From Bacteroidia bacterium (GTDB lineage Bacteria > Bacteroidota > Bacteroidia > UKL13-3): DNA of 64,000 nt. The stretch is from NCBI GenBank assembly GCA_025454875.1, contig JALONP010000003.1, forward strand, positions 1 to 64,000. The letters run 5' to 3'. This document shows, piece by piece, positions 1-64,000 of this stretch. Each line of letters starts with the position of its first letter. Position 1 is the first letter of the stretch. A program made the position numbers and the translations under genes. Under the pieces are notes generated by a model. That model was not told the origin of the DNA and did no database searches. It saw nothing but the letters and a program-made list of their open reading frames with translations.

Positions 1-2085
1 GTAAAGTGTATTCAAAGATCGTTACTTAAAATCTGAAAGCAAATCACAACCCAAACAGCTCCTCAAACTCATCCCAACTGAGTGTATTCAAAGATCGTTA
101 CTTAAAATCTGAAAGCAAATCACAACACTCATAAGTGCTTCGTAATCTGTATCGGGAGTGTATTCAAAGATCGTTACTTAAAATCTGAAAGCAAATCACA
201 ACTCTGCATCCGTGCGAATTGATATTCGTTTAAGTGTATTCAAAGATCGTTACTTAAAATCTGAAAGCAAATCACAACATAGGGAATTTTTGAAACTTTT
301 GGCCGTTAAGTGTATTCAAAGATCGTTACTTAAAATCTGAAAGCAAATCACAACCTTCCCCAGTTTCTATGTCTACATACATTTAGTGTATTCAAAGATC
401 GTTACTTAAAATCTGAAAGCAAATCACAACTAATAACGAACTACACCGCTTTTCCAACGGAGTGTATTCAAAGATCGTTACTTAAAATCTGAAAGCAAAT
501 CACAACTTATTATCGTTCATAATACAGACGGTATTAGTGTATTCAAAGATCGTTACTTAAAATCTGAAAGCAAATCACAACAGTCGAGAAACGATAAAAA
601 AAGTGATTAACAGTGTATTCAAAGATCGTTACTTAAAATCTGAAAGCAAATCACAACTACGAACTGATTGATACAGTTGATGAAATGAGTGTATTCAAAG
701 ATCGTTACTTAAAATCTGAAAGCAAATCACAACTAAGTCAGTCATTGTATTCGTCATTAGTTAAGTGTATTCAAAGATCGTTACTTAAAATCTGAAAGCA
801 AATCACAACACTATGCTGTTTATTCTGATGTTGTTTATTAGTGTATTCAAAGATCGTTACTTAAAATCTGAAAGCAAATCACAACTACTCAGATATAAAA
901 AACTGCCCGGCAGATAGTGTATTCAAAGATCGTTACTTAAAATCTGAAAGCAAATCACAACGGCTAAAGGTGTATCAATCGTTGCTGCTGAAGTGTATTC
1001 AAAGATCGTTACTTAAAATCTGAAAGCAAATCACAACCAGGAGAATGAAAATGTACGCAAATGGAGTAGTGTATTCAAAGATCGTTACTTAAAATCTGAA
1101 AGCAAATCACAACACTACAGTAACACCACATTTTGTATTACCTAGTGTATTCAAAGATCGTTACTTAAAATCTGAAAGCAAATCACAACAGCAGACCGTG
1201 AAGACTATTTAAACGCAGTAGTGTATTCAAAGATCGTTACTTAAAATCTGAAAGCAAATCACAACAGTACTCATTGTAAGTTTCGAAGATTAATAGTGTA
1301 TTCAAAGATCGTTACTTAAAATCTGAAAGCAAATCACAACTTATTGTTGTCACTTGGATCAATGCCGAAAAGTGTATTCAAAGATCGTTACTTAAAATCT
1401 GAAAGCAAATCACAACAATGCGTTTACCAAACCGTCCACTAACCTTAGTGTATTCAAAGATCGTTACTTAAAATCTGAAAGCAAATCACAACTATAAGCG
1501 GTGGTGGCGGTGTGAAAAACTAGTGTATTCAAAGATCGTTACTTAAAATCTGAAAGCAAATCACAACAATGGATGGCTAATCTTTGGCATGTTATTAAGT
1601 GTATTCAAAGATCGTTACTTAAAATCTGAAAGCAAATCACAACCATGCTGACCTAACTGTTTTTACACCGCAAGTGTATTCAAAGATCGTTACTTAAAAT
1701 CTGAAAGCAAATCACAACTTGTAACCAATAATAAAACCTCTAAAAGTGAGTGTATTCAAAGATCGTTACTTAAAATCTGAAAGCAAATCACAACACAGTT
1801 GTTGTTGTAGAACAGCAAAGTATAGTGTATTCAAAGATCGTTACTTAAAATCTGAAAGCAAATCACAACTAGATTGGTTTGGAAGAAGAACTAATTCGGA
1901 GTGTATTCAAAGATCGTTACTTAAAATCTGAAAGCAAATCACAACTTTTTGTAATACAAAACTATGATTAGTATCAGTGTATTCAAAGATCGTTACTTAA
2001 AATCTGAAAGCAAATCACAACATGGAATTGCCAAATAGGTAACGGCCATTAAGTGTATTCAAAGATCGTTACTTAAAATCTGAAA

Positions 2086-2143
2086 TGGAGCGAAGCGAAA
2101 TTCATTGATGCCATTAAAAAACAATAAACAACCCATCAATAAA
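2086..2143. repeat. 58-bp insert inside CRISPR repeat unit 28 (variant A)
   Basis: TGGAGCGAAGCGAAATTCATTGATGCCATTAAAAAACAATAAACAACCCATCAATAAA lies between ...CTGAAA and GCAAATCACAAC; internal inverted repeat TTCATTGATG / CATCAATAAA. Confidence 0.95.
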
Positions 2144-2295
2144 GCAAATCACAACAGGATCCATTCCGTTAATCCACTCCATTAAAGTGTATTCAAAGAT
2201 CGTTACTTAAAATCTGAAAGCAAATCACAACTTTGGGCATTACGGGGAAGCCTTACCAAAAAGTGTATTCAAAGATCGTTACTTAAAATCTGAAA

Positions 2296-2350
2296 TGTAG
2301 CGAAGCGGAATTCATTGATGCAATTGTAAACAAAACAACCTATCAATAAA
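2296..2350. repeat. 55-bp insert inside CRISPR repeat unit 30 (variant B)
   Basis: TGTAGCGAAGCGGAATTCATTGATGCAATTGTAAACAAAACAACCTATCAATAAA at the same intra-repeat position as the 2086-2143 insert. Confidence 0.95.
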
Positions 2351-2425
2351 GCAAATCACAACTATAACCATGCCCTCTTTTTTTATTATTTAGTGTATTC
2401 AAAGATCGTTACTTAAATTCTGAAA

Positions 2426-2480
2426 TGTAGCGAAGCGGAATTCATTGATGCAATTGTAAACAAAACAACCTATCAATAAA
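2426..2480. repeat. 55-bp insert inside CRISPR repeat unit 31 (variant B, identical to 2296-2350)
   Basis: Same 55-bp sequence at the same position; the host repeat carries TTAAATTC instead of TTAAAATC. Confidence 0.95.
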
Positions 2481-2643
2481 GCAAATCACAACATTCGAAC
2501 AACTCTAAAGTTTGTGATTGCAGTGTATTCAAAGATCGTTACTTAAATTCTGAAAGCAAATCACAACCGTAAAACGCATAAAGCCTGCTGAAGTTCAAGT
2601 GTATTCAAAGATCGTTACTTAAATAGAAAAGTATAAGCCCCAC

Positions 2644-5600
2644 TCACATTTCAGGATTTATCCAATCGATTGTTCCATCCATATTAACTTTAAAATCATG
2701 GCCTTCAACAAAAAAATCGTATTTGGAATATCCGAAACGGAGTGTTGGTTTGGAGTTTTGAAAATCAATCTCTGACTCACTATATATCTCTTCAATTTTG
2801 TTTCTTGCTTCCAAATGATGTTTGAAATTTAGTCTTCCATCTTTTTCATAATTGGTAAAAACGTATAATCTTTTATTCAACTCGTTAATTTCAAGCATTC
2901 TTAAATCTTCTTTTGCGGATTTTTTGAAAATCACTTTTAAACCTGATTCTAAAACATATGTTAGCGGTAATTCAATGGTGTTTTTACCTTTTATAATCGT
3001 AATCTTTTCTTCAAAAAGTTCTTTCGGCTTTTTTATTGGATTTAGTGAACTGAAATTTGCAGTTTCAAACAAATTCCTCATATCGAAATACTTTTTATCA
3101 TCTTTCTTGTAAATAGCAAAGTAGCAATTTGTTGCATTAGCTGCCCAATAGCTTTGCTTATAATCTTTATTAGAAAGATTAGTTTGTTTTTTTATTGCCA
3201 ATGGTTCCTTTACTTCTCCATCTTTAAATATTCGGATGTGTCGAATTTTGTTTCCATGCGGGTTACCTTCCTTGTCTAACAAATAAATTCCTTCTTCATA
3301 GGCCTTTTTAAAACCACCTGCTCTCTTTGCATGCTCTTTTATTTGTTTTTTCAACCCTTCATCAACTATCTTTTCTATGCTATTAAAGTCGGCTGTAAAA
3401 GGTACTCTCAATACATATTTAACCTGATCTTCTTGAATAAACTTACCGTTTTCATCTTTTAACAAGTTTCCATTTTCTCCTCTCTTTGAAGGTTTTATTG
3501 CACCGTAAAAAGTATCTTGGTGTAGTTGACCGCGAATTGAATCACCTGTTGCCAATTTGTTCACTTTTGTTCCATCAGTCTTCTCAATGAAAACCTCCTT
3601 ACCTCTCTTTCTTATTTTTCTTTTTGAAGGAGTAAGTTCTTGATTATTGGTTATGTTGTTTATTAAAATATTATCATCAATGTTCAAGATGTACTCTCGT
3701 TTAAATCCTTTGTATGGTTCAGTTTCCGTAAACTTTGTTCTATTCTCTTTGGATTCATAATATTTCTCAAGAATTGCATCGCGCTTAACTGCTACTGGAA
3801 TAATTGTTAATACTGCTGCATCTTTTGCATGATGCGAATGTTTACTACGATCTTTCTTCTCATCGGCAACTTGCAATTGATAAATCTTTCTAAAAGCAGA
3901 AGTAATACTTCCTTTTTGAACATCAACTTTGTCAAAATAAGTTTTTAGATAGTGGAAAGCATATTTAGAAATCAATTGAGTGTCTACTTTCTGACTATTT
4001 TTAAAGCCACTTGTTATTTCAGTAATTGTAAATCGGTTTAATTTATTTTGCCAATAATCTAATTCCATTTGCCACAAATGTCGTTGACGAATTGCATCGT
4101 CTTTCCATGATTTATTAGACGCCTTTTTGGCTTTTGTCTTCCAGAAATCGACTTGCTGCCTAATTCGTTTCACCCTCTCTTCCCAAGCCTCCAATCTAGG
4201 CTTTATTGCGGTACATTTACCTATTGCTCCTCCAAAGTCATAGTCCTTATCATAGTTCTGCAACTCCGTTGGTATTTTATTTTTTTTGACGGTCCTATTA
4301 TAATCATGATAGCAAACTGTAATGTTAGCAAGAGAGTTATCAAAAGATTTACTTCTAGGTAGAGTATGTTCAAAATCAATCACATTATCGTCAAACAAGT
4401 CTGTTAGCCTAATTAGTTTCCCTGTGTATAAACACTGATAACCCTGCTCCTTCCATAATTTGTACTTTTCAATAAGCTTTTTACCATAACCGTTCCAGCG
4501 TATTACATCATCTTTAGCATTAGCTTTTTTCTTTTTCTTGGCAACATTTTCATCATCTTCAAATTCAATTACAGGAGGTAGCAATTGATCTTCATATTGT
4601 TCGTAAAACAACCTTAGTTTATCAATGTCATTATTGCTTACAGCACTTGCTTTGATGGTATTATCCTCTTGTAACAATCGTTTAATTGCCTCTGCAAATT
4701 CTTGATTTTCAGATTCTCGTTGACGCTGCCAGGCTTCTATTGCCCAACGTCTATTGGCATCATTTAGCTCTCGGGCTACCTCAACAACAATCCTAGTTTC
4801 GTTGTCAATTTGATTGGTTTCAATCATATAGTTCAACAGCTTGCGAAGTTCGTGTAAAGTGCGCATCGCCATTGGATTTTTAAACGAGCCAGTTTTGGGG
4901 CTCCCTAATTTCACAATCCCATCCTTATCTGCTTTTGCTGTAGGATAAATATTGATTTCAGATGGATGATAAATTTTTGAAAAACTTTCATCGTCTAAAT
5001 GTTCAAAATTATTCTTTAAGAAATCTTTTAGTGTATCAATCAACTTAGGTAATTGATAGTAACCCGTTTCTGTTCTGTAATAATTTTCGCCATTTGACTG
5101 AATAGTTACCAATCGCTCCAAACTACCTTGATTTCTAACAATTCCTTGATTAGCGAAATATGCTTGGTAACAATCTTTAATACTATTAAATATTCTATCC
5201 TTTTCTGAGTCTAAAAGAATGGCCCATTTATTTGAGCCAAAATACTCTAAAACAACATTTCGAATATCATTAAAATCACTATCATCTAGTTTGTAATTTT
5301 TATCCTTAAAACCGAACTTTTCACTAGCCTCTAAATTTTTATGCCTAGAAATTAGTGTATTTACAATGTTAAGTATTGACTTCTGTTGGCGGTTTTGATC
5401 AATAACACTTCCAATATTATCCAATAACAATAGCTCATTCTTTTGCCACAATTCCTTTCCTAAAACATTCGGAATATTGGCCAACAAAACAGCCTCTGTA
5501 TAAATCAATCCTTTTTCTAAAAATACATTGATTTTATTTATCGCATTTATGCTAAGCATTCCGTAGCCAACCGGACATGCGTTCCAAGCTATTACAAACT

Positions 5601-6969
5601 GCTTTAATTTTTCTGAATCAAGCTTTAGTTTACTTTCAGCAAATTCAGAAACATACTCTTGGTCTTCATAGCTAAATAAAATATGCCAAACATCTTCAAT
5701 GTCGTAATAGTCTTTCCCTGATTTAGATTTCTGTTCTTTCTTTATTTTGATATGCAAAAAGTCGTTACCAAATATATCCTTCAATCTTGCAGATACGGGA
5801 CAAGCTGTTACTGTTGTTTTAGGTGAATAGTTTAACTGCCAATTTTTACTTTTATCTTTTTTGCCCAAGAAAGTTACTATATCCGAAAACGGGAAATATG
5901 CTTTTGACTTCCTAAAAAACAACTCGTTATAAATATCTTGTTTTAACTCAAGCGGCAACTGATTCCATTCGTTATTTTCTTTGTATTTAATATTGTTTAG
6001 AAATGCCCATGCACGAAACTTTTCAAATGAAGGATGACTTATAGGTGCGCGATACTTATTGGGCTCTAAAGTACATTTACCAATAAGTCCCTTTTGTGAA
6101 CGTAACGGTCGTTTGTAAAATATGCTACCATCATTTTTATTCCTACCCGTTTCAACTAGTTTTATATATAGTAAATTTTCAAAATTAAACCCCTGAAATT
6201 GAAAAATGTATTTAATCTCATCTTTGTAGTTTTCTCTGATGGCATGTTGTGAAATATTTTCTCGAATCCTTACTTTTTCATCTTCAAGTAAAGCAAATAA
6301 CCATCCAATTGTTTTTGCTTCTACGTGGCTTTCAAACAACTCTGCAATAAGTTTATTTTTTTTCTTTTCTGAGTACTGCAAATCCATTACTTCATTTTCA
6401 TCTGTATCTTTTTCTTTAATGTCATCTGCCCCTTTTCTACTACTTTTAAAGCCTCTGCGTTGTGCAATATGATAAAGCGCTCTTCCCAATTTGAAGCGGT
6501 TTTCTTCCTTTGTAAAATCAAGTTTTAATCCAGCTAACTCTTTTCTAAGTTGATATGGGCTGGAATAATCAGGCAATCCATCCATGTTGAAATCCAACTT
6601 TATCCAAGCATCAAAAGCAAGATTCCAAGTAGGATAAATACGCCCTCCATTATTGTTTTTTCTAGCCTCGTTTTTATCAAAATGCCTCCATTTGTTTAAG
6701 TCCTCAATATTCAGCGGACAATATCCTTCTGTTATTAAATGCTCTAAAGTAGCCCACAATCTATATTTGCGAGATTGATAAAGACGTCTTGCCGATCGTT
6801 TTTTTGTTCGTTCTGCGGCATACGAATACTCGCCTGTTTTACCTAGACCAACACCTTTATTAAATGTTAGCACACCATATTTTTCAATTTGATTTCCGAC
6901 TAAGTCGGGATTTCTTAAAGCCCATCCAATAGAATTTGTTCCTAGGTCAAGTCCGAAAATTTTATTCAT
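2644..6969 (-). CDS. cas9: CRISPR-associated endonuclease Cas9 (type II-C-like, 1441 aa)
   Basis: RuvC-I MNKIFGLDLGTNSIGWAL; Arg-rich bridge helix ERTKKRSARRLYQSRKYRL; HNH VIDFEHTLPRSKSFDNSLANITVCYHDYNRTVKKNKIP; RuvC-III HSHHAKDAAVL. Confidence 0.98.
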   Translation of the reverse strand: MNKIFGLDLGTNSIGWALRNPDLVGNQIEKYGVLTFNKGVGLGKTGEYSYAAERTKKRSARRLYQSRKYRLWATLEHLITEGYCPLNIEDLNKWRHFDKNEARKNNNGGRIYPTWNLAFDAWIKLDFNMDGLPDYSSPYQLRKELAGLKLDFTKEENRFKLGRALYHIAQRRGFKSSRKGADDIKEKDTDENEVMDLQYSEKKKNKLIAELFESHVEAKTIGWLFALLEDEKVRIRENISQHAIRENYKDEIKYIFQFQGFNFENLLYIKLVETGRNKNDGSIFYKRPLRSQKGLIGKCTLEPNKYRAPISHPSFEKFRAWAFLNNIKYKENNEWNQLPLELKQDIYNELFFRKSKAYFPFSDIVTFLGKKDKSKNWQLNYSPKTTVTACPVSARLKDIFGNDFLHIKIKKEQKSKSGKDYYDIEDVWHILFSYEDQEYVSEFAESKLKLDSEKLKQFVIAWNACPVGYGMLSINAINKINVFLEKGLIYTEAVLLANIPNVLGKELWQKNELLLLDNIGSVIDQNRQQKSILNIVNTLISRHKNLEASEKFGFKDKNYKLDDSDFNDIRNVVLEYFGSNKWAILLDSEKDRIFNSIKDCYQAYFANQGIVRNQGSLERLVTIQSNGENYYRTETGYYQLPKLIDTLKDFLKNNFEHLDDESFSKIYHPSEINIYPTAKADKDGIVKLGSPKTGSFKNPMAMRTLHELRKLLNYMIETNQIDNETRIVVEVARELNDANRRWAIEAWQRQRESENQEFAEAIKRLLQEDNTIKASAVSNNDIDKLRLFYEQYEDQLLPPVIEFEDDENVAKKKKKANAKDDVIRWNGYGKKLIEKYKLWKEQGYQCLYTGKLIRLTDLFDDNVIDFEHTLPRSKSFDNSLANITVCYHDYNRTVKKNKIPTELQNYDKDYDFGGAIGKCTAIKPRLEAWEERVKRIRQQVDFWKTKAKKASNKSWKDDAIRQRHLWQMELDYWQNKLNRFTITEITSGFKNSQKVDTQLISKYAFHYLKTYFDKVDVQKGSITSAFRKIYQLQVADEKKDRSKHSHHAKDAAVLTIIPVAVKRDAILEKYYESKENRTKFTETEPYKGFKREYILNIDDNILINNITNNQELTPSKRKIRKRGKEVFIEKTDGTKVNKLATGDSIRGQLHQDTFYGAIKPSKRGENGNLLKDENGKFIQEDQVKYVLRVPFTADFNSIEKIVDEGLKKQIKEHAKRAGGFKKAYEEGIYLLDKEGNPHGNKIRHIRIFKDGEVKEPLAIKKQTNLSNKDYKQSYWAANATNCYFAIYKKDDKKYFDMRNLFETANFSSLNPIKKPKELFEEKITIIKGKNTIELPLTYVLESGLKVIFKKSAKEDLRMLEINELNKRLYVFTNYEKDGRLNFKHHLEARNKIEEIYSESEIDFQNSKPTLRFGYSKYDFFVEGHDFKVNMDGTIDWINPEM

Positions 6970-6989
6970 AGTATTGTTTTTAATGGTTT

Positions 6990-7070
6990 TTTATTTAATG
7001 TTGTATTGCAAATCACAATAAGGCTATAAGCCGAAGATTTCTTGGCCCTGCTTTGGTGGGGCTTTTTTTG
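6990..7070 (+). ncRNA. Candidate tracrRNA (5' end uncertain)
   Basis: Anti-repeat GCAAATCACAA (7008-7018) matches the + strand repeat end; then a GGCT-ATA-AGCC hairpin and a terminator hairpin GCCCTGC-TTTG-GTGGGGC (7045-7062) followed by TTTTTTT. Confidence 0.85.
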
Positions 7071-7191
7071 TCAATCAATTTCAAGCCCTTAAACATTCTG
7101 TAACTTCCAAAACTAGTTAGACTTAGTTGCAATAAGAAAAATAATGATATAGGGTACAACATGCTCGGGGTTTTATCGGATTAATCGTACA

Positions 7192-7258
7192 CCAAAATTA
7201 AAAAAATCCACCCCAAAAACAAGCCCATAAAAAAAGCCCGAAACATTGCAGTTTCGGG
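7192..7258. repeat. ~67-bp direct repeat copy A (includes terminator-like hairpin)
   Basis: CCAAAATTAAAAAAATCCACCCCAAAAACAAGCCCATAAAAAAAGCCCGAAACATTGCAGTTTCGGG; near-identical to 8598-8663. Confidence 0.9.
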
Positions 7259-7321
7259 CGCAATATATTCGTGGTGGTATAGGCTACTTATGTCCACACG
7301 CAACAATTCATCACGGTCGTC

Positions 7322-7505
7322 AATTGCCATATTTGTTTAGCCAAAACAATCAGGGTATTGCCCGTGGTGCACCTCAGGACTTTTAGGAAGTTCTAATACC
7401 TTTTTATCGTCTTGCACTTTGACATTGGCATCTTCGTATACCGCTTATTCGTTGCTAAGAATATGGACAAGTTTATCGGTTTTATGTTTAATGGAGGAGA
7501 CCTTT
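7322..7505 (-). pseudogene. Possible decayed coding sequence downstream of dinD
   Basis: Minus-strand translation ...KVSSIKHKTDKLVHILSNE*AVYEDANVKVQDDKKVLELPKSPEVHHGQYPDCFG*; looks protein-like but is interrupted by an in-frame stop; no family recognised. Confidence 0.3.
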
Positions 7506-7509
7506 TTTG

Positions 7510-8361
7510 CTATAGCTTATTTCTTTTTTTCTTTTGTTTGGCATCTTTCAAAATTTTCCTCTCGTCACCTTCCAATTTTCGTTGCAGTTTCTTTACATCT
7601 TCTGCTATTGGGAGGTTTTCGGGAATGATACCCCTTTTGTTCAGCATATCTCTCACTGCTGTATTGTTGTCTATATGTTCCTTTTCAATTTTACTTTGCC
7701 CTGTTAAATCTTTGCTTTGTACATTTAAACCAGTCATTTCAGCAGCCAAGTCTTTTGCTTTAATGCTGATTGTAGGCAAGAAATCAGCCACTGGTCTGTT
7801 ATCAGGAATACCCATTTTTTTCTTTAACATTTGGGTATTCAATCTAAAAAGTGCTTGGTCGCCTTTTGAACGAATGATAGCGAAACCTTGGCTGTCAACG
7901 CCCCTTTCATATAAAACACCTGAAAGTTGTTTTTCTGTTTGGCTTAGTTTTTCTCTGGCAATTACTCTTTCATTTTCTAATAGCCTTTGCTCTACCAATT
8001 CTGCTCTGCGGGTTTGTACGGCAAAGTAATTTTGAGCAAAAGAGATTTCTTCCTTTCGGCTGTCTCCATTTTGAGCCACCAAATAACAAGCATAGCGGGT
8101 AAGTAAAATGTCGTCTATTTCGTGTTTTGCGCCTTTTCCCGCTTCTATCACCTTCCTGACGTCAGGAAAGTGATTCGAAATATCTTCTCCTGCATTTGTA
8201 CAAGCACTTTTCGCCTTTTGAATTACCTTTTCAAAATTTTCCCATTTGTTGTAGCCCAAAAGCGATTGTAGTTCTCTGGCACTCCAACATTCAATGCCTT
8301 CTATTTCGGCCGCTGCCGCTTCAAATTGGGCAAACAGATTCTTTATTTCTTCTGATTTCAT
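7510..8361 (-). CDS. dinD: DNA damage-inducible protein D-like (BRO-N type N-terminus)
   Basis: EGIECWSARELQSLLGYNKWENFEKVIQKAKSACTNAG... and SFAQNYFAVQTRRAELVEQRLLENERVIAREKL..., characteristic of DinD. Confidence 0.9.
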   Translation of the reverse strand: MKSEEIKNLFAQFEAAAAEIEGIECWSARELQSLLGYNKWENFEKVIQKAKSACTNAGEDISNHFPDVRKVIEAGKGAKHEIDDILLTRYACYLVAQNGDSRKEEISFAQNYFAVQTRRAELVEQRLLENERVIAREKLSQTEKQLSGVLYERGVDSQGFAIIRSKGDQALFRLNTQMLKKKMGIPDNRPVADFLPTISIKAKDLAAEMTGLNVQSKDLTGQSKIEKEHIDNNTAVRDMLNKRGIIPENLPIAEDVKKLQRKLEGDERKILKDAKQKKKRNKL

Positions 8362-8367
8362 ATACTT

Positions 8368-8545
8368 TGAATTTTTTCGATTAATTGATTCTTGATGTTT
8401 CGAATGTCGTTTGCCACTTCAATAAAATGCCATTCGGGATATTCGTATTTATCCTTCAAAACATTTACCGCAGGAATCCAACGGTTTTTTAAAGAACCAT
8501 TTCTGCAATGCTGAACATTAAACAACTTTGTTTTGAAGGATATAA
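8368..8545 (-). pseudogene. C-terminal remnant of a larger gene, possibly a type III-like restriction/helicase subunit
   Basis: Minus-strand open frame without a start: ...NRWIPAVNVLKDKYEYPEWHFIEVANDIRNIKNQLIEKIQSI*, resembling my recollection of Res-type C-terminal tails (W-[IVL]-PAVN ... W-x-F-x-EV). Confidence 0.4.
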
Positions 8546-8597
8546 TTGAGCTTGTGTGCTTAAAGCAGTATACATAGGGATAAATAAATTAACTGTC

Positions 8598-8663
8598 CCA
8601 AAATTAAAAAAATCCACCCCAAAAACAAGCCCATAAAAAAACCCGAAACATTGCTGTTTCGGG
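8598..8663. repeat. ~66-bp direct repeat copy B, containing the terminator of the ELWxxDGT gene
   Basis: Near-identical to 7192-7258. Confidence 0.9.
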
Positions 8664-8664
8664 T
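8641..8664 (-). terminator. Rho-independent terminator
   Basis: ACCCGAAACA-TTGC-TGTTTCGGGT hairpin followed by a T tract on the minus strand. Confidence 0.8.
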
Positions 8665-8686
8665 TTTTACAGTAAGTTGTTATGCT

Positions 8687-11600
8687 TTATTGGGTAACCA
8701 CTATTTTAAGTGATTGGGTATAGCCATTGGTGGCATTTACAAGCATGTACACACCACTTTGCAAATTGCTTATTTCGGTGCGGTAGTTGTTACCAGCATC
8801 AAGTGTTACCGTTTGTACCAACTGACCCAACTGGTTTAATACATTAAACGTTGCCTCATTATTGGTTGTTAGCGTAAAGCTACCACGGTTAGGGTTTGGA
8901 TACGCATTGGCCACAATACGTGGTGCAAGCTCTTCAATACCTACCAAGCTAATTGTTACACAATCTGATGTATCAATACATCCGTTTTTGGTTACAATAA
9001 CGGCATAGCTTCCGCTTACAGCAGGCTCATATGTTTGTTGGGTAGCATTGCCACTTGCAGGTGTATTATCGGCACAATTAATCCATTGGTAAGTGGCGCT
9101 ATCGGTTGAAGCGCTAATGGTTGTTGCCGTGCTGGTAACCAAATTAATTTGTGGCTTAATACCAACATTTACAATAACAGTGCTATCGCAACCTTCGCGG
9201 GTAACCAATTTAAATTGAAACACACCAGCCGTATCAATCACTTGGCTGCCAACCCTCACACTGGTTCCAAAACATAAATCGTAAGTTAAGTTATTAATCA
9301 ACTCAGGCTTTACAGTAAGGTTGAGTGATTGGATACTATCACACCCTTGGGCTGTTGTAAAAAACCTATTGTACACACCTGACTCGGTGCGGGCAATACC
9401 ATTAAATACAAACGTGTCGCCAAAACATATGGTAGCTTGGGTAACAGTTGTTGCCAGTGTTGGCTGGTATACCCACAACTCCTCTTCTGTAGCTGGTGTA
9501 CTTGCTCTAAAATACAAGGTGCCATTAATTGCGGTAAATTGCGATAGGTCTGAGTTGTTTGGACCACTAACAATATCGGCTACTAAAACTGCTGTATCTA
9601 CTCCTTTGCTAACCTTCCACAACTCAGTACCTGTTTGTGGGGTTGTGGCTTTAAACAAAAGGTTGCAACCCATAACCACAAAACTATTTGGGTTAGATCC
9701 ATCATATCCGGGTAGGATATCAACTACTTTTTTAAATACATACCCATCGGTACGCCATAACTCAGCATAATCATAAACTCCATTGGTTAATGTTGTAGTT
9801 GTATAATAAAGTTGGTTATCAAACGCAACACCGTTTCCAAATCCCCATCCAGTTGTTCCTTCCATCATTTCATGAAGCAATACCAACGAGTCATTGCGTA
9901 TCACGTACAATTCGGTACCTCTAGCATCTGTTTTACCATTAAAAAACAACTTATCGCCAACAACAATCAGGTTGTAAGGATATGCTGCATTAATGCTGTT
10001 CACATCTAGGTCAACCAATGTGGTAACTCCACCTGCAATTTTAAACAACTCAGTTCCATCATCACCAGCAGCAGTTACGTAAATGGTGTTGCCAACGCCA
10101 ACAAACGACTCAGGATATGAGGGATCCACTCCCGGTTTGATATCAGCGAACAAGCTTATCGATGATCCATCAGTACGCCATAATTCTGTTCCATGAGCCG
10201 AGTCTTGGGCTGTAAAATAAAGATGATTACCAATTACCTTAAGATTGCCAGGGAATGACCCCTCAATGCCAGGAAACAAATCCCCAACAAGGCTAATGGA
10301 TTGCCCATCTGTTTTCCAAAGTTCAGAACCTGTATTAGGAAGCGTTGCAGCAAAATAAAGTTCATTGTTAAACAATACCATTGGCCCATCTAAAAAGGTA
10401 CTCTCAATGCCTGGGTTAAGGTCTTGAATTAAAGCAAACGTATTGGTTGCCGGATCATATGTGAACAGTTCTTGTCCGATGGTATCATTGGGTAGTGAAA
10501 ATACCAATTTGTTACCCAGCTTATACAAATCTCCATTGATGCTTTTGGTAACAGAATCAACTAAAACAACATTACCTACATTTCCATTGGTTTTAAATAA
10601 AAAGTAATCATTATCGTCTGCTGTAGCAATAAAATACACATCACCATTTACTTCTGTCATTGAATAGACCCTGCTTGAGAGGGTACCTCCAATACTTTTA
10701 ACAAGCGTTGTTCCGGCAGTAGTTCCGTCTGTCAAAAACAGTTCGGGTCTTGATGCAACATTATCTACTGCCGCAAACAATAATTTACCATTGAGTGAAG
10801 CAAAGGGTAGTGGCTCTGAACCTTCTTCTCCGGGCACTAAATCTACAGCTAACATAGTGCCTGCTGCTGTGCCATCTGTTTTCCATAACTCATTGCCAAA
10901 CTCATCGGTGTAGGCCACAAAATAAACAGTATTACCTACTGTAAACATATCCCCTGGTTCGCTGCCTTCAGGACCTGAAATAATATCTTTAACCACAACA
11001 GTTCCTGCCTCAGTTCCATCGGTTTTCCAAAGTTCATATCCATTTGCACTATCTACAGCTGAAAACAAGAGGAGGTTGCCTAACCTCACCATATTGTTTA
11101 CATCGCTTCCTTCCTCTGCACCTTCATAAATATCCTTAACCAAAACAGTTCCTGCCTCTGTACCATCGGTTTTCCAAAGTTCACGGCTGTGTAAGGAGTC
11201 AGAAGCACTAAAATAAAAGGTATTGCCTATGGCTAGCCCTCTTACAAAATTAGGTGAACCGCTTTCTGTTCCTGGGTAAATATCTTTAAGCAATATTGTG
11301 CCTGCGGCAGTTCCATCGCTTACCCAACCCTCTTCGCCTTCATTGGGTGTGGTACGCAGAAAGAGAATTTTATTTCCGAAGCCCTTAAACCGGTAAGGGC
11401 TTGAACTTGAAAACGAGGTGACTTGTACCGTTCCCACCTCTGTGCCATTGCTCTTCCATAAAGTTCTTGGAAAAGTGTTGAATCGAGCAGGTGAAGTCGT
11501 AAAATAAACATCATTTCCTGCAACTGTTAGGTCACCAATTTCAAAGACAGTATTGGATGGCAACAACTTAAAGGTACCTGCTTCAGTCCCATCACTTCTC

Positions 11601-12088
11601 CAAATTTGAAATTCTTGTGTTTGATCCACAGCAAGGAAATATAAAATCCCGTTTGAGAAAACCAATTGACGAGGCCTTGAGGAAAAAGGGCCTGGAAGAA
11701 TATCTTTAACCAAAACAGTACCCTGAGGAGTACCATCTGTTTTCCATAATTCAGTTCCTGTGGTATCTCCATCAGCCGTAAAGTATACCAGGTTGTTAGC
11801 AGAGGTGAAATTTTGGACATTTGAGCTTCCACGACCTTTTCTGATATCAACGAGCATTTGGGTTCCTGCCTCAGTGCCATCAGTAACCCAAGGCTCTCTA
11901 CCAAATTCTTCTACATCAGGATTACAAATAAATTTACCATTGGCTAATGAGGCTCCTTCAGAAGGGTCTGTTCCCCTATTGGCGCGGTTAATGTCTGAAA
12001 TGAGCACAGGAGCCTGTGCTACAGCATGTGTGAGTGAGGCGGTTGCGAGGAGGCAAGCCGCCAAGTGGGTGTAGATTTGTTTCATCAT
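8687..12088 (-). CDS. ELWxxDGT-repeat secreted protein with T9SS C-terminal sorting domain (1133 aa)
   Basis: Many ELWKTDGTEAGTVLVKDI-type repeats, signal peptide, C-terminal YPNPNRGSFTL...LQSGVYMLV. Confidence 0.9.
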   Translation of the reverse strand: MMKQIYTHLAACLLATASLTHAVAQAPVLISDINRANRGTDPSEGASLANGKFICNPDVEEFGREPWVTDGTEAGTQMLVDIRKGRGSSNVQNFTSANNLVYFTADGDTTGTELWKTDGTPQGTVLVKDILPGPFSSRPRQLVFSNGILYFLAVDQTQEFQIWRSDGTEAGTFKLLPSNTVFEIGDLTVAGNDVYFTTSPARFNTFPRTLWKSNGTEVGTVQVTSFSSSSPYRFKGFGNKILFLRTTPNEGEEGWVSDGTAAGTILLKDIYPGTESGSPNFVRGLAIGNTFYFSASDSLHSRELWKTDGTEAGTVLVKDIYEGAEEGSDVNNMVRLGNLLLFSAVDSANGYELWKTDGTEAGTVVVKDIISGPEGSEPGDMFTVGNTVYFVAYTDEFGNELWKTDGTAAGTMLAVDLVPGEEGSEPLPFASLNGKLLFAAVDNVASRPELFLTDGTTAGTTLVKSIGGTLSSRVYSMTEVNGDVYFIATADDNDYFLFKTNGNVGNVVLVDSVTKSINGDLYKLGNKLVFSLPNDTIGQELFTYDPATNTFALIQDLNPGIESTFLDGPMVLFNNELYFAATLPNTGSELWKTDGQSISLVGDLFPGIEGSFPGNLKVIGNHLYFTAQDSAHGTELWRTDGSSISLFADIKPGVDPSYPESFVGVGNTIYVTAAGDDGTELFKIAGGVTTLVDLDVNSINAAYPYNLIVVGDKLFFNGKTDARGTELYVIRNDSLVLLHEMMEGTTGWGFGNGVAFDNQLYYTTTTLTNGVYDYAELWRTDGYVFKKVVDILPGYDGSNPNSFVVMGCNLLFKATTPQTGTELWKVSKGVDTAVLVADIVSGPNNSDLSQFTAINGTLYFRASTPATEEELWVYQPTLATTVTQATICFGDTFVFNGIARTESGVYNRFFTTAQGCDSIQSLNLTVKPELINNLTYDLCFGTSVRVGSQVIDTAGVFQFKLVTREGCDSTVIVNVGIKPQINLVTSTATTISASTDSATYQWINCADNTPASGNATQQTYEPAVSGSYAVIVTKNGCIDTSDCVTISLVGIEELAPRIVANAYPNPNRGSFTLTTNNEATFNVLNQLGQLVQTVTLDAGNNYRTEISNLQSGVYMLVNATNGYTQSLKIVVTQ

Positions 12089-12093
12089 TATTG

Positions 12094-12345
12094 TTATTGG
12101 TTTTGTTTAAAAATGTTTGTTGCTTCGAGTCGGTTGCGTACGTCCCACTTCTTGTACACGATTTTTAAATGAGTTTTAACCGTGTATATAGAAACGTTAA
12201 GTATATCAGCAATTTCTTGATCTGATTTGCCCGTTGCCACCAATTTAATCACATCACGTTGGCGTACTGAAAGTGGTGGGACAGGTGGCTGTTGTTTTTT
12301 ACCTGAAAAACTCATCAAGGCAAATCTATGTGTTAATGCTATCAT
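12094..12345 (-). CDS. Stand-alone LuxR/GerE-type HTH protein (83 aa)
   Basis: LSVRQRDVIKLVATGKSDQEIADILNVSIYTVKTHLKIVYKKWDVRNRLEA. Confidence 0.85.
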   Translation of the reverse strand: MIALTHRFALMSFSGKKQQPPVPPLSVRQRDVIKLVATGKSDQEIADILNVSIYTVKTHLKIVYKKWDVRNRLEATNIFKQNQ

Positions 12346-12435
12346 CTTCCTTCACTCGTTTGAGGTAAAAAATGGCTAAAATTAAAAATCACTCGTTCGA
12401 GTGATAACTGAAAATGAACTATTTGCATCTTTGGT

Positions 12436-14100
12436 CTATTTTTTTGACAATGCTGCTGCTTCCATGCGGTTTCTCACATCTAATTTTTGGTAAATTTTTT
12501 TGATATGTGTTTTCACTGTATTTAATGAAATAAACAATTGATCGGCAATCTCTTTATCTGTATTCCCAATTACAAGCAATTGATAAACCTCCCACTCCCG
12601 TTTTGATAAAAGGGATTGTATTTGAGGAGCATCAATCATTGAATCGCTGATAGAAACTGGAATAACCGATTCGGAAACAGCTGGCAACCGAACCTTTATA
12701 GCCAATAGGCCAAACGCTATGAGTTCAATCAAGCGAAGGGTAAAAAAGTCATTGGGGGTTTTCACAATATTCCCAATTACCCCAATTAAAGGGAGTATAA
12801 ACAATATGGAGCCAATGAAGATAGCAATTGCGCCAGCGTACAAATATACCGAGTAGGCAGATTGAACATGGGCATAAAAAAGAATTGCCCCTAATACCAG
12901 CAGTGATATGAGTACAATAACGAACTTACTAAAAACCACAGGAACTGCCAATGCATTAATTGCCAACGCTGCCGGAATGAAAGGAATAAACTGGACTACC
13001 TCTTTTCGTTTTAGCGTGAACAGGTGTGTATGTTGAAAGGTTAGCATTAAAAACTGCAACAAGCAGCTTATTGAAAGCAAGTAAACAGCATATAATACCT
13101 TAAGATTCCAAAAAGGCACAAATGTATCAGGAACAATAAGTTCATATAATGCCCAATGCCCTGCCATTGCATTCAAAACGGATAACACCAAAAAACCAAC
13201 CAGCCAAAGCCTGCCTTTTAAACCTAAGGTGCTTAAGTAATATACCAAAATCAATAAACCTAAAACTATTAAAAGCAACAATATAGTCTGGTACAATCTC
13301 ACACCTTTAAGTTGGGTAAATGAAGCGAATAACCAATTGGTTCGAGGTGAATTAGAAGGAACCAACCTTGTGCCCGACATGAGTTGTGCATGCACGCCAA
13401 ACTTTCCAACATCAAATAGCGTCTGTTTCACCAATGTATCAAAAGTAAAGGAGGCCATAAGGTTTGGTGTTTCAGGCTCTTGATTAACTAAAAAACCGTT
13501 TCGAATTTGTTCGGGTGTTTTAGCAATATTCCAAATGCGCATATCATCAATACGCCCTTTAAAAAAGAAGGCTGGATGCATGTATGGCTCACCATTGTAT
13601 CGAGTTTCAGCCCCAACCATAAATAAGATACTGCTATCAGGTTGAGCAATTGGAGTAGGTTTATCATTTGAGAGCATGGCAACCACTTCCCCATCCACCA
13701 ATAACCTTGACGAAATTCCATCATAGGTTAATGCAAAATGATGCCAACCGGGAGTTAACAAACTTAAGTTGTAGTATAAGTTATGTGGTTGCAACGTTGA
13801 ATCAAACAATACACAGCCGTACAACTTGCCTAAAAAGATAGCAATAGCGTAACCCGCATGCTGCGTATTGCCAGCCAATGTTGGGGTGTACTCTTCTGCT
13901 GTCCAATCATCCTCCCAAGCAAATAACTCTAAGGTAAGTTGGTTAGTGGGCTTAATAGCATTATCTGAACGCAATTTGAGATACGCGTATTCACCATCAA
14001 ATTCAACACAGTGGTTGGTTGTTTGCGCATGCAAGTAAAAACGCTGATTAAAAACAAGTGAAGTTAGTATATGAATTACAAGCAGGTGCCAGATGCGCAT
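12436..14100 (-). CDS. LamG-like domain, multi-TM, C-terminal LuxR-type HTH protein (554 aa)
   Basis: Signal peptide; LamG-like CVEFDGEYAYLKL...GWHHFALTYDG...GRIDDMRIWN; several hydrophobic helices; LSKREWEVYQLLVIGNTDKEIADQLFISLNTVKTHIKKIYQKLDVRNR. Confidence 0.85.
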   Translation of the reverse strand: MRIWHLLVIHILTSLVFNQRFYLHAQTTNHCVEFDGEYAYLKLRSDNAIKPTNQLTLELFAWEDDWTAEEYTPTLAGNTQHAGYAIAIFLGKLYGCVLFDSTLQPHNLYYNLSLLTPGWHHFALTYDGISSRLLVDGEVVAMLSNDKPTPIAQPDSSILFMVGAETRYNGEPYMHPAFFFKGRIDDMRIWNIAKTPEQIRNGFLVNQEPETPNLMASFTFDTLVKQTLFDVGKFGVHAQLMSGTRLVPSNSPRTNWLFASFTQLKGVRLYQTILLLLIVLGLLILVYYLSTLGLKGRLWLVGFLVLSVLNAMAGHWALYELIVPDTFVPFWNLKVLYAVYLLSISCLLQFLMLTFQHTHLFTLKRKEVVQFIPFIPAALAINALAVPVVFSKFVIVLISLLVLGAILFYAHVQSAYSVYLYAGAIAIFIGSILFILPLIGVIGNIVKTPNDFFTLRLIELIAFGLLAIKVRLPAVSESVIPVSISDSMIDAPQIQSLLSKREWEVYQLLVIGNTDKEIADQLFISLNTVKTHIKKIYQKLDVRNRMEAAALSKK

Positions 14101-14230
14101 GTAACGAAAGTAGAAAAATATTCATCGAGTGTATAAGAATTATGCAAGCAACCGTTTTAGAAAATCATTATAGCATAACTCTTCATCTGCGCAAATCAAT
14201 TTTGTTTAAACAAGGCGGATGCGCATAAAA

Positions 14231-14261
14231 AATCCCACTCCTTTTGCAAAGAAGTGGGATT
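14231..14261 (-). terminator. Terminator downstream of rpoC
   Basis: AATCCCACTC...GAAGTGGGATT hairpin, T tract on minus strand. Confidence 0.75.
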
Positions 14262-14285
14262 GTATGTGTAGCTTATTAAAAGCGT

Positions 14286-17200
14286 TTAGTTACTGTTTGC
14301 TGTTTCGCCTTTTGAGGCCATGAGCATGTCGTACTCTTCTTTCGAACCTACGATGAGTTTTTCATAGTCGCGAATACCGGTACCTGCAGGAATCAAATGA
14401 CCTACGATCACGTTTTCTTTCAATCCCAACATTTGATCTACTTTACCTGATATAGCTGCTTCGTTTAACACTTTGGTAGTTTCTTGGAACGAAGCTGCAC
14501 TCATAAAGCTGGCAGTACCCAACGATGCTTTGGTAATACCCATGATTACTTGTGAAGCTGTTGCCGGTTGGGCATCACGAACCTCTACCAATTTCATAGC
14601 CTTACGTTTAAGCATTGAGTTCTCGTCACGCAATTTGCGTACGTTTACAATTTGTCCTGCTTTAAGGTTAGCAGAGTCACCCGCATCAACAACCACTTTT
14701 TTATCGTAAATCCAGTCGTTGGTTAATTTAAAGTTCCACTTGTCGGCATTTTCACCTTCCAAGAACAACGTATCACCTGGATCTTCAACTGTTAGTTTTT
14801 GCATCATTTGGCGTACAATGATTTCGATATGCTTATCATTGATTTTTACACCTTGCAAACGGTATACTTCTTGGATACCATTTGTAATATAACGCTGAAC
14901 TGCCAACGGACCTTCAATACGCAAGATATCTTGTGGAGAAATTGAACCATCAGAAAGTGATGAACCTGCTTTCACAAAATCGTTTTCTTGAACAAGGATG
15001 TGTTTAGACAATGGAACCATGTATTTCTTTTGTTCACCATCACGTGAGGTAATCAAAATTTCGCGGTTACCACGTTTAATTCCACCAAACGAAACAACAC
15101 CATCAATTTCAGTTACAACAGCTGGGTTTGAAGGATTACGTGCCTCGAACAACTCGGTAACACGTGGCAAACCTCCAGTGATATCTCGGGTTTTACCGAT
15201 GATACGTGGAATTTTAACCAAAATCTCTCCCGCTTTCATTTGGGTTCCTTCTTCAACAATAATATGGGCACCTACCGGAATATTGTATTCCTTGATGGCG
15301 TTGCCTTTCTTATCGGTAATCACAATTGAAGGAATTTTGGTTTTATCTTTCGACTCAATAATTACCTTCTCTTTGTGACCAGTTTGCTCATCACTTTCTT
15401 CTTTAAACGTGATGTTCTCAATGATGTTTTCAAACTTCACTTGACCTGCAAACTCTGATAAAATTACGGCATTGTATGGATCCCATGTACAAACACGTTG
15501 TCCCTTTTCTACTTTATCGCCATTTTTCACAAACAAGTGTGCACCGTAAGGAATATTCATGGTGATAATGGTATTGCCAGTTTTTTCGTCAATAATCCTG
15601 ATTTCACCTTGGCGTCCAATTACAGTATCTACTTTCCCATCTTCTTCAGTTTCGAGCAATACCGTTTTAATTTCTTCAAACTCCAATTTACCACCAAACT
15701 TAGCTGTCATTTCGCTTTCGTTCGCAATATTTGAAGCGGTACCTCCCACGTGGAATGTACGAAGTGTTAACTGAGTACCAGGCTCACCAATTGATTGGGC
15801 TGCAATTACACCCACCGCGTCACCACGTTGTGCCATGCGGCCTGTTGCCAAGTTACGTCCGTAACATTTGGTACAGATACCCACTTTGGTTTCGCAAGTA
15901 AGTGCCGAGCGGATTTCAACTGTTTCGATTGGCGAAGCGTCAATCTTAGTTGCAATTTCTTCAGTAATCTCATCACCCGATTTGCAATATACCTCTCCAG
16001 TTAATGGATCAATAACATCATGCAAACTGGTACGACCCAAAATACGCTCAAATAAGGTTTCAACAACCTCTTCATTGTCTTTAAGCGCTGAGGTAGGAAT
16101 ACCACGCAATGTTCCGCAATCCTCTTCATTTACCACCACGTCTTGCGCCACATCATGCAACCTACGAGTTAGGTAACCCGCATCCGCAGTTTTTAACGCA
16201 GTATCGGCCAAACCTTTACGCGCACCGTGGGTAGAAATAAAGTATTCAATAACCGAAAGCCCTTCTTTAAAGTTTGATAAAATTGGATTCTCGATAATCT
16301 CACCTGTTCCACCACTTGCATTTTTTTGCGGTTTAGCCATCAATCCCCTCATACCACCCAACTGGCGAATTTGCTCCTTGCTACCACGTGCTCCTGAATC
16401 AAGCATCATGTACACAGGGTTAAATCCTTGTTGGTCTTCTTTTAATTGTTTTAATACGGTATCAGCCAAACGTGAGTTGATACGGGTCCAGATATCGATT
16501 ACCTGGTTGTAACGCTCGTTGTTGGTAATGAAACCATTGTTGTAGTTGCTCCAAATTTCGTCAACTTCAGCCATCGCTTCTTTTACGAACTTTTCTTTTT
16601 CGGCTGGGATATTTACATAAGATAAGTTAAACGACAATCCGCCTTTGAAAGCGAAGTGGTAACCCAAGTCTTTGATATCATCCAAAAACTTCGCACATTT
16701 ATCCATACCACAATCTTTAATAATGGCACCAATAATATCGCGTAAGTTCTTTTTGGTTAATGACTCATTGATATAACCAAACTCAGCAGGAACAACTTGG
16801 TTGAACAAAATACGTCCCAAGGTGGTTTCAATCACCTTGCTTACCAACTGTCCGTTTTCTTTAACGTTTGCTTTTACTTTTACAAAAGCGTGTAAGTCTA
16901 CTTTCTTCTCGTTAAATGCAATGATTGCTTCTTCTGCAGAGTAGAATGTTAAACCTTCACCTTTTACTTCATGCTCTTTGGTGTTTTTGCGGCCTTTAGT
17001 AATGTAGTACAATCCCAAAACCATGTCTTGAGAAGGAACTGCAATAGGCGCACCGTTAGCAGGATTTAAGATATTGTGCGAAGCCAACATCAACATTTGA
17101 GCTTCCAAAATTGCTGCATTTCCAAGTGGAACGTGCACCGCCATTTGGTCACCGTCAAAATCCGCGTTAAATCCTGTACACACCAATGGATGCAATTGAA

Positions 17201-18581
17201 TTGCTTTCCCTTCAACCAATTTAGGTTGGAAAGCTTGAATACCCAAACGGTGAAGTGTAGGAGCACGGTTTAGCAATACCGGATGTCCTTTTAAAATATT
17301 TTCGAGGATATCCCAAATAACCGATTCTTTGCGGTCGACCAATTTCTTTGCCGACTTCACGGTTTTAACAATACCACGCTCTAATAATTTACGAATGATG
17401 AATGGCTTGAATAACTCAGCAGCCATATTTTTAGGAATACCACACTCATGCAGTTTTAATTGTGGACCAACCACAATTACCGAACGACCTGAGTAGTCAA
17501 CACGCTTACCTAATAAGTTTTGGCGGAAACGTCCTTGTTTACCTTTAAGCATATCGCTTAATGATTTTAATGGACGGTTACCTTCTGTTTTTACAGCACT
17601 TACACGTCTTGTATTATCAAATAAGCTGTCAACAGCTTCTTGCAACATGCGCTTTTCGTTACGTAAAATTACTTCAGGAGCTTTAATTTCCATCAAACGT
17701 TTTAAACGGTTGTTGCGGATAATTACCCTGCGGTATAAATCATTTAAATCAGAAGTTGCAAAACGGCCACCTTCCAATGGAACAAGTGGACGCAATTCTG
17801 GAGGAATAACCGGAAGAATCTTTACAACCATCCACTCTGGGCGGTTTTCGCCATGTTTTTGAGATGCGCGGAATCCTTCAATTACTTTAAGGCGTTTGAG
17901 GGCTTCCGTTTTGCGTTGTTGTGAAGTTTCGGTATTGGCTTTAATACGCAAGTCAAAACTCAACGTATCTAAATCAATGCGCGATAACAAGAACCACAAT
18001 GCTTCACCACCCATTTTAGCGATGAATTTATTTGGATCTGCATCATCAAGGTATTGGTTATCTTTTGGCAATGAATCCAAAATATCCAAATACTCTTCTT
18101 CGGTTAACAAGTCGTATTGTCCTACACCATCAGCAGCTTTTAAACCTGGTTGGCATACCACATAACGCTCATAGTAAATAACCATGTCGAGTTTTTTGGT
18201 AGGGATACCCAGTAAGTAACCAATTTTGTTAGGCAACGAACGGAAATACCAGATATGAGCAACCGGCACAACTAAGTTGATATGCCCAATACGCTCACGT
18301 CTAACTTTTTTCTCCGTAACTTCTACACCGCATCTATCGCACACAATGCCCTTGTAGCGAATACGCTTGTATTTACCGCAATGGCATTCATAATCTTTTA
18401 TAGGTCCAAAAATCCGCTCACAAAACAAACCACCCATTTCAGGTTTAAACGAGCGGTAGTTAATTGTTTCGGGTTTGGTTACTTCACCAAATGATTTGGT
18501 TAAAATAGATTCAGGTGAGGATAACCCGATTCTGATTTTGGTGAAATTGCTTTTTATTTTTTGATCTTTTTTTAATGACAT
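14286..18581 (-). CDS. rpoC: DNA-directed RNA polymerase subunit beta'
   Basis: [12 protein letters not shown] active site; full-length. Confidence 0.99.
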
Positions 18582-18630
18582 ATGGTTGTCGTTATTTCGT
18601 TAAATGTGTGTTGAGTATAGTAGGAATATG

Positions 18631-18661
18631 GCCCGCGCGAGGCCGTAGGCCTCGCGCGGGC
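18631..18661. repeat. Perfect 14-bp GC-rich inverted repeat in rpoB-rpoC gap
   Basis: GCCCGCGCGAGGCC-GTA-GGCCTCGCGCGGGC. Confidence 0.95.
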
Positions 18662-18673
18662 TTCTTCAATTTG

Positions 18674-21600
18674 TTACTCAAGTGTTAAATCAAGACCTAA
18701 GCCGCGTAACTCATGCACCAATACATTGAATGATTCAGGAATACCAGGTTGTGGTAGGTTATCACCTTTCACAATGGCTTCGTACGTTTTTGCACGTCCA
18801 ATAATATCATCCGACTTAATGGTTAGAATTTCTTGCAAGATATTGGCTGCTCCAAATGCTTCAAGCGCCCAAACCTCCATCTCACCAAAACGCTGACCTC
18901 CAAATTGGGCTTTACCACCCAAAGGTTGTTGCGTAATTAACGAGTATGGTCCGATTGAACGAGCGTGCATCTTATCGTCAACCATGTGGCCTAACTTAAG
19001 CATATAAATTACACCTACAGTTGTTGGCTGGTGGAAACGCTCGCCTGATAAACCATCATATAGGTAAGTTTTACCATACTCAGGAATACCCGCCTTGCGG
19101 CAATACTCAAGCATTTGCTCTTCGGTAGCACCATCAAAAATTGGCGTTGCAAACTTAACACCTAGCTCTTTAGCGGCCCAACCCATAACGGTTTCGTATA
19201 TCTGACCCAAGTTCATACGCGATGGTACACCCAATGGATTTAACACGATATCAACCGGTGTTCCGTCTTCTTGGAAAGGCAAATCTTCTTCACGCACAAT
19301 TCGTGCAACGATACCTTTATTTCCATGGCGACCAGCCATCTTATCCCCTACTTTCAACTTGCGTTTATTTGCAATATAAACCTTGGCTAATTTTAAGATA
19401 CCCGTTGGTAGCTCATCACCAACAGTGATAGCAAACTCCTTGCGTCTAAAATCAGCAACTTCTTGGTTTACGCGGTTTTTGTAGTTTGATAAAATTTGAC
19501 GAACAACTTCATTTTTATCAGCATCTGTAGTCCAGTTATTGGCATTGATATGCGTGTAGTCAATCTCATTCAAGTTTTTCATGGTAAATTTAGTTCCTTT
19601 ACCAATTAACTCTTCGTTGTACACATTAAACACACCTTGAGACGTTTTGCCAGTTAACACCGCAAACAATTTCTCTACCAACTGACCTTTAATTGCTTTG
19701 AGGTTTTTCTCATTCTCCTCTTGCAATTTGGCAATCTTGGCCTTGTCATCTGTTTTAGCAGCTTTTTCTTTTTTGCTGCGTGCGAATAACTTCTTATCAA
19801 TAACAACACCTGATGAAGATGGAGACGCTTTTAACGAAGCATCTTTCACATCACCTGCTTTGTCACCAAAGATAGCACGTAACAATTTTTCTTCAGGTGA
19901 AGGTTCTGTTTCTCCTTTAGGTGTAATTTTACCAATTAGGATATCTCCCTCACCAATTTCGCAACCAATGCGAATCAATCCATTCTCATCTAAGTTTTTG
20001 GTAGCATCTTCACTTACGTTTGGAATATCATTGGTTAATTCCTCTTCACCACGCTTGGTGTCGCGAACTTCCAACTCATACTCTGTAACGTGAATTGAGG
20101 TGAAGATATCTTCTTTTACTACCTTCTCAGAAATTACAATCGCATCCTCAAAATTGTATCCTTGCCAAGGCATAAATGCAACTTTTAAGTTACGTCCTAA
20201 AGCAAGTTCACCGCCTTGTGTAGCATATCCTTCGCATAATACCTGGCCTTTTTCAACCTTGTCGCCCTTGCGCACAATTGGCTTTAAGTTCACACAAGTA
20301 TTTTGGTTGGTTCTGCGGAATTTGATCAATTTGTATGTTTTAGTATCTGTACCAAAACTTACCAACTTATCTTGTTCTGTTTGTTCGTAGCGCACCACAA
20401 TCTCATTCGCATCTACATAATCTACCACTCCCTTGCCTTCAGCCACAATAAGTGTGCGTGAATCACGTGCAACTTTTCCTTCCAATCCTGTTCCAACAAC
20501 TGGAGCTTCTGGTCTCAACAAAGGCACCGCTTGGCGCTGCATGTTCGATCCCATCAAAGCACGGTTCGCATCGTTATGTTCAAGGAACGGAATTAATGAC
20601 GCAGCAATCGAAACGATTTGATTTGGTGCAATATCCATGTACTCAATCTTCTCGCCTTCCACCATTGGGAAGTCACCTTCAAAACGCGCTTTTACCTTAT
20701 TGCTGGCAAACATTCCTGTTTTCTCATCGTACTTCGAATCAGATTGTGCAATTGTTTTGCCCTCTTCGTCTTCAGCACTTAAGTATACAACAGGTTTATC
20801 AATACGTACTTTGCCTTCATCAACTTTTAAGTATGGGGTTTCGATGAAACCCATGCCATTGATTTTAGCATGAACACACAATGATGAAATCAAACCGATG
20901 TTTGGACCTTCAGGAGTTTCGATGGTACATAAACGACCATAGTGTGTATAATGCACGTCACGAACCTCAAATCCTGCACGGTCGCGGCTCAAACCACCAG
21001 GACCAAGGGCACTCATCCTACGCTTGTGCGTAATCTCTGCCAATGGATTGGTTTGATCCATGAACTGCGATAGTTGGTTGGTACCAAAAAACGAGTTGAT
21101 TACCGATGACAATGTTTTAGCGTTGATCAAATCGGTTGGTGTAAATACCTCGTTATCGCGAATATTCATACGCTCACGAATGGTACGGGCCATACGAGCC
21201 AAACCAACACCAAACTGTGCATACAATTGCTCTCCAACTGTACGAACACGTCTGTTACTTAAGTGGTCAATATCATCCACGTCTGCACGTGAATTACTCA
21301 ACTCAATTAAGTATTTAATAATCGCTACAATATCATCTTTGGTTAACACACGAACCTCTGATGAAGTTGTACGGTTTAACTTACGGTTAATACGGTAACG
21401 ACCTACTTCTCCCAAATCATAACGTTTGTCAGAGAAGAACAATTTATCTATCACACCACGAGCAGTTTCTTCATCTGGTGGATCTGCATTACGCAACTGG
21501 CGGTAAATATGCTCATGCGCTTCTTTACCACTGTTGGATGTATCTTTTTGTAGGGTATTTAAAATGATAGCGAAATCATTGTGACTCGATTCATTTTTAT

Positions 21601-22492
21601 GCAAGATGATTGTTTTTACATCTGCATCTGTAATCAAATCAATATGATCATCTTCTAAGATGGTATCGCGTTCAATGATTACCTCGTTACGTTCAATTGA
21701 CACTACCTCTCCAGTATCTTCATCCACAAAATCCTCAACCCAGGTTTTCAAAACCCTTGCTGCAAGTTTGCGGCCAACTACTTTCTTAAGTCCGCTTTTG
21801 CTCACCTTAACTTCTTCAGCCAAATCAAATAAATTCAAAATGTCTTTATCTGTTTCGAAGCCGATGGCACGAAGCAAAGTTGTTACTGGAAACTTCTTTT
21901 TACGATCGATGTAAGCATACATTACATTGTTTACATCGGTAGCAAATTCAATCCATGAACCTTTAAATGGAATAACCCTAGCTGAGTATAATTTGGTTCC
22001 ATTGGTATGGTAGCTTTGACCAAAAAATACGCCAGGCGAACGGTGCAACTGTGATACAATTACACGTTCAGCTCCATTAATTACGAAGGTTCCACTCGGA
22101 GTCATGTATGGGATAGTTCCCAAATACACATCTTGCACAATGGTTTGAAAATCTTCGTGCTCAGGATCGTTACATGAAAGTTTAAGTTTTGCTTTTAATG
22201 GAACGTTGTACGTTAAACCACGTTCAATACACTCATCAATGGTGTAGCGAGGAGGGTCAACGAAATAATCTAAAAATTCTAAAGTAAAAATGTTCCTTGT
22301 ATCCGAAATCGGAAAATTCTCCTGAAATACTTTGTAAAGCCCTTCATTCAAGCGGCTTTCTGATGTAGTGTCAAGTTGAAAAAACTCCTTGAAGGACTCA
22401 ACTTGTACATCTAAAAAATCAGGATAATCAATTACTTGTTTTACAGAAGCGAAATTGATTCTGTCTTCTGAGTGCATTTTTTTGTTAGCCAA
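18674..22492 (-). CDS. rpoB: DNA-directed RNA polymerase subunit beta
   Basis: Canonical RpoB motifs ([23 protein letters not shown]). Confidence 0.99.
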
Positions 22493-22545
22493 GGGAATAT
22501 TGGTTTATGGTTATGAATCGATTATCAATTCGTATAAATAGAAAA

Positions 22546-22572
22546 TTGACCCACGGCCGAAGCCGGGGTCAA
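22546..22572. repeat. Hairpin in rplL-rpoB gap
   Basis: TTGACCC(A)CGGC-CGAA-GCCGGGGTCAA, 11-bp stem with one bulge. Confidence 0.85.
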
Positions 22573-22597
22573 ATAGGGTTTTAAGTGTCCTTTCGGA

Positions 22598-22978
22598 TTA
22601 CTTAAGTTCAACCTCTGCTCCAGCTTCAGTAAGCTTAGCTTTTAGGTCTTCAGCAGTAGCTTTGTCTACACCTTCTTTAACAGGTTTTGGAGCACCATCT
22701 ACTAATTCTTTAGCTTCTTTCAAGCCTAAACCGGTAAGGTCTTTTACTACTTTTACAACGTTTAATTTAGCTGCACCTGCATTTTTCAGGATTACATCAA
22801 ACGTTGATTTTTCAGCAGCAGCTTCACCTGCGCCTGCAGCAGCAGCCGGAGCGGCAACAGCAACTGCAGCAGCAGCTGGCTCAATACCGTATTCGTCTTT
22901 AAGGATGGTTGCTAATTCGTTAACTTCTTTCACTGATAAGTTTACCAACTGTTCAGCGAATGCTTTTAAATCTGCCAT
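22598..22978 (-). CDS. rplL: 50S ribosomal protein L7/L12
   Basis: [27 protein letters not shown]. Confidence 0.99.
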
Positions 22979-22982
22979 TGTT

Positions 22983-23441
22983 TTAAAATTTAATTGTTAT
23001 TGTTTGTGATTGCAACAATCCGATTACTTCACCAATCAATTCTTGTTTTGATTTCAACTTAATCAAAGCCTCTAATTGATCATCACCAATAAACACATCA
23101 GAATCGATATAAGCACCTTTTAAAGCAGGAACTGTGTCCTTTTTTCTGAAGTCCTTAATCACTTTTGCAGGCGATTTGCTATCGGTAGCAAACATCAAAG
23201 CAGTATTTCCTTTTAAGGTATCAACCAATTTGCTGTAATCTTTGCTCGAGCGCTCAAGTGCCTTTTCGATTAAAGTGTTTTTAGCCACTTCCATCTCTAT
23301 ACCGTTCTTGAACAGCTCACGTCTGAGTGCACTGGTTTTTTCAGCGTTCAAACCGGCCACATCAGTTACATAAATGAAGTTGTACTCATTAAACTTTTGA
23401 GTCAACATCTCAATAATTTCTCCTTTTTGTTCTTTGTTCAT
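22983..23441 (-). CDS. rplJ: 50S ribosomal protein L10
   Basis: Position in operon; L10-like sequence. Confidence 0.97.
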
Positions 23442-23453
23442 AACTGTATGTGA

Positions 23454-24152
23454 TTAAATACCCGGAACTGATTTAGTATCTACTGCCACGCCAGGACTCA
23501 TCGTACTTGAAAGGCTAATCCCCTTGAAGTAAGTTCCTTTTGCAGATGATGGTTTTAGTTTGGCAATGGTTTGAATTAACTCAACTGCGTTTTCAGCAAG
23601 TTTTTCAGGGGCAAATGAAGCCTTACCAATTGAGGTATGGATTGCGCCTTCTTTGTCCACTTTAAAATCGATTTTACCTGCTTTTACTTCCTTAACGGTT
23701 TTTCCGATATCGGTAGTAACGGTACCTGATTTAGGATTAGGCATCAAATTACGCGGACCCAACACTTTACCCAATTTACCCAATTTAGCCATTACGTTAG
23801 GTTGCGTAACAATAATATCGATATCAACCCAACCACCTTCGATTTTTTGGATGTATTCATCCAATCCAACGTGGTCAGCACCTGCTGCTTTTGCTTCAGC
23901 TTCTTTATCAGGAGTTACCAAAGCCAATACACGTACTTCTTTACCAGTACCATGTGGCAACGATACAACACCCCTCACCATTTGGTTTGCTTTTTTAGGA
24001 TCTACCCCCAAACGAATATCAATATCAACAGATGAATCAAACTTTGTATATGAAATTTCTTTCATAAGTTTGGTGGCATCGTTCAAAGTATATTGTTTGT
24101 TGGAATCAATCTTAGCTAACGCTGCTTTTCTTTTTTTACTAATCTTAGCCAT
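23454..24152 (-). CDS. rplA: 50S ribosomal protein L1
   Basis: [19 protein letters not shown]. Confidence 0.99.
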
Positions 24153-24163
24153 GTTAATTCTAA

Positions 24164-24613
24164 TTATATTTTTACTTCAAAAGGTGCATCACCCGTAACT
24201 GTGATACCCATACTTCTTGCTGAACCTGCAACCATTTTCATGGCTGATTCTACTTTCCAGCAGTTCATGTCTTGCATTTTTTCTTCTGCAATCTTACGAA
24301 CTTGATCCCAAGTAACTGAACCTGCCTTTTTGCGGTTCGATTCTGCAGACCCTTTTGCTGCTTTCGATGCTTCCAATAATTGTGAAGCCACTGGAGGCGT
24401 TTTAATCACAAAGTCGAACGACTTGTCGCTGTAAACTGAAATTACAACCGGTAAAACTTTTCCTGCCTTATCTTGAGTTCTTGCATTGAATTGCTTGCAA
24501 AACTCCATAATGTTTACTCCCTTCGAACCCAAAGCAGGTCCAATTGGAGGGGCCGGGTTAGCTGCTCCACCTTTAATTTGTAATTTGATAAACCCTGATA
24601 ACTCTTTAGCCAT
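24164..24613 (-). CDS. rplK: 50S ribosomal protein L11
   Basis: [31 protein letters not shown]. Confidence 0.99.
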
Positions 24614-24666
24614 ATGCTTTACTATTTAAGCAGGTTTCCCTACTCGTGATTATTGATTATTGACAA

Positions 24667-25218
24667 TTAACTTTCTTTCTCTACTTGTACAAAGTTCAAT
24701 TCGAGCGGTGTTACCCTTCCGAATATTTTCACCATTACTTTCAATTTCTTACGGTCGTCCATCACCTCTTCAATCGTTCCCGAAAATCCGCTGAACGGAC
24801 CATCATTCACTTTTACTGTTTCACCAACTAAGAAAGGCTCCACTAATGTTTCACCCTGCTCAGCAATCTCATCAAAGGTTCCCAAAATACGGTTCACTTC
24901 TGATTGACGAAGCGGTGTAGGTGTTTTACCTCCTAGAAATCCAACAACACCATTAATGGTTTCGATCGTATGTGGGACCTCACCAATTAACTCTGCTTGA
25001 ATCATGATGTAACCAGGGAAATAGCTCTTTTCTTTCGAGGTTTTTTTCCCGTTCTTAATGGCGAACACCTTTTCTGTAGGAATCAAAATTTGGGGTACAT
25101 GAACCAATAGGCCCAAACGCTCCAATTCTGTTTCAATTTGAGCCTTCACCTTCTTTTCTTGTCCGGTGATTGCTCTTACTACGTACCATTTATATTGTTC
25201 CTGACTCATTGTAACCAT
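24667..25218 (-). CDS. nusG: Transcription termination/antitermination protein NusG
   Basis: KWYVVRAITGQEKKVK; FPGYIMIQ; VNDGPFSGFSGTIEEV. Confidence 0.97.
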   Translation of the reverse strand: MVTMSQEQYKWYVVRAITGQEKKVKAQIETELERLGLLVHVPQILIPTEKVFAIKNGKKTSKEKSYFPGYIMIQAELIGEVPHTIETINGVVGFLGGKTPTPLRQSEVNRILGTFDEIAEQGETLVEPFLVGETVKVNDGPFSGFSGTIEEVMDDRKKLKVMVKIFGRVTPLELNFVQVEKES

Positions 25219-25236
25219 GTATTGTATCGTTGAGTA

Positions 25237-25434
25237 TTAAGCTTGAAAAATTTGGTAAAAAAAGCCAAGCGAACCGCTACTGATGATATCAATTACGTAG
25301 ATCACCAATGCAATTAATAACGATGCTACCATTACGATAATGGTACTCTCTTGCAAAGATTCCCATGTTGGCCATGAAACCTTATTTACCAACTCATCAG
25401 TCGACAATTTTATATACTCTCTGATTTTGTTCAT
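25237..25434 (-). CDS. secE: Preprotein translocase subunit SecE
   Basis: Short single-TM protein between nusG and tRNA-Trp; ELVNKVSWPTWESLQESTIIVMV. Confidence 0.93.
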   Translation of the reverse strand: MNKIREYIKLSTDELVNKVSWPTWESLQESTIIVMVASLLIALVIYVIDIISSGSLGFFYQIFQA

Positions 25435-25452
25435 GTGTTATTCATTACGTTG

Positions 25453-25524
25453 CACGGACACAAGGATTCGAACCCTGATCAAAGGTTTTGGAGACCTCTA
25501 TTCTACCATTGAACTATGTCCGTG
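25453..25524 (-). tRNA. tRNA-Trp (CCA)
   Basis: Cloverleaf CACGGAC...GTCTCCAAAAC...GTCCGTG. Confidence 0.95.
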
Positions 25525-25585
25525 TATTTAGACACCAAATGTTGGCTAGGTTACCTGCCAACATTCAGTATCTAAAGTGATTTAA

Positions 25586-26759
25586 TTATTCTAAGATTTC
25601 AGTTACCTGACCTGCACCAATTGTACGGCCACCTTCACGAATCGCAAAACGCAAGTTTTTCTCCATCGCGATAGGCGCAATCAATTGAACAGTTACAGTT
25701 ACGTTATCACCAGGCATAATCATTTCTACGCCTTCACCCAATTGCATCTCTCCAGTAACGTCAGTTGTACGGAAGTAGAATTGTGGGCGGTATTTGTTAA
25801 AGAATGGAGTGTGACGTCCACCTTCGTCTTTTGACAATACGTAAACCTCAGCTTTAAATTTAGTGTGAGGAGTAACTGAACCTGGCTTGCAAATAACCAT
25901 ACCTCTACGGATAGCTTCTTTGTCAACACCACGTAACAATAAACCTACGTTGTCACCTGCTTCACCACGGTCCAAAATCTTACGGAACATCTCAACACCG
26001 GTAATAACTGAAGTTAATTTTTCAGCACCTAAACCAATAATTTCTACTGGATCGTTGGTGTTGATGATACCACGCTCGATACGACCTGTTGCTACAGTTC
26101 CACGACCAGTGATCGAGAACACATCTTCTACTGGCATCAAGAATGGAAGTTCAGTTGCGCGAGGAGGAACTGGAATGTAAGTATCTACTGCATTCATCAA
26201 TTCCATAATTTTTTCTACCCATTTAGCATCTCCATTCAGACCACCCAAAGCAGAACCGCGGATAATTGGAATTTCATCACCAGGGAATTCATATTTGTTC
26301 AACAAATCGCGGATTTCCATCTCAACGATTTCTAACAATTCTTGATCATCAACCATGTCCACTTTGTTCATGAACACAACCTACTTGGCGAGCCAAAAGG
26401 ATATGCTCACGAGTTTGTGGCATTGGTCCGTCTGTTGAAGCTACCACCAAGATAGCACCGTCCATTTGAGCAGCACCAGTAACCATGTTTTTCACATAGT
26501 CAGCGTGACCTGGACAGTCAACGTGCGCGTAGTGGCGGTTAGCTGTTGCGTATTCTACGTGAGCAGTATTGATGGTAATACCACGCTCTTTTTCTTCTGG
26601 AGCAGAGTCGATTGAATCAAACGAACGTGCTTCAGACAAACCTGCGTCTGATAATACTTTAGTAATAGCAGCAGTCAAGGTAGTTTTACCATGATCTACG
26701 TGACCGATTGTTCCAATGTTTACGTGTGGTTTACTGCGGTCAAATTTTTCTTTAGCCAT
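25586..26759 (-). pseudogene. tuf: Elongation factor Tu, frameshifted (two ORFs 26349-26759 and 25586-26377)
   Basis: N-terminal ORF runs to ...HILLARQVG then [10 protein letters not shown]-terminal ORF resumes at [11 protein letters not shown]. About 14 nt encoding the usual VPxIV are absent. Confidence 0.95.
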
Positions 26760-26935
26760 AGTTTTTAAAAGTTAAATTTATTTTTATTGATATTGGTTTC
26801 ACTTTCTTATTGCTCCGCTTTATTTGAGCAACCTATCTTTCTTCTCTAACAAGTTTAGTCCACCCCAAGGCAGACTTTCCCATTCACAATCTCTTTTAAT
26901 GCCTTCCAACCCTACCATTCTTTCCCATAACTAGA

Positions 26936-27006
<71 letters not shown>

Positions 27007-27049
27007 ATGAAGCAGTACACTCGGTAAGTATACTCTTGCTCTTTCGAGC

Positions 27050-27120
27050 GGGAGACGATCCCGATAGCTATCGGGACGAACCCGCAACTTGTTTGACAAG
27101 TCTAGCTAATCTGACCAACT
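27050..27120 (-). pseudogene. tRNA-like relic with palindrome in its T-arm
   Basis: AGTTGGTCAGATTAGCTAGACTTGTCAAACAAGTTGCGGGTTCG[TCCCGATAGCTATCGGGA]TCGTCTCCCGC; shares its 3' part with the neighbouring tRNA-Gly. Confidence 0.6.
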
Positions 27121-27133
27121 CTTGCTCTTTCGA

Positions 27134-27205
27134 GCGGGAGACGAGGCTCGAACCCGCGACCTACAGCTTGGAAGGCTGTCGCTCTACCAACTGAGCTACT
27201 CCCGC
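27134..27205 (-). tRNA. tRNA-Gly (TCC)
   Basis: GCGGGAGTAGCTCAGTTGG...CCTTCCAAGC...CTCCCGC. Confidence 0.95.
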
Positions 27206-27242
27206 ATAAATGTGAAATGCCTTTTGGATGGGATAAACAAGT

Positions 27243-27322
27243 GGGGAGAGAAGGATTCGAACCTTCGAAGCTCTCGCAACGGATTTACAGTCCGTCCCAT
27301 TTGGCCGCTCTGGAATCTCCCC
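27243..27322 (-). tRNA. tRNA-Tyr (GTA)
   Basis: GGGGAGATTCCAGAGCGG...GACTGTAAATC...CTCTCCCC, long variable arm. Confidence 0.95.
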
Positions 27323-27380
27323 AAGATGTTTCGTTGTTGTATTGTCTACGCTAACGACTTCCAAAATACATACACAAAGA

Positions 27381-27452
27381 GCCACTTGCCGGAATCGAAC
27401 CAGCGACCTACTGATTACAAATCAGTTGCTCTACCAGCTGAGCTAAAGTGGC
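27381..27452 (-). tRNA. tRNA-Thr (TGT)
   Basis: GCCACTTTAGCTCAGCTGG...GATTTGTAATC...AAGTGGC. Confidence 0.95.
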
Positions 27453-27597
27453 TTGTTAAACTTAAAATTGACTGAAGCTATAGCTAGTGCTAAGCCTTTT
27501 CAAATCAACTTTTTACAAGTTTTCTTGGTATTATTTTTTGTAAAAAAAGAACTTAAAACTCATGCAATCTTTACATGCCTCTTGTAAAAAAGGACTG

Positions 27598-27628
27598 CAA
27601 ATGTAGTGCTTTACACGAGTATTTCAAG
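27598..27628 (-). promoter_or_regulatory. Candidate Bacteroidota promoter for the tRNA-tuf operon
   Basis: Minus strand CTTG-N19-TACATTTG, matching the TTTG-N19-21-TAnnTTTG consensus, ~145 bp upstream of tRNA-Thr(TGT). Confidence 0.6.
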
Positions 27629-27803
27629 TTGGAAGCAAAAAAAGTTTCGAAAAACTTTTTATTTAAAGTGGAAGCGTAACAGGGCCGCAATATGTGGGCA
27701 AGAATTGAATTGGCAAAATTTATTTTAAGGAGAATTGATTTTCAGCGAAAAAAATTAGAGCAGAGCACAAAAGGTTGAAGTGCGCCCTGCTCTGCTGATT
27801 GTA

Positions 27804-28109
27804 CTAACTCGATTTGGCAACAAGTCTATCTTTATGCTTTTTTACTTGTGCAATCACCTTATCCAATACTATATCTGTGGCTGCCTCAAAGGTAGAAGCA
27901 TGTTCTTTGGCAAACAAATCAGTTCCGTTTAAATTTAATTTCACCTCCACCGCTTTGTTCTCTTTTTCAGAATCCTTTTCTAGCCTTAAGTACACATCAG
28001 CACTTTTGATACCCGGGTGGAATGTATTAACCTTTTCAATTTTATGTTTGATAAAAGCCAACAACTTAATGTCGGCATCAAAATGAATGGATTGGATGTC
28101 TACTTTCAT
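27804..28109 (-). CDS. hpf: Ribosome hibernation-promoting factor (start moved to MKVDIQ)
   Basis: MKVDIQSIHFDADIKLLAFIKHKIEKVNTF..., HPF/RaiA family. Confidence 0.88.
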   Translation of the reverse strand: MKVDIQSIHFDADIKLLAFIKHKIEKVNTFHPGIKSADVYLRLEKDSEKENKAVEVKLNLNGTDLFAKEHASTFEAATDIVLDKVIAQVKKHKDRLVAKSS

Positions 28110-28191
28110 ATTTTTTTTGCATTTTGTGAATCCGTAAGCTCTGCCTGTCATCAAAACTTAACCGATTCTATTTTCAATTATAAACGACAGG

Positions 28192-29115
28192 TTAAGCACG
28201 TGGGTGCTTATTTTGATGAATCTTCTTCAACCTTTCAATGCTATTGTGCGTATACACTTGGGTTGCCGCTAAGTTTGCATGTCCCAACAACTCCTTTATT
28301 GCATTTAAATCAGCACCATTATTGAGTAAATGTGTTGCAAATGTATGCCGCAGGACATGCGGACTTCTTTTTTCAATTGAAGTAACCATCGTTAAATATT
28401 TTTTTACCACCAAGTACACCAACTTTGGGTAAAGCGGCATACCCGCTTCGGTCACCAACAAATGTGTCTGAGGCATTTGAAGCGACTCTTTCAAAGCAAC
28501 AAATTCCGTTATTGCTCCCAACAATTCTTTGTGAATTGGAATAATGCGCTCCTTATTTCGTTTACCCAATACCTTTAACACCTGCTTTCCCCAATCAATA
28601 CTTGAATGCTGCAATCCTATTAACTCAGACAAGCGCATCCCTGTTCCATAAAATAACATCAATATTAAACGGTCGCGTTGCCCTGTATAATCTGAGTTAA
28701 AGTAAACTCCTTCCTTATTGCCCTTGCTATCATCATCCATCAATGCTTGCATTGGTTTTTCCTCAACAAAAACAGGTAATCTTTTTTCCATTTTAGGAGG
28801 TTGTACTTTAGCTAATGGATTACGCTGCACAACACCTTCTTTACGCAAAAAAGCGAAAAACGTTTTAAGTGCTGAGAGTTTACGAGCAACTGAACGGGCA
28901 GAAACAGCATCACCCATTAATTCAACCAACCAACTCCGAATCATCTGATGACCTATTTGTTCAACAGCGTTTACTTCGTATTGCTCCAATATAAATTCTT
29001 GAAATTGGGTTAAATCGTTTAAATAGGCCGCTACAGTATGCTTTGAACTTCGTTTTTCGAAAGTTAGGTAGTTAATAAAATTGGAAATATGCGTTGCCAA
29101 CATACCTTCTGCCAA
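28192..29115 (-). CDS. Tyrosine recombinase XerC/XerD family
   Basis: R..H.LRHTFATHLLNNGADLNAIKELLGHANLAATQVYTH catalytic region. Confidence 0.95.
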   Translation of the reverse strand: MAEGMLATHISNFINYLTFEKRSSKHTVAAYLNDLTQFQEFILEQYEVNAVEQIGHQMIRSWLVELMGDAVSARSVARKLSALKTFFAFLRKEGVVQRNPLAKVQPPKMEKRLPVFVEEKPMQALMDDDSKGNKEGVYFNSDYTGQRDRLILMLFYGTGMRLSELIGLQHSSIDWGKQVLKVLGKRNKERIIPIHKELLGAITEFVALKESLQMPQTHLLVTEAGMPLYPKLVYLVVKKYLTMVTSIEKRSPHVLRHTFATHLLNNGADLNAIKELLGHANLAATQVYTHNSIERLKKIHQNKHPRA

Positions 29116-29559
29116 TAGTGGTTACCAAATATAAAAACTTATTTGATAAAATAAAGCACATTTTTAGGGGTTATGGCCCAGTAATCCAATCTAAAATTGC
29201 ACCCAAAAACTTTACTTAATAAATTTGAGGGTTTGCGTCTTATCATTTATATAAATAATTAAAAAATAGACGACTTGTGGCAATGTTTCAATATTGATAG
29301 TGCCTGGGATTTATTGTTTGCACTTCTGCACTTTGTATGCTTAGGATTTAGCCAACATAATTTCAGATTTTGAGAGTTGCTACACCAGTTAATATTTGGT
29401 TACATGCAATTGTTAACTCATCGGTGGCTGATCATACTACTTGATTGGGCACAAGAGCTTTCTTTATATGGCTTTCGATGCATCTTTGGAAATCTTTTGG
29501 CCGTTACGAGAGGATGCAGATATAAGAATCCCTCAATTTGAAAATCTTAACGCACAAAA

Positions 29560-29583
29560 AAACCTGCCTAAACAGGCAGGTTT
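29560..29583 (-). terminator. Terminator downstream of rpsU
   Basis: AAACCTGCCT-AAAC-AGGCAGGTTT, T tract on minus strand. Confidence 0.85.
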
Positions 29584-29606
29584 CAATTTATTATCAAGAA
29601 AGCAGA

Positions 29607-29804
29607 TTACATCCCAGCTTCTTCTCGTTGTAGTTTAAGTTTGTAAGAAGCGCGAATATTTTGTTGGCGCTTTTTAATACAAGGTTTAGTGAACGACTGA
29701 CGCTCGCGAAGTTCCTTCACAACCCCAGTTTTTTCAAACTTCTTTTTAAACTTCTTAAGTGCTCTGTCTAATGATTCGTTTTCTTTTACGTTTACATAGA
29801 TCAT
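29607..29804 (-). CDS. rpsU: 30S ribosomal protein S21
   Basis: ENESLDRALKKFKKKFEKTGVVKELRERQSFTKP. Confidence 0.97.
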   Translation of the reverse strand: MIYVNVKENESLDRALKKFKKKFEKTGVVKELRERQSFTKPCIKKRQQNIRASYKLKLQREEAGM

Positions 29805-29922
29805 ATTAATTCACCTCCTTTCCTTTAGTCTCCTTTAGATTTTATTGTTAAAGGGACGGCAAAAGTAATCCAAATAAGTTGTTACACAAATTTTTTATCG
29901 AAATGAGCTTGCCTTCGTTTTG

Positions 29923-31080
29923 CTAGTCTTTAAGCACATTGCGCGCAATTACCAGTTTTTGTATTTCACTGGTGCCTTCGCCAATGGTACATAATTTAGA
30001 GTCGCGGTAGAATTTCTCAACTGGAAAATCTTTCGTGTAACCATAACCACCAAAAATTTGGATAGCCTCTGTTGCTGCCCAAACACAAACTTCAGAAGCA
30101 TAATATTTAGCCATCGCACTTTCTTTGGTCATTGGCTTTCCCTTCATTTTTAAATCAGCGGCTTGCAAGGTAAGAAGTTCTGCCGCTTCAATACGAGTAG
30201 CCATATCAGCTAGTTTGAATGAAATTGCCTGAAAATTAGATATAGGCTGTCCAAATTGCTCACGCTCCTTCGAATACTTCAAAGCAGCTTCGAAACTGCC
30301 TTTAGCAATACCCAGCGAAAGTGCTGCAATTGATATACGTCCGCCATCCAATACTTTCATTGCTTGTTTAAAGCCCTCCCCTACTTTTCCTAAAATATTG
30401 GCTTTGGGAACACGGCAATCTTCAAAAATCATCTCAGCCGTTTCACTTGCGCGCATCCCCAATTTATTTTCTTTTTTGCCTCCTTTAAAACCTGGGGTGC
30501 CACGTTCAACCACAAAAGCAGTGATTCCATTTGAATCGAGTAATTCTCCGGTACGCGCCAATACTACGGCCACATCACCCGTAATGCCATGGGTAATCCA
30601 GTTTTTTGAACCATTGATAATATACGAATCGCCATCTTCTTTGGCCACACATTTCATGCGCATTGCATCACTTCCCGTATTGGCTTCGGTTAATCCCCAA
30701 GCACCAATCCATTCGCCAGTTGCCAACTTAGGCAGCCATTTTTTCTTCTGTTCTTCATTGCCAAACTGTAGGATATGTCCAGTACAAAGAGAATTATGCG
30801 CGGCCATCGACAATCCAACTGAACTGCAAACCTTGGTAATTTCGATAATGGCAGTAATGTATTCAAAATAACCCAACCCTGCTCCTCCATATTCTTCTGG
30901 AACCAATACTCCAAGTAAACCAAGTTTACCCATTTCTTGCATGGTGGCTTTTGGGAATGTTTGTGATTCATCCCACTCCATTACATAAGGACGAATATTT
31001 TTTTCGGCAAAATCTTTTGCCATTTGAGCAACCATCTTTTGGTTTTCGGTTGGCTCAAAGCTTAATGTAGCTGCGTGCAT
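29923..31080 (-). CDS. Acyl-CoA dehydrogenase
   Basis: GAWGLTEANTGSDA; QIFGGYGYTKDFPVEKFYRDSKLCTIGEGTSEIQ. Confidence 0.96.
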   Translation of the reverse strand: MHAATLSFEPTENQKMVAQMAKDFAEKNIRPYVMEWDESQTFPKATMQEMGKLGLLGVLVPEEYGGAGLGYFEYITAIIEITKVCSSVGLSMAAHNSLCTGHILQFGNEEQKKKWLPKLATGEWIGAWGLTEANTGSDAMRMKCVAKEDGDSYIINGSKNWITHGITGDVAVVLARTGELLDSNGITAFVVERGTPGFKGGKKENKLGMRASETAEMIFEDCRVPKANILGKVGEGFKQAMKVLDGGRISIAALSLGIAKGSFEAALKYSKEREQFGQPISNFQAISFKLADMATRIEAAELLTLQAADLKMKGKPMTKESAMAKYYASEVCVWAATEAIQIFGGYGYTKDFPVEKFYRDSKLCTIGEGTSEIQKLVIARNVLKD

Positions 31081-31152
31081 ATTGCGTTAATTGGTTAAAA
31101 AATAGTACGGCAATTATAGCGTATTAAACGAAAATGACGAACGCTGGTTTTG

Positions 31153-32043
31153 TCATTTAACAAATAAATAGCGGGTAATATTTAAAAAAATAGAGTCGTT
31201 CACAATGGCAATCTTTTTCAAATCAGCCAATTCTTTGTAGGAGCCATGTTGGTTTCGGTATTGCACAATGGCATTGCTGAGTTTGTATTTAAAGTAAGGG
31301 TGCGTTTTAAGCTGATCGGATGTTACAGTATTAACATCATAGCGAGTTGCATCAGCTGCATTCACCTTAATCTTTCCTTCTAAATCATATAAAATATCTT
31401 CATCAAAACCATAAATTTCGGTCAGTTGATTCAAACTCACAAACCCACCCAACTTGGTTCGGTAGGTTATAATTCGGCTTGCCATAGCTGGACCAATCCT
31501 GTAGAGTGCAACCAAGGTTGCTGAGTCTGCATGGTTTAAATCAATAGGGTATTGAATTCGTTTCTTGGTTGAATCGGATGGTAAGGTAACATCCTTTTCG
31601 GGGAGATCCACAAAAGGCAAAAGTTGTTCTTTTTGCTTGTTGGTTAGTCCATATATTTTAGCAAAATCAGCACGTACTTTAAACTTACCCCCTTTCTCTC
31701 TGTAGTGCACAATTGCATTAGCTTGCTTGGTGCTGAGTCCGAGCTGTAAGAGTTGATTTAGTGAAACTGTATTGGGATCAAAGGTAAATAAAGTGTTTCT
31801 GCCTTTGGCATCATAAGCTGGCTCGTGGTATGAAATTGACTCGATGGATGTTTGGTTTATATCGAGTGGCTGAGGTGGGAACAGGTATTCATAAGCCAGA
31901 GGAAAAAACAACAAACAAAACAATATACCTAATAGCCAGAGTATTCCCTTACGCTCTGTTTGCGAAAAATAAAAATAGGATTTGGAAAGGGTTTCAATTT
32001 TTCTTTTGATCATTTTCTTTTTGCTTACGGGGTATATAAACAA
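31153..32043 (-). CDS. Membrane-anchored helix-hairpin-helix (ComEA-like) protein; likely start at MIKRKIETL
   Basis: TM segment followed by repeated HhH motifs (LNHADSATLVALYRIGPAMASRIITYRTKLGGF). Confidence 0.85.
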   Translation of the reverse strand: MFIYPVSKKKMIKRKIETLSKSYFYFSQTERKGILWLLGILFCLLFFPLAYEYLFPPQPLDINQTSIESISYHEPAYDAKGRNTLFTFDPNTVSLNQLLQLGLSTKQANAIVHYREKGGKFKVRADFAKIYGLTNKQKEQLLPFVDLPEKDVTLPSDSTKKRIQYPIDLNHADSATLVALYRIGPAMASRIITYRTKLGGFVSLNQLTEIYGFDEDILYDLEGKIKVNAADATRYDVNTVTSDQLKTHPYFKYKLSNAIVQYRNQHGSYKELADLKKIAIVNDSIFLNITRYLFVK

Positions 32044-32128
32044 AATAATAATACAACAATATGGCTACAAAAGCAGCAAAAAAAGCCTCAGTGGCCATCC
32101 ATACCCAAAAATTTGCTCCCCAATCCAT
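31994..32128 (-). CDS. 44-aa putative membrane microprotein overlapping the start of the HhH gene
   Basis: MDWGANFWVWMATEAFFAAFVAILLYYYFVYIPRKQKENDQKKN*; below the ORF-track cutoff. Confidence 0.45.
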   Translation of the reverse strand: MDWGANFWVWMATEAFFAAFVAILLYYYFVYIPRKQKENDQKKN

Positions 32129-32253
32129 ATTTAATTTAATTATGAGATGATTTGATAATAAGACAATACCTAAATCGAATTACAAAAATGGTTCTTTTTG
32201 GAGAAATCTATGATGTAATTTTTTCAATAAGTTAAAATTGTCTCTATAGCCAA

Positions 32254-33159
32254 TTATGTAATCGTCTTCAATTGTTTATCCAATATAGCAAGTCCTTCTT
32301 CGAAAGAATGTGGTTTATAACCCAATTGATTCATTGCTTTATCAATAATAAAACCTGTAATCGGGGGTCGCTTAGCAGGTTGTTTAATTCCTTCGCTAGT
32401 TGAAAGATTTAACAACGCCTTATCTAATTTCCAAAAATGGGCAACACGGTATACTAAATCGAATACACTCATAAAATCACGCCCACTGATATTAAAAATT
32501 CCTTGTGCTTTTTGTGCTGCGGCCAAGGCGCAACCCTGAGCTAAATCTTCGGCTAAGGTTGGCGTGCGAAATTGATCACCTACTACATTTAATGTTTTAC
32601 CCTGCTCTAAATTATTTTTTGCCCACAATACAATATTGCTTCGACTCATATCACTTACTACACCATAAACCAAAACTGTACGTAAAATACTCCAACTTTT
32701 ACACTCGGCTTGTACAATTTGCTCTGCTAAATACTTTGAACGTCCGTAATAACTTAACGGATTCGGAATCTCTTCTTCAGTAATAGGGCCATGTGTTCCA
32801 TCAAAAATAAAATCAGTTGAAACATGCACAAAATGCGCCCCAATATTATTGCATTCGGTCACTAAATATTTTACTGCATTTACGTTTAATGCATCACAAC
32901 CTGCATGGTCACTTTCACAAGCGTCTACGTTGGTCATTGCCGCTGTATTAATAACCACATCAGGTTTATGTTTTGTTAAAACATTATTTACTTCTGACGA
33001 TTGGGTAATATCTAAACTTTCATAAACGTAACCAGATTTTTCGGCATAACGATCTGCCCCACGCGCAGTTGCTATCAACTGAATTTGTGGTTGTGTTTTG
33101 TAGTAGTCGGTAAGCTTTTGACCCAATAATCCGTTGCTTCCTGTTAAGAGTATTTTCAT
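32254..33159 (-). CDS. SDR-family NAD(P)-dependent reductase (RmlD/dTDP-4-dehydrorhamnose reductase-like)
   Basis: LLTGSNGLLGQKL; VHVSTDFIFDGTHGPITEEEIPNPLSYYGRSKYLAE. Confidence 0.9.
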   Translation of the reverse strand: MKILLTGSNGLLGQKLTDYYKTQPQIQLIATARGADRYAEKSGYVYESLDITQSSEVNNVLTKHKPDVVINTAAMTNVDACESDHAGCDALNVNAVKYLVTECNNIGAHFVHVSTDFIFDGTHGPITEEEIPNPLSYYGRSKYLAEQIVQAECKSWSILRTVLVYGVVSDMSRSNIVLWAKNNLEQGKTLNVVGDQFRTPTLAEDLAQGCALAAAQKAQGIFNISGRDFMSVFDLVYRVAHFWKLDKALLNLSTSEGIKQPAKRPPITGFIIDKAMNQLGYKPHSFEEGLAILDKQLKTIT

Positions 33160-33227
33160 GGTGCAAGTATATGAAAATGACTTTATGGTTTTGAGTTGTT
33201 TGATTTTTAAAAGTGTTGCTGTAAATT

Positions 33228-33905
33228 TTAGAAGAAGTAAAAACTTGAAAGATTTAACCCTACTGCGTATAAATTATAATTTTTGTTTGCGTATGTGTTA
33301 TTGAAATAAAATAATTGACAACTAAAATTGGGTTCTACTCTAAAAGCAAATTTTGTAGCCCAATATTCAAGTCCCACTCCAAGTTGTCCCGATACAAATT
33401 GATTCTTTTCTGTAAGCTTACGCTCAACTAAATATTGCTCTTCGTGATTACCAAAATACAAAATTGCACGATCATCATACTGGTAAGTATAGTTGTAGGC
33501 AAAACCCAAACTACCACCAAGCTTTAGTTTGTTGCCTTTGTAAAATGAAGCCATTAGTGGTATTTGTATCATCCTTAACGCGGGCATTCTAATATATGAA
33601 CTCGGTATAAGTGGATCTCCTTTATCGCGAAAATTCAAATAAACTCTTGATGTGCGCAATTGGTGTGTAACATGCGATATTCCTGCATGCAAAGAGATGG
33701 TTGAATTAAATTGATACCTCATACGCAACCCATATTGGTATCCAAATGCAATTCGATTATATCCATCTTGCCCAATCATAGCATAAAAGCCCTCGCCAAT
33801 CATGCCCGTTGCATCAAATGAGGTAAAAACGCCTAATCCAAATTTGGATTGCGCTGATAAATGGCAAACATAAAAACTGAAAAGGAATGTGAACAGGTAT
33901 TTCAT
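33228..33905 (-). CDS. Predicted outer-membrane beta-barrel protein
   Basis: Signal peptide and alternating barrel-like strands. Confidence 0.6.
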   Translation of the reverse strand: MKYLFTFLFSFYVCHLSAQSKFGLGVFTSFDATGMIGEGFYAMIGQDGYNRIAFGYQYGLRMRYQFNSTISLHAGISHVTHQLRTSRVYLNFRDKGDPLIPSSYIRMPALRMIQIPLMASFYKGNKLKLGGSLGFAYNYTYQYDDRAILYFGNHEEQYLVERKLTEKNQFVSGQLGVGLEYWATKFAFRVEPNFSCQLFYFNNTYANKNYNLYAVGLNLSSFYFF

Positions 33906-33951
33906 AGGGGCGTATTATTTAAAATATATAACTTTTAAATGGCCTAGTTTA

Positions 33952-34155
33952 TTATTCAGTATACTCTAAAATGTCTCCTGGCTGGCATTGCAATGCTTTG
34001 CAAATGGCATCTAGTGTTGAAAATCGAATAGCCTTGGCTTTGCCTGTTTTTAAAATAGACAAATTGGAAAGTGTTAAATCAACTTTTGCCGAAAGTTCGT
34101 TGAGGCTCATTTTTCGTTTGGCCATCATTACATCTAAATTTACAATTATAGCCAT
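33952..34155 (-). CDS. Cro/C1-type (YozG-like) HTH regulator
   Basis: MMAKRKMSLNELSAKVDLTLSNLSILKTGKAKAIRFSTLDAICKALQCQPGDILEY. Confidence 0.93.
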   Translation of the reverse strand: MAIIVNLDVMMAKRKMSLNELSAKVDLTLSNLSILKTGKAKAIRFSTLDAICKALQCQPGDILEYTE

Positions 34156-34158
34156 GGT

Positions 34159-34821
34159 TTATATCGTTAAATCTTGTTCTTCTTTTAGTGTAATTCCGTA
34201 ATTAATAACTTCGGCAATTAGCGCTAATAACAATGAGCAAACAACAAGTGCGATTGTATCTTTTTTCACATCGCTAATATAAAAGTCATCATACTTTATA
34301 TGGTATTGGAGCACATTGGTAAAAATTTGGCTTTTTATGTATGATAAGAAATCGGCAGCAAAATAAGAACCAGCGCCCCATCGAATAAACCGAACAGTAT
34401 TTCGGTGAAAAACATCTCCATATTTACACTGCCTTAAAATTCGGTAAATAGAATAAACACACATAAGCCAACCAAACCAAGCGATAACTTCCAAACTCAC
34501 AATCAATACATTTTCAGATTCGAGCATTTGCGATAAATCTGCATAATCAATGCGCGCCCACCCGTTTCGATGAATTAATGAAATCACTTCTGCACCTCCT
34601 TCATCACGTATTAATTGAAAAGTTGTATCCGGTTTGTTTGGATTAGGAATTAAAGCAAAGTTTCCTCGAATGGTAAAACGTAAAGGTTCATCATGTAATG
34701 ACCCAAACCAATCAACATAATTGACGCTAACTAACCCAAGTGTTATTACCAATTGTACCCAAAACCAAATCTTGAAAATCCAGTATAAAAATGGAATAAA
34801 ATCTCTTTGTATTGTTTTCAT
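34159..34821 (-). CDS. DUF2975-like membrane protein
   Basis: Four predicted TM helices, C-terminal LKEEQDLTI, next to a YozG-like HTH. Confidence 0.75.
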   Translation of the reverse strand: MKTIQRDFIPFLYWIFKIWFWVQLVITLGLVSVNYVDWFGSLHDEPLRFTIRGNFALIPNPNKPDTTFQLIRDEGGAEVISLIHRNGWARIDYADLSQMLESENVLIVSLEVIAWFGWLMCVYSIYRILRQCKYGDVFHRNTVRFIRWGAGSYFAADFLSYIKSQIFTNVLQYHIKYDDFYISDVKKDTIALVVCSLLLALIAEVINYGITLKEEQDLTI

Positions 34822-34887
34822 TTCTTAAAAATTTATTGTTAATAGTTTATGAAATTCTTTGTTTGAAACTAAAATTACACGCTTTGT

Positions 34888-35526
34888 TTAAATCGTCAAA
34901 TCTTGTTCTACTTTAAGTGAAATGCCGAATTTGAATATTTCAACCACTAATAAAATGATAACCATATAAAATATTCCAGCAAACATTGAAGCATCATAAT
35001 AATACGCAATTCGATGATTTGGTAAAACTGCATTCTCTGAGAATAAACTTGGGTAGATAATATTCCTTATCAATTCTAAAATTGGGGCTATACCAACAAC
35101 AAAAGCAACCACACGCAATCTCCATATATTTCCTTTTTCGAAAATTTGGCTTTGCTTTAATGATTTAAATACTTTCAATAATTGCCAAGTGAACAAAAGC
35201 CAAATTAAATATTGACTCATATTCAAAAAGAGTACAACCCATGCTTTTGAGTTTACATCCTTATAATTTCTGTAGAATACAATCGAACGTCCAAATTGCT
35301 TTTGACCAATTTTAGCTTCAATATTCAAATCTTTATTAACGACTGGAATTGAATAAGTGTAACTCGAATCTGGAAATATACGAACATCCGAATGCACGTA
35401 TAAAACGTCTTTTGAGTTTGGAACCAACACCCCATAAAAATACCAACCCACAGCAGTGATTTGAATGATAAATCCGATCACAAAGAGCCAATACAACCCA
35501 CTGATTAAAGGTCTTCTTGTTTTCAT
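34888..35526 (-). CDS. DUF2975-like membrane protein (paralogue)
   Basis: C-terminal FGISLKVEQDLTI as in the neighbour. Confidence 0.75.
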   Translation of the reverse strand: MKTRRPLISGLYWLFVIGFIIQITAVGWYFYGVLVPNSKDVLYVHSDVRIFPDSSYTYSIPVVNKDLNIEAKIGQKQFGRSIVFYRNYKDVNSKAWVVLFLNMSQYLIWLLFTWQLLKVFKSLKQSQIFEKGNIWRLRVVAFVVGIAPILELIRNIIYPSLFSENAVLPNHRIAYYYDASMFAGIFYMVIILLVVEIFKFGISLKVEQDLTI

Positions 35527-35716
35527 ATATTTTAAATTTAACAGTACAACGTTATAAAATATTTATTATTATTCAAGTTATTTTTATTGTTTATCAATGA
35601 TTTTTAATTGATATAAATAAATTACCCAATCGGTAAAACCAAACATAATATCGGCCAAAACTGCCACTCTGTCACAAATTTTATTATCTTCGCGCACCAA
35701 TTTTTGAATCAAACAC

Positions 35717-37108
35717 ATGAGAGGTGTAGTAGCAACAGAAACTCCGGCAACTGCCACGCGAAATTTATACATTGAAACCTATGGCTGCGCAATGAATTTA
35801 GCCGATAGCGAAGTAATGGCCAGCATTATGCAGGCAGAAGGGTTTAAAACCACCGATGATCCACTAAAAGCGGACGTGGTGTTTTTAAACACGTGCGCCA
35901 TTCGTGATAATGCTGAGGCAAAAATTTGGGGGCGCCTGAAAGAAATGAAGGGCAACAAGCGCAAAAATCCGGGAATGATTGTGGGCGTAATGGGATGCAT
36001 GGCCGAGCGTTTAAAAACAAAATTATTGGAGCAAGAACAACTTGTGGATATCGTTGTGGGTCCTGATGCGTACCGTGATATTCCAAAATTGATTCAGCAA
36101 GTTGAAGAAGGACAAAAAGCAGTAAACGTTTTATTAAGCCGCGAAGAGACTTATGCTGAAATTACACCGGTGCGTTTAAGCAGCAATGGTGTAAATGCCT
36201 TTGTGAGTATTATGCGTGGTTGCGATAATATGTGTTCATTTTGCGTGGTACCTTTTACACGCGGCCGTGAGCGCAGCCGTGAACCTGAAAGCATTGTGCG
36301 TGAAGCAACCGAACTATACAATCAAGGATACAAAGAGGTAACGCTGCTCGGACAAAACGTTGATTCATACAAATGGTCAGCTGAATCAACTAATAATGAG
36401 CAAGACGGAAATATTTCAACAGTAAACTTTGCACAGCTCTTAGAAAAAGTAGCACTGATTGCGCCTGATTTACGTGTTCGTTTTTCATCATCACATCCAA
36501 AAGATATTACCGATGAAGTGCTTTTTACCATGAAAAAGTATGACAATATCTGCAACTATATTCACTATCCATTGCAAAGCGGAAACAGCCGAGTGCTTAA
36601 ATTAATGAACCGCACTTACGATAGAGAATGGTTTATTAAACGATTAGACCGCATACGCGAAATTTTACCTGATGTTGGAATTAGCACCGATGCGATTGTG
36701 GGTTTTTGCAGTGAAACCGAAGAAGAATTTAAAGACACATTGAGCATGTTTGAGTACGCACAATTTGAATTTGCTTACATGTATGCATACAGCGAGCGTC
36801 CGGGAACAATGGCTGCCCGCAAATATGCAGATGATATACCTGAAGATGTTAAAGGAAGAAGATTGGCTGAGTTGATTGCGTTGCAAAACAAAATTGGCTT
36901 GGATAAAAAACAACAATACATAGGCAAAACATACAGGGTTTTAATTGAAGGTTTTTCGAAACGTTCCGAGTCTGATTTAAAAGGCCGAAACGATCAAAAC
37001 CAATTAGTGGTATTTCCAGCAGGCGCAGGTTATGGCAAAGGCGATTATGTAAACGTAAAAGTTGAACGCTGCACCATGACGAGTTTGTTTGGAAAAGTGG
37101 TGGACTAG
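35717..37108 (+). CDS. miaB: tRNA-2-methylthio-N6-dimethylallyladenosine synthase
   Basis: [39 protein letters not shown]. Confidence 0.97.
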
Positions 37109-37166
37109 TTATTAGTTGGTAAAGTGATTGATTTATCAGACCCAAAGATGCTTTTAAATTCATGCA

Positions 37167-38411
37167 ATGAACATACAAGATATAAAACAACGATTTGAAA
37201 TTATAGGAAACTCCCCTTTGCTGAATATTGCGTTGGAAACTGCAGTAAAAGTTGCACCGACAGATATTACCGTTTTAATCAATGGTGAAAGTGGTGTTGG
37301 TAAAGAGGCCTTTAGTAAAATTATTCACGCGCTGAGCAATCGAAAACATGGTCCTTTTATAGCCGTTAACTGCGGTGCCATTCCTGAAGGCACAATTGAT
37401 TCGGAATTGTTTGGTCATGAAAAAGGTTCATTTACCGGGGCAAGCGATACACGTAAGGGTTATTTTGAAACAGTAAATGGTGGAACCATTTTTTTGGATG
37501 AAGTGGGAGAACTACCACTCGAAACACAAGCTCGTTTATTGCGTGTATTGGAAAGCGGAGAGTTTATTAAAGTTGGCTCATCTAAAACCCAAAAAACCGA
37601 TGTACGCGTGGTTGCCGCAACCAACAAAGATTTATTGGCATTAAGTGATAATGGCAAGTTTCGTGAAGACCTTTACTACCGCTTAAGTACAGTTCCAATT
37701 AAGGTTCCACCATTGCGCGAACGTAAAGAAGACATTCATTTATTATTCAGAAAATTTGCTGCTGACTTTGCTGAAAAATACCGCTCCAAACCAATTGTTT
37801 TAGATGCCGAAGCACAGCAGTTGTTAATTAACAATAGGTTTCCTGGCAATATTCGCCAGTTAAAAAATATTGCCGAACAACTCTCAGTATTGGATGACGA
37901 CAAAAACATAACAGCCAACGAATTGATGCGTGTATTGCCTGCTGAACGATCAACAGTGCCCATGCTATTTGATGGCGGACAAGATAAAACCGGATTAAGT
38001 GAACGCGATATTTTTTATAAGGTGTTGTTTGACTTGCGTAAAGACATGAATGATTTAAAAGGAATTGTATTTGGGATGCTCCAAAACGGTACTGCACCTG
38101 AAAACATTAATCCAGAATCGTACGCACAACCATTTGCCCACGCTTACAATCCAACACCTCAACCAGCGCCTATATATGCCACACAAACGCAAGTATATAC
38201 GCAACAACCACCAAGCAATAACAACAGTAACATTATTGAAATACCCGATGCGCAACCCGTAATAGAATCACTTTCGCTTGAAGACAAAGAAATTGAACTC
38301 ATTAAAAAAGCATTGGACAAATACAATGGCAAGCGCAAAAAAGCGGCTGCAGAACTTGGCATATCCGAGAGGACCTTATACCGAAAAATCAAACAATACG
38401 ATTTAGAATAA
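37167..38411 (+). CDS. Sigma-54 interacting transcriptional regulator, no receiver domain
   Basis: GESGVGKEAF; GSFTGA; Fis-type HTH KKAAAELGISERTLYRKIKQYDL. Confidence 0.95.
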   Translation: MNIQDIKQRFEIIGNSPLLNIALETAVKVAPTDITVLINGESGVGKEAFSKIIHALSNRKHGPFIAVNCGAIPEGTIDSELFGHEKGSFTGASDTRKGYFETVNGGTIFLDEVGELPLETQARLLRVLESGEFIKVGSSKTQKTDVRVVAATNKDLLALSDNGKFREDLYYRLSTVPIKVPPLRERKEDIHLLFRKFAADFAEKYRSKPIVLDAEAQQLLINNRFPGNIRQLKNIAEQLSVLDDDKNITANELMRVLPAERSTVPMLFDGGQDKTGLSERDIFYKVLFDLRKDMNDLKGIVFGMLQNGTAPENINPESYAQPFAHAYNPTPQPAPIYATQTQVYTQQPPSNNNSNIIEIPDAQPVIESLSLEDKEIELIKKALDKYNGKRKKAAAELGISERTLYRKIKQYDLE

Positions 38412-38466
38412 ATTAAATTGCTGGTTTCCTAAAATTGTGTTACTTCGATAAGACTAAATTTACCAC

Positions 38467-38838
38467 ATGAAACAATTCCATTTGATTCTTGCATTGCTTC
38501 TTGTAAGCTCTGCTCCTACCATTAAAGCGCAAGTTATTGATGACAATGCAGGTAAAACGTACTATTATTATGATGAAGCCACACAAAAAAAAGTAAAGGA
38601 AGTATTTCACCACAAGCAAGTAGTAAAAATAATGCCTGATCCTAAGCAATACGGCAGTTATATCGATACGTTTATGTATTTAAAAAATGGACCGTACACA
38701 CGCTATGATGAAAATGGCAATCTCACTTGCACTGGTTATTATGCTGACGAAAAAAAAGACAGTGTATGGAAATATTACAATCCAAAAGGTGACTTAATAC
38801 GATTAGAAAGATATAAAAAGGGAGCGTTGGTAAACTGA
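38467..38838 (+). CDS. Secreted MORN-like/YwqK-like small protein
   Basis: GPYTRYDENGNLTCTGYYADEKKDSVWKYYNPKGDLIRLERYKKG. Confidence 0.6.
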   Translation: MKQFHLILALLLVSSAPTIKAQVIDDNAGKTYYYYDEATQKKVKEVFHHKQVVKIMPDPKQYGSYIDTFMYLKNGPYTRYDENGNLTCTGYYADEKKDSVWKYYNPKGDLIRLERYKKGALVN

Positions 38839-39272
38839 TGAAATCCATTTCTTTCCTCTTTGTATTGTGCTTTTTTGTCAACACTAAAGCTTACTGCCAA
38901 ACGCAAACCAAGCCAGTACAAAAGGATATTGCAGTTGGTATGTTTGTTAAAATAAAAGCTTGCACAAACAACGCAACTTACGTTGAGAGCATGGATCTTT
39001 ACAGAAAAACATTGATACCTCAACCCTTGGTAATTGATACTGCAACTGGTGATGGTATCTTTGAATCTTTTTTCGCCCCAGGTGATTTTGACGCTAAGCG
39101 ATTACCTTGCTCATATGCAGGTAAAAAATACAAGGTAGCTGCATTAAGGGTATTTGATGACCCGCAAACCAAACAAGAAAAAAGGGTTATGATTTTATAC
39201 ACTTCAGATGCGCTTTCACTCATCTGGGTTGAATTTGATAAAGCAATAGAATTAAAGGAAATTGAGTTTTAA
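38838..39272 (+). CDS. Hypothetical secreted protein
   Basis: Signal peptide; no family recognised. Confidence 0.55.
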   Translation: MKSISFLFVLCFFVNTKAYCQTQTKPVQKDIAVGMFVKIKACTNNATYVESMDLYRKTLIPQPLVIDTATGDGIFESFFAPGDFDAKRLPCSYAGKKYKVAALRVFDDPQTKQEKRVMILYTSDALSLIWVEFDKAIELKEIEF

Positions 39273-39283
39273 CAAAAGATGCT

Positions 39284-40948
39284 ATGAACAATTCTGATAT
39301 AGCAGATATTCTTAAGTGGTATGCTAATTTAAGTGAACTGCATGAAGGCAATCCGTTTAAAATTAAATCATACCAAACTGCTGCTTTCAAATTGGATAAA
39401 TTGCAGATTGATTTAGCTGATAAATCGGCAAGTGAAATTGAAACCTTGGCCGGAATTGGCAAAAGTGTTGCTGCAAAGATTCAAGAGATTATTGCTACCC
39501 AAACTTTCGATGAACTTGAAACGCTAGTAAACCAAACGCCTGAAGGTGTTCGCGAGTTGTTTAAAGTAAAAGGCATCGGCCCAAAAAAGATTGCTTATAT
39601 CTGGAATACACTTGGAATAGAAAGTTTAGGAGAGTTATGGTACGCATGTCATGAAAACAGGCTTGTTGATGCCAAAGGCTTTGGCGCTAAAACCCAACTC
39701 GCAATCAAGGAGAGCATTGAGTTCATTTTTGCCAACTCAAATAAGTTTCATTATGCTAAAATTGAAAAAACAGCCCTTGATTGGGTTTCACTTTTACTTA
39801 CAATTGAAGGCGTAAAAAAAGCAAGTTTAACCGGTGATGTGCGCAGAAAATGCGAAGTAATTGACAATATTGCTATTTGTGTAGCCATAGAAGGTGATGC
39901 AACGAAATTGGTTAATCAACTCAACGAACGAAATGGCGTTTCAGAATTGAAGTACTTGGAGACTGAGGTCAATTTTGTTTGGGACCAACATTTACCGATA
40001 AAAATTCTGCTTACAACTGAAACCGATTTTGCAAAAACACTTTTTGAAACGACTGCCGCACCAAATCACTTAAGTCAAATTGGATACGCATCACAAAGAG
40101 GTGAATCTGAAGTTGCAATTTACAACGAACTTTCGCTGCCCTACATAGAACCCGAAATGCGAGAGGGCTTAAATGAAGTTGCATTGGCAAAACAAAATCG
40201 ATTACCTAAACTCATTGAAATAAGCGATTTGAAAGGCTGCCTGCATAACCATAGCACTTACTCTGATGGAAGCAATTCGCTGCTTGAGATGGCAACTTAT
40301 TGTAGAGATTTAGGATACGAGTATTTTGGCATTTGTGACCATAGCAAAGCTGCTCAATACGCTAACGGAATGGTTGAAGAAACGATTATAAAACAACATG
40401 CAGAAATCGATTTAATTAACCTTGATCTGGCTCCTTTCAAAGTATTTAAAGGAATTGAATGTGATATTTTGGGTGATGGGAACTTAGATTATTCAAATGA
40501 TGTTTTGGCTTCATTTGATTTTGTTGTAGCCTCAATTCACAGTAATTTACAAATGACTGCTGAAAAGGCAATGAACCGTTTGATTAAAGCAATTGAAAAT
40601 CCGTATACCACCATTCTTGGACATCCAACGGGAAGGTTACTGCTGATGCGACAAGGGTATCCGGTTGATATGCCAACAATGATAGATGCATGTGCGGCAA
40701 ATGGCGTTGCAATCGAAATTAATGCTAACCCATATCGGTTAGATTTAGACTGGAGATGGATTGATTATGCACTGAGCAAAGGTGTTCGTTTAGCAATTAA
40801 TCCAGATGCACATGAACAATCGGGAATACAAGATATGTATTATGGCGTTTGCGTGGCACGTAAAGGAGGACTTGATGCGAGCAACTGTTTAAATGCACTT
40901 ACGGCAAAGCAATTGAGCGATTATTTTTTATCGCGTAAAGTTATTTGA
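39284..40948 (+). CDS. PolX-like protein (HhH, degenerate Pol beta palm, PHP domain)
   Basis: HhH LAGIGKSVAAKIQEI; palm-like TGDVRRKCEVIDNIAICV; PHP LHNHSTYSDGSNS, NPDAHEQ. Confidence 0.9.
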   Translation: MNNSDIADILKWYANLSELHEGNPFKIKSYQTAAFKLDKLQIDLADKSASEIETLAGIGKSVAAKIQEIIATQTFDELETLVNQTPEGVRELFKVKGIGPKKIAYIWNTLGIESLGELWYACHENRLVDAKGFGAKTQLAIKESIEFIFANSNKFHYAKIEKTALDWVSLLLTIEGVKKASLTGDVRRKCEVIDNIAICVAIEGDATKLVNQLNERNGVSELKYLETEVNFVWDQHLPIKILLTTETDFAKTLFETTAAPNHLSQIGYASQRGESEVAIYNELSLPYIEPEMREGLNEVALAKQNRLPKLIEISDLKGCLHNHSTYSDGSNSLLEMATYCRDLGYEYFGICDHSKAAQYANGMVEETIIKQHAEIDLINLDLAPFKVFKGIECDILGDGNLDYSNDVLASFDFVVASIHSNLQMTAEKAMNRLIKAIENPYTTILGHPTGRLLLMRQGYPVDMPTMIDACAANGVAIEINANPYRLDLDWRWIDYALSKGVRLAINPDAHEQSGIQDMYYGVCVARKGGLDASNCLNALTAKQLSDYFLSRKVI

Positions 40949-43208
40949 TCAAATACCTAAATCCGCAAAATAAGCGCACTCCTTGCATAGGCGCATAGTT
41001 GTAACTCGGATCAAATGTGTATCCAAATGGATTCGTTTGTGTGTCTTGCACTGTTCTGTCAAATGGGTCAAATGGACGCATAATTGGGTTTTGCGGTAAA
41101 AAATTAAACATATTTTTTACCCCACCATACCATTGTATGCCTGATGCCCACTTTTTGGTAAATTGAATATTGTGTAAACTATACCACGGTGAATATTCAG
41201 GCCTGAAGTCATTTGGTAAAATAGGCAAACGCATGGGGCCAAATACTTGTGCCGTGTAATCAATCACTATTTGCCAGCGGCTTATCGTATAACTCACTTG
41301 ATAGGTAGCAGCAAAACGAGGAGCGTGTATTTGCTGTGCACGTTCGTTGTTTCCAAACGAGTCTTTTTCTATTTTAAACACGTCCATCAAAGTGAATCCT
41401 GCATTGATTTTCAGGGGAGCATATAACTGAACATCTGCATTTAAACTTCCCCCTCTTGAAACAGCGTAACCATCTAAGTTATTGTATAAAATGGCATTGG
41501 GGTCTGTATCGTAATCGGCAATAATACGGTTGGAGAAATAGGTATAAAACAAACTTCCGTCTAATGTTACAAATCCTTTAGATAGGTGAACCAAGTGGGT
41601 ATAGTTAAAATTGATATTCCATGATGACTCGGGTCTTAACTGCTCTTGGATGATAACTTGGCGCGCTCCGGATAATGCTTGATGGTCTTCGGTGAATAAA
41701 TTAACAACCCGAAAACCATTACCAGCACTTAATCGGATTGTTTGCTCAGGGTTAGGCTTGTATTGATAATTAACACGAGGTGAAAATATAGAACCATGTC
41801 GCTTATAATAATCGTAGCGCATACCCAACAATAATGTGTGTTTCGAATGCAATGCAATTTCATCTTGAACAAAAACACCAGGTAAGATAGAGTGAACAGG
41901 TGCATTTTGTGTACTTACAAAACTTTGGGTGGCTGGTGTGTTATCGTCATAATAATTCCAACGGGTTGCCAATCCTGATAATACTTGATGGCGAAGTCCA
42001 ACCTTTTTGTTCCAAACAAGTTGTGCAAAGCCAACTTGTTGCCTAGCATTGTATGAAGAAGTGCCGTAATACGAATTTTGCAAATGAAAATTATAGGAGT
42101 ACATGATTTTCAAATCAGGTTTTGTTGCAAGCGCATATTTACCAATTACCTCTCCCCTTTGCGTAAAAATGCTTTCGCCATACACTTGATCATTGCCTCT
42201 TGTGCGCTGTTCAAAATTCATTTGCCCACCATAACGGTTTTCATAAATATACCTCAATGCAATGGATGCTTCTTTTTTACTTGGCCTATTAAAACTCCAT
42301 TTATTAAAAACCGAAAGTCGGTTTTGCAAAGCCAAATCCATAAATCCATCTGAATTGCGATCCCAGCGATTTTGGAATGTAAACATATTTACACTCAAAA
42401 TAGATGATCCTTTTTGTGTTTTAAATCTGCCTGCAATATCCGCATTCAGTTCGCCATAACTTGTTGCGAACACATCAGCAGAAAAACGGGGCGCAGTAAA
42501 ACTGTTTTTGGTAATTATGTTAATTAATCCAGCAACAGCCTCAGACCCGTACAGGGTTGATGATGGCCCCTTTACAATTTCCACTCGTTCTATCATTGAG
42601 TTAGGAATACCACTTAAACCATATACAGTAGATAATGCACTCATTATCGGCATCCCATCAATCATTACCATTGTATAAGGGCCATCTAATCCATTTATCC
42701 TGATATCTCCCGTATTGCATACATTGCAATTGATGGTTGGTTGAACACCATTAACCAACTGCAATGATTCAAATAAATTGGGTGTAGGATTCTTTAAAAA
42801 GAACTGTGACGAATATACCTCAACCGGAACGGGAGATTGCTGTTTGCTTACTTCACGCAATGTTCCACTCACCGTTACTTCGGCAAGCTGTTTTGGTTCA
42901 GGTAATAATACAAACGTTAAATTTAACGACTCGCTAGTTAAATGAACAGTGCGGGTTTGAGGCATATAACCAATCATTGATACCACCACTTCATATTTAC
43001 CCAACGGCATTTGAATATTGAATGCTCCTTTTTCATTTGTGGTAGTTCCTATTGAAGTACCTTTAATACCAACGCTAGCAAACGCGAGTGGCTGATCGTC
43101 ACTTTTAACCAAACCATTAATGCTTGCTTGTTGAGCGGTTATGCGCATTGAACAACAAACCAATAATGTAAAACAAAATCCAGCTAATCGCATATCGCGT
43201 GCAAACAT
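40941..43208 (-). CDS. TonB-dependent receptor with carboxypeptidase-like N-terminal domain
   Basis: Plug INGLDGPYTMVMIDGMPIMSALSTVYGLSGIPNSMIERVEIVKGPSSTLYGSEAVAGLINIITK. Confidence 0.95.
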   Translation of the reverse strand: MFARDMRLAGFCFTLLVCCSMRITAQQASINGLVKSDDQPLAFASVGIKGTSIGTTTNEKGAFNIQMPLGKYEVVVSMIGYMPQTRTVHLTSESLNLTFVLLPEPKQLAEVTVSGTLREVSKQQSPVPVEVYSSQFFLKNPTPNLFESLQLVNGVQPTINCNVCNTGDIRINGLDGPYTMVMIDGMPIMSALSTVYGLSGIPNSMIERVEIVKGPSSTLYGSEAVAGLINIITKNSFTAPRFSADVFATSYGELNADIAGRFKTQKGSSILSVNMFTFQNRWDRNSDGFMDLALQNRLSVFNKWSFNRPSKKEASIALRYIYENRYGGQMNFEQRTRGNDQVYGESIFTQRGEVIGKYALATKPDLKIMYSYNFHLQNSYYGTSSYNARQQVGFAQLVWNKKVGLRHQVLSGLATRWNYYDDNTPATQSFVSTQNAPVHSILPGVFVQDEIALHSKHTLLLGMRYDYYKRHGSIFSPRVNYQYKPNPEQTIRLSAGNGFRVVNLFTEDHQALSGARQVIIQEQLRPESSWNINFNYTHLVHLSKGFVTLDGSLFYTYFSNRIIADYDTDPNAILYNNLDGYAVSRGGSLNADVQLYAPLKINAGFTLMDVFKIEKDSFGNNERAQQIHAPRFAATYQVSYTISRWQIVIDYTAQVFGPMRLPILPNDFRPEYSPWYSLHNIQFTKKWASGIQWYGGVKNMFNFLPQNPIMRPFDPFDRTVQDTQTNPFGYTFDPSYNYAPMQGVRLFCGFRYLIK

Positions 43209-43307
43209 AAAGAATATTTTTAATACGCTAAATATATTTTTAGGCTAATCTAAATTTATTGTGCTGAAGATTGCATAAAATACCTTAAATAGCACACGAA
43301 AAAGGCT

Positions 43308-44282
43308 GTGAAAATTCTTGTATTAAGGTTTAGTTCAATTGGTGATATTGTGCTCACCACTCCGGTTTTGCGCTGCTTAAAACAACAGCTTCCCGAGGTT
43401 GAAATTCATTATTTGACCAAACCACAATTTACCTCAGTACTAGAACACAATCCATTCATTGATAAACTGCATGCCTTAGACGCACAATGGCTTAAACAAG
43501 CTCTTACGCTTAAAAGGGAAAACTTTGATTGCATTATTGATTTGCATCACAACTTTCGTAGCACACTCATATCGGCAATTATTGGTGCACCTGCGCATCG
43601 CTTTAACAAAGCCAATATTGCCAAATGGTTAATGGTTCGGTTCAACATCAATGTTTTGCCTCAAACCCATATTGTGGATCGTTACTTAAATACACTTCAA
43701 ACGTTAGGTGTGGTAAATGATGAGCAGGGTCTTGAGTATTATTTACCGAAAGGGATAGAGCAAACACTACCTGCCCTTCCTTTGCATTACGTTGCTGTTG
43801 CAATTGGCGCTCAACATTACACCAAACGCATGCCCACATCAAAGTGGATTGACTTGGTAAATCAGGCACCTCAAACACAATTTGTGCTACTGGGTGGTAA
43901 AGAAGATATTGATGCCGCAAATGAAATTGTTAACAATACTCCTGGTCACGTACAATCTTTTTGTGGCCAACTTTCATTAAACCAATCAGCTGCAATTGTG
44001 AGAAATGCCCAACAAGTTATTACACACGATACGGGATTGATGCATATTGCGGCCGCATTTCAAAAACCCATTTCATCTATTTGGGGAAATACCATTCCAG
44101 AGTTTGGAATGTACCCTTATTTTGGAAACAATTCTCAAACTGTTTCAATCATGCACCAAGTACCAGGTATTCCATGCAGGCCTTGCAGTAAAATTGGACA
44201 CAATGCTTGTCCCAAAAAACATTTTAACTGCATGCTGAAACAAGATGTAGAAGCGATTGCAAAAGAACTACCCAATAGCTAA
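43308..44282 (+). CDS. Glycosyltransferase family 9 (heptosyltransferase-like); GTG start
   Basis: MKILVLRFSSIGDIVLTTPVLRCLKQQLP; THDTGLMHIAAAF. Confidence 0.93.
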   Translation: MKILVLRFSSIGDIVLTTPVLRCLKQQLPEVEIHYLTKPQFTSVLEHNPFIDKLHALDAQWLKQALTLKRENFDCIIDLHHNFRSTLISAIIGAPAHRFNKANIAKWLMVRFNINVLPQTHIVDRYLNTLQTLGVVNDEQGLEYYLPKGIEQTLPALPLHYVAVAIGAQHYTKRMPTSKWIDLVNQAPQTQFVLLGGKEDIDAANEIVNNTPGHVQSFCGQLSLNQSAAIVRNAQQVITHDTGLMHIAAAFQKPISSIWGNTIPEFGMYPYFGNNSQTVSIMHQVPGIPCRPCSKIGHNACPKKHFNCMLKQDVEAIAKELPNS

Positions 44283-44341
44283 GCAATATCATTGAATTGA
44301 ACCTTAAAGTAAATCACATTTGAAGGTAAATACCCATCTAG

Positions 44342-44707
44342 ATGAAAGATATTGAAACTACAAATGATATTGAACTGCTCGTAAACACCTTTTATGAACG
44401 CATTCAACAAGACCCCTTATTAGCTCCTAAATTTGCTTTGCGTATATCAAAAGAACAATGGCCTAATCACCTTGAAAAAATGTATAGATTTTGGGGAACC
44501 TTGTTGCTTTACACCCAAAATTATAGCGGCAGTCCGTTTGATAAACATATAGGACTCGGTATTGGCAGCGAGCACTTTACCCAATGGTTGCATTTGTTTA
44601 ATGCAGCAGTCGACTCTTTGTTTGAGGGACCAACCGCCAATACCGCAAAAGAACGTGCATACAATATCGGCTTAACCTTTGAGTACAAGTTGCAGCAACA
44701 AGATTAA
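44342..44707 (+). CDS. Group III truncated haemoglobin-like protein
   Basis: LLVNTFYERIQQDPLLAPKF...WPNHLEKMYRFWGTLLL...GSPFDKH. Confidence 0.85.
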   Translation: MKDIETTNDIELLVNTFYERIQQDPLLAPKFALRISKEQWPNHLEKMYRFWGTLLLYTQNYSGSPFDKHIGLGIGSEHFTQWLHLFNAAVDSLFEGPTANTAKERAYNIGLTFEYKLQQQD

Positions 44708-44710
44708 AAC

Positions 44711-45001
44711 CTAGTTAGGCTTTTGCAGGTAAGATTTAAGTGCCATAACGTACTCTTCGAACGCATCAATTCCTTTGCGTGTTTTAGCACAAATGGTTAA
44801 TGGGTAATTGTTTTTGTAGGTTTTGGTAACCGTAATGTATCCTGCCTTTTTGAGCTTATCAACTTGTACACTCAAGTTCCCCGCAGTGGCGCCTGTCTTT
44901 TCTTTTAAATAATTAAACTCTGCTTCTTCTACACTTATTAAGATAGACATTATAGCAAGGCGTAATTGTGAATGCAAAATTGGATTGAGCTCTTTAAACA
45001 T
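44711..45001 (-). CDS. Winged-helix transcriptional regulator
   Basis: MFKELNPILHSQLRLAIMSILISVEEAEFNYLKEKTGATAGNLSVQVDKLKKAGYI. Confidence 0.88.
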   Translation of the reverse strand: MFKELNPILHSQLRLAIMSILISVEEAEFNYLKEKTGATAGNLSVQVDKLKKAGYITVTKTYKNNYPLTICAKTRKGIDAFEEYVMALKSYLQKPN

Positions 45002-45596
45002 GTTTAGCAAAATTTCGCTGCAGCAAATATCCTGGAATAATGTATCCTGCAAAAACCGCAGCCGCTAAAATCAACAATTGAACATCGTAATCCGCAAAAA
45101 AAGCTGCAAAAGCACATGCCCAATTAAAAATACCACCATAAACCAATGGTGTAAATCGAAGTGCACCACCAGATATAAATAACCAAATAGCATACAACAA
45201 CATTAACACTGGGTAAAATGATGGCCAGTTTGAAGTTGCAGGCATTACAATGCAAACCACAAATAATGAAATCGAAAATGCCCATACTACATAACGCATC
45301 AATTCATCAACATAAGTGCGCACCTTGGATATTTTTTTCGATTCCATCATTCCTCCTATCATTGAAATTACGCCAGCAATGGGCATAAGGATGGCCCAAA
45401 CCAATGCGTGCTTTTCTTGCAATGAAGGGATGAGTCCTATCAATAAAAAATAGTCAATTAAGGCTCCGGCAAATACCATCCAACCCCATAACAAATAATA
45501 AAAACCGTTGTCTTTTGCTTCACGTTTTGCAGAACCAATCATTTGCTCAATAAGTTGCAATGCTTGTGTTTCATTCATTTCCATATTCATTTTCAT
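44994..45596 (-). CDS. Membrane protein co-encoded with the wHTH regulator
   Basis: Multiple TM helices; overlaps the regulator start by 8 bp. Confidence 0.7.
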   Translation of the reverse strand: MKMNMEMNETQALQLIEQMIGSAKREAKDNGFYYLLWGWMVFAGALIDYFLLIGLIPSLQEKHALVWAILMPIAGVISMIGGMMESKKISKVRTYVDELMRYVVWAFSISLFVVCIVMPATSNWPSFYPVLMLLYAIWLFISGGALRFTPLVYGGIFNWACAFAAFFADYDVQLLILAAAVFAGYIIPGYLLQRNFAKHV

Positions 45597-46505
45597 TTAA
45601 GGTTGAACAACAAAACGAGCAACCGAACCATCTTCACAAACCAATAAATAAGCGCCCGCTTGCATAAGCCCAACATTAATAATCGACTCCGCATTAATAA
45701 AATGCTCAGACACCAACTGGCCCAAAGTGTTTATGATTTTGACATTTTGCGGAGCGGTTTGACCCAAGTTTACATGCAAATTAGAACTGCATGGGTTAGG
45801 GTACACTTGCAGTTTGGTAACGGAGCTATTCAATACGTGCAGTGATGTTGGTTGGTTGTATACAAATATAACTTCATCTATCACCAACCAAGAACCCGTA
45901 ATCGGATTGGTGCGACTTGCGCTTGAGGTTGCAATCATCATCATGGTATCGGGTTGAAAGGGCAAATCATACTCAACGGGGAAGCTAATTCGGGTAAATG
46001 AATCAATTGTTTGGCTTGCATAAAATGCACCACCGCCAACCGTATCTGTTCTACTTAAGGCTTGGTTCCAACGTGTAAATTGCACTGCAATCACGCTACT
46101 ATCATTGGCTTGAGGAGCTGCTTTTACATAACATACTACTGAGTCAGGTTTGTAGTTAAAGGGTATCCAAATACCAGAAAAATCAGGCTGAAGATTTGGA
46201 TTTAATACTGGACCTGTACTTAATAAACCGGGAACGGCAAATGCTCCATTTGTTTTAGTTTCTAGGCGAACAGCAAAGTTTCCACTGTACGATTGGGTAT
46301 CCAATGTAGTGCCTGCTTCAAATCCTAAAACAGTAAGTTGATTAAGGGTAAACCAAGAAGATGGTTGAGTGTAATCACCAATGGTATCCCATTGCTCAAA
46401 ATTTTGGTTTAGCACTTGTTGTGCCATTGTACCATTTACCAACCCGATAAATAGTAAACATGTAAATTGTATTTTTTTCATCGTTGTAAAATAATATTCA
46501 AACAT
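45597..46505 (-). CDS. T9SS type A sorting-domain protein (carbohydrate-binding-like)
   Basis: C-terminal KLQVYPNPCSSNLHVNLG...LMQAGAYLLV. Confidence 0.85.
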   Translation of the reverse strand: MFEYYFTTMKKIQFTCLLFIGLVNGTMAQQVLNQNFEQWDTIGDYTQPSSWFTLNQLTVLGFEAGTTLDTQSYSGNFAVRLETKTNGAFAVPGLLSTGPVLNPNLQPDFSGIWIPFNYKPDSVVCYVKAAPQANDSSVIAVQFTRWNQALSRTDTVGGGAFYASQTIDSFTRISFPVEYDLPFQPDTMMMIATSSASRTNPITGSWLVIDEVIFVYNQPTSLHVLNSSVTKLQVYPNPCSSNLHVNLGQTAPQNVKIINTLGQLVSEHFINAESIINVGLMQAGAYLLVCEDGSVARFVVQP

Positions 46506-46578
46506 AATAAAGTAGTTTATAATATAAACTATATTATCAATAATAACCTACAAGTATTTGATAGCTAGTTTATTATTT

Positions 46579-49500
46579 TTAAAACTTAATAAACTTAACA
46601 GGAATACTTGGGCTTGCGCCTCCTTGAATATTGACCCAATAAACTCCTTGTGGCAAATCATCAACTTGGATGCGTTGCTTATTGGATGGTTGTAGCAATT
46701 GATGCCTCACAATTTTACCTGTTACGTCAACAATTGAATAATTGTATGGTTGTGTTGATGCTGTTTCCAATTCAATGAACAAATAACTTGAGGCCGGATT
46801 TGGATACACCTTAGGTTTGGTTTGTGGTGAGGCAACTTGTTGCAAACCTGTGGTAAGATCAAATAAAATCACAGGTGTATATCGCATAGCAAAATTCACA
46901 CTATCATTGTATCCTATGCGGTAATATAAGGTTTTTGCCGAACCAAACGTTGAATCAACAAATGCATAATCGGCAGTAGATTCAATACTGCCTGAGCCTG
47001 TTACATTTGCCAAAATAGCAAACTCATCGGGGCCAAAGCCTCTCTCAACCGTATAATTTACGGGTAATGGTTCTATCAAACTTCCCCAAGTAAGCTGCAC
47101 TTTTGCTGAATCCAACTTCTCAGCAAAGAGATAATTCACATTTGCGTCAGGTGCTTTGGTTGGTATAAAAAACAACACAAATCGCTTTGTATCTGCAGAA
47201 CCTGGAACATTTTCATCTACTGTATATTCATATGTTGTGGCCCCTCTTACTTCAGTGTATACATCTAAGTACTTATCCAACAAGAATAGTTGTGAATTAC
47301 TGTAGTAAAAGGAGCTTCCTACACCAATTTGCAATTTATAATTACCTGAGGGGCCAAATTGATACAGTTGAATCTGGTCATTACCGCCAAATAGAACCGG
47401 ACGTGCCGACAATTCTTGGTAAGAACCATCTTCGTCATTAAAAACGGCTAAACCAAAATCACCTCCCCAAAATTTAAGAATATCAAACGAGTCGCGACCT
47501 CTTAATGCTCCAAACTTAAACTTAACAATGATATCATCTGCATTAATTGAGTCTTTGATTAAGTTGACCGTAATTTCATCCGTGCGCACATCACTGCTGC
47601 GCGCCACCCTGGTTACTGGATTTGTGGTTTTGTATTGCTCCTTAAAAATAATTGGACCACTCGTAGCTTTTGCTTTGACCCAAAATGAAACACCCGAAGG
47701 AACCAAACCATCTTGTAAAGTTCCGGCACCTGTTAATGCATTGTAGCTGATGTATGAATTCACATTTGGATCATATGTCCAAATAATTGGCTCTATGCCT
47801 GCTGGAACTTGCCGTGCATCATAAAAAGCTTTCCAATCAAATGCGCTGGGATATGGGTTGCCTATCAAGTTCCAACCATCATTGCTTAAATTACCAGATT
47901 CGGTATAAGCAATTGGCACCGTGATATCACCTGTATTAGGTATTCCAGTTACCGACAAGGTTACTTCATTTTGCGTGGTATTGCTACCATCTAACCTTCC
48001 AAGGTCACTGCGATCACCCCTGATGAACAATCTGTACCCTTTTCCTGGTGGCAAGCTTACTGTTTGTAATGAATTACTTTCATTGGTAACTGCGCCCCAA
48101 CCATCGTTTAAATTACCTGGAATGGTTTCGTTGTAAGAAAACATACTTGGGTTGTTGTTTGAGGTGGCATCAAAGCCAGCCGAATTAAGTTGACCAATTG
48201 TATTGCCTATTGCGTTTCCAGCTGCATTGTTACCAGTTATAAAAACCTCTTGTTGCCAATCAAGCAAGGTTGCATTGCTTACTGGTGAGGTTACAAAACG
48301 ATACCTACGTGCAATCGAAGGGATATAATGTTTTACAATAACTGAACCTTGAATATAATTACCCGAGCCTCCTAAAATGGATGCAGTTTGAAATCTATTT
48401 GACTCAAGAATGAGTTTATTGTTTGTTTGCAAAATGCCCAATTTAGGCTGAACACTTTGCAACACAATGAGTGTATCTGCCAATGAGAGTACACTATTGT
48501 TTGATAGATTGTACGTTAATTTTTCCAGTAAATTGGTTTGACCCGGAGTGAGTTGCGACATTTTTAATTGGCTTCCGTTTAATACTTCTGCTTCAATTGC
48601 TACTGTAGCGCGGTTACCTCCGCTTATTTGAACTGTAGACAATAACTTTCCTTTCACCATAATGGAACCATTACCATTGAGGGTAAACTCACTTCCTGTT
48701 GCACATAATAGTGAATCATCAATTTGTATTGCGTATGATTGACCTAGTGGAACAATTAATTGCGCTGATGCTGTTTCTCCTAGTATGAGTTTACTCACCC
48801 GAATATTGCTTTCAATGGTCATCTTTTTACCATTGCCAATAATCACTGCGCTACCAGCTGTTGGATATTTTCCAGTTGCAGCTGGTTTCCAGCCAGCGCT
48901 TGTGAGCATTTCCCAATTGCTGCTATTTTTCCAAGCTGTGGCAACATCAGGCACAAGCCTAAACAATGGATATCCAAATGGCTCTGGATTGCAATCGGAT
49001 CCACCAATAGCATTGTCACAATCAATAGCAGCAGGGCTTTGGATTGTTCCCGGATTAGGATTAAAATTACCTGTTTTAACACAAATTGACAGATTGCCCC
49101 TGAACGAATTGGGTTTGTTTAAATTTGGATTACGCTCACAAACCAAGGTTGATCTGCTTCCTCTGCCTTCAACAAAACCTCCCACATTCAATTGGTTCAC
49201 GTAACAAACGGTTGCATCATTTAGCACAATTGAACCTGCGTTCATATTTAAATTGTTTACCCTAAAATAGCCCCCTTTTACGTCAAGAGTTTGTCCGTTC
49301 AGGGTCATATCTCCATTAATCTTTAACTGGCAGCTATTGTTAAAAACCACATTGGCACTGTTTGGGTTAAAATTTCCATTAAGTTCAAAGTATCGATTAT
49401 TGGTAAAAGTACACGTTCTATTCAATGTTAAGTTGGTATTGATAAACAGACTGTCATTATTTACAATTTCCATGGTGCCATTAAAAGAACCTCCATTTAA

Positions 49501-49932
49501 GCGTGCAATACCAAAATTAACAAGCTTGAATGGCTGGTCAAATGTGCCGGTGACAATCGTAAAGTCGCGACAATAGTTTACAATGTTTACAGCCTTATTG
49601 CTATTGATATTTTGAATAGTCACTTTTCCTGTCGTTCCAATGGTAACTTCAGAAGGCTGCTTGTAATTAATTGAACTGATAACAGCTGTTGTTGCGCAAA
49701 TGGATAATTTACCACCCGTTAAATCAATAGACCCACTAAAAGTCCCTGTGATGCAAACCGTTTCATTGTTCCGAACCATAATATTACCTACATGGTTGTT
49801 ATAGGTTGTTTGGCAATTGGTGCAGGTTTGTGCGTAGGCAAAACCGTAAAAAGTAATAAAAAAGAATGTTAAAAGAAGTTGTTTCATTGGATGTAGCATA
49901 TTGCTTATATGAACAAAAGTAATGCAACACAA
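46579..49932 (-). CDS. Large secreted T9SS sorting-domain protein (1117 aa)
   Basis: C-terminal KVYPNPASSYLFIELE...DLPQGVYWVNI. Confidence 0.88.
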   Translation of the reverse strand: MCCITFVHISNMLHPMKQLLLTFFFITFYGFAYAQTCTNCQTTYNNHVGNIMVRNNETVCITGTFSGSIDLTGGKLSICATTAVISSINYKQPSEVTIGTTGKVTIQNINSNKAVNIVNYCRDFTIVTGTFDQPFKLVNFGIARLNGGSFNGTMEIVNNDSLFINTNLTLNRTCTFTNNRYFELNGNFNPNSANVVFNNSCQLKINGDMTLNGQTLDVKGGYFRVNNLNMNAGSIVLNDATVCYVNQLNVGGFVEGRGSRSTLVCERNPNLNKPNSFRGNLSICVKTGNFNPNPGTIQSPAAIDCDNAIGGSDCNPEPFGYPLFRLVPDVATAWKNSSNWEMLTSAGWKPAATGKYPTAGSAVIIGNGKKMTIESNIRVSKLILGETASAQLIVPLGQSYAIQIDDSLLCATGSEFTLNGNGSIMVKGKLLSTVQISGGNRATVAIEAEVLNGSQLKMSQLTPGQTNLLEKLTYNLSNNSVLSLADTLIVLQSVQPKLGILQTNNKLILESNRFQTASILGGSGNYIQGSVIVKHYIPSIARRYRFVTSPVSNATLLDWQQEVFITGNNAAGNAIGNTIGQLNSAGFDATSNNNPSMFSYNETIPGNLNDGWGAVTNESNSLQTVSLPPGKGYRLFIRGDRSDLGRLDGSNTTQNEVTLSVTGIPNTGDITVPIAYTESGNLSNDGWNLIGNPYPSAFDWKAFYDARQVPAGIEPIIWTYDPNVNSYISYNALTGAGTLQDGLVPSGVSFWVKAKATSGPIIFKEQYKTTNPVTRVARSSDVRTDEITVNLIKDSINADDIIVKFKFGALRGRDSFDILKFWGGDFGLAVFNDEDGSYQELSARPVLFGGNDQIQLYQFGPSGNYKLQIGVGSSFYYSNSQLFLLDKYLDVYTEVRGATTYEYTVDENVPGSADTKRFVLFFIPTKAPDANVNYLFAEKLDSAKVQLTWGSLIEPLPVNYTVERGFGPDEFAILANVTGSGSIESTADYAFVDSTFGSAKTLYYRIGYNDSVNFAMRYTPVILFDLTTGLQQVASPQTKPKVYPNPASSYLFIELETASTQPYNYSIVDVTGKIVRHQLLQPSNKQRIQVDDLPQGVYWVNIQGGASPSIPVKFIKF

Positions 49933-49970
49933 TGAAATACGATGTCAAAAAATTACTACATCGTGCATAA

Positions 49971-52178
49971 TCACTCTTCAAAAAGATCTAGCTTGTCGGG
50001 TTCCTTATCTTGGTAACTATCGCAATTGATTTCAACCGATAATGGTTGCTGGGGTGGTTCAAACAGTGGTTGTACCTTAAAAAGTGTCGTATCAGCAGTA
50101 ACTTGCTTCATGTAGTTTCCCCAAATAGGCATTGCCATTGCCGATCCTGATCCAAGATCCATGCTTCTAAAGTGAATGGCACGGTCTTCAAAACCTGTCC
50201 ATACGCCTGTTACCAAACTTGGCGTAATGCCCATGAACCAACCATCACTGTAATTTTGGGTTGTGCCCGTTTTACCTCCAACTGCACCGGGTATTTGGTA
50301 CATGTATTTTATTTTGGCGGCCGTACCATGTGCTGTTACTCGCTCCAACATTTTCTGCATAATATAAGCTGTTTGCTCGCTCATTGCCTCTACTGTTCGG
50401 GGAACAACTTCCCGAATCACATTCCCATTTTTATCCATGATTGTTGTGATGTAAACGGGCTCTGTCCAAACGCCCTTATTTGCATAGGCGGCATACGCCC
50501 CTACCATTTCATATACAGATATATCAGGCGTACCCAATGCAATTGAAGGATACGGCTCCATATTGCTTTGTATTCCTAATTTTTTAGCCAATTCGATTAC
50601 TGCATTTGGACCATTCGGACCCAACTGTTTCATCACATACAATACAATATTGTTAACCGAAAATTGCAATCCTCTGTAGAGTGTCATTTCGGGCTCGTTG
50701 TATTTTTTTGAATCTGCATTTTTAGGATTGTAATCTGGGTAGCCTTCAAATGTTACAGGTACATTAGGCGCAATGTAACATGGGCTCCAACCATTGTCGA
50801 TAGCCATGGTGTATACAATAGGTTTAAAAGTAGACCCAACTTGCCTTTTGGCTTTAATATTTACGTGATCGTATTTGAAAAATTGATGATTAATCCCACC
50901 TACCCATGCTTTCACATGACCACTTCGAGGGTCCATACTCATTAACCCACATTGCATAAAATACTTGTAATATTTAACAGAGTCTAAAGGCGTCATAACA
51001 GTATCAATCTGGCCTTTCGCATAGTTAAATACTTTCATTTTCACCTTGGTATTAAAGGCAATTTTTATTTCAGCATCTGAAGCCCCAGCAGCCTTCATCA
51101 TTTGGTAACGCTCACTCCGTTTCATTCCTGCAGTGATCAATTCGGTATAACTGCCCCAAGGTTCCCGACCCTTCCAGTGATTGTAAAACTTACGCTGCAT
51201 CTCTTTAAGATGGTTGTATACGGCAGTTTCTGCATGGGCCTGCATTTTACTGTTAATAGTAGTATAAATCCGAAGTCCATCTTTGTAAAGGTTGTAACCA
51301 TTTTCCTCACACCAGTCTAATAACTCTTGTCTAAGATGCTCTCTAAAATAAGGCGCTAAACCATCATTATGACTATCCTCTTGGTAGTTCAGTTCGATTG
51401 GCTTTACTCTTAGTGTGTCAAATGCTTCATTGGTAATAAAATCGTTTTTGCGCATTTGATTCAAAACAGTATTGCGCCTGCGCATGGCATTTTCTGGATT
51501 CCGCACAGGGCTGTATCTTGTTGGTGCCTTAAGCATTCCAACCAACATTGCGGCTTCTAGTTCGTTAAGTTCAATTGGCTTTTTACCAAAAAAAGTTTTG
51601 GAAGCTGAACTAATACCAAAAGAATTTCCACCAAACTCCACTGTATTAAAATACATGGTGATTATCTCTTCTTTGGTGTAACGTTCTTCAATTCGAACAG
51701 CCGTAATCCATTCCTTTAGTTTGGTGGTGGCCTTGGTAAAAATATTGTCGAAACGTTTTCGAGGAAACAAGTTTTTGGCTAACTGTTGCGTAACAGTGCT
51801 CGCCCCTCCTCTTGTACCCAGAAACAATACCGCAGTAGAAAAACGCCTAAAATCAATTCCAGAGTGGCTGTAAAAACGAATATCCTCGGTAGCAATTAAC
51901 GCATTTACTAGGTTCGGACTTAAATCATCAAAGTTTGAGTTGCTTCTGTTTTGTAAGTAATATTTACCGAGCAAAACGCCATCTTCACTGTAAATTTCAG
52001 AAGCCAAATACGTTTTGGGGTTTTCAAGTTCTTCGAGTGGAGGCAACTCACCAAACCATCCCCATGAAACCATCGCTACCAATAATACAAATGCAGCAAT
52101 CCCCGAAAGCAACCCTATCCAAAGCCATTTAAACAACTTAAGGTATGGGTGGTTAAAAAACAATTCGCGCCAATTCAC
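49971..52178 (-). CDS. Class A penicillin-binding protein (PBP1A-like)
   Basis: Transglycosylase ATEDIRFYSHSGIDFR...GASTVTQQLAKNLF; transpeptidase GSTFKPIVY, KTGTTQ. Confidence 0.96.
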   Translation of the reverse strand: MNWRELFFNHPYLKLFKWLWIGLLSGIAAFVLLVAMVSWGWFGELPPLEELENPKTYLASEIYSEDGVLLGKYYLQNRSNSNFDDLSPNLVNALIATEDIRFYSHSGIDFRRFSTAVLFLGTRGGASTVTQQLAKNLFPRKRFDNIFTKATTKLKEWITAVRIEERYTKEEIITMYFNTVEFGGNSFGISSASKTFFGKKPIELNELEAAMLVGMLKAPTRYSPVRNPENAMRRRNTVLNQMRKNDFITNEAFDTLRVKPIELNYQEDSHNDGLAPYFREHLRQELLDWCEENGYNLYKDGLRIYTTINSKMQAHAETAVYNHLKEMQRKFYNHWKGREPWGSYTELITAGMKRSERYQMMKAAGASDAEIKIAFNTKVKMKVFNYAKGQIDTVMTPLDSVKYYKYFMQCGLMSMDPRSGHVKAWVGGINHQFFKYDHVNIKAKRQVGSTFKPIVYTMAIDNGWSPCYIAPNVPVTFEGYPDYNPKNADSKKYNEPEMTLYRGLQFSVNNIVLYVMKQLGPNGPNAVIELAKKLGIQSNMEPYPSIALGTPDISVYEMVGAYAAYANKGVWTEPVYITTIMDKNGNVIREVVPRTVEAMSEQTAYIMQKMLERVTAHGTAAKIKYMYQIPGAVGGKTGTTQNYSDGWFMGITPSLVTGVWTGFEDRAIHFRSMDLGSGSAMAMPIWGNYMKQVTADTTLFKVQPLFEPPQQPLSVEINCDSYQDKEPDKLDLFEE

Positions 52179-54871
52179 TTTGGTATATTACTTTTTTGAT
52201 ACTCCGAAAATAAGCCATTATAGGCATCAATCTTTTGCTCCTTTAACATTTTTTTAAAATTGCTAATTGAAACAACAAAAGTAAGAGCAGGTCCTTCATA
52301 TTTAAATCGCTTTTTAACCGCATCCAATAATACCAATTGTTGTTGGTAGCCCAAGGCCGCCTTGTACTCTTGAAAATCACGAATCATAAAAAGAGAATAA
52401 CCATCGTTTGACAAAATTGGATTTACTTTTAAGTTATCAAACTGATTGTACTCTTCGTTGTAAGCAGTTATTCGAGTTAAGAGTTCATTCACATCAAGTT
52501 TATCATTTTTAATTGCAATCACTGCGTAGTAAGGCCCTCCATTTTCAATAACAAAATCAGGCTGTTTCGCTCTCAGCGAATCGGGAACAGCACCTTCTCG
52601 TTTGCGTTTTAAAACATCAATAATCTGTTGGGCTCGTTCTGCTTCGTTGGTTTTAGGATAAGCAGAAACAATGATATTGAGTGACGCTTCAAAAGCCGAT
52701 TCACCATCGGTTTTGCCTATGGCCATTGCATTTAACAAATCAAACTTAGCTTGCATTGCATTGCCAGGGTAGTTGGCATCTACCTCCTTTTTAACCCCCT
52801 TTACTTGTGTCATATCTCCTGCTTGGTATGCATCATACATTCGCTGATACAATTGCTTTACTTCTTGTTTAGCGGTATTTTCGGCAGATTGGTAGCTCTT
52901 GTTTTGAACCAATGCGGCAAAGGGACTTTCAGGGTAAGCCGATAAGAGTTTGGTCTTTACCTCTTCGGCTTTTGATGTTTGATTTTCTTCTGAATACAAT
53001 TTATACAATCTATACAAAACCTCAGGTTCGTAATCTGTTGTTGGAAAAGCAATGAGCAATGCATTGAAATTTTTAATTGCCTCCTTCCGGTCACTTAATT
53101 TATCTTGATACAATACTCCAATATTGTAATATGCATCCATTTTAAGTGTATTTGATTTTGCAAGTGCTTGTGCAGTAAAGGGTACGTCTTTAATCCAAGA
53201 TTTACGGTCATTGCCAATATTCGGACTTGTTCGTTCACCCATGAGTGAGTCACCGGGAATAGGCGCTCCTGCAGTAACATTCCCTTCTCTTTTTACCGAT
53301 TCAGGGTCGTCTTTGGTTTCACTTTTAGGTTTTTCCATTGCAGCTATTCGCCAATAATCTTCATTTGCGCGTTGACCCCATTTTTTTGCAGTAAAAAAAT
53401 CAGCCATCCCTTGAGCGAGGAGTGTTTGGTTGTAAAAATACCATTGCCCTGTTTCGCCTATAGAACCAAATGTAGTTGCAGGACCTTTAGGTAAAGGATT
53501 GTTTTTGGCAAATTCCTCGGCTACTTTTTTATCTTTAGCTTTTTTGGCTTTCATTGCCGAATCGAGTTTGGCAGCTGCGATCCATTGATCAATTTTTTGT
53601 TGAATCTCCGCATCACTTAACCGAGCTATTGCTTGCAAACTATCTTCTCTATCAATAATTACCAAATTTGCAATCAAATCAGTAAGCATGTTTCGCTTGT
53701 CAATAATTTTCTTATAGTCTTTGTACGTATTTGTGAGGGTTGCGGCAGTACTATCGTAATAAGCTTGTGCAAGTTTATAGTTTGGCTGTTCCAGGTATAT
53801 AGACCCCAAGGCCAAGTATGCCAATGCGCGTTGGTTTTGGTTCTTGCCCTGCACCCCTGCAGCCATCTTGTAATCGTAAATTGCTGCAGGTATTTGTTTA
53901 TCTCTTAAATCCAAGTTGCCCAATTCGTACCAAATTTGATCATAATGCCCATCATTTTTATCATCTTTAAGCATACGTTTAAGCGATTTTCGAACACGCT
54001 TAACTGATTTTTGATCGTTGGTATCGAATGCTTTTGCTAGGTTTAAATTGGCATTAAACTCAAAGTCATAAGGTGCATTCATGTACAGTATTTTGGTAAA
54101 ATACTTTTTGGCATTGGCAACACTATCCGTTAGTAAACTCAACTGCCCCAAGATATAGGTATACCTAATCCGCTGAGCTTTGCGGGGGGCTAAATCGAGT
54201 GCTACTATTAATTTTTGTGTTGCTGTTTGGTACTTACCTTGTTTGATGGCAATATCAGCGGCTGTTGCATAAATCTCGTGCTTATCTTTTTTGCTGAGTG
54301 GCGGAACAATTTTTTGGTAAATACTTGGTTTCTGTGCAGGGGTTGCCAAATCACTAAGCAACAAACCCATTATTGCTTCAGCCTCGTCAGTCTTTTTTAG
54401 TCCGTCATAACATTTTGCAATCCAACAAGTGGCAATTGGCTTTAATCCCTTGTCTTTGTATTTGGAGTTGATGTATTGAAACGCCTCCATCGAAGCATAA
54501 TAATCACGCTTCATAAAATGCGCTTTCCCCATTAATAAGTAACTGTCATCTGTATACCTACCTATATTGTGGTTTTGAATAGACAATGACACTTTTTTAA
54601 GTACTTCATCCATCTGACCACCAATAGCTTTCGCAGCACCTTCATCTCCATATGGAAACACGCTCAACACCTTTGTATAATCGTCTTGATGCCCCTTTTC
54701 TAGAGTCTCTAAAGCTTCAATATATTTGATTTCGCCATTAAAATAAACATTAAAGCGGCCTGTTAATGTGTGGTAATTTCGGTTGAGCCACTTGTCCTTG
54801 TTAGGGTTACAAGCAGTTACAATGCCTAAGAGCAAAGCAAGGTACCTAATTGAATAGAGGCGTTGGCGCAA
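52175..54871 (-). CDS. TPR lipoprotein, SprE/PorW-like (type IX secretion/gliding)
   Basis: Lipobox region GIVTACNPNKDKWLNRNYHTLTGRFNVYFNGEIKYIEA, TPRs, length 898 aa. Confidence 0.82.
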   Translation of the reverse strand: MRQRLYSIRYLALLLGIVTACNPNKDKWLNRNYHTLTGRFNVYFNGEIKYIEALETLEKGHQDDYTKVLSVFPYGDEGAAKAIGGQMDEVLKKVSLSIQNHNIGRYTDDSYLLMGKAHFMKRDYYASMEAFQYINSKYKDKGLKPIATCWIAKCYDGLKKTDEAEAIMGLLLSDLATPAQKPSIYQKIVPPLSKKDKHEIYATAADIAIKQGKYQTATQKLIVALDLAPRKAQRIRYTYILGQLSLLTDSVANAKKYFTKILYMNAPYDFEFNANLNLAKAFDTNDQKSVKRVRKSLKRMLKDDKNDGHYDQIWYELGNLDLRDKQIPAAIYDYKMAAGVQGKNQNQRALAYLALGSIYLEQPNYKLAQAYYDSTAATLTNTYKDYKKIIDKRNMLTDLIANLVIIDREDSLQAIARLSDAEIQQKIDQWIAAAKLDSAMKAKKAKDKKVAEEFAKNNPLPKGPATTFGSIGETGQWYFYNQTLLAQGMADFFTAKKWGQRANEDYWRIAAMEKPKSETKDDPESVKREGNVTAGAPIPGDSLMGERTSPNIGNDRKSWIKDVPFTAQALAKSNTLKMDAYYNIGVLYQDKLSDRKEAIKNFNALLIAFPTTDYEPEVLYRLYKLYSEENQTSKAEEVKTKLLSAYPESPFAALVQNKSYQSAENTAKQEVKQLYQRMYDAYQAGDMTQVKGVKKEVDANYPGNAMQAKFDLLNAMAIGKTDGESAFEASLNIIVSAYPKTNEAERAQQIIDVLKRKREGAVPDSLRAKQPDFVIENGGPYYAVIAIKNDKLDVNELLTRITAYNEEYNQFDNLKVNPILSNDGYSLFMIRDFQEYKAALGYQQQLVLLDAVKKRFKYEGPALTFVVSISNFKKMLKEQKIDAYNGLFSEYQKSNIPK

Positions 54872-54963
54872 AGCTTAATGTTATTTGAATTGTATAACTT
54901 GTAAAACGCAAAAATATTTTATTAGGGCTAACTTCAAAACTAAATAAAGTATATTGCCGCCAA

Positions 54964-55308
54964 ATGAATAAGCCTAAAACCAAACTCATTCATAAACTCA
55001 AGAACAAATTCAGGTTGGTTATCATCAACGATGCAACCTTTGAAGAAAAGGTATCATTCAGCCTTACCCCAATGAATGTATTTATTGGGTTTAGCTCGTT
55101 TCTGGTATTTTTTGCTTCAATCATCATCGTACTCATTGTATTCACACCTGCACGCGAGTTTATTCCAGGCTATAGCGACCCTGACCACAAAAAAGAGTTA
55201 TCAAATTTGGTTTTTAAAACAGACTCCTTAGATAAGGCGCTTAAGCAAAAGGATGCCTATTATAAGAACCTGCTTCAAATTGTTGCCGATAGTTCCATCA
55301 CTGAGTAA
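54964..55308 (+). CDS. Membrane protein resembling the N-terminus of bactofilin-linked M23 peptidases (114 aa)
   Basis: KNKFRLVIINDATFEEKVSFSLTPMNVF...FTPAREFIPGYSD; no LytM/M23 domain present. Confidence 0.7.
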   Translation: MNKPKTKLIHKLKNKFRLVIINDATFEEKVSFSLTPMNVFIGFSSFLVFFASIIIVLIVFTPAREFIPGYSDPDHKKELSNLVFKTDSLDKALKQKDAYYKNLLQIVADSSITE

Positions 55309-55413
55309 GTTTTGTTCAGGTTGTTTGCGTATTGATTTTTCCATACTTTTGTTTTTTGCATGCGCTCAATCATATTAGTGCATATTTGTTTACACACTTA
55401 AGAGACCAAACAA

Positions 55414-55863
55414 ATGGCCATTTTCAACAATTCAAAAAACGAAACAACATTTAATCCCAATAACCTCAATATCATTAACGCTGGAACTACAATAACAGGT
55501 GATTTGCAATCAGAAGGTGATATGCGGATAGATGGCACGGTTAAAGGCTATATTGCATCAAAAGCGAGGTTGGTATTAGGTGCTTCAGCAAAAATTGATG
55601 GAGATATCAAAGCTGTGAACTTAGAATTATCAGGTGAAGTAAATGGGAACATCCTCGTTACTGAATTACTCACCATTAAAGCCACCGCAAAGATTAACGG
55701 TGATATTGTTTCCAATAAATTAATTATTGAAGCAGGAGCCACTTTTAATGGAAAATGTTCAATGCGTGAAGCACAAAACGTTACCAAAAGCTCAACCATA
55801 ATTGGGGAAAGTCCAAGTGCCAAAACAGCCGAAACTTCCAGTGTCAAAAACTTCGTTTCGTAA
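55414..55863 (+). CDS. Bactofilin (polymer-forming cytoskeletal protein)
   Basis: NIINAGTTITGDLQSEGDMRIDGTVKGYIASKARLVLGASAKIDGDIKA. Confidence 0.95.
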   Translation: MAIFNNSKNETTFNPNNLNIINAGTTITGDLQSEGDMRIDGTVKGYIASKARLVLGASAKIDGDIKAVNLELSGEVNGNILVTELLTIKATAKINGDIVSNKLIIEAGATFNGKCSMREAQNVTKSSTIIGESPSAKTAETSSVKNFVS

Positions 55864-56053
55864 TTACGCAAAATACAGTGCCCTCGCGTTTCAATGGATT
55901 GCAGGGTTCGTTTTGTTTTCGCTTGGAGGAAACTGGTTGGATACATACCTAAGTTTAACATTCCCAGTTTTTACATTAATAGGTGTAACAATCGGGTTAG
56001 TTGTCATCTTCTACAGCATTTACAAATTGGTTAAGGTACAACATGATGAATAA
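55802..56053 (+). CDS. AtpZ/AtpI-family protein
   Basis: FQWIAGFVLFSLGGNWLDTYLSLTFPVFTLIGVTIGLVVIFYSIYKLVK; non-ATG start overlapping the bactofilin 3' end. Confidence 0.85.
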   Translation: MGKVQVPKQPKLPVSKTSFRNYAKYSALAFQWIAGFVLFSLGGNWLDTYLSLTFPVFTLIGVTIGLVVIFYSIYKLVKVQHDE

Positions 56054-56459
56054 AACTGGAATCACATTTTATGTTTACCTAATTGGAATTACCTTGTTGC
56101 AAGTGGGCGGTGTTTTACAAATACCACATTTACTACCAGTTAAAGATACCGTGACAACTATCATATTCTTTTGTATTCTAACTGCAGTTATTTACCCAAT
56201 TGCAAGCATTGGGCGCAAAAGCAAAGACGGTTATACCTTTGTAATTGCAGCATACATAAGCATTGGGCTTAGATTTATTCTTAGTTTGTGTTTTATTGTT
56301 TATTATAAACTTACCCGAACTTCTTACGAAACTGGCTTTATTTTAGCCTTTTTTGGTAGTTACATTTTATACACAATATTTGAAATTTATTGGTTAACGG
56401 CTAAATTGCGACCCATTTCAACGGAAAAAGCGAACACCAATGAGCCTAATAACAGCTAG
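56043..56459 (+). CDS. Small membrane protein of atp operon
   Basis: MMNKTGITFYVYLIG..., four hydrophobic segments; between atpZ and atpB. Confidence 0.75.
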   Translation: MMNKTGITFYVYLIGITLLQVGGVLQIPHLLPVKDTVTTIIFFCILTAVIYPIASIGRKSKDGYTFVIAAYISIGLRFILSLCFIVYYKLTRTSYETGFILAFFGSYILYTIFEIYWLTAKLRPISTEKANTNEPNNS

Positions 56460-57621
56460 ATTCTCAACAAGAAACACACTTATTTCAGGTCTTTTTATCC
56501 TGGTTTTATTGATTGGAAACTTTACTGCAATTGGGCAACATAACCACGACCATACTGCTACTGAAAATGTAAGCCATTCAGAACATAACCAAACAGATTC
56601 AGCAATGGCTGAGGGAATAACTCATACTGAGAATACCGGCCACCACGATGAAGAAGCTTTTAACACCAAAGAGGTAATTATGGAGCATATTGCCGATGGA
56701 CACGATTGGCATTTATGGGGACATACCTCACTTCATTTACCCGTAATCGTCTACACTGATAAAGGTTTAGAGGTATTTTCATCAGGCAAGTTTAACCACG
56801 GGCATGATGCTTATCAAGGCAAATATTACACGTATGCATTGGATAAAAGCCACCCAGAAAAGGAGAAACTAACTGTAGTAACCGCTGATGGACAATTAGA
56901 TGAAACAGCCACTTCGAATATTACTGATTTATCCATCACCAAAAACGTGGCTTCCATGATGGTGTCAATGTTGTTTTTGTTCTTGATTTTCTTCAGTGTT
57001 GCGGCAGGTTACAAAAAACGCGGCATTGGCGCTCCTAAAGGGCTTCAATCGTGGTTAGAACCGATAATCTTATTTGTGCGCGATGAAATAGCCCGACCTA
57101 ATTTGGGTGAAAACTATAAGAAATACATGCCTTATTTACTTACTGTTTTCTTCTTCATTTGGATGAACAACGTATTAGGCCTAGTCCCGTTTTTTCCAGG
57201 TGGAGCTAATGTTACAGGCAATATAGCTGTAACCTTGGTGTTGGCATTGTTCACATTTATCATTACTTCATTTAGTGGCACCAAAACATACTGGGGACAT
57301 GTATTCACTCCACATGTACCATTATGGTTGTACCCACTAATGATTCCTGTAGAAATCATCGGTTTGTTTACCAAACCCTTTGCATTAATGATTCGTTTGT
57401 TCGCCAATATTACGGCAGGACATATCTTGGTATTGAGTTTAGTATGTTTAATATTCATATTTAAATCGATGTCGGTAGCAGGTGTTTCAGTTCCGTTTGT
57501 GGTTTTCATTAGCGTAATTGAAATGTTGGTTGCCTTCATTCAAGCGTTCATCTTCACTATTCTTTCAGCATTGTACATTGGTATGGCGCTCGAAAAACCT
57601 AGTGCAGATGCACACCATTAA
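56440..57621 (+). CDS. atpB: F0F1 ATP synthase subunit a with His-rich N-terminal extension
   Basis: KPFALMIRLFANITAGHILV; N-terminal GQHNHDHTATENVSHSEHN. Confidence 0.96.
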   Translation: MSLITARFSTRNTLISGLFILVLLIGNFTAIGQHNHDHTATENVSHSEHNQTDSAMAEGITHTENTGHHDEEAFNTKEVIMEHIADGHDWHLWGHTSLHLPVIVYTDKGLEVFSSGKFNHGHDAYQGKYYTYALDKSHPEKEKLTVVTADGQLDETATSNITDLSITKNVASMMVSMLFLFLIFFSVAAGYKKRGIGAPKGLQSWLEPIILFVRDEIARPNLGENYKKYMPYLLTVFFFIWMNNVLGLVPFFPGGANVTGNIAVTLVLALFTFIITSFSGTKTYWGHVFTPHVPLWLYPLMIPVEIIGLFTKPFALMIRLFANITAGHILVLSLVCLIFIFKSMSVAGVSVPFVVFISVIEMLVAFIQAFIFTILSALYIGMALEKPSADAHH

Positions 57622-57658
57622 TTTTTGAAACTTTTTTTTGTTTAACCAAATAATATAA

Positions 57659-57874
<216 letters not shown>

Positions 57875-58045
57875 GATTGAACTTTATTGAAACTATCGCC
57901 CATCATTAGAGGCGGTAGTTTCAATTGGTTAAGAAGTGTCTACCATAAATTAACCCTTGTTATAAAAACTTAGGCATGGCTTCTTGAACAACAATAGGTT
58001 AAAACAAAAAATAAATAAAATAAACACTATAACACAGTATATAAA

Positions 58046-58540
58046 ATGGATTTAGTTACACCAAGTATTGGGTTGGTATTTTGGTCAACCATTTCGTTCT
58101 TGACATTATTGTTTTTGCTTACCAAGTTCGCTTGGAAACCAATTACGGCAGCTTTAAGTGAGCGCGAAAACTCAATTGATGAGGCTTTAAAGGCAGCTGA
58201 AAATGCACGTAAGCAAATGGAAAAGCTTACTGCCGATAACGAAAAATTATTAAACCAGGCCCGCGCTGAACGTGATGCGATGTTAAAAGAAGCAAACGAA
58301 ATGAAGGAAGGAATCATTGCTCAAGCAAAAAAATCAGCAGCAGAAGAAGGTGCCAAACTTTTAGCCAATGCTAAAGCGGCCATCGAACAAGAAAAAGTAG
58401 CAGCAATGAACCAATTGAAAACGCAAGTTGCCGAACTTTCGGTTGATATGGCTGAGAAAATATTAAGAACAAAAATGACCGACCGCGCACAACAAGAAGC
58501 TTTCGTTAACGAGAACCTAAAATCAATTAGCTTAAACTAA
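58046..58540 (+). CDS. atpF: ATP synthase subunit b
   Basis: Single TM plus long coiled-coil; operon position. Confidence 0.95.
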   Translation: MDLVTPSIGLVFWSTISFLTLLFLLTKFAWKPITAALSERENSIDEALKAAENARKQMEKLTADNEKLLNQARAERDAMLKEANEMKEGIIAQAKKSAAEEGAKLLANAKAAIEQEKVAAMNQLKTQVAELSVDMAEKILRTKMTDRAQQEAFVNENLKSISLN

Positions 58541-58541
58541 A

Positions 58542-59093
58542 ATGTCGGAACACAGAATAGCCAGCAGGTATGCCAAATCACTGATTGACCTAGCAAGCGA
58601 ACAGCAAGCTGTTGAGGTCATTAAAAATGACATGGATTTATTGCTGCAAACTGCAAACAACAGTCTAGAATTGCGTAATATGTTGAAAAGTCCTGTTGTA
58701 AATATGGATGACAAAAAAGCCGTATTGCATAAAGTTTTTGAAAGCAAATTTCACAAAACCAGTATGGCATTTATGGATATTGTAGTTCGTAAAAACAGGT
58801 CAAATTATTTGCTTCAAATGGCCAGTGCCTATCTTGAACAATACAATTTACTCAACGGTATTACAACTGCTACTGTTAAAACAGCACACCCAATTGATGC
58901 CGCAACTGCAACAGAAATCAGCAACTTTATTCAAAAACAAAGTGGCAAAAAGGTTTCTATCCAAGCTACAGTTGACCCAGAATTAATTGGAGGGGTTGTG
59001 ATTCAAATGGGCGATAACCTTTACGATGCGAGCATTGCCGGTAAATTAAACAAAGTAAAACAGCAATTATTAAACACTTATATTTCTAAATAA
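58542..59093 (+). CDS. atpH: ATP synthase subunit delta
   Basis: [13 protein letters not shown]...; [26 protein letters not shown]. Confidence 0.96.
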
Positions 59094-59101
59094 ACCGAAT
59101 T

Positions 59102-60679
59102 ATGGCAGAAATCAGACCTGATGAAGTATCAGCAATCATAAGAGAACAACTCAGTAATTTTAAATCGGATGTTGAGCTTGAAGAAGTAGGTACCGTACTC
59201 CAAGTGGGTGACGGTATTGCGCGTATTTACGGACTCTCAAAAGTACAATCAGGAGAGCTGATTGAGTTTGCCAACGGCACACAAGCTATTGTGCTCAACC
59301 TTGAAGAAGACAATGTAGGTGCGGTAATGTTAGGTGATGCCACTTCTGTAGAAGAAGGAAACACTGTAAAACGTACTGGTCGTATCGCTTCAATTAGAGT
59401 TGGAGAAGGAATGGTAGGCCGCGTTGTAAATACACTGGGTCAACCGATAGATGGCAAAGGACCTATTGCTGGCGAAACCTTCGAAATGCCACTCGAACGT
59501 AAAGCTCCTGGTGTTATTTACCGTGAGCCGGTGAAAGAACCACTCCAAACTGGGATTAAAGCAATAGATGCGATGATTCCAATCGGTCGCGGTCAACGCG
59601 AGTTGGTGATTGGCGATCGTCAAACTGGTAAAACCGCGGTTTGCATCGATACCATTTTAAATCAAAAAGAATTTTACGATGCTGGACAACCAGTATATTG
59701 TATTTACGTTGCTGTTGGCCAAAAAGCATCTACAGTTGCTCAGGTTGTAAATACACTTGAGTCGAATGGCGCTTTAGCTTATACCACCGTTGTTTCTGCT
59801 ACCTCTTCAGATCCAGCACCAATGCAATTTTTCGCACCGATGGCAGGAGCTGCAATTGGCGAATATTTTCGCGATACTGGCCGCCCTGCTTTGATTATTT
59901 ACGATGATTTGTCAAAACAAGCAGTTGCTTATCGTGAAGTATCGTTGTTGCTTCGTAGACCTCCAGGACGTGAAGCTTACCCTGGTGACGTATTTTATTT
60001 GCATAGCCGCTTATTGGAGCGTGCAGCTAAGATTAACGCAACTGATTCGATTGCACAAGCAATGAATGATATCCCGCCTTCAATTAAGCACTTGGTTAAA
60101 GGTGGAGGTTCATTAACCGCGTTGCCAATCATTGAAACACAAGCAGGTGACGTTTCAGCTTATATTCCAACCAACGTAATTTCGATTACAGACGGACAAA
60201 TATTCCTTGAATCAAACTTGTTCAACTCTGGTGTACGCCCTGCTATTAACGTAGGTATTTCGGTATCCCGCGTGGGTGGTAATGCGCAAATTAAATCAAT
60301 GAAAAAAGTTGCTGGTACATTAAAACTTGACCAAGCACAGTACCGCGAATTAGAGGCTTTCTCTAAATTCGGATCTGACCTTGACGCAGCTACTAAATCT
60401 GTTTTGGACAAAGGTGCACGTAACGTGGAGATTTTGAAACAAGGACAATTCTCTCCAGTTTCGGTTGAAAAACAAGTTGCAATTATTTACTTAGGAACAA
60501 AAGGTTTGTTAAATAAAGTTCCTGTGAACAAAGTGCGTGAGTTTGAAGGAGAATACCTTCGTTACCTCGAAACCAAACACAAAGATGTTTTAGCTGCATT
60601 AAAAAAAGGAACCTTTAGTGATGAGCAAACCAGCGTTTTGGAATCAGTAGCTAAAGAATTAATCGCAAAATATAATTAA
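59102..60679 (+). CDS. atpA: ATP synthase subunit alpha
   Basis: [11 protein letters not shown]-loop; [22 protein letters not shown]. Confidence 0.99.
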
Positions 60680-60756
60680 TGTGAAGATGTGAAGGTGCGA
60701 TGGTTAAACGCTTTAACCTGCATACCTGCACATTACCGCATTTGCATGTTTAATAT

Positions 60757-61629
60757 ATGGCAAACTTAAAAGAAGTACGGATACGAATTGGTTCGGTAAC
60801 AAGTACCCAACAAATTACCAAAGCTATGAAGTTGGTTTCAGCCACCAAACTGCGCAGGGCACAGAATGGGATTACCCAAATGAGGCCTTATGCGCAGAAG
60901 CTAAATGGTATTTTGGCTAACCTTTCTGATTCTATTGATGTAGATTCGTTAAAGCTATATTTTGAACCGAAAGAGGTTAAAAATGTATTGCTTGTTGTAA
61001 TTACTTCTGACCGCGGTTTATGCGGTTCATTTAACGCGAACGTAGTAAAACGCGCTAACCTTTTAGTAAAAGAAAAATATGCTGGTAAACAAATAACCGT
61101 TTTACCGATTGGGAAAAAAGGGGCTGATTTTTTTGCAAAACAACCTGTACAACTTTTACCACAATACAAGGAAGCTCTTCAAGGTTTGGATAGCACAAAA
61201 GCATTTGCTATTGGTCAGTACATTCTAGATGAATTTGCCAAAGGACAATTTGATGTGGTTGAGTTGGTATACAACCAATTTAAGAATGCAGCAACCCAAG
61301 TATTAACCAACGAACAATTCTTGCCAATTGATGCAAATGCGATGAAAGCTGTTACAGGTAAGAAAAATGATTATTTGTTCGAACCATCAAAAGTTGAAAT
61401 CTTGGAAGCGTTAATTCCGCGTATTTTAAAAACGCAAGTGTTTAGGTCAATGCTTGACTCATTAGCATCTGAGCATGGTGCTCGCATGGTGGCAATGGAC
61501 AAAGCAACCGATAATGCAGGCGAATTGCTAAAATCATTAAAAGTAGAATACAACCGTGTGCGCCAAGCTGCTATCACAACTGAAATTTCAGAAATTGTTG
61601 GTGGTGCTGCTGCATTAAGCCAAGCATAA
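60757..61629 (+). CDS. atpG: ATP synthase subunit gamma
   Basis: TQQITKAMKLVSATKLRRAQ; SDRGLCGSFN. Confidence 0.98.
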   Translation: MANLKEVRIRIGSVTSTQQITKAMKLVSATKLRRAQNGITQMRPYAQKLNGILANLSDSIDVDSLKLYFEPKEVKNVLLVVITSDRGLCGSFNANVVKRANLLVKEKYAGKQITVLPIGKKGADFFAKQPVQLLPQYKEALQGLDSTKAFAIGQYILDEFAKGQFDVVELVYNQFKNAATQVLTNEQFLPIDANAMKAVTGKKNDYLFEPSKVEILEALIPRILKTQVFRSMLDSLASEHGARMVAMDKATDNAGELLKSLKVEYNRVRQAAITTEISEIVGGAAALSQA

Positions 61630-61650
61630 TCAAACAAAATAGGTATTAAG

Positions 61651-61677
61651 AGCAGTCCAATTGGGCTGCTTTTTTTA
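61651..61677 (+). terminator. Terminator of atp operon
   Basis: AGCAGTCCAATTGGGCTGCTTTTTTT. Confidence 0.85.
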
Positions 61678-61739
61678 TTTGTAAACCTACATGCAACCCT
61701 CTTGTTATTTTACCACACTATTCATACTAAACCTGCAGT

Positions 61740-62999
61740 ATGAACCTAAAACAGTCATTCCTTCTTATGTTATTGGTTGTAAGTTGTTGGGCTAATGCTC
61801 AGCAAGACCATATTCCAACTGTTTATGAACCTCCTATTATTGGCTTTGAGTCTATTCGAAATACAAATGGGTATTTACTCCAGCAAAACAAAGACTCAAG
61901 TGGTAATTGGGTAAACACACGAAAGTTTATACGCACATATAATAACCAACTCAAGCGCGCCACTTTTGAAAGTGTGCATGATTGGAAAAATCAAAGTTGG
62001 CAACAGGTACTTATAGATGAGGACAGCATCATTTTTAATACAAATGGTAAAGTTCAAATAACATATAACCGAAGAAAATTAACTCTCCCAACTTTTAACC
62101 AGAATGAGTACACAAAGTATGAATATACATACAACCAAGATCAGCCTGTAAGTGTCCGGGTCTCGAATGCTGTTCCTCCCAATAGCAATAATTGGAACGC
62201 CTCTTTTTTTGTACAAATTCGATATGATCAAAATGAAAGGCGCGTATCAGACTCTATTCGGTATTATCAAAACAACTTTTCGTTAGTTATATACTATATA
62301 TACGATTCACAAGGCAGGGTAATTGGCGAGTTCGGCTTAAATGGAAGCGACTCTGTAAATAAAATTACTTATGTATATGGGCCAGACGGCATTCTAACTT
62401 CCGTTACCGAAGCTTTTGATAACAGTGCTGACACCTGGATGATACAATCTGCGGATACCTTCGAGTATGAAAATGGCAAAATTGTGAAACACTCCATGTT
62501 CGGAACCATTTTTACAGGAACAGAAATTATTACAGGGCCTTATCAAATGGACCTTTACACTTATGATAATGAAGGAAAGTTGGCAAGTATTGTTGAACAT
62601 GAATTTAATAATGGGTGGAAACCTAAAGATGAGTATAGCATGTTGTACAATGGAGCAACTTTGCAAATTGTTGAATTAAGAGCATATCAGAATGGAACAC
62701 CCAATACTGATGTGTATTCAAGATTCCTTCCCTCACCACCCACCTCTTTAAATGAACAAAGCAAGTCCATTTCAACTAGTATCAACATTTACCCAAACCC
62801 AACAAATGAGTACCTATACATAGAAGGTGTATCTAAGATAAAATCCATCAAGTTCATCAATGCAACAGGCCAAAGCATTGAGGCGAATATTGACAATGGC
62901 CAAATTTCAACTGCAAATATCCCAGCTGGAATTTACCAAATATTGTTGGTTCATGAAGAACAAGTAGTGAAATTGGGAAAAATAGCTATTGAGCATTGA
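61740..62999 (+). CDS. Secreted T9SS sorting-domain protein
   Basis: Signal peptide; C-terminal NIYPNPTNEYLYIEG...NIPAGIYQILLV. Confidence 0.85.
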   Translation: MNLKQSFLLMLLVVSCWANAQQDHIPTVYEPPIIGFESIRNTNGYLLQQNKDSSGNWVNTRKFIRTYNNQLKRATFESVHDWKNQSWQQVLIDEDSIIFNTNGKVQITYNRRKLTLPTFNQNEYTKYEYTYNQDQPVSVRVSNAVPPNSNNWNASFFVQIRYDQNERRVSDSIRYYQNNFSLVIYYIYDSQGRVIGEFGLNGSDSVNKITYVYGPDGILTSVTEAFDNSADTWMIQSADTFEYENGKIVKHSMFGTIFTGTEIITGPYQMDLYTYDNEGKLASIVEHEFNNGWKPKDEYSMLYNGATLQIVELRAYQNGTPNTDVYSRFLPSPPTSLNEQSKSISTSINIYPNPTNEYLYIEGVSKIKSIKFINATGQSIEANIDNGQISTANIPAGIYQILLVHEEQVVKLGKIAIEH

Positions 63000-63037
63000 T
63001 TATAAAAATAAGAAAACACCCCTTGTGCAAACCTCCT

Positions 63038-63068
63038 AAACGCAGCTCAAAATCGGGCTGCGTTTTTT
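63038..63068 (+). terminator. Terminator
   Basis: AAACGCAGCTCAAAATCGGGCTGCGTTTTTT. Confidence 0.8.
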
Positions 63069-63137
63069 GTGAGGAAAATTCTCGACATTCGCATCTCTTC
63101 AACTAAAAATATTTCTACATTAGAACATACTTCTTTG

Positions 63138-63587
63138 ATGAAAAAAATTGCAATCCCAATATTATTAGCTCTTATCCTAAACCTAGAAAGTAAAGCGCAG
63201 CTTGGAACTACTTTTTATCAATCACCTGGCTTTCTGACTGCAGGTTTGATGTATGAATATAACAACTTTGTTAGACCTGAGATACGTATTGGATCAACAA
63301 TTGGATCTTTCTCATCAACTAATGTATTCGAGTTACTCGTTAACATCGATATTGTAAATAAAGCTGATTATGAATTTTATGCAGGAGCAGGCTTGATAGC
63401 AGCAGGCTTTAATGAAAGAACAGGTATAAATCAAGCAATATTAGCCCTTTCCGTTCCTGTTGGATTCAACATTTACCCATTCGAAAATAAGCAATTTGGG
63501 CTGCACATTGATGTAAGCACTTTTGTATTCAATGAAACTTTCGATTTTCTACCCCGTTGGGGAATTCGATATAAATTTCGGAAATAA
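63138..63587 (+). CDS. Predicted outer-membrane/secreted protein (start likely MKKIAIP)
   Basis: Signal peptide MKKIAIPILLALILNLESKAQ. Confidence 0.6.
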   Translation: MKKIAIPILLALILNLESKAQLGTTFYQSPGFLTAGLMYEYNNFVRPEIRIGSTIGSFSSTNVFELLVNIDIVNKADYEFYAGAGLIAAGFNERTGINQAILALSVPVGFNIYPFENKQFGLHIDVSTFVFNETFDFLPRWGIRYKFRK

Positions 63588-63592
63588 TCGAA

Positions 63593-63985
63593 TTATATTG
63601 ATGTAGCTATTTTAGCAGCAATTGCGGTATATTCTTCAGGTGTGAACTCGACTCTGGCCTTTTCAAAATTTAGATCGCCTACTGCATTCATTGGAACCAA
63701 ATGAATATGTGCGTGTGGTACTTCCAAACCAATAACGGCAACACCTACCTTGGTGCAAGGAACGGCCTGCTTAATCGCCTTGGCTACTATCTTGGCAAAC
63801 AAAAACAACCCTGCATAGGCCTCATCTTGAATATCAAAAACATAATCAGTTGCTACTTTAGGAATAACCAAGGTATGTCCTGCTGTAAGTGGACGAACAT
63901 CTAAAAATGCTAAGTAATCTTGGGTTTCAGCAACTTTGTAACAAGGTATTTCACCAGCTACAATTTTTGAGAAAATCGTGCTCAT
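63593..63985 (-). CDS. HIT-family hydrolase
   Basis: FSKIVAGEIPCYKV; histidine triad HAHIHLVPM. Confidence 0.95.
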   Translation of the reverse strand: MSTIFSKIVAGEIPCYKVAETQDYLAFLDVRPLTAGHTLVIPKVATDYVFDIQDEAYAGLFLFAKIVAKAIKQAVPCTKVGVAVIGLEVPHAHIHLVPMNAVGDLNFEKARVEFTPEEYTAIAAKIATSI

Positions 63986-64000
63986 TATAAACTAATATTC

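Follow-up and report, generated by a model that had tools for sequence, protein, structure and literature searches.

The window, by which we mean the whole stretch of 64,000 nucleotides analysed here, opens inside a CRISPR array (positions 1-2624, crRNA sense on the minus strand) that abuts the 3' end of cas9; its contig (C25) begins within the array. The cas9 gene (2644-6969, minus strand) encodes 1441 aa, matches NCBIfam TIGR01865 (E 4.5e-116) as well as the Pfam domains HNH_4, RuvC_III and Cas9_a, and is transcribed in the direction of the crRNA. Upstream of it, on the plus strand at about 6975-7078, sequence and co-folding predict a tracrRNA with a full-length anti-repeat (GCAAATCACAAT) and a terminator hairpin. 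The cas2-side end of the array lies on contig C21 beside cas2 and cas1, and is tied to the window by the common repeat. The order of the locus is cas1>cas2>[array]<cas9, from which it follows that the units discussed here are cas2-distal. With cas9, cas1, cas2 and a predicted tracrRNA, and without csn2 or cas4, the system is of type II-C. Comparing the spacers of the array with the window yields no self-targets when up to 7 mismatches are allowed. A Bro-N domain protein is encoded at 7510-8361, adjoining the cas9/tracrRNA region.

Split repeats in the type II-C array

The repeats are 46 nt long (an A followed by GTGTATTC...CACAAC; GTTGTGATTTGCTTTCAGATTTTAAGTAACGATCTTTGAATACACT in crRNA sense) and are separated by spacers of 29-30 nt; intact repeats are all identical except for a single A>T in units 31 and 32. 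Units 28 (2052-2155), 30 (2262-2362) and 31 (2392-2492) are split precisely between CTGAAA and GCAAATCACAAC, that is after nucleotide 12 in crRNA sense (GTTGTGATTTGC^TTT), and both flanking halves of the repeat are complete. Unit 28 contains a 58-bp hairpin insert, variant A (2086-2143, minus strand), recovered by the covariance model with an E value of 7.8e-16. Units 30 and 31 contain a 55-bp hairpin insert, variant B (2296-2350 and 2426-2480, both minus strand), recognised from sequence and covariance model. The two B copies are identical to each other and share 84% identity with A. Intact unit 29 (2186-2231, minus strand) is flanked by interrupted units, and intact unit 32 (2522-2567, minus strand) has the A>T variant in common with unit 31. 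The array closes with a truncated terminal repeat, unit 33 (2598-2624, minus strand), of which only the portion lying 3' of the insertion region (crRNA sense) is left. The conserved core of the inserts occurs in the window at these three places only (chance expectation 0.00).

The first-pass annotation of this DNA, made from the sequence alone, had described the three split units and the intact units 29 and 32, and its coordinates, insert lengths and split site are all borne out. Also correct is its remark that the insert boundary is ambiguous by 3 nt (AAA), so that the target duplication in the CRISPR repeats is either 0 or 3 bp (AAA/TTT). The stem that it drew in crRNA sense, 10 bp with one U-G pair, holds for variant A; variant B forms 9 bp, the top pair being lost. 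Folded singly, both variants have an unexceptional energy (z about -0.5 and -1.6); the evidence for a hairpin is the covariation across the family.

Co-folding of the repeat with the predicted tracrRNA, at 37 C, without Cas9 and dependent on the assumed tracrRNA start, yields a long upper stem and a 12-bp lower stem (GUUGUGAUUUGC) separated by an internal loop. The inserts enter at the edge of this loop. When the interrupted repeats are co-folded, the lower stem and most pairs of the upper stem are kept and the insert forms a branch of its own; in UBA6183, a genome described below, the upper stem is partly rearranged. In these models the insert is predicted to add a branch while the pairing of the guide RNA with its partner RNA is spared, which suggests that insertion at the internal loop may be tolerated and insertion within the first 12 nt may not.

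Recurrence in other genomes and position in the array

Five further genomes carry a member of the same family at exactly the same site (GATTTGC^TTT), four of them in arrays and one in a solitary repeat. The inserts measure 51-58 bp, and 65 bp in one array. Among 43 loci encoding a related Cas9 that we examined for inserts, one (L034 of UBA6183, contig G054:C49; best-segment identity 82%) has a homologous 55-bp insert at the identical position in its terminal cas9-adjacent repeat. Its repeat halves follow the repeat type of UBA6183 and not that of the window, so the insert is not simply an old repeat inherited unchanged. In G573 two units are split at GATTTGC^TTTC. A model of insert plus flanking repeat (R3) turned up three more genomes. 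The G711 array adjoins cas2, cas1 and cas9 and counts 57 units, of which repeats 1, 2 and 4 after a partial first one are interrupted by near-identical inserts and repeats 3 and 5-56 are intact. In G628, with cas9 and cas1 adjoining, repeat 1 of 57 is interrupted. G697 has a solitary interrupted repeat, and the 12 kb examined around it hold no array. The same model run on 396 genomes across the phylum gave zero additional CRISPR cases, hence such insertion is uncommon overall; the majority of related arrays (about 25 whose end is visible) lack an insert. Insertion inside type II repeats that is precise, recurrent and site-specific, one of the possibilities raised for the window, is now seen in six genomes, and the element sequences come from at least three lineages.

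The inserts cluster as A, B and the UBA6183 copy; G573, G628 and G697; and G711 apart. To judge from these sequence clusters, colonisation probably took place on three or more separate occasions. The copies of G628, G697 and G711 have lost the pairing of the 5' stem arm with the 3' arm and look like immobile relics.

What the first-pass annotation overlooked is the polarity of the array: the split units of the window all lie at its old, cas2-distal end. Across the six genomes the inserts occupy mostly the oldest array units, and in each of the five arrays whose old end is visible the interrupted units are all among the six nearest to it. Counted from the cas2-distal end, the interrupted ranks are 3, 4 and 6 of at least 36; 1 of 11; 2, 3 and 5 of 57; 1 of 57; and 1 and 2 of 8. 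A post hoc permutation test on the summed ranks finds none of 400,000 permutations as extreme, and the gap of unknown size in the window array would only strengthen this result. Split units are interleaved with intact ones in two of the five arrays. That the cas2-distal end is the old (trailer) end we infer from array anatomy rather than from a measured direction of acquisition: in relatives, cas2 and the first repeat are separated by a leader-like stretch rich in AT, and their cas2-distal terminal repeats are often truncated or altered. Old-end repeats that are truncated or altered, here and in many relatives, are a likeness to type II-C arrays with degenerate terminal repeats in general, but the present case differs in being the precise insertion of a dispersed family that affects non-terminal units too.

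Several other irregularities were seen in these arrays. The terminal cas2-distal repeat retains only its promoter-side (3') half in the window (2598-2624) and in L035, L053, L055, L065, L074 and L076, which suggests that the tracrRNA-pairing half of this repeat is dispensable. An unrelated GC-rich palindrome splits the terminal repeat of L037 (reverse strand, near 4415) no more than 2 nt from the insertion point, and another one lies 4 nt further on in the terminal repeat of L035 (reverse strand, near 3020); both support a permissive or exposed zone. In G573 (L206, 900-1400) several units have the palindrome TCCCGATGGAAAAATCGGGA in place of the spacer and repeat ends, and a segment TTGAGTGCTGCC substitutes part of the repeat. 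After unit 34 of G628 (L219, reverse strand) there is a 34-nt spacer containing GATTGAAAGCAAATCACATC, a near-complement of the start of the array's own repeat. The spacers of units 41 and 42 in G711 (L218, 11662-11813) are identical, a sign of tandem unit duplication via repeat-repeat recombination. Beyond the array end in L043 (reverse strand, near 5150-5230) the start of the repeat recurs in inverted and slightly diverged form, giving a large hairpin.

A dispersed hairpin family

The dispersed copies that the first-pass annotation proposed to look for are absent from the organism's own genome and present elsewhere in Bacteroidota. Neither a pattern search with 3 mismatches nor the covariance model finds a further insert copy in the own 3-Mb genome; the only near matches, on contigs C21 and C26, fall within what appears to be coding sequence and are ascribed to chance. 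A covariance model of the three distinct CRISPR inserts (R1) picks out two clear homologues in G185, a distant genome, where neither lies in a CRISPR array; one of the two has a 21-nt loop segment in common with variant A. With these homologues added (R2), the family is present in 138 of 401 genomes of G185's order, which is another order of the same class. A match on G054 contig C99 (E 0.008) falls within the coding end of a gene and was rejected.

Aligning 71 R2 matches (54 distinct) gives as the unit NTTATTNATN, a loop of ~20 nt, NATNAATGAG and CTCGCTTCGCTCGG. The characteristic features are a covarying stem of ~9 bp, a T-rich loop of ~20 nt and a C/G-rich tail ending near CTCGG/CTCCA. In the 54 distinct copies, six of the nine stem pairs show changes in both partners (72 cells of this kind, where shuffles give 13.7) and 96.7% of the stem cells are paired (against 36-53% in slid controls), counts that lean towards the model's own structure because the alignment was fitted to it; none of 500 shuffles matches the cells paired or the covariation score. 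G828 and G781 contain tandem copies (51 and 52 bp, head to tail) that start with TTATT and end with CTCGG/CTCAG. They give the ends of the unit directly, and these ends agree with those of the CRISPR inserts within 1-3 nt. Most dispersed copies are embedded in larger composite repeats, and stand-alone mobility is seen mainly in the CRISPR repeats and the tandem copies. In G185's order the hairpin copies lie inside several different larger palindromic repeat families, as a mosaic (L163, L189-L194, L199, L203 and others).

Every intact CRISPR repeat is a clean empty site; among the loci fetched outside CRISPR no clean one was found. Beside the copies no gene family recurs, only the low-complexity repeats themselves. 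The family is unmatched in an Rfam search, and searches of phages, plasmids and IMG/VR give no convincing match. It appears to be unnamed and undescribed, as the open-access literature that we searched contains no paper naming it.

Known short repeats offer partial parallels. Haloquadratum walsbyi has SMRs, which are short, free of transposase and target duplication, strongly prefer other elements and have an enigmatic mobiliser, and PATEs, transposase-free short repeats with near-terminal palindromes (PMC3119063). The present family resembles both as a short transposase-free repeat; it differs in having no detected inverted terminal repeats, in phylum and sequence, and in that its repeated target is the CRISPR repeat. 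The MITE reported for CRISPR in Haloquadratum hit one spacer, not the repeats (PMC3119063). As to derivatives of IS200-IS605 such as PATEs, our family shows a hairpin and tandem junctions, but a related autonomous IS was not found. It is not a MITE by its ends (TTATT..CTCGG), which are not inverted repeats, and the genes near copies include no autonomous partner. With REP/BIME elements (PMC6006769, PMC3733652) it shares dispersed short multi-copy hairpins, composite arrangements and a structure conserved over sequence, whereas the large loop, the second short hairpin and the absence of a RAYT (TnpA-REP) neighbour at 60 loci set it apart. The GTAG/GTGG foot of REPs is not conserved either (feet vary between TGTAG, TGGAG, CGAAG, CCGAG and CTTAG). 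Copies flanking a RAYT were not found at the 60 Y1 loci; one RAYT remnant lies near a G793 copy. Finally, IS or MITE insertions in cas genes inactivate CRISPR-Cas (PMC10359306). Those too are mobile DNA inserted in CRISPR-Cas loci, but the present element, of 55 bp, occupies a single fixed nucleotide position within repeats and is probably not inactivating.

Origin of the inserts and what they mean

We consider it probable, at roughly 0.7, that the inserts result from site-specific insertion of a mobile hairpin, small and non-autonomous, which the duplex loop and old repeats can tolerate. A small non-coding Bacteroidota repeat would insert at one fixed position of the type II repeat with a target duplication of none or at most 3 bp, possibly moving in single-strand hairpin form by means of an enzyme provided in trans. 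The site would be permissive because it lies at the internal loop of the duplex, so that both paired stems survive. Old cas2-distal units would retain inserts through weak constraint there and less recombination of a split repeat with its neighbours. Identical copies in neighbouring units may reflect local spread via copying, gene conversion or repeat-to-repeat insertion, and interleaved intact units may have escaped insertion altogether or lost it precisely, through slippage across the hairpin from one flanking TTT triplet to the other. In favour of this reading are the dispersed family with its covarying stem, the unit ends given by the tandem copies, the same-site insertions in other genomes, the polarity and the co-folding. 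Against it stands the own genome, where the lack of another copy leaves no visible donor. A mobilising enzyme was not identified either: none of the 60 Y1-transposase loci has a significant-score copy within 1.5 kb, and G816 carries its copies without any Y1 gene. Also counting against it are the relic-like copies of G628, G697 and G711, the absence of a clean empty site among the fetched non-CRISPR loci, and the composite repeats that hold most dispersed copies.

The strongest competitor, which we hold to be a serious though less likely account, is a single insertion in an early leader-proximal repeat that was copied at acquisition and dropped from some daughters. Gap filling across the hairpin, flanked as it is by TTT direct repeats that allow slippage, would drop the insert, and loss at the leader-proximal end would leave the younger repeats intact. 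This explains the clustering at the old end, the identical inserts of units 30 and 31, the near-identical ones of G711 repeats 1, 2 and 4, and the interleaved intact units. The first-pass annotation had argued that simple copying fails. That goes too far for units 30 and 31 and for G711 units 2 and 4, whose identical inserts fit acquisition copying with occasional precise loss, but it stands for A and B. These are, as it had said, too different for recent mutual copies: they differ by 16% and their flanking repeats are identical, so the window array needs at least two insertions. The loss itself has not been directly observed. Much weaker is the suspicion of a chimeric assembly or of ordinary long spacers, both having been named by the first-pass annotation as what would overturn its claim. 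The genome is a draft and its contigs break within the array, but independent recurrence of a homologous insert at the same site in five other assemblies, exact repeat halves, and spacers of normal length on both sides of the split units make it very improbable.

Two further explanations seem unlikely to us, about equally so. Selection may keep interrupted cas2-distal repeats for a function, for example as an anchor that guards old spacers against recombinational loss or, at the 5' end of the pre-crRNA, as an RNA element. The same site and the same end in five arrays of two bacterial families speak for this, as do the different palindromes near that point in L037 and a few nt further in L035, and the CRISPR inserts are mutually slightly more alike than the dispersed ones (0.70 against 0.64). 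Yet stem pairing is broken in three genomes, insert-free arrays prevail among the relatives, and the G697 repeat persists although no array accompanies it in the 12 kb examined. Alternatively, the hairpins may be REP-like and linked to a RAYT/Y1 transposase. They are indeed hairpins of high copy number with a target duplication of none or at most 3 bp, most carrier genomes have Y1 genes, and atypical structures in this phylum are reported in the RAYT literature; but the 60 Y1 loci lack flanking copies, G816 has 10 copies and no Y1 gene, the foot varies, and the loop counts about 20 nt instead of 2-5 nt.

Going beyond the mobile hairpin as such, we regard as doubtful the idea that one of its lineages has specialised on the internal-loop site as a safe harbour, and that split repeats stabilise the oldest memories by blocking repeat recombination. 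The earlier wording that the element targets the inside of type II repeats is apt for some landing sites and does not cover its whole biology, since the family is dispersed and common in another order. The open-access papers searched contain no description of recurrent insertion into CRISPR repeats. The phenomenon is real and recurrent; the most fitting label is that of a new small mobile hairpin repeat family whose class of target is likewise new and precise to the nucleotide.

Small mobile DNA can thus strike CRISPR repeats recurrently and with nucleotide precision, at a place where guide function is predicted to survive. Such units may be missed or broken up by array finders built on the assumption of constant repeats. 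The hairpin family, which appears unnamed, occurs in one third of the sampled genomes of a single order. Since the targets in an array are identical and ordered by age, CRISPR arrays could serve as natural insertion recorders from which the rates of insertion, copying and loss of a tiny element may be read.
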